In this document: piece by piece, positions 1 to 20,374 of the stretch | How the letters are laid out: the number at the start of each line of letters is the position of its first letter | Position numbering within the stretch: position 1 is the stretch's first letter | Source of the DNA: a virus | Strand: one strand, 5' to 3' | DNA length: 20,374 bases | Virus record (IMG/VR): IMGVR_UViG_3300039106_000069 | Location: 1-20,374 of that record | Notes under the pieces: model-generated | The model's database searches: none | Told to the model about the DNA's origin: nothing | The model's input: the letters and a program-made list of their open reading frames with translations, nothing else | Position numbers and translations under genes: made by a program

Positions 1-519
1 GATATATGACTCTTCGAATAAACCTTTAAGACCTGAAACGAAATTCTCAAGGATTTCAGACTTCATACCACGTTCAAGGGCAATTTCATTTTGTGCTATC
101 CACGTCTCAACAACATAATTGAGATATCCATCAACTTTTTCAACAAGACCCTCTTGATTCTTTGCTGCAACTTCTTCAAGCTTAGCTTCGAATTCTTCTT
201 CTAAAGTAGCAATTTCTTGCTTAACTCTAGCAACAATAGCAGCTTCAAAAATTGTAGCAGCTTTTGCTTTAAACTCTTCTGATAAATCTTCACCATTAAC
301 TAAAGCTGCAACATCAGCAGCAACATCTAGTGTAGACTCTTCTTCAACTTTAACTTCTTCAGCTACAACGTCATCTGATGCATCTTCTGCAACATCTTCT
401 TCTGTAACTTCTTCTAATTCTTCAACGACTTCTTCATCGTTTTCCACTTCTTCTACTAATTCTGCTTGCTTGTTTTTAGACTCAGCTAGCATCTCAGCAA
501 TCTTTTGTTCGATAGACAT
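1..519 (-). CDS. 22: Prohead core scaffold protein gp22 (N-terminal 173 aa, cut by window edge)
   Basis: The frame is open from an ATG at 519 down to base 1 and continues beyond the window. The product begins MSIEQKIAEMLAE and is followed by a very acidic, Glu-rich stretch (about residues 20-60). Long charged helical or coiled-coil-like segments follow, then VDGYLNYVVETW and GLKGLFEESYI, which are recognisable gp22 family motifs. In T4, gp22 is the main internal scaffold on which the prohead shell assembles, and gp21 later degrades it. The start is supported by an AGGAGA ribosome binding site 7-12 bases upstream. The gene lies just after gp21, as in T4 (21-22-23), so the major capsid gene 23 is expected just outside the window. 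The 50-base gap to gp21 holds a tandem late-promoter-like motif, suggesting that scaffold and capsid form their own transcription unit. The assignment is firm; only the C-terminus is unseen. Confidence 0.9.
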   Translation of the reverse strand, partial: MSIEQKIAEMLAESKNKQAELVEEVENDEEVVEELEEVTEEDVAEDASDDVVAEEVKVEEESTLDVAADVAALVNGEDLSEEFKAKAATIFEAAIVARVKQEIATLEEEFEAKLEEVAAKNQEGLVEKVDGYLNYVVETWIAQNEIALERGMKSEILENFVSGLKGLFEESYI

Positions 520-553
520 TCTAATCTCCTATTTTATATCTAATAGATAATTG

Positions 554-567
554 TATTTATTATTTAT
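554..567 (-). promoter_or_regulatory. Tandem late-promoter-like motif upstream of gp22
   Basis: The minus strand reads ATAAATAATAAATA, two overlapping-phase copies of ATAAATA, in the gp21-gp22 gap. The T4 late promoter is TATAAATA and NATAAATA is the form proposed for aquatic T4-like phages. The proximal copy ends 34 bases from the gp22 ATG. A 5-bp inverted repeat (TATCT, loop ATT, AGATA; 537-549) begins 4 bases downstream of it. The same 14-mer recurs at 19719-19732. Confidence 0.6.
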
Positions 568-569
568 TA

Positions 570-1223
570 CTATTTAATTTTCTGTAGAAAATTCATAAAT
601 AATTTAAGTTTTTGCTCTTCCAAGCGTTTCATTGACGTTGCACGGATAATGCGTTGTGCTTCTGACAAATCTTTCTCCACGAATCTTCCATCGACCAACA
701 TCCATTCTTTATTTTCCATAATGCCTCTTACGAATGCATCTGGTGCTGAAGGATCAGCAACAATGTCTGCAGCTGTAGATAACATAAAGTCATCTTGAAC
801 TACTTGTATACCTTCATTGTTTTGTTTTAGCGAGCCCATAGCTCTGCTTGACACACCAAGATTTGCACCACCGTCTAAAAGACCCTTAGCAATTTTACCC
901 ATTGGAGTATCTAAAATCTTTGCTTTACCGATATAGTTAGTGCCTTCCTTACGTAAACCTACGATAAGATGTGATACACGGTCTAGATTGATAGAAGGGG
1001 TATCTGGATGACCTAATTCTCCATAAGCACGATTCTTTTCTACATATTCTTTCATGTAACGATCTACTTCTTTATCCATAGTTTTTTCTGGATACATACG
1101 ACCGTTACGATTCTTTAATTCAGATTGAAGGAAAACACCTTCGATGAAGTATTGTTTTCCCTTACCTAATTTTTCTTCAACGATTAAATTCGTTGTTTCG
1201 AAGACTTCTTTAATTAGTTTCAT
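570..1223 (-). CDS. 21: Prohead core protein protease gp21
   Basis: A 217-aa protein, close to the 212 aa of T4 gp21, the serine protease that matures the prohead by cutting scaffold, core proteins and the capsid N-terminus. The visible family motifs are NRNGRMYP (about 38-45), GELGHPD (68-74, with His72 and a second candidate His85) and GVSSRAMG (123-130), which carries the probable nucleophile Ser125 or Ser126. The start follows the upstream 142-aa gene by two bases (TAA CC ATG). Its only Shine-Dalgarno-like sequence, AGGTGA, lies inside the end of that gene, so translation is probably coupled. It sits immediately before gp22, its main substrate, as in T4. Identification is firm; which His and Ser are catalytic needs alignment. 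Confidence 0.94.
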   Translation of the reverse strand: MKLIKEVFETTNLIVEEKLGKGKQYFIEGVFLQSELKNRNGRMYPEKTMDKEVDRYMKEYVEKNRAYGELGHPDTPSINLDRVSHLIVGLRKEGTNYIGKAKILDTPMGKIAKGLLDGGANLGVSSRAMGSLKQNNEGIQVVQDDFMLSTAADIVADPSAPDAFVRGIMENKEWMLVDGRFVEKDLSEAQRIIRATSMKRLEEQKLKLFMNFLQKIK

Positions 1224-1225
1224 GG

Positions 1226-1654
1226 TTATTCACCTGCCACTGCTGGATTATCATAGATACCGAATTGTTCAGGTTCTACTGTAGTTTTATATCCACCAAC
1301 TTTACGTAAACGCAACCAACATTCAGCTTGAGCACCTGAGATAGTTACTACAACATCGCTAGTATTACTAATAGTATCTGGTAACATACTTTGGCCACCA
1401 AATTCTAAAGCACCAGCTGCATCTGCTTGTAGAGTCATAATAGTAGTACCATTACGTGTAATAGTGATAACTCCAGTAGGAGCACCAGTCCAAGTAACAC
1501 CAACAATATTTGCTGTTTGTGTGGCACCATCTAAAGCTTGGCCAACTGCTAAAATATCACTAGCAAGAGAAATAGTTCCAGCTGCAGCAGTACCAGCAAC
1601 TTTAACCACAGCTTCTTGATGTGTCTTTTTAAGGATTGTTTTTACGATGGCCAT
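1226..1654 (-). CDS. Conserved beta-rich structural-type protein, 142 aa
   Basis: The protein begins MAIVKTILKKTHQEAVVKV and then alternates short Thr/Val/Ile strands with Gly/Ala turns (TAAAGTISLASDI, GVITITRNGTTIMTL, SDVVVTISG), ending WLRLRKVGGYKT...FGIYDNPAVAGE. There is no signal peptide or membrane segment. The composition suggests an all-beta, Ig-like or decoration-type fold. I recall similar proteins in aquatic T4-like phages without a firm function. It is inserted between the prohead core genes and gp21, where T4 has no such gene, so a virion or prohead component (for example a head decoration protein) is an inference from context. GGAGAA 7-12 bases upstream, within the end of the preceding gene, supports the start. 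A regulatory or enzymatic role looks unlikely. Confidence 0.7.
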   Translation of the reverse strand: MAIVKTILKKTHQEAVVKVAGTAAAGTISLASDILAVGQALDGATQTANIVGVTWTGAPTGVITITRNGTTIMTLQADAAGALEFGGQSMLPDTISNTSDVVVTISGAQAECWLRLRKVGGYKTTVEPEQFGIYDNPAVAGE

Positions 1655-1657
1655 CTA

Positions 1658-2290
1658 TTATTCTCCTAGACCGTGTTTAGCTGCAAGTGCTTCGATCTCT
1701 TCCATTTGTTCGTTTGTTAATTTACCATGTGATAATTTACTGATAGCTTTTTCAACACCACGAAGTCTTTTATTCCCACTAACAGATTTAGGATAGTTAG
1801 GATCTAATTTCTTTTTAGCAGCGTCTCGTGCATCATGCGCTTTAGCAATTGCATTTGCGTGTTTTGATGCACCTGATTTTGTATATTCTTTACGGTTATA
1901 ATAATCAGTGATTTTATCAGAGATTTTTTTAACTTTTGGATTAGCATCTAATTCTTTACCATGGGCATATTTTGCACTAGCATCAGCACGTGCTTTTTGG
2001 ATATAGTTACCAAGTAGTTTACCTGATACTTCATCTAATTCAGCAAACTCTTCTGACATCATAAAGTCTTCTAAGTCATCTAAATCGTAATTTTCAATAG
2101 TAAACTCAGTTTCTTCTTTACGGAGTTTCTTAAAGTCGTCAGCATCTAATTTACCATTCTTATTCTTATCAAGAACTTTTTGATTTGGATGTAACTCTTC
2201 TTTCTCCATTTTATTACCAGAGCATGAAGCTTCAGTGATAGCTTTAACAGAATTGATTAGATCTTGATCTAAACCTAAATTGATGTCCAT
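1658..2290 (-). CDS. EF-hand-like protein of the prohead operon, 210 aa
   Basis: A 210-aa, charged, mostly helical protein of unknown role. Residues 41-52 (DKNKNGKLDADD) fit the canonical EF-hand loop: Asp1, Asn3, Asn5, Gly6, Leu8, Asp9 and Asp12, flanked by helical sequence. It may therefore bind one calcium ion. An acidic segment follows (about 60-86), then DEVSGKLLGNYIQKARADA (86-104), which resembles a VS..L..Y..KA motif I associate with many uncharacterised phage proteins. The C-terminal half is Lys/Ala-rich with NKRLRGVEKAISKLS (173-187). AAGGGAA upstream supports the start. It lies two bases downstream of the gp68-like gene and three upstream of the 142-aa gene, so it is co-expressed with head genes. 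A prohead core or internal head protein is plausible; T4 has no clear counterpart at this position. Confidence 0.72.
   Translation of the reverse strand: MDINLGLDQDLINSVKAITEASCSGNKMEKEELHPNQKVLDKNKNGKLDADDFKKLRKEETEFTIENYDLDDLEDFMMSEEFAELDEVSGKLLGNYIQKARADASAKYAHGKELDANPKVKKISDKITDYYNRKEYTKSGASKHANAIAKAHDARDAAKKKLDPNYPKSVSGNKRLRGVEKAISKLSHGKLTNEQMEEIEALAAKHGLGE
2135..2170 (-). other. EF-hand calcium-binding loop (residues 41-52 of the 210-aa protein)
   Basis: The twelve codons encode DKNKNGKLDADD, matching EF-hand ligand positions 1, 3, 5, 9 and 12 plus the invariant Gly at 6 and a hydrophobic residue at 8. Position 12 is Asp rather than the usual Glu, which can still coordinate calcium. 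Only one loop is present. Confidence 0.6.
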
Positions 2291-2292
2291 TT

Positions 2293-2850
2293 TTATTCCC
2301 TTATTTGTTGTATTACATTTAGAAAGTTTTCTTTACTTTCTCTCATGTAGTCTACAATCTCGTTATGTTGTTCTAATAAATTATTTAGGAGTTCTTGGGT
2401 ATCGTGATTTATTGCAACTATAGAACCGTCTTGCAATTTATAATCAATTTTACCTTCTACTATTCTATCAATCTTATTAAGCTGTCTAATATCATATGCA
2501 ACTGGGTCAACCGTAAATAGTTTTGAAGAAGCTAGCTCTACGTATGACTCGATTAATGTATCTGTAACTTTAATATTGTGATGTTCTGCAATAATTTTAG
2601 CGATTTTACTATCAGATATTTCTTCGTATATTTCTTGAGCAACTTCTTGTTCTAATGTTTCAGCTTCGTATTGTTGTTTAATAAATTTTCTAGCTTCTTC
2701 AATCGTAGAAAATGTAGATTCTTTACCGTCAATAGTAACTACCTGATTAACAGTCATTTCAATTAGATGACCATTAGAGTGTAGCTGTCTTGCAACGGCT
2801 ACACCATTAATGTTTTCTGATAGTTTTCTAGAGAATTGCTTAAAGTGCAT
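2293..2850 (-). CDS. 68: Prohead core protein gp68-like, 185 aa
   Basis: The product starts MHFKQFSRKLSENINGVAV and is hydrophilic and largely helical (QQYEAETLEQEVAQEIYEE), ending HNEIVDYMRESKENFLNVIQQIRE. The frame is open upstream to 3051, but that part overlaps all of the gp67 gene in another frame and encodes implausible sequence. The ATG at 2850, one base after the gp67 stop (TAG T ATG), is therefore the real start. The assignment as gp68 rests mainly on position (20-67-68-21 in T4) and on the helical core-protein character; T4 gp68 is shorter (about 141 aa). The Shine-Dalgarno is weak (GAAGAA in the gp67 tail), consistent with coupling to gp67. In T4, gp68 is a prohead core component that affects head shape and length. 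Confidence 0.65.
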   Translation of the reverse strand: MHFKQFSRKLSENINGVAVARQLHSNGHLIEMTVNQVVTIDGKESTFSTIEEARKFIKQQYEAETLEQEVAQEIYEEISDSKIAKIIAEHHNIKVTDTLIESYVELASSKLFTVDPVAYDIRQLNKIDRIVEGKIDYKLQDGSIVAINHDTQELLNNLLEQHNEIVDYMRESKENFLNVIQQIRE

Positions 2851-2851
2851 A

Positions 2852-3079
2852 CTATTCTTCAAACGGCTCTGGATCTTCTTCTTCTTGAACTGGCTCTTCT
2901 GCAACTTCTTCATCGCTATTAACAGATTCTGTTTGGAACATATTTTGAGCAACATCAATACGCATGTCATCCAAGCGATCTGAAATACGTGTAGCCATTT
3001 CTGTATTAAATGCAGTTTCGATTGCAATAGAATCGCCAGAAGCGATTGCATCGATTAAGTTTTTTACGCCTTGTGTCAT
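2852..3079 (-). CDS. 67: Prohead core protein gp67-like
   Basis: A 75-aa protein with a helical N-terminus (MTQGVKNLIDAIASGDS, then NTEMATRISDRLDDMRIDVAQ) and a strongly acidic tail (about residues 55-75). Size and composition match T4 gp67 (80 aa), a small acidic internal prohead protein cleaved by gp21. It overlaps the end of gp20 by four bases (ATGA), and AAGGAGAA inside the gp20 end serves as its ribosome binding site, so it is translationally coupled to the portal gene. Position directly after gp20 is as in T4. Sequence is short, so identity rests on position, length and acidic character together. Confidence 0.8.
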   Translation of the reverse strand: MTQGVKNLIDAIASGDSIAIETAFNTEMATRISDRLDDMRIDVAQNMFQTESVNSDEEVAEEPVQEEEDPEPFEE

Positions 3080-4599
3080 TGTTGTTCTCCTTGATCTGGT
3101 TGTCGCGCTTGCATAATTTCACCTTGCTTCTCAGCATGTGTAATCATCAAGTCGTGTTCATCGTCTATTTGTTTATCAATTTCTTTAATTTCTTCTTCAG
3201 ACTGCATTAATACATTACGACGAATATATTCAATTGAGTAGTATTTACCAATATATGGATCTACCAATTGTAGTGCATTAATACGTTGTTGAAGGATCTC
3301 ATTATTTTTTAACTCTGAGAAATGATTATCCATTTGATAATCAAAACGGATATCTTGATAGATATCATCCCACTCATCTGCTCTTATAATACCTTTGGCA
3401 ATTAACTGAATTCGTAAAGCTTCTGCAAATAGTGAAGAGAATTTTTTACGAAGTCTAGTGATGAATTTATTAAATTTAATCTCATCACGAGTAATTTCCA
3501 TTGATTTACCAAGACTAAATCCTTGTTGAGGTTGTAATCTTGTTACAGGAACATTCAATGATTGATATAATTTTTGTTGGAAATAATTGATATCTTCAAT
3601 ATCTCCAAGATTTTGTCCACCAGCAAGTGTAGTGATCTCAGTACCTTTACCGCCTTCACGACGTGGCATCCAAAAATCTTCCATTAATGAAAGATGTTTA
3701 CGATCATCTCTAACTTCACCAGTATTTGCATCATAAACAACTTTATTTCTAAACTTGTTCATAATGTCATTGACGTACTGCTCTGCCTTTAATTTAGGAA
3801 GATTACCAACGTCAACATAAAAAATTCTGCGCTCTGGTGCTCTTGAAATACGATAGATGACTAAAGAGTCTTCCATCATTTTTAATTGATTTACAGGTTT
3901 AATTGCTTTATGTAAATGGCTCAACATCATATTAGTGTTGGCGTCAATTAAACCAGAAGGACAGTAAATAACAGAATCTAATGAAAGCTTAACACCTTGC
4001 GTAGTTGCTTGGGTGATTCCCTTATCATTATATAAGTAGTATTCTTCTACTGTTTTTGTTACTTCAACCCCTTTTGGGTTTTTATCTTTTTTAACGTTTT
4101 TGATCTTACGAATTTTACGTGGATCAATATAACGCAATTCTGCAATACCGTCTTTAGGACGTTTCTCGTCTAAAAGAATGTGATAGTACAAACGTCCATC
4201 AACATACCAAGACCTGAATATATCGTGACCTTTTTCATCGAACTTATAGAGTTTTAAAATTTCTTTAAACTCGTCACGGATTTTTGTTTTAATACTTTCA
4301 GATAACTTTAAGTCATCCATAACTACTGATACTGCTGGCTCATTAGAGTCAACAACAATAGATTCATTGATAATGTCTTCAATTGCAGCGTCGCAATCTG
4401 GATATTGAGATACCTCACGATAACGTTTAATTAAATCATTCTCGTTTTTTACAACACCCTCTAGATCTACAACCATCCCATAATAGGAAGAAGCAGATGA
4501 AGAAACTACCGTGGAACCGTCATCAGGAGTGGGAGTGACAACACTCCCAATTTCCCTTTCTTCTTTTCGTTTTTTAATTTCAAAACCAAAAATTTCCAT
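3076..4599 (-). CDS. 20: Portal vertex protein gp20
   Basis: A 507-aa protein (T4 gp20 is 524 aa) that forms the dodecameric portal through which DNA is packaged and to which neck and tail attach. The region used as a diagnostic marker for T4-like myoviruses is intact: ISRAPERRIFYVDVGNLPK (251-269), TGEVRDDRKH (293-302), EDFWMPRREGGKGTEITTL (307-325) and GGQNLGDIEDI (327-337). RLQPQQGFSLG (354-364) and a charged C-terminus rich in Gln and Glu follow. The start is supported by AAGGG upstream. A late-promoter-like ATAAATA lies 29 bases before the ATG, so gp20 appears to open the head-gene unit gp20-67-68-EF-142aa-21. Confidence 0.97.
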   Translation of the reverse strand: MEIFGFEIKKRKEEREIGSVVTPTPDDGSTVVSSSASSYYGMVVDLEGVVKNENDLIKRYREVSQYPDCDAAIEDIINESIVVDSNEPAVSVVMDDLKLSESIKTKIRDEFKEILKLYKFDEKGHDIFRSWYVDGRLYYHILLDEKRPKDGIAELRYIDPRKIRKIKNVKKDKNPKGVEVTKTVEEYYLYNDKGITQATTQGVKLSLDSVIYCPSGLIDANTNMMLSHLHKAIKPVNQLKMMEDSLVIYRISRAPERRIFYVDVGNLPKLKAEQYVNDIMNKFRNKVVYDANTGEVRDDRKHLSLMEDFWMPRREGGKGTEITTLAGGQNLGDIEDINYFQQKLYQSLNVPVTRLQPQQGFSLGKSMEITRDEIKFNKFITRLRKKFSSLFAEALRIQLIAKGIIRADEWDDIYQDIRFDYQMDNHFSELKNNEILQQRINALQLVDPYIGKYYSIEYIRRNVLMQSEEEIKEIDKQIDDEHDLMITHAEKQGEIMQARQPDQGEQQ

Positions 4600-4628
4600 T
4601 ATATACCCTTGTTTTACTAACTGTTACT

Positions 4629-4635
4629 TATTTAT
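4629..4635 (-). promoter_or_regulatory. Late-promoter-like ATAAATA upstream of gp20
   Basis: The 43-base gap between gp19 and gp20 carries CATAAATAAG on the minus strand. The heptamer ends 29 bases before the gp20 start, leaving room for a short leader with the AAGGG ribosome binding site. It matches NATAAATA. Confidence 0.5.
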
Positions 4636-4642
4636 GTTAATA

Positions 4643-5239
4643 CTAGATAGCGATTGGGAATGAACCAACTGGTGTATTAACAGTAGTAGTTACACCAAAG
4701 CCAGCACCAGCACTAGAAGTATTAGAAGTCCAGTAATTGTAAGTAAATGTAATATCAAACATTTCAATTTGATTATTTGTTTCATAATCAAGGGCAATAG
4801 CACCAATTTCTGTTGGGTATGCATCTGCAAATTTATATGATTTAACAGTAGCACCATTACGGTCTAATTGATGAACCAATAAATCAACTTGATAGTCACG
4901 TGGATTAACACGACCATTTGTTGCAGCCATATTCAATACACCATCAGACCAAATTTCCATTGCATTACGGATAGAGAATGTTGTATCGTTATATACAGAA
5001 ATAGTCCAAGGTTGGAATGAACGTTCACCAGCAAAGTTTACTGGACGACCGCGATAGAATGTTTGTACGTTATCAATTGTTGATGCAGGTAATTGAGCAG
5101 CTTTACACAAGAACTGTGAATTTAAACCAACTAAAGCACCAGCAGTAACGAATGATGGAAATGAAAGCTCAACACGAAATTGGTTGGCGCGAGCACCACC
5201 ACCAATCATCTGTGCTTTAAAATCGCTAATGTTTGCCAT
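4643..5239 (-). CDS. 19: Tail tube protein gp19
   Basis: A 198-aa protein homologous to T4 gp19 (163 aa), which stacks in hexameric rings to form the inner tail tube. Typical elements are the N-terminal RANQFRVELSFP (17-28), FLCKAAQLPAS (43-53), FYRGRPVNFAGER (61-73), WTISVYNDTTFSIRNAMEIW (78-97) and the C-terminal beta strand EMFDITFTYNYW (159-170). After the fold there is a Ser/Thr/Gly-rich tail of about 28 residues (171-198) that accounts for most of the extra length over T4. AAAGGA upstream fixes the start. It has its own 58-base leader with a late-promoter-like motif and a strong hairpin, fitting a protein needed in high copy. Confidence 0.95.
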   Translation of the reverse strand: MANISDFKAQMIGGGARANQFRVELSFPSFVTAGALVGLNSQFLCKAAQLPASTIDNVQTFYRGRPVNFAGERSFQPWTISVYNDTTFSIRNAMEIWSDGVLNMAATNGRVNPRDYQVDLLVHQLDRNGATVKSYKFADAYPTEIGAIALDYETNNQIEMFDITFTYNYWTSNTSSAGAGFGVTTTVNTPVGSFPIAI

Positions 5240-5264
5240 TTGTTTTTCCTTTATCTTTAAAGAT

Positions 5265-5284
5265 GGAGAGGGTTTCCCCTCCCC
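5265..5284 (-). ncRNA. Stable leader hairpin with GAAA tetraloop before gp19
   Basis: In minus-strand RNA, GGGGAGGG pairs with CCCUCUCC around a GAAA loop: eight consecutive pairs, one of them a G-U wobble, closed by a GNRA-type tetraloop. On the plus strand that wobble becomes an A-C mismatch, so the structure favours the transcribed strand. It starts three bases after an ATAAATA motif and lies 25 bases before the gp19 ATG. It is not followed by a U-tract but by the 12-bp palindrome ATCTTTAAAGAT (5253-5264). A 5' stabilising element or an intercistronic processing or attenuation hairpin are both possible. Confidence 0.7.
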
Positions 5285-5287
5285 TAT

Positions 5288-5298
5288 TATTTATTTAT
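5288..5298 (-). promoter_or_regulatory. Double late-promoter-like motif upstream of gp19
   Basis: The minus strand reads ATAAATAAATA, two overlapping ATAAATA heptamers, overlapping the gp18 stop codon. The proximal copy is followed after three bases by the GAAA-loop hairpin and lies 48 bases from the gp19 ATG. It matches the NATAAATA late motif of aquatic T4-like phages. Confidence 0.6.
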
Positions 5299-7382
5299 TA
5301 AGCACCAATTTCATTGAAACTTACGCTAGAACGAGCAGCTACAAAGTTCAATGTAATGAAGTTGATAGAACGATTTGGCTTAATGAAGATATCAGCAACA
5401 AATTCGTTACGATCGATAACCTCACCAGTGTTATTTGTGTCATCACATTTAACGCGGAAGTCTGTAACACCACGACGACCTTGTACGTCACGCAAGAACG
5501 GTTCTACTAAGTTCTTGAATTGAGCACGAGTGAAGCTGTCGTTGAATTCAAACAATTGGTATTTAGCAGCAGTAGCAATTGCTTTCTCAAGAACGATAAA
5601 CAAGCGACGCACGTTAATACGATCGAATGCTGATGGTTTAGCTTGAAGAGTCTTGTCGCCAAACAATACAGTACCTTGTCCTGGGAAATTAACAACTGGG
5701 TTAACACCATTTTTATAAAGGTTATCACGTTCAGTTTTACCTGCGTTAACAGCTAATTTAACAACGTTTTTAATTTGACCACGGTTATAACCACCTGGAG
5801 AATACCAAGGATCATCTGTCAAATCAGTACGAGCACACAAACCAGCTACGTCACCGTTTAATGGAACCCATATATATTTGTCGTTGTAACGATCGTACTG
5901 GTATTTGTAACCAGAGTCAAGAACAGCGTATGAAGAACTTGGTAGTAAATCGCGGAATGCGTTTAGTTTATCTACTGCATCTGAACCAGTTCCGATAATA
6001 ACATCACCAGAAGTAGCATCTTGTGGAGAAACAAACGCAACGCAATCTTTACGAACTTCAGCAACGTTATTGATTACATATTCAGCAACAATATCAGAAG
6101 CTTTACCAACAGCGATCAATGAAATATCGTATAAATCGTTAGCAAACAAACCGAATCCTGCTGTTAATTGACCATCAGTTGCAGTCAAATCGTCTACACC
6201 ACCAGATAATGATACTGTAGAAGCAGATGATAATTGAACAAAAGTTGTTGCAGAGTTTCCACCCCAGTTTGTTCCTACTGTATTGTGATCCATCCACCAG
6301 ATATAGCGTGATGTTGAATTGATTACGTCTTTGTAGTAGTTATTAGTGCCATCTGATTTTTTGTTATCAGAAGCTTTAGATACAAAAGCAAATTTTTCTA
6401 AAATTGCACCGCTTGTACCAGTAAATTGGCCATCTTCATCGATAACAATGATATGCAATTCATCTTCTGCACCACCAGCTGTATCGGCAGCAGTAGATGT
6501 TCCTGGAGCTCCATCAAATTCAGCTTTATATGCCCAAGAAGTGTATGATAGACCATCAGCGATAGAAACTTTTAATGAGTTACCCAATGCGCCTGGAAAT
6601 TTAGCAGCCCATTCACCAACAACACCAGCACCATTGATATAGTTTGTAGTATAATCGTTAGTGTTATTAATTTTAATACCGCCAGTAGTAATAACAGCAG
6701 TAGCAGTAGCAGCTGGACCAGCATATGTTAATTCAGCACTACCGTTAGTTTCAGGAGTACCAACTGTTGTACCAGTAGGAGCACTAGAACCTGTAGTACC
6801 AGCAGTAGTAACTGTATACAATTTATTAGCTGAACGCAATTGAGCACCTAAAGTTACTGCAGTAGTTGCAACCCAAGCAGCTGGACCAATTGTGATTGTC
6901 GGAGGTGCTGTGTATCCAGAACCTGGAGTATTAATAATGATATTAGTAACAACACCTGATGTAAGAACTGCTGTGCCTGTAGCAGTAACGCCACCAGAAA
7001 TTTGTGGTGCTGAGAATGTAACTGTCGGAGCAGTAACGTGACCAGAACCACCAACTAAAGATGTAATTCCAGTAACTGTACCAGATTGAGTTGCCACAGC
7101 ATTTCTGTGATTAACTGTATCTACGCGAACTGTTAATAGGTTATTTGTATATGATAAGAAGTTCGCTGCAGTATAAAATGCCTGCGCGTTATCATTAGCT
7201 AATGGTGATGGTTTACCGAAACGTTGAACCAAAACATTCTCAGATGTGATTGTTACAGGGTCTAAAACTGGACCCCATGGGAATACACCTGCAAAAGCAC
7301 CAGCAGATGTTGAAACAGCAGGTACGATTGAAGAAAAATCTTTTTCTGTAACCAATACTCCTGGACTTAATTGAAATGCCAT
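5298..7382 (-). CDS. 18: Tail sheath protein gp18 with an inserted accessory domain
   Basis: A 694-aa contractile sheath subunit (T4 gp18 is 659 aa). The N-terminal sheath motif SPGVLVTEKDFSS (6-18), the middle part with KDCVAFVSP (445-453) and DSGYKYQYDRYNDKYIWVPL (489-508), GLCARTD, and the conserved C-terminal region (NFPGQGTVLFGDKTL 565-579, RINVRRLF 588-595, FIKPNRSINFITLNFVA 666-682) are all present. Residues about 101-233 are a Gly/Thr/Ala-rich insertion between sheath elements. It carries GSGHVTAPTVTF and GSGYTAPPTITIG beta repeats followed by a module beginning WVATTAVTLGA and containing TTAGTTGSSAPT. The same module type occurs in gp14. The start is supported by AAGGAG and by the upstream TATAAATG. 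It lies 82 bases downstream of gp17, as in T4. Confidence 0.96.
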   Translation of the reverse strand: MAFQLSPGVLVTEKDFSSIVPAVSTSAGAFAGVFPWGPVLDPVTITSENVLVQRFGKPSPLANDNAQAFYTAANFLSYTNNLLTVRVDTVNHRNAVATQSGTVTGITSLVGGSGHVTAPTVTFSAPQISGGVTATGTAVLTSGVVTNIIINTPGSGYTAPPTITIGPAAWVATTAVTLGAQLRSANKLYTVTTAGTTGSSAPTGTTVGTPETNGSAELTYAGPAATATAVITTGGIKINNTNDYTTNYINGAGVVGEWAAKFPGALGNSLKVSIADGLSYTSWAYKAEFDGAPGTSTAADTAGGAEDELHIIVIDEDGQFTGTSGAILEKFAFVSKASDNKKSDGTNNYYKDVINSTSRYIWWMDHNTVGTNWGGNSATTFVQLSSASTVSLSGGVDDLTATDGQLTAGFGLFANDLYDISLIAVGKASDIVAEYVINNVAEVRKDCVAFVSPQDATSGDVIIGTGSDAVDKLNAFRDLLPSSSYAVLDSGYKYQYDRYNDKYIWVPLNGDVAGLCARTDLTDDPWYSPGGYNRGQIKNVVKLAVNAGKTERDNLYKNGVNPVVNFPGQGTVLFGDKTLQAKPSAFDRINVRRLFIVLEKAIATAAKYQLFEFNDSFTRAQFKNLVEPFLRDVQGRRGVTDFRVKCDDTNNTGEVIDRNEFVADIFIKPNRSINFITLNFVAARSSVSFNEIGA
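6684..7082 (-). other. Accessory beta-domain insertion in gp18 (residues ~101-233)
   Basis: Two G-x-G-[HY]-x-x-[AP]-P-x-[VI]-T repeats (112-123 and 154-165) precede a W-x-A-T-T-A-x-x-x-G-A module (170-232) with an AGTTGS.APT core. Composition and motifs resemble an Ig-like or carbohydrate-binding-module-like display domain, predicted to be surface exposed. It is related to residues ~188-315 of gp14. Confidence 0.65.
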
Positions 7383-7401
7383 TGTAATTCTCCTTAATGC
7401 A

Positions 7402-7408
7402 TTTATAC
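7402..7408 (-). promoter_or_regulatory. Late-promoter-like TATAAAT(G) upstream of gp18
   Basis: The gp17-gp18 gap (82 bases) contains GTATAAATGC on the minus strand, 19 bases before the gp18 ATG and just upstream of its AAGGAG. The last base differs from TATAAATA, so it is a weaker match than the others. Confidence 0.4.
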
Positions 7409-7445
7409 TACAATTTTATGTTATTTGCTTGGAAGCACCACTTTT

Positions 7446-7460
7446 ACTAAATTATTTAGT
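7446..7460. repeat. Perfect AT-rich inverted repeat after gp17
   Basis: ACTAAAT and ATTTAGT form a 7-bp inverted repeat with a one-base centre, 4 bases beyond the gp17 stop. On the plus strand a run of seven T overlaps and follows its last base, but no gene on that strand would need a terminator. The single-base centre and A/T pairing make a stable RNA hairpin unlikely. Confidence 0.35.
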
Positions 7461-7464
7461 TTTT

Positions 7465-9126
7465 TTAGAAATTCAACAATTCTAATTGGTCAGGTGTTAA
7501 ATAATACTGCCCCTTCTCAATCGGTGCGCGGTTTTCTTCCCTAATTTGTTCTTGTATTTCTTCGTGCGTATCTCCATTATTATAAAAACCAAATGGAGTT
7601 AGTTCATCTTCAATTTGTCTAATGTGTGTTTCATACATTAGCTCTCTCATATTTACATTATTTAGATCTTTAAAATATGGGTTAGTTGTTAACCATCCAA
7701 ATAACACCATAGGCATAACTAAATCATCGTGATACCCATCATCTGCAGCATAAGAACCTTTAACCTCAATAAAAGTAGAGATTTCTGCAATTGTATCTAT
7801 ATCTGTAACTAAAAGTTTTTGTTCTTCAAGTAATGATTTAAATGTATGACATCCAATACGTTTAACCCTCTTATCTGTATTCACACCAAGTTGGGTTGTA
7901 CCACTACCAAAACCGCCAGAGACAAATTGTCCATTAGCAGTCCTACTTACAAATAAAATGTTTTCATATTCAAGTTCCGAATATAGAATAGTTGGAACTT
8001 GCTCGCTAGAGTTAATCTCAATTAAAACGTATGCTTGATTATAGTCATTAGCTACTTTATGTATAATGTTTGGGTATAATAAAGGACTAATCTTATTATT
8101 TCTATATTTAGCAACCTGTTTATATGGTGAAGTTGTTATATCCATAACAATAAATGCAGAATAATCCCCACCAACACCCTTTGCAGTATCGGCAACCATA
8201 ACATATGTATGACCTTTTATTGGCTCATCAATAACATCCAAACCATCTTTAGAATAAACATAATTAGAAGGGCTTAATCTACCAATAGTATCTGGACTAA
8301 TTAATGTTAGCGCAGAACCAAGGAATGCGCACATAACCTCTTGATTAAACTTAAGCTCACCAAGTAGCTCTTTTTGTTTATTAGCCCACACTTCATCTCG
8401 ATCTGGGTGTTCCCAATATTTAACTTCGACTGGTAAGAATCCATTTTGTTTCTCACCAGTACCAGACTCATTCCAGAATTTCCAGAAGTGATTATAACCC
8501 AGTGGGGTAGAAGTTAATACCACCTTTGTTGTCTTACCAGATGAAATTGTAGGGTAAGTTGACGTAAAGAAGTCTTCAGCAACGGTATTAGGGATAATTG
8601 CAGCCTCATCTACATATAAGAAGTTTACAGACTTACCACGAATACCTGCTCCAGAAGTTGCAGCTGTAAATACTTTAGAGCCATTTTCTAGTTCAATATC
8701 GCCTTTATTCCAAGTAACAACACCCTGTTGCATCCATTTTGGAATGTTTTCATACATTAATTGAAAACGAGATAGAATTTCTCTAGAAGCTGCAGCTTTA
8801 TTCGCTAAAATTGCCACTGTTTTATATTCATTAAATAATACATAATGTAAGATATAAGCAGCTACAGTTTGGGTTTTACCCATCTGACGAGGCTGCATAG
8901 AGATAATTCTATTATTATTGTGCATCGAAAGAATGAAGTTCTTTTGATATTCAAATAGTTCGAAGTTTATCAAACCACTATCAAGAGAAATAATTTTACA
9001 GTATTTTGTAATAAAGTAAATTGGATCTTTGGCACACTTGAGGAATTCTTCTACTTGGTCTTCAGTATATGGTATAGGAACACCAGCTGCTTTAAGCAGA
9101 GGGTTATTTAAATAGACTTGCGACAT
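7465..9126 (-). CDS. 17: Terminase large subunit gp17
   Basis: A 553-aa DNA packaging motor (T4 gp17 is 610 aa): an N-terminal ATPase drives DNA into the prohead through gp20 and a C-terminal nuclease cuts the concatemer. Visible ATPase elements are the Walker A motif QPRQMGKTQ (78-86), Walker B with catalytic Glu NFLYVDEAA (168-176) and the coupling motif LTSTP (204-208). Visible RNase-H-like nuclease acids are Asp313 (VADTAKG), Glu370 (LIEINSS) and Asp467/Asp468 (GYHDDLVM). The ATG follows the gp15 stop by three bases with no good Shine-Dalgarno, so translation probably depends on coupling. In T4 the small terminase gp16 sits between gp15 and gp17; here nothing does. Confidence 0.97.
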   Translation of the reverse strand: MSQVYLNNPLLKAAGVPIPYTEDQVEEFLKCAKDPIYFITKYCKIISLDSGLINFELFEYQKNFILSMHNNNRIISMQPRQMGKTQTVAAYILHYVLFNEYKTVAILANKAAASREILSRFQLMYENIPKWMQQGVVTWNKGDIELENGSKVFTAATSGAGIRGKSVNFLYVDEAAIIPNTVAEDFFTSTYPTISSGKTTKVVLTSTPLGYNHFWKFWNESGTGEKQNGFLPVEVKYWEHPDRDEVWANKQKELLGELKFNQEVMCAFLGSALTLISPDTIGRLSPSNYVYSKDGLDVIDEPIKGHTYVMVADTAKGVGGDYSAFIVMDITTSPYKQVAKYRNNKISPLLYPNIIHKVANDYNQAYVLIEINSSEQVPTILYSELEYENILFVSRTANGQFVSGGFGSGTTQLGVNTDKRVKRIGCHTFKSLLEEQKLLVTDIDTIAEISTFIEVKGSYAADDGYHDDLVMPMVLFGWLTTNPYFKDLNNVNMRELMYETHIRQIEDELTPFGFYNNGDTHEEIQEQIREENRAPIEKGQYYLTPDQLELLNF

Positions 9127-9129
9127 AAT

Positions 9130-9849
9130 TTAGAATGTAGATTCCCAGTTTTCTGTAACAGGATCTCCAGGAAGTGTACCAACTGCCTCATACTTTCTTC
9201 CTGGAATACTTACGTTAACATTAACATCTTTAATAATACCTTGATTAGTAACTGCGCCATATAAATTAGTTTTAAGCGTAAATGTCAAAGTGTGTGTAAC
9301 AAATCTTCTAGTTTGAAAGTCACCATCATAATCATCTTGAACAGAAACACTATTTAAGATGATAGGAATGTCTTGGATAACATTCATCTCTGGGACTGCA
9401 TTAATTGATAATGTATATTCAGGTGTGAATGTCGGTAATATTTGTTCAATAATCTGCATCGCATCTTCTTGAGTTTTAGTTAAAACATAAAGAGAGATTT
9501 CAATATTATATGGCACTGGAGAAAACATTGTTTTCTTTACATTACCTGAAGATTGATCACAGGTTAATTGGTTCATACGAGCAAGTTTTCTTGTTGCATC
9601 GTAATTATACCCAGTAATTTCAAACGACATTCTAGGTAAAGTTGTATATGTGGTATTGTTTAGTCCAGGATCTGAATCGATACGAACAATCCATTTTTCT
9701 TTTGGTGCATACGACAATGGGACTGCAATAGTTTGGGCTACTGCACCATCATTATCTTGTCTTGCAATTTTGATATCAGAAAACAAGCGTCCAAATGCAA
9801 CGATTGTTTTTCTGATACCTCCATGATAGAAGGTAGTATTATTTAACAT
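9130..9849 (-). CDS. 15: Tail terminator / sheath stabiliser gp15
   Basis: A 239-aa protein (T4 gp15 is 272 aa) that forms the hexameric ring ending the tail tube and sheath and docking to the neck. Family motifs are TFYHGGIRKTIVAFGRLFSD (6-25), VPLSYAPKEKW (43-53), LPRMSFEITGYNYD (71-84), PVPYNIEISLYVLTK (111-125), EQILPTFTPEYTL (135-147) and DIPIILNSVSVQDDYDGDFQ (160-179). Its ATG shares one base with the gp14 stop (TAATG), and TGGAGA in the gp14 end is a plausible ribosome binding site. The order 13-14-15 matches T4. No oddities in length or motifs. Confidence 0.95.
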   Translation of the reverse strand: MLNNTTFYHGGIRKTIVAFGRLFSDIKIARQDNDGAVAQTIAVPLSYAPKEKWIVRIDSDPGLNNTTYTTLPRMSFEITGYNYDATRKLARMNQLTCDQSSGNVKKTMFSPVPYNIEISLYVLTKTQEDAMQIIEQILPTFTPEYTLSINAVPEMNVIQDIPIILNSVSVQDDYDGDFQTRRFVTHTLTFTLKTNLYGAVTNQGIIKDVNVNVSIPGRKYEAVGTLPGDPVTENWESTF

Positions 9850-10898
9850 TATACAAAGTCTCCAAATGGATTATTCTCATTAAATACCACAGAAGCAGCT
9901 TCTTCTTTAAACTTGTTATTATCACCATAAGAAGTTTGGTTATCTATATTCTCAATAATAGAATATGCAGCTACAGAAGAACCTGAACCACCAGTGAAAG
10001 TGATTTTAGGTGGTGCTGTATATCCATTACCACCAGAAGTTAATGCCACACCCATCACCAGATTTGCTGTAGCACCAGTACCCAAGACCGCAGTACCTAT
10101 AGCTCTTGAGCCGATATACATTAAAGTTGCTGTGCCATTAGTTGTAGAACCTGAAGTATGTGTTGGTGCAGTAGAACCTGTAGTTCCTGCAACGGTAACT
10201 CTATATCTTCTTGCAGCATAATCAACTTCTGCTCCGACAGCTAATGCAGTAGTTGCAGTCCAGTTAGTTCCAAAAATAACAGTTGGCGCAGAAATATATC
10301 CAGCACCATTATTAGTCATTACAACCTCAGTGACAACACCGTTTTCAACGATGCTTGTATCATATGTTTTAAGAGTTTCGAAGTCATCAATATCCTTAAT
10401 TCCAGTAGTGATATGCTCTGAAGCATATTGGAATAATTCGACTTGGAGTTTATATACAAATAATTTGCCGATTTGATAAAACGGATCTTGGTATTGAACA
10501 AATTTTAATTCAAATAATGCATCTGTTAATGGGAAATAAAGTAAATCTCCCTCGCAAGGTCTAGTTGGAATAATTGTTGCACCGAATCTACCAATTAGTT
10601 GTTCCCAACGACGACGAGCAACTACAAGAGTTGCAGACTGTTCCATCATTAAACCAAACTTCTGTATAAATGCACCTTGACCATCAAAGCCATCTGTATT
10701 CTCTAAATACATTTCAATAGAATATGCAGACTTAAACTTGGATAAACGATCTTCACCAAGAATTTCGTCTTTGGCAACTAATGTTCTAGGAATATAATAG
10801 AAATTCTGACCATAGAATGATAGAGATTCTACAATTAAATCCTCGTGGAATAATTGTTCTGGTTTAGAACCATTAGATGTATATACTGAACGTGGCAT
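9849..10898 (-). CDS. 14: Neck protein gp14 with an inserted accessory domain
   Basis: A 349-aa neck protein, clearly longer than T4 gp14 (256 aa). With gp13 it completes the filled head and provides the tail docking site. The core is recognisable from SVYTSNG, EQLFHEDLIVESLSFYGQNF (15-34), YYIPRTLVAKDEILGED (34-50) and PTRPCEGDLLYFPLTDALFE (111-130), with the C-terminal ENNPFGDFV. The additional length is a Gly/Thr/Ala-rich insertion (about 188-315) with NGAGYISAPTVIFG and GNGYTAPPKITFTGG beta repeats flanking a WTATTALAVGA...VAGTTGSTAPT module, related to the insertion in gp18. It starts three bases after the gp13 stop with only a weak Shine-Dalgarno (TTAGG in the gp13 end) and overlaps gp15 by one base. 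Confidence 0.94.
   Translation of the reverse strand: MPRSVYTSNGSKPEQLFHEDLIVESLSFYGQNFYYIPRTLVAKDEILGEDRLSKFKSAYSIEMYLENTDGFDGQGAFIQKFGLMMEQSATLVVARRRWEQLIGRFGATIIPTRPCEGDLLYFPLTDALFELKFVQYQDPFYQIGKLFVYKLQVELFQYASEHITTGIKDIDDFETLKTYDTSIVENGVVTEVVMTNNGAGYISAPTVIFGTNWTATTALAVGAEVDYAARRYRVTVAGTTGSTAPTHTSGSTTNGTATLMYIGSRAIGTAVLGTGATANLVMGVALTSGGNGYTAPPKITFTGGSGSSVAAYSIIENIDNQTSYGDNNKFKEEAASVVFNENNPFGDFV
9954..10337 (-). other. Accessory beta-domain insertion in gp14 (residues ~188-315)
   Basis: The inserted region has the order GxGY repeat (198-209), W.ATTA module with AGTTGSTAPT core (213-272), then GxGY repeat (290-301). In gp18 both GxGY repeats precede the W.ATTA module, so the parts are shared but the order differs. 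Removing it leaves a protein near or somewhat below the T4 gp14 length. Confidence 0.65.
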
Positions 10899-10901
10899 TT
10901 T

Positions 10902-11864
10902 CTAGCCTAAAAAGAATTCGAGTGGTGCTGACTTATTCATCAATTCGTCTTCTAGATCTTTAATCTCAGTTTGAGCTTCGTCATACATACCTTGGAAGTC
11001 TATAGAAACACCACCTGGAAGAACCATACCTTGGAATTTCTTACCATTAATGCCCCATTGACGTTTAATCAAAGCAGTTGTATAGTGTTTCAACCATGGC
11101 TCATTCCAAACCTTAATAGCTTCTGATGGATCTAATGCTCTATAAGCTTCAACTAAAATAAAATCGCCAAGTCTTATTTGAGAATCCCAGTTTACATCAA
11201 GGTATAATTTACCAGCTAATCTATTGAATCTGTAAAGAGGATAACCATTTAACTCTAAACTTAACATAGCCAAGTGAGACATTACAGTTTTATAATAGAT
11301 AATTGATGTTGAAGTTAAATCATACAAATCATTTAATCGTAATTGGTATTGTAAATCAAATAGATTTTTTGATGACGATGCATTTGAAAATGGAATTACA
11401 CGTGTCACACCATAAACTAAATCTGGTATTTCTAGGTAGTGTTTATCGTAAGAGCCAAGAATTACTGGAGTCGACCCAAGAACAGCAGTTGTTCCATTTA
11501 CATTACTAGTAATAGTTTCTCCAGCAACGAAAGTTCCTGTGACTTTTTTAACTAAAAGAGTAGACCCTGAAGATTCTCTTCTAGATTCTCTACAAACAAG
11601 AGCAGTTGCGCCAGAAGTAGCACCTGTGACGGTTTCTTCAATTTGAAATGATGTGGCAGTAGATGTAGTTAAATGCAATTCAGAAGCACTAATTAAATGC
11701 TTCATATAAATTCTTTCTACACCATCCCAGTGATATTGTCTCCAATACTCAAGAGCTTCATCCATGCGATCTTCTACTTGTTGTTCATCAACGTTTACCT
11801 CAACTACAGGTTCACCTAATGAGCGTAAGCAATAATCGATAAGTTCTTGTCTAGTTGCAGCCAT
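10902..11864 (-). CDS. 13: Neck protein gp13
   Basis: A 320-aa protein (T4 gp13 is 309 aa) acting with gp14 in head completion and tail attachment. Recognisable elements are the N-terminal RQELIDYCLRSLGEPVVEVN (5-24), DRMDEALEYWRQYHWDG (32-48), HYLEIPDLVYGVTRV (142-156), FDLQYQLRLNDLYDLTS (169-185), HLAMLSLELNG (197-207) and the C-terminal PGGVSIDFQGMYDEA (283-297). Residues about 66-136 are a Thr/Gly-rich stretch with two related half-repeats, EETVTGATSGATALV and GETITSNVNGTTAVL, which look like a small inserted beta module unlike the helical remainder. AGGA upstream and an ATAAATA motif 17 bases before the ATG suggest that it opens the 13-14-15-17 unit. Confidence 0.94.
   Translation of the reverse strand: MAATRQELIDYCLRSLGEPVVEVNVDEQQVEDRMDEALEYWRQYHWDGVERIYMKHLISASELHLTTSTATSFQIEETVTGATSGATALVCRESRRESSGSTLLVKKVTGTFVAGETITSNVNGTTAVLGSTPVILGSYDKHYLEIPDLVYGVTRVIPFSNASSSKNLFDLQYQLRLNDLYDLTSTSIIYYKTVMSHLAMLSLELNGYPLYRFNRLAGKLYLDVNWDSQIRLGDFILVEAYRALDPSEAIKVWNEPWLKHYTTALIKRQWGINGKKFQGMVLPGGVSIDFQGMYDEAQTEIKDLEDELMNKSAPLEFFLG
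11457..11669 (-). other. Small beta module inserted in gp13 (residues ~66-136)
   Basis: The encoded segment contains two half-repeats of the form [EG]ET[VI]T....G.TA[VL], separated by a charged Arg/Glu/Ser linker. It differs sharply in composition from the surrounding gp13 sequence. I recall similar G-E-T-V-T-G-x-T-S-G-A-T-A repeats in structural proteins of aquatic T4-like phages. Confidence 0.5.
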
Positions 11865-11880
11865 TTTTAATTCCTAGTTT

Positions 11881-12192
11881 TTATTTATTTAGTGTTGCAA
11901 TTTGGCTTCTTAATTCTTCAATTTGCGCTTGTTGTTCTTTAATAGCTTCAATTAATAGTGGAACTAAACGTTCATATCGAACAGTTAAGTAGTTTTCATC
12001 AATCGGTGCTGGAGCTACAACCTCAGGCATAATTGCTTGTACTTGCTGGGCAGATACCCCAACTTCACGTTTAACTTCATATCCATATGATTGCGCAAGT
12101 TCGTTAGCCTCGTAGTAGAAGCCATTCAATGTCTGCACTTTATCTAATGCGTTAGGGATATTACCTAAGTTAGTTTTAAAGCGATCATCTGA
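11881..12192 (-). other. Peptidase S74 intramolecular chaperone domain (C-terminal ~103 aa)
   Basis: The segment starts at the SDDRFKTN motif, whose Ser and Lys are the family's self-cleavage residues. It continues with ALDKVQTLNGFYYE, GVSAQQVQAIMPEVV, YLTVRYERLVPLLIEAIKEQ and a short coiled coil. The order and spacing are typical of complete S74 domains, and both key residues are present. Confidence 0.9.
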
Positions 12193-14922
12193 GTAGTATG
12201 CAGTTACGTTGTTAGTTGCACGGATTTCACCAGCTGTACCCGATGCTGCAGTACCAACTCCTAAACTATTGACTTGATAGTTGTTAGCTGTATTTAATGC
12301 ATTTGCTGTTGTAGCCGTAGTAGCAGTAGTAGCAGTAGTAGCCGTTGCCGCATTGCCTGAACAAGCAGCAGAAGTGCCTGCGCTGGTAATATAACCACTT
12401 GGGTTTGTTGCGTTATATGGAGTATAACCAAGAGCAGTAGTTACGTTACCACTTGTAATGCCTGTAATAAACCCAGCACCATTAGTTAGTTGGTTTGTAT
12501 TAGTTACGTTGGTTGCACCAGCTGCAATACCATCTAATTTAGCTGCATATGTGCTAGTCATATAACCGTTGACGGTAGATGTTGCAGCAGCCATTGAAAT
12601 TGCAGGTGTAGCTCCACCACTTGATACCACAGGAGCAGTACCAGTCACAGATGTAACACCACTAGTACCACTAGATGCTGCAGTAATACGCCCTTGAGCA
12701 TCAACTGTGATATTTGCAGTAGTATATGAACCTGCAGTAACAGCTGTGTTAGCTAAAGCAATAGTAACTGCAGAAGAACCATTAAATGATGTCCCTGATA
12801 AACCAGTGCCGATAGTCAATGCGTTAGGGTTTGCTGCTGTAATAGTAATTGCAGCAGAGCCATCAAAGTTTGTTCCGTTGATAGCGCGAGGAGTAGCTAA
12901 AGTAGTTGCTGTAGAAGCATTTCCAGTTAATGCTCCAACAAAACTTGTTGAAGTGACACTTGTCAATCCAGCTAAGGTAGTTGAAGAAGCACCAAGAGCA
13001 ATTGCAGTAGTACCAACAGTTACAGAACTATTAGTTAACTTTGCGTTAGCAATTGAACCAGCTAACATTGTATTGGTAACTGTTCCAGTGTCACCAGTTG
13101 TAATAACTGTGCCAGTTGTTGCTGGTAATGTAATAGTAGTTGTACCAGCAGCAGCACTGGCTTGAACTGTAGTTGACCCAGAAGTAGAACCGTTAAACAA
13201 TACACTAGTTACATCAGCCTGACCTAATTGTAAAGTGTCTTTAGTCCAAGTTGTAAAGTCTAAGGTTGATGCTGAAGGTTCTGTAGAAACTCCAGAAAAT
13301 AATTTCCAGTTATTTGCAGAAGCGTCTCGGACAATACCTGTATGTTGATATGTTCCATTATTAAAGTGTCCAACAACACCAATATCTGAAGAGTTTGCAC
13401 TATTACCAGTGGCAATATAAATCATCGTATCTTCTACTTCTACAGTAGCAGTATTATTGATAATTCTATCACCCTGAACTGTTAAGTCACCAGTAACAAC
13501 TAAATGATTTGCTGTAGTGATAGTACCACCACTTGCTCCAATGTTTAGTGTAGTTGCAGCACCACCGATGTTTAGAGTAGTTGCTGTTGTATTAAATAGA
13601 TCCATCGAAACTGAACCAGCTACAAGAGAAGTTGTAATGGTTGGGCTGGTGCCAAATACATTAGCGCCACTACCAGTTTCGTCAGTTAATAATGCAGCAA
13701 GGTTAGCTGATGATGGAGTTGTTAGGAATGTAGCAGCACCAGTGGCTAGACCAGAAACACCAGTAGAAATTGGTAGACCTGTTGCATTTGTTAGCGTACC
13801 ACCACTAGGTGTTCCTAATGCACCACCAGAATATAACAATGTAGCAGATGCATCTGGTAAAGTGAACGTCTTTTCTGATGTAGTTGGTCCAGTAAATTTA
13901 GCAAATCCATTACCAGTACCACCGTATGTAGAAGCAATAACTTGAGTTAACGCCACAGAGCCATCAAAGTTATTACCGTAAATTGCACGAGGAGTAGTTA
14001 AAGTTGCTGCAGATCCAGTTGTGCTTTGATTTAGGGTTGGGATATCTGCAACAGCAATCGCACGGAATGTTGGTGTACCAGCAGTACCATTTGGAGCAGC
14101 TAAGAAATAATTAGCAGTTTTAGATGCATATGGGTTTATAGTATCGCCATATGCTGTAGCAAGAGCAATAGTAACTGCAGAAGAACCATTAAATGATGTC
14201 CCTGATAAACCAGTACCAATGGTAAGAGCATTTGTTGTGTTTGCTGTAATAGTAATTGCAGCAGATCCATCAAAGTTTACGCCATTAATTGCTCTAGTAG
14301 TTGCAAGAGTAGTGGCAGTGGATGCATTTCCAGTTAATGCTCCAACAAAACTTGTAGAAGTTACTGAAGTAAGTCCTGCAAGAGTAGTACTAGAAGAACC
14401 TAAAGAGATCGATGTAGTACCAACTGTTACTGCGCTATTGGTAAGTTTGGCATTAGAAATACTACCAGCAAGCATTGTGTTTGTAACAGTGCCAGTATCA
14501 GTAGTATAAACACCATTAGTTACTGTACTTGCATTACCAGTTAATTCTCCAACAAAACTTGTAGAAGTTACTGAAGTAAGTCCTGCAAGAGTAGTACTAG
14601 AAGAACCTAAAGAGATCGATGTAGTACCAACTGTTACAGAACTATTAACAAGACCACTATTTGGTAACCCAGTACAGTTAGTTAATGTTCCAGAAGCTGG
14701 AGTTCCAAGAACAGGGGAAGATAAAGTTGGGCTAGTAAGAGTTTTATTTGTTAGCGTATCTGTAGTTGCGCGACCAACTAAAGTATCAGTAGAAGTCGGT
14801 AGAGTTAAAGTAGCTGAAATATTAACTATATTACTACCTGTCAGGTCAAGATTATCTCCTGAGGGAAGTTCTTTAATATTTAGATTTTCTGGGTCAACCA
14901 CTAATGGGAAACGATTCGTCAT
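11881..14922 (-). CDS. Large tail fibre with C-terminal peptidase S74 chaperone
   Basis: A 1013-aa fibre-type protein. The N-terminus (RFPLVVDPENLNIKELPSGD) is followed by long Thr/Ser/Gly-rich beta repeats, with VTVGTT.I.LG.SSTTLAGL appearing three times. The centre has a distinct domain around DLTVQGDRIINNTATVEVED. Then come the fibre motifs AAKLDGIAAGATNVTNTNQL and ALGYTPYNATNPSGYIT. The last ~103 residues, from SDDRFKTN at about Ser911, are a chaperone-of-endosialidase (S74) domain. In characterised members it folds the trimer and then cuts itself off in front of the Ser of this SD.R.K motif. A terminal coiled coil (LVPLLIEAIKEQQAQIEELR) matches the family. It is probably a receptor-binding fibre; the receptor is unknown. 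AAGGAT supports the start. DNA repeats within it indicate recent internal duplication. Confidence 0.9.
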   Translation of the reverse strand: MTNRFPLVVDPENLNIKELPSGDNLDLTGSNIVNISATLTLPTSTDTLVGRATTDTLTNKTLTSPTLSSPVLGTPASGTLTNCTGLPNSGLVNSSVTVGTTSISLGSSSTTLAGLTSVTSTSFVGELTGNASTVTNGVYTTDTGTVTNTMLAGSISNAKLTNSAVTVGTTSISLGSSSTTLAGLTSVTSTSFVGALTGNASTATTLATTRAINGVNFDGSAAITITANTTNALTIGTGLSGTSFNGSSAVTIALATAYGDTINPYASKTANYFLAAPNGTAGTPTFRAIAVADIPTLNQSTTGSAATLTTPRAIYGNNFDGSVALTQVIASTYGGTGNGFAKFTGPTTSEKTFTLPDASATLLYSGGALGTPSGGTLTNATGLPISTGVSGLATGAATFLTTPSSANLAALLTDETGSGANVFGTSPTITTSLVAGSVSMDLFNTTATTLNIGGAATTLNIGASGGTITTANHLVVTGDLTVQGDRIINNTATVEVEDTMIYIATGNSANSSDIGVVGHFNNGTYQHTGIVRDASANNWKLFSGVSTEPSASTLDFTTWTKDTLQLGQADVTSVLFNGSTSGSTTVQASAAAGTTTITLPATTGTVITTGDTGTVTNTMLAGSIANAKLTNSSVTVGTTAIALGASSTTLAGLTSVTSTSFVGALTGNASTATTLATPRAINGTNFDGSAAITITAANPNALTIGTGLSGTSFNGSSAVTIALANTAVTAGSYTTANITVDAQGRITAASSGTSGVTSVTGTAPVVSSGGATPAISMAAATSTVNGYMTSTYAAKLDGIAAGATNVTNTNQLTNGAGFITGITSGNVTTALGYTPYNATNPSGYITSAGTSAACSGNAATATTATTATTATTANALNTANNYQVNSLGVGTAASGTAGEIRATNNVTAYYSDDRFKTNLGNIPNALDKVQTLNGFYYEANELAQSYGYEVKREVGVSAQQVQAIMPEVVAPAPIDENYLTVRYERLVPLLIEAIKEQQAQIEELRSQIATLNK
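11882..11888 (-). promoter_or_regulatory. Late-promoter-like ATAAATA upstream of gp13
   Basis: The minus strand reads AAATAAATAAAAAC at the end of the 1013-aa fibre gene, whose TAA stop (11881-11883) it overlaps. It lies 17 bases before the gp13 ATG, leaving a very short leader with the AGGA ribosome binding site. Confidence 0.5.
12311..12346 (-). repeat. Four 9-bp tandem units in the 1013-aa fibre gene
   Basis: On the plus strand the units are GTAGCCGTA, GTAGCAGTA, GTAGCAGTA and GTAGCCGTT, encoding a Thr-Ala-Thr / Thr-Ala-Thr run just upstream of the S74 domain. The unit length is a multiple of three, so slippage would change length without breaking the frame. Confidence 0.75.
12757..12807 (-). 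repeat. 51-bp direct repeat, copy A
   Basis: This segment is identical base for base to 14163-14213. Both encode the peptide TGLSGTSFNGSSAVTIAL of the 1013-aa fibre. The copies lie 1406 bases apart. Confidence 0.9.
14163..14213 (-). repeat. 51-bp direct repeat, copy B
   Basis: This is the second identical copy of 12757-12807. Flanking sequence is diverged, so identity across 51 bases including synonymous positions suggests recent duplication or gene conversion. Confidence 0.9.
14340..14430 (-). repeat. 91-bp direct repeat, copy A
   Basis: This segment is identical to 14547-14637 at an offset of exactly 207 bases (69 codons). It encodes VTVGTTSISLG and the following TLAGLTSVTSTSFVG of the 1013-aa fibre. 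Similarity continues with a few mismatches for about 18 bases on the high-coordinate-independent side (14322-14339). Confidence 0.92.
14547..14637 (-). repeat. 91-bp direct repeat, copy B
   Basis: This is the second identical copy of 14340-14430. A third, diverged version of the same peptide is encoded near 12935-13025. Confidence 0.92.
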
Positions 14923-14931
14923 TTATTATCC

Positions 14932-15342
14932 TTAAATTGATACACTAACATTACCAGAACGAGCACCGACGGTAAAAGAACCGCCACTAATACTAATAGA
15001 GGTAAGTCCAATTCTAGTGGTGACAACTAGTGTGCCACCTCCTCCGCCACTTGCAGAACCCCAAGAAAGATTACCAGCACCATCTGTCTTAATAACTTGG
15101 TTCAAAGAACCATCAGTAGCAGGTAAAGTCCAAATAACATTTGCAGCAACATTCGCTGGCGATTTGAAACCTACGTAATTCGATGAGTCTGCATCAGCAA
15201 ATCTCAATTCACCACGACTGAGTAATGTCGCACTTGTATTTATTTGCGGTGATGTAAGAGTTTTATTTGTTAGTGTTTGAACTGCAGTTAGTGATACTAA
15301 ACTACTAGGTGCGACGATATCGGTAAGTAAAGTATTTGCCAT
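14932..15342 (-). CDS. Small fibre-type protein, 136 aa
   Basis: A 136-aa protein beginning MANTLLTDIVAPSSLVSL, with the QTLTNKTLTSP peptide (23-33) that recurs in the neighbouring fibres. A compact segment GELRFADADSSNYVGFKSP and VIWTLPATDGSLNQVIKTDG (about 44-88) is a common phage-tail motif. A short poly-Gly hinge (SGGGGG, ~97-102) precedes a final beta segment ending GNVSVSI. It begins two bases after the 462-aa gene stop (TAA T ATG); the nearest ribosome-binding-like sequence (GAGG) is in that gene's end. It could be an adaptor or a shortened fibre subunit between two full fibres. Function is inferred only from composition and context. An ATAAATACAAG match inside this gene (15237-15243) may be chance or an internal late start for the 1013-aa fibre. 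Confidence 0.75.
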   Translation of the reverse strand: MANTLLTDIVAPSSLVSLTAVQTLTNKTLTSPQINTSATLLSRGELRFADADSSNYVGFKSPANVAANVIWTLPATDGSLNQVIKTDGAGNLSWGSASGGGGGTLVVTTRIGLTSISISGGSFTVGARSGNVSVSI

Positions 15343-15343
15343 A

Positions 15344-16732
15344 TTATCGTGCGACCTCCGTAATTCTCATCCAAAGAGCATTAGCAGAGTTTGTAATAGT
15401 TATGTTATCGTCAGCACTATCTCTACGAACACCTACAGTAATAGTTTTTGCTGCTGTGCTTGAGTTTGTATATCTACCTATTAATGGAAATAAACTACCT
15501 GTTCTAGAACTGTTTGAAGTTACTGTAGCTTGTCTACCGTAGGTAATTTCAGTACCACCAACTTTGATACGAGAGAAATAACTATCTGATCCACCACCAG
15601 AACCTGTTAGCGCATCATAAGAAGCCACATGAACATGTATGATTAAATAACTTGAACTACTCACAGGAGTATAACTGTAAGTGATAAAATCTGTATCGGT
15701 ATTACTTGTAGCCACTGTTGTAGCATTAACAGTAAATTGAGTGTTATCCAACATAGTGTCTTTGATAACTTGCCCTGCATCCCATTGTGCAGCGCGAATT
15801 GTTCCTGCGGTAACTAAATTGCCACTGTTATCAAGAGAAGTGATAACAGCAGTATAACCACTATTGAGAACCTCAAGTGTTCCAGTGCTGTTGATACGGA
15901 ATGATTTAGAGCCATTGGTAACACCACTGGTAGTATTAGTTGCTTTGAAGAAGTCGAAATAACCAGTACCACCCTGAGTGTCTTTACCAGTGGTAGCTAA
16001 AGCGAAACCAGTTGTAGATCCTGGATTATATGTTATGCTAGTTGCACCAGTGATAGTTGGTGTTGTTAAAGTTTTATTTGTTAAGGTTTCTGTGCCAGTT
16101 AAAGTAACTAAACTAGAAACACTTCCACCAAGAGATACTGAAGTTCCATTAATAGTAATGGAACTGTTGGTTAGTGCTGAATTACCAATGTTTGATAGTG
16201 TATTTGAAGAACCACTAATGGTTTTATTTGTAAAAGTTGTAGTGCTAGAACCAGTAACATCACCTGTTCCACCATTTGCGCCAACTTGAGTATAAACTTC
16301 CCAAGTACCATCATAGACAAGCGTTACTGAAACACCTTCAATGTTTAATGAAAGGTTTTCAGCATTTAGTGCAATAGTAGAGGAATTACGACCAACTGTA
16401 AGTGGAGTCGCTAGAAAACTTGCACCATCAACAATAGTTACCCAGTCTCCAGTAGCTGGAGATGCAGGTAAAGTAATAGTAAATGTACCACCTGATGTAT
16501 CAGCGATATATGCCTGTCGCGATACTGCAGTGGTATTTGAAGTTACTTTAATATAAGAAAGGAGATTTGTATTAGTGGCTACTTTTACTACAGATTCGCT
16601 GCCTGTTACATCGCGTTTAAAGAATAGGTTTCCGTCGTATGTGTTTACAGCTAATTCACCGAGTGCAAGATCGGTAGTTGCTGGAACTTTGCCTTGAACG
16701 GCACTACGTTTTAATTTGACTGAGTTAGCCAT
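15344..16732 (-). CDS. Tail fibre-type protein, 462 aa
   Basis: Three parts are visible. The N-terminus SVKLKRSAVQGKVP...LALGELAVNTYDGNLFFKRD (4-41) is a widespread tail-fibre attachment module, also seen in shorter form in the 762-aa fibre. Residues about 60-150 form a domain with DTSGGTFTITLPASPATGDW (78-97), LTVGRNSSTI (111-120) and LVYDGTWEVY (138-147), common in phage tail proteins. After TNKT-type repeats, the C-terminal ~145 residues (318-462) include DFITYSYTPVSSSSYLII, SLFPLIGRYTNSST and LWMRITEVAR, a head domain I have seen at the ends of aquatic phage fibres, probably facing the host. AGG 9-11 bases upstream is a modest ribosome binding site. The 83-base leader holds a late-promoter-like motif and three palindromes. 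Confidence 0.82.
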   Translation of the reverse strand: MANSVKLKRSAVQGKVPATTDLALGELAVNTYDGNLFFKRDVTGSESVVKVATNTNLLSYIKVTSNTTAVSRQAYIADTSGGTFTITLPASPATGDWVTIVDGASFLATPLTVGRNSSTIALNAENLSLNIEGVSVTLVYDGTWEVYTQVGANGGTGDVTGSSTTTFTNKTISGSSNTLSNIGNSALTNSSITINGTSVSLGGSVSSLVTLTGTETLTNKTLTTPTITGATSITYNPGSTTGFALATTGKDTQGGTGYFDFFKATNTTSGVTNGSKSFRINSTGTLEVLNSGYTAVITSLDNSGNLVTAGTIRAAQWDAGQVIKDTMLDNTQFTVNATTVATSNTDTDFITYSYTPVSSSSYLIIHVHVASYDALTGSGGGSDSYFSRIKVGGTEITYGRQATVTSNSSRTGSLFPLIGRYTNSSTAAKTITVGVRRDSADDNITITNSANALWMRITEVAR

Positions 16733-16741
16733 AATAACCTA

Positions 16742-16753
16742 TTCTATATAGAA
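16742..16753. repeat. 12-bp perfect palindrome TTCTATATAGAA
   Basis: A self-complementary sequence 10 bases before the 462-aa fibre start, adjacent to its AGG ribosome binding site. It is the third and weakest of three inverted repeats in this 83-base gap. Confidence 0.6.
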
Positions 16754-16764
16754 AATAATATCAT

Positions 16765-16780
16765 CTCAGTATATACTGAG
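16765..16780. repeat. 16-bp perfect palindrome CTCAGTATATACTGAG
   Basis: A perfectly self-complementary 16-mer between two fibre genes. As RNA it would fold to a 6-bp stem (CUCAGU/ACUGAG) with an AUAU loop. As DNA it looks like an operator or recombination-type symmetric site. It is separated by one base from the next hairpin. Confidence 0.8.
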
Positions 16781-16781
16781 T

Positions 16782-16800
16782 GGTGGGAATTTCACCCACC
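16782..16800 (-). ncRNA. Leader hairpin GGUGGG/CCCACC before the 462-aa fibre
   Basis: In minus-strand RNA a perfect 6-bp G/C-rich stem encloses the 7-base loop UGAAAUU. It begins three bases after an ATAAATA motif, the same spacing as the gp19 leader hairpin. No U-tract follows on the minus strand, so it does not look like a simple intrinsic terminator of the 762-aa fibre gene. Confidence 0.65.
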
Positions 16801-16803
16801 TTG

Positions 16804-16810
16804 TATTTAT
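16804..16810 (-). promoter_or_regulatory. Late-promoter-like ATAAATA upstream of the 462-aa fibre
   Basis: GATAAATACAAGG on the minus strand, six bases after the 762-aa fibre stop and 71 bases before the 462-aa fibre ATG. It matches NATAAATA. Confidence 0.5.
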
Positions 16811-16815
16811 CTCAA

Positions 16816-19104
16816 TTAATATGTACCACCATCGATGTTGAAACCATCGAGAGTAGAAGTTGCAGCACCTGCACCAGTAATATTAGTACCAATATACATT
16901 GCTTTAGCAACAGATAAACCACCTGATAATACTACCGCAGCAGTACCAACAGCAGAAGCGTCTGTACTATTTGTAAATGTAACTAAACCAGAACCAGCGA
17001 TAGTAGTACCACTAAAGCTTGATGAAGTGATTGTCTTATTACTTAATGCCTCTGTACCAGCTAATGTAGCAAGAGTACCTGTTGTTGGTAAAGTTACATT
17101 AGTAGAGCCAGTTTGTGTTAGCGTTAAAGCATAAGCACCAGAAGTAGTTAAGTTACCACCAAGAGTGATAGTTTTACCAGTATTAGCAACACCAGTACCA
17201 CCATATTGACCTGCAACGACACCAGCATTCCAAGTACCAGTAGTAACTGTACCAAGAGTAGTGATAGTGCTTTGACCAACATAATTAACATCAATATCAA
17301 TAGAGTCTGAAGAAACAGAAATTCTACCAGTAGTACCTACTGCATCGAAAGTAGTTCCAGATAAAGTTAAACCATTACCAGCTGTATAAGCACCAGATCC
17401 TGCGAATTGTGTCCAAGATTGATAGTTACCAGTTTCACCAAAGTTTACTAGGTAGTGATTAGTTTGAACCCAACCAGTAGAAGCATACTGAGTACCTTCC
17501 ATAATGTATACAGAAGTACCAACCAATTCTTGGTATGTATCAGCATCTACAGAGCGAGTTAATGTATAAGTTGTGCCATTATCAGCATAGTCATAGATAC
17601 CATTTTGAGATTGGGTACTTTGACCTTTTAATAATATACGATATCCGCTATGAACAGAAGTAAGAGTTGCATGTCCGTCAATAGAAACAGTATTTGTATT
17701 ACCAGTTAATGGAACATTAGAAACTGCTAATAAGTTTGCAGCAGCTTTCCAATCTAAACCAGTAACAGCATTATCAACATAAGCTTTATTTGCTGCATCT
17801 GTAGAACTAACTGGAGTAGCTACACCAGAAATGATAGAATTGCCAACATCAACAACACCAGTGCCATTTGGACTAATAACAATATCACCGTTAGTGTTTG
17901 TAGAACTAATTGTATTACCATTAATATTGATATTGTCAACTGTTAGTTCGGTTAACCCAGCTAAACTAGTAGAAGTTGAACCAAGAGCAACAGTAGTAGA
18001 TCCAAAAGTTACAGAAGTGTTAACTAAAGCTGAATTTGGAATGTTGGTGAATGTATTGCTTGAACCAGACATTGTCTTGCCAGTAAGAGTTTCTGTACCT
18101 GCAAGAGTTGCAAGAGTACCAGTAACTGGTAATGTCAAGGTTGTATTAGCAGTAGCAGTAAATGTTTGACTATAAGCACCAACTGTAGCAAGACTAGATC
18201 CGTCAGCCAGTGTTAAAGTAGCTGATGTAGTTGGTGCAGTAATTGTTACTTTGTTGATGCTAGTAGCAGTTGCAACACCCAAGGTAGGAGTTGTCAATAC
18301 TGGACTTGTCAAAGTTTTATTTGTTAAAGTTTGAGTGCCAGTTAATGTTGTAACAGTAGAATCGATATCGAATGTAACAGCATTATTAGTTACGCTTGAT
18401 GTGATACCAGTACCGCCAGTAAATGTCAAGGTATCAGTTAAAAGCGCAACTGCATCAGTTCCTGTATCGCCAGCAATGTTTAAACTAGAAGCAACAGAAG
18501 CTGTAGTAGCTGCAGTGATTTGACCTTGCGCATTAATAGTTAAAACAGGGATAGCAGAAGCTGAACCATAAGAACCAGCTGTTACTGCAGTGTTAGAGAT
18601 AGAAATTGTAGAAGTATTACCAACATCACTATTAGAAATAGTAATACCAGTACCACCAGTAACTGCACCACCTACTGTGTCGTAAATATATTCAGCAAGA
18701 GATGTTGCATTATCCCCAATATATGGGTTGGTGATAATAGTTTTACCAGAGCCGTTTGGAGTGATTGATAAATCACCGTTGGTATTTGTAGTGCTTAAAG
18801 TGCTACCGTTTAACTGTAGATTATCAACATAGAAGTCGTCAATCTTTTTGCTTGAGTCAACAATAATAGCTGAAGAAGCAGTTAATGTTCCTGGAGTATG
18901 ATCTAATTTATCAGTAAAGTAAGTACCACCAATAACTAAATGGTTGGCAGCATTACCTGACGTTTCTGATCCAATACCAATGTAAAGTCTCTCACCACCA
19001 TTACTGCCGTTATCAGTGAGAGCTGAATAAGCTAATTCGCCAGCAGCAAGAGTGCTAGGATTACCACTAACAGATGAACGTTTTATTCTAATTATTGATG
19101 CCAT
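16816..19104 (-). CDS. Tail fibre-type protein, 762 aa
   Basis: The N-terminus IIRIKRSSVSGNPSTLAAGELAYS (4-27) is a fibre attachment module. A 28-residue repeat with STTNTNGDLSITPNGSG (104-120) recurs at 400-416 as STNTNGDIVISPNGTG. The Thr/Ser/Gly-rich shaft carries TLTNKTLTSP-type peptides (259, 339, 686). Residues about 430-590 (TDAANKAYVDNAVTGLDWKA, SQNGIYDY, TRSVDADTYQELVG, GWVQTNHY, QSWTQFAGSGAYTAGNGLTL) form a domain frequent in aquatic phage fibres. The protein ends TLDGFNIDGGTY, a C-terminal peptide shared with the 84-aa protein encoded just upstream. AAGGAAAAT supports the start, 15 bases after that gene's stop. Likely a structural fibre or whisker; the receptor and exact position on the baseplate are unknown. 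Confidence 0.85.
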   Translation of the reverse strand: MASIIRIKRSSVSGNPSTLAAGELAYSALTDNGSNGGERLYIGIGSETSGNAANHLVIGGTYFTDKLDHTPGTLTASSAIIVDSSKKIDDFYVDNLQLNGSTLSTTNTNGDLSITPNGSGKTIITNPYIGDNATSLAEYIYDTVGGAVTGGTGITISNSDVGNTSTISISNTAVTAGSYGSASAIPVLTINAQGQITAATTASVASSLNIAGDTGTDAVALLTDTLTFTGGTGITSSVTNNAVTFDIDSTVTTLTGTQTLTNKTLTSPVLTTPTLGVATATSINKVTITAPTTSATLTLADGSSLATVGAYSQTFTATANTTLTLPVTGTLATLAGTETLTGKTMSGSSNTFTNIPNSALVNTSVTFGSTTVALGSTSTSLAGLTELTVDNININGNTISSTNTNGDIVISPNGTGVVDVGNSIISGVATPVSSTDAANKAYVDNAVTGLDWKAAANLLAVSNVPLTGNTNTVSIDGHATLTSVHSGYRILLKGQSTQSQNGIYDYADNGTTYTLTRSVDADTYQELVGTSVYIMEGTQYASTGWVQTNHYLVNFGETGNYQSWTQFAGSGAYTAGNGLTLSGTTFDAVGTTGRISVSSDSIDIDVNYVGQSTITTLGTVTTGTWNAGVVAGQYGGTGVANTGKTITLGGNLTTSGAYALTLTQTGSTNVTLPTTGTLATLAGTEALSNKTITSSSFSGTTIAGSGLVTFTNSTDASAVGTAAVVLSGGLSVAKAMYIGTNITGAGAATSTLDGFNIDGGTY

Positions 19105-19119
19105 CTTTTATTTTCCTTG

Positions 19120-19374
19120 TTAAAATTCGCCACCTTCCATGTTCTGCGCATCAAGCGTAGTTGTGGAAGTCCATTTATTTGTTGTTGTTTTATATACTAG
19201 AACTGATCCATTATTTAAATTAGTGGCATCAACATCTGATACTGAGCTTAATGATCCAGAACTTCCTGGAAGACCCTGAATACCAATAGCTGTGACATTA
19301 GATACGTTTGTTGTTTCTACTGTTGTAGTAAACGCATCAATTTGTTGCACAACTACATCAAAATTATCTGCCAT
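19120..19374 (-). CDS. Small tail connector-like protein, 84 aa
   Basis: An 84-aa protein with an N-terminus rich in Val/Thr (MADNFDVVVQQIDAFTTTVE), a very short collagen-like turn GIQGLPGSSGS (32-42), then VSDVDATNLNNGSVLVYKTT and TNKWTSTTTLDAQNMEGGEF. Similar small proteins near fibre genes of aquatic T4-like phages are sometimes annotated as hinge or connector proteins; I treat this as a guess. The final twelve residues align with the last twelve of the 762-aa fibre. It overlaps the 110-aa gene by one base (TAATG) with only a weak Shine-Dalgarno, indicating translational coupling. It is probably a structural adaptor for the fibre encoded next. Confidence 0.72.
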   Translation of the reverse strand: MADNFDVVVQQIDAFTTTVETTNVSNVTAIGIQGLPGSSGSLSSVSDVDATNLNNGSVLVYKTTTNKWTSTTTLDAQNMEGGEF

Positions 19375-19706
19375 TATCTTGTAATCTCTGGTGTTAATAT
19401 AACTAAACCTTCTACAACCCTAAGTTTATCTCCTGATCCAGAAGTCACTTCAATATCGTATAAGTATCTTCCAGGTTTCATAGCACTTGATGTGGCTGGA
19501 GGTAAAGAAATTTTAACTTTACCAGTTGCAGCATCATAAATTGTGGCAGTAAACGCATAAGATGTAGTTGAGCTATATGACTTTCTCATCTGAGAAGCAA
19601 CTGTATAACCAGTTAATACAAGCGCAACTCCATTATTACCCTTTACAGTAACAATAGCATTGAATGTAGTTCCCTGATCGATGTATAAATTGCTGGTCGT
19701 CGCCAT
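19374..19706 (-). CDS. Beta-rich virion protein, 110 aa (baseplate/fibre N-terminal type)
   Basis: A 110-aa protein with NLYIDQGTTFNAIVTVKGNNG (6-26), LTGYTVASQMRKSYSSTTSY (31-50), a central GKVKISLPPATSSAMKPGRY (62-81) and YDIEVTSGSGDKLRVVEGLVILTPEITR (83-110). This pattern resembles the Ig-like domain found at the N-terminus of phage baseplate upper proteins (BppU-type) and in many small structural proteins of aquatic T4-like phages. No enzyme motif is visible. It is the first gene of the fibre block and lies just downstream of an exact TATAAATA motif, with AGAG as a weak ribosome binding site. It probably anchors or decorates a fibre or the baseplate. The fold is inferred; the family placement is from memory. 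Confidence 0.75.
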   Translation of the reverse strand: MATTSNLYIDQGTTFNAIVTVKGNNGVALVLTGYTVASQMRKSYSSTTSYAFTATIYDAATGKVKISLPPATSSAMKPGRYLYDIEVTSGSGDKLRVVEGLVILTPEITR

Positions 19707-19717
19707 TTTAATCTCTT

Positions 19718-20128
19718 TTATTTATTATTTATAAAATTTAAAATGTCCTGTATATCATAATCAAAATTAGTTATTATGAAATCACAATTATCTGGAGATT
19801 CGAATACCTTATTGGTGTCTTCAAACCTTCCTTCTTGAATTGTGTTCATCCAAATAGAGATATCAGGATTAAATATGTTTCGTATTTCCATTGTTGGAGC
19901 AACGAAGTCGCATATTACATATTTATCTTCATCCTCGATAGCTGTTTTTGCAAGATCGCGCATTCGTTCAGCCTGACGAATTCTACCTTCCATAGAGAAG
20001 TCCCAGTCATTGTATAATTGTCTAATTGCGTCTGCGTTTAACCAAGAGCAATCTTCTAATTGGTCTTGCAACTTCTCTGATAATGTAGTTTTACCAGATC
20101 CAGGTAAACCGAATATTAGAATTTTCAT
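19718..20128 (-). CDS. Adenylylsulfate-kinase-like P-loop protein, 136 aa
   Basis: A small P-loop phosphotransferase with Walker A GLPGSGKTT (7-15), NADAIR (31-36; compare the D-G-D-x-x-R motif of APS kinases), DWDFSMEGRIRQAERMRDLA (41-60; compare the FS..GR...R motif that contacts the APS substrate in CysC) and VICDFVAPT (71-79). At 136 aa it is shorter than CysC (about 200 aa), ending after IWMNTIQEGRFEDTN and a divergent tail. The reaction, phosphorylation of adenylylsulfate or another small substrate, is uncertain. It shares one base with the upstream glycosyltransferase-like gene (TAATG), with AAAGG as ribosome binding site. Similar genes occur near fibre genes of aquatic myoviruses. It could serve host metabolism or modification of a virion or surface component. 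P-loop kinase is near certain; substrate is not. Confidence 0.8.
   Translation of the reverse strand: MKILIFGLPGSGKTTLSEKLQDQLEDCSWLNADAIRQLYNDWDFSMEGRIRQAERMRDLAKTAIEDEDKYVICDFVAPTMEIRNIFNPDISIWMNTIQEGRFEDTNKVFESPDNCDFIITNFDYDIQDILNFINNK
19719..19733 (-). promoter_or_regulatory. Tandem late promoter TATAAATA + ATAAATA before the fibre block
   Basis: The minus strand reads TATAAATAATAAATA, an exact match to the T4 late consensus followed by a second ATAAATA. It overlaps the last codons of the kinase-like gene. The 14-mer ATAAATAATAAATA is identical to the gp22 promoter region at 554-567. It ends 12 bases before the 110-aa protein ATG. Confidence 0.65.
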
Positions 20129-20374
20129 TATAACCTTTTCTGTTCTTTATCCCATATATTAGAATAGTAATAAGAACACTCATTATATTTTGGTGTTCCA
20201 TACGTATAATGTAATACAGCTGGATTATCAATCTCTTCTTGTTCTCCAACTAAAAAATTCCAGCGAGGTTCTAATTTACCTATATTATTAGCCCAATTTA
20301 ATTCGTGTAAATCTGCCGCACTAGCAGTATTTACATATTCTGGAGTTAATGTTCTACATTTATTACAATTAAAT
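20128..20374 (-). CDS. Probable glycosyltransferase, C-terminal 81 aa (cut by window edge)
   Basis: An open frame enters at the window end and stops at a TAA sharing a base with the kinase ATG. The visible 81 residues include FNCNKCRTLTPEYVN, ADLHELNWA (about 26-34), EPRWNFLVGE (40-49), NPAVLHYTYGTP (54-65) and a charged end. The arrangement LH..NW, E..WN.L, and P...HYT.G.P resembles the C-terminal part of glycosyltransferase-like proteins found in phages and bacteria, in which the HYT.G.P segment is near the active site. The catalytic N-terminal part lies outside the window, so the call is tentative. Coupling to the kinase-like gene suggests a joint function, possibly modification of a sugar or surface structure. 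Confidence 0.5.
   Translation of the reverse strand, partial: FNCNKCRTLTPEYVNTASAADLHELNWANNIGKLEPRWNFLVGEQEEIDNPAVLHYTYGTPKYNECSYYYSNIWDKEQKRL

Follow-up and report, generated by a model that had tools for sequence, protein, structure and literature searches.

A repeat domain and a nested W module shared by the sheath protein gp18 and the neck protein gp14 of a T4-like phage

The tail sheath protein gp18 of phage T4 has been described as a series of domains inserted one into another (PMC3004832). Inserted into its domain II is domain I (residues 98-188), whose six strands form a barrel accompanied by a helix; domain I protrudes from the tail without making sheath-sheath contacts, and it binds the baseplate and the retracted long tail fibres; mutations in this domain block fibre retraction (PMC3004832). 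Extra domains, often Ig-like, have been found on other phage sheaths, and a role in adhesion or stability has been proposed for them (PMC9230969). At the T4 neck, residues 178-256 of gp14 form a flexible arm, which has no fixed structure until the tail attaches and from then on touches gp15 (PMC12270204). An external beta-sandwich on the stopper of phage 812, the same component of the neck ring, is absent in some relatives (PMC12886913). Extra domains of phage tails are known, and they have mostly been described singly, protein by protein. Here, we compare these systems with a fragment in which two neighbouring tail components, and in related phages also baseplate and head-closure proteins, draw on one small set of modules. 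Our search of the open literature found no paper in which these modules are named for a sheath or neck protein.

The window, that is, the whole stretch of DNA analysed, is a 20,374-base IMG/VR fragment of a T4-like phage, and its minus strand encodes gp13, gp14, gp15, gp17, gp18, gp19, gp20 and the prohead protease. Several fibre-like genes also lie in the window. An Rfam search of the window gave no match, and NCBIfam returned nothing useful. The gene calls and coordinates given for gp18 and gp14 in an earlier note on this DNA are correct (Table 1). gp18 belongs to the tail sheath family (Pfam 63.5 bits against a cut-off of 31.4; Phage_sheath_1 2.9e-17, Phage_sheath_1C 7.6e-17, Gp18_domIII_N 3.3e-8; PHROG 23 tail sheath 2.4e-123) and has the fold of T4 gp18M (3foa, Z 32.2). 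gp14 is a T4_neck-protein in Pfam (1.5e-30; 106.9 bits against a cut-off of 25) with a stopper fold that matches the T4 gp14 structure 9lu6 at Z 12.0 over 130 residues. Judged by the sheath protein, the nearest cultured relatives are the Stenotrophomonas phage DLP_6, the Pelagibacter phages HTVC008M and Mosig, the Synechococcus phage BUCT-ZZ01 and the Methylophilales phage Melnitz, with 52-59% identity over 70-77% of the protein.

Table 1 Positions of gp18, gp14 and the parts of their inserts in the window
Feature	Residues	Position in window	Strand	Basis
gp18, tail sheath protein	694 aa	5298..7382	-	Pfam, PHROG
gp18 beta repeat 1	100-141	6960..7085	-	AF2 strands, alignment to W-less relatives
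gp18 beta repeat 2, first part	142-167	6882..6959	-	AF2, W-less relatives
gp18 W module, CBM5/12-like by homology	168-222	6717..6881	-	Shuffles, HMMs
gp18 beta repeat 2, last strand, ATATAVITTGGIK	223-235	6678..6716	-	AF2, W-less relatives
gp14, neck / head-closure protein	349 aa	9849..10898	-	Pfam, structure
gp14 beta repeat 1, first part	184-210	10269..10349	-	AF2, W-less relatives
gp14 W module, CBM5/12-like	211-263	10110..10268	-	Shuffles, PDB matches, AF2, fold
gp14 beta repeat 1, last strand, and beta repeat 2	264-318	9945..10109	-	AF2, W-less relatives

The earlier note had drawn attention to building blocks common to gp18 and gp14, in segments that the present analysis places at residues ~100-235 and ~184-318, respectively. 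The motifs are present (GSGHVTAPTVTF, GSGYTAPPTITI and WVATTA..AGTTGSSAPT in gp18; GAGYISAPTVIF, WTATTA..AGTTGSTAPT and GNGYTAPPKITF in gp14), and they belong to two homologous parts that the proteins have in common: a six-stranded repeat domain and a module of about 53 residues, here called the W module. BLASTP with filters off aligns gp18 137-231 collinearly with gp14 181-272 (88 bits, E 3e-23). Glycine, threonine, alanine and serine are abundant in both inserts, and the score drops once SEG and composition correction are applied (best piece E 1.5e-5), as if the likeness were one of Gly/Thr/Ala composition alone between segments of separate origin. We give this reading practically no credence, since shuffling and HMM-HMM comparison contradict it. 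Over 3000 shuffles, z reaches 16.6 for insert against insert, 16.1 for the W module alone and 10.4 for the repeats alone, and when the gp18 insert was shuffled 2000 times with its composition kept, the best W score was 7.0 bits, compared to 49.8 bits for the real insert. Models built so as to avoid circularity point the same way: a W-module HMM made from gp14 modules only scores the window's gp18 at E 3e-14 and gives no match to the window's own tail fibres, which are rich in Gly, Thr and Ala, while HMMs of the repeats of W-less relatives, with the window left out, cross from gp18 relatives to the window's gp14 (E 4.9e-10) and from gp14 relatives to its gp18 (E 8.6e-10). When the repeat domains of W-less gp18s and gp14s were aligned HMM to HMM, as the earlier note had suggested for the two segments, hhalign returned a probability of 99.5 (E 1.1e-21, 84 columns), and the order of strands is equal in both.

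A common module with the same AGTTGS[ST]APT core and collinear flanks might also have arisen by gene conversion, in which the gp14 gene would recently have served as template for the W module of gp18 within this one genome. We consider this very improbable. The two modules have 28 identical residues with 14 identical codons, against 12.8 expected by chance, and the gp18 module scores up to 154 with modules in other virion proteins of other phages, compared to 134 with its own gp14. With codons no more alike than chance predicts, and with modules of other virion proteins standing closer to it than that of its own gp14, the gp18 module is not a recent copy.

In both proteins, AF2 predicts the repeat domain as two GxGY beta repeats of three strands each. 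Together with the alignment to W-less relatives, these strands define where the W module is nested. Repeat 1 of gp18 is complete (strands 100-110, 120-123 and 135-141; pLDDT about 84-91), and repeat 2 begins with strands 144-152 and 162-165, its last strand (ATATAVITTGGIKI; 226-234) following only after the W module. In gp14, strands 187-199 and 206-209 (pLDDT >90 from residue 191) precede the W module, strand 267-272 then completes repeat 1, and repeat 2 follows uninterrupted (281-288, 298-302 and 307-317). The W module therefore lies between strands 5 and 6 in gp18 and between strands 2 and 3 in gp14, interrupting repeat 2 in the former and repeat 1 in the latter, and the two inserts form one collinear composite. 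Since the domain consists of two three-strand repeats, the 2/3 and 5/6 loops are equivalent. The differing order of blocks noticed earlier is thus real in that the W module occupies different repeats, but it reflects the same nested design in equivalent loops and not a reshuffling of blocks; likewise, what had been taken for a single display element resolves into two distinct ones, a repeat domain, which both proteins carry as standard in this clade, and a W module nested inside it. At residues 171-220, the W module of gp18 is modelled with a pLDDT of only about 40, since it is present in few of the aligned sheaths. For gp14, where the question was whether the insert folds as a domain of its own, residues 190-318 are predicted with high confidence (pLDDT about 88-94) and flanked by low-confidence linkers (175-180 and 322-327, pLDDT <50), which suggests a tethered domain.

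The site of the gp18 insert is not an arbitrary one. Aligned with T4, residue 100 of the window's gp18 corresponds to T4 residue 97 and residue 236 to T4 residue 193, so that the repeat domain lies between T4 residues 97 and ~190 and fills the slot of domain I (PMC3004832), which it replaces or corresponds to. It resembles domain I in its position in the sheath chain, its six beta strands, its insertion into domain II and its expected protrusion from the tail. The T4 domain differs in containing an alpha helix and in lacking a W module, and relatives here have two or more repeats, or none; the sequences show no significant similarity. Homology looked plausible by eye (GxI..I..PGSNY..GD.I.V), but hhalign gave probabilities against domain I of 0 for the gp18 repeats and 1.2 for the gp14 repeats, and an HMM search gave 2.8 bits. 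We therefore do not name the repeat domain domain I. Searched by sequence, it matched no solved structure and no Pfam family. In gp14, the insert falls in the C-terminal arm, which matches T4 gp14 178-256 in the alignment.

The fold of the inner module was more readily placed. The earlier note had considered an Ig-like insert; no Ig family scored above chance in Pfam, the fold-match lists were occupied by core domains, and the W module instead resembles the carbohydrate-binding family CBM5/12. The nearest solved match of the gp14 copy is the tailspike of cyanophage Pam1 (7EEA; Z 10.6, rmsd 0.9 A over 58 residues, 47% identity), which is also its sequence match in the PDB (E 1.7e-7), followed by a Carin 1 tail assembly (Z 8.2) and a Vibrio chitin deacetylase (Z 7.0). 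CBM regions of deacetylases and chitinases align at Z 5.4-7.0 (1.6-2.6 A, 44-48 residues), values that, being below 8, would be weak on their own. Pfam CBM_5_12 is matched by 14 of the 28 relatives tested (best 5e-6), and both copies in the window fall below the gathering cut-off of PF02839 (gp14 12.0 bits against 26.2; no match for the gp18 module). Taken together, these results support a CBM5/12-like fold, computed for the gp14 copy and expected for the gp18 copy from homology. Unlike the CBM5/12 modules of chitinases and chitin deacetylases, the W module sits in virion structural proteins. It also seems to lack their ligand-region aromatic: between the GTTGS core and NG, no aromatic is conserved among 119 W modules (<6% at each position). 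We take this stretch to be the presumable ligand-aromatic region of CBM5/12, the computed residue match to chitinase A1 covering the first 24 positions. The His of the PTH motif is kept in 110 of the 119 modules and is Gly in the window's gp18. Judging by these residues, sugar binding may have been lost or may be of a different kind, and carbohydrate binding by the W module is our guess from the likeness in fold. The receptor-binding region of the Pam1 tailspike, from a phage of Pseudanabaena, has been proposed to recognise host polysaccharide (PMC9382816); there, the W-like portion belongs to a receptor-binding tailspike and not to a sheath or neck protein.

A survey of related phages, also suggested in the earlier note, found each insert present in some and missing in others. 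Relatives were the best 80 of a pattern-based scan per gene, and the counts below refer to these sets. Among 88 non-redundant gp18 inserts, 6 contain the W module, and they fall in three separate parts of the core tree; the sheaths nearest to the window's gp18 (L003, L004 and L083) are W-less, and three sheaths (L097, L114 and L133) miss the whole repeat domain. About half of 85 gp14s carry the W module, and 7 are without insert, as in L082, L074, L080 and L065. On core-gene trees, with SH-aLRT support only and parsimony counts that are blind to gain versus loss, the W state changes at least three times in gp18 and at least four times (any W) in gp14. The repeat domain occurs in both proteins in 46 of 57 non-redundant contigs with both genes, and the W module in both in the window only (1 of 57). 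The repeat domain is hence usual in gp18 and gp14 of related phages, but removable, and the mobility and independent capture put forward earlier are borne out by the presence and absence in relatives together with the separate turnover of the W module.

These distributions bear on what the domains might do. The repeat domains could dock retracted tail fibres or whiskers, the presence of the same domain in both places then reflecting a single partner that runs along the tail: domain I of T4, in the same slot, binds retracted long fibres, and its mutants block retraction (PMC3004832), the repeat domain is found jointly in gp14 and gp18 in the 46 of 57 contigs, and fibre-like genes are at hand in the window. 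We nevertheless regard docking as unlikely, given that either protein can be without the domain while the other keeps it (L097, L114 and L133; L082, L074, L065 and L080), that the same domains occur in baseplate and head-closure proteins, and that T4 domain I is not recognisably homologous. Equally hard to favour is a role in stabilisation, in which the domains would hold adjacent subunits together and make sheath and neck more rigid, in the manner of the external domains and decoration proteins of phage 812. The neck decoration proteins of that phage are thought to reinforce the neck (PMC12886913), and the disc may be cemented by additional domains of the sheath (PMC9230969); against this stand the patchy presence among close relatives with nearly unchanged cores, the absence of sheath-sheath contacts of T4 domain I (PMC3004832) and the low-confidence linkers around the gp14 insert. 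The external beta-sandwich of the phage 812 stopper is comparable in position: it is an additional beta domain, borne by the same component of the neck ring and likewise absent in some relatives, and the accessible part of its description includes no W module (PMC12886913).

The explanation that we prefer, and hold to be reasonably likely, is that gp18 and gp14 carry two mobile, outward-facing modules that have been gained or lost separately and act as weak adhesins without a role in assembly. The outer module is the six-stranded GxGY repeat domain, seated in the domain I slot of gp18 and in the C-terminal arm of gp14, and the inner W module is plugged into the loop that follows strand two of a repeat, which is repeat 2 in gp18 and repeat 1 in gp14. 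gp18 and gp14 would have gained or lost the W module on separate occasions, with the copies found in numerous virion proteins as the pool. Going by the T4 positions, both modules should face outwards, so that each sheath subunit would display one copy and the neck six, and neither would take part in assembly. Their function is probably weak, many-copy adhesion to sugars on cells or particles, which we favour because the modules are patchily present, the linkers suggest tethering, the nearest solved relative of the W module is a tailspike and its fold is CBM-like. As with the extra domains of other phage sheaths (PMC9230969), surface domains are added onto a conserved sheath core; unlike those often Ig-like domains, the unit here is a GxGY repeat, has a further domain nested in it and is shared with the neck. 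This arrangement suggests that adhesion to cells or particles could belong to the whole tail, beyond the fibres alone.

The earlier note had singled out the use of one module by both neck and sheath, but the sharing is not confined to these two. W and repeat modules also occur in baseplate-wedge proteins (PHROG 438), where a single protein can hold three to five W copies, in head-closure Hc3, and in other tail and fibre-like proteins; longer related genomes have them in further ORFs, and all 7 related records examined carry both module kinds, most of them in several ORFs. A third module of about 45 residues (G.YTI..G.TDFT.IGA..N..G..F.ATG.G.GTGTA), without a match in Pfam, PHROG or the PDB, is nested in the PTH loop of the W module in two sheaths (L040 and L050) and in a baseplate-like protein (L190). 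We tentatively raise the idea, on balance a doubtful one, that modules from one circulating pool nest recursively outwards, from core to repeat to W to third module, with equivalent loops as acceptor sites. Because T4 gp18 is already built domain in domain (PMC3004832), such nesting would continue the same principle outwards. If this idea were correct, one pool would supply sheath, neck, baseplate and fibres, and the whole tail surface would evolve as one exchangeable coat capturing sugars or retracted fibres. The use of equivalent loops and the mutual nesting of modules amount to a concrete, testable rule for diversifying a phage surface without disturbing assembly, with the T4 domain I slot, the 2/3 and 5/6 strand loops and the PTH loop of the W module as the natural acceptor loops. 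The 5/6 loop is used in gp14 as well: in a second group of gp14s (L061, L140, L142, L144-147 and L081), assigned by reading sequences, the W module sits in repeat 2, like in gp18.

Among the retrieved loci, we counted 193 copies of a further module, of ~45 residues, across 99 ORFs, and it is therefore widespread in virus contigs. This module, which can be nested in the W module (a CBM5/12-like domain of ~53 residues), had no match in the databases searched (Pfam, PHROG, and PDB). In the tail sheath protein gp18 of two related loci (L040 and L050), it sits within the PTH loop of the W module, a position it likewise occupies in a baseplate-wedge-like ORF of another (L190, ORF at 1606). By the neck protein gp14, the nearest relative of the window is L083 (core identity 92%); its gp18 is devoid of the W module, and the sheath core holds the ~45-residue module, a third module type, instead. 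The gp18 genes of L083 and L040 are each broken by one in-frame stop.

GxGY repeats, the building blocks of the repeat domain common to gp18 and gp14, also occur in other phages. The sheath of Acidovorax phage ACP17 carries them outside the domain I slot, whereas in the window gp18 the repeat domain fills this slot. The 657-residue gp14 of Synechococcus phage S-CAM9 has a C-terminal arm of about 480 residues, composed for the most part of GxGY-type repeats.

An insert of a third repeat type lies within gp13. It is removable, being absent from L067, L043, and L082, and several unrelated structural proteins in PHROG match it. Large Gly/Thr/Ala-rich fibre-like proteins are encoded in a row in the window, with the TLTNKTLTSP motif repeated many times; one of them has a Peptidase_S74 chaperone domain at its end.

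Coordinates of the features in the window and in related loci
Feature	Coordinates	Residues	Repeat type or motifs
gp13 insert	window 11445-11687	gp13 ~60-140	third kind; ETVTGATSGATA..VTGTFVAGETIT
Fibre-like proteins	window 11881-19104		TLTNKTLTSP
gp18, interrupted	L083:9478-11598		
gp18, interrupted	L040:260-2500		
ACP17 gp18	L228:3001-4965	~232-310	GxGY
S-CAM9 gp14	L226:2959-4932		GxGY-type
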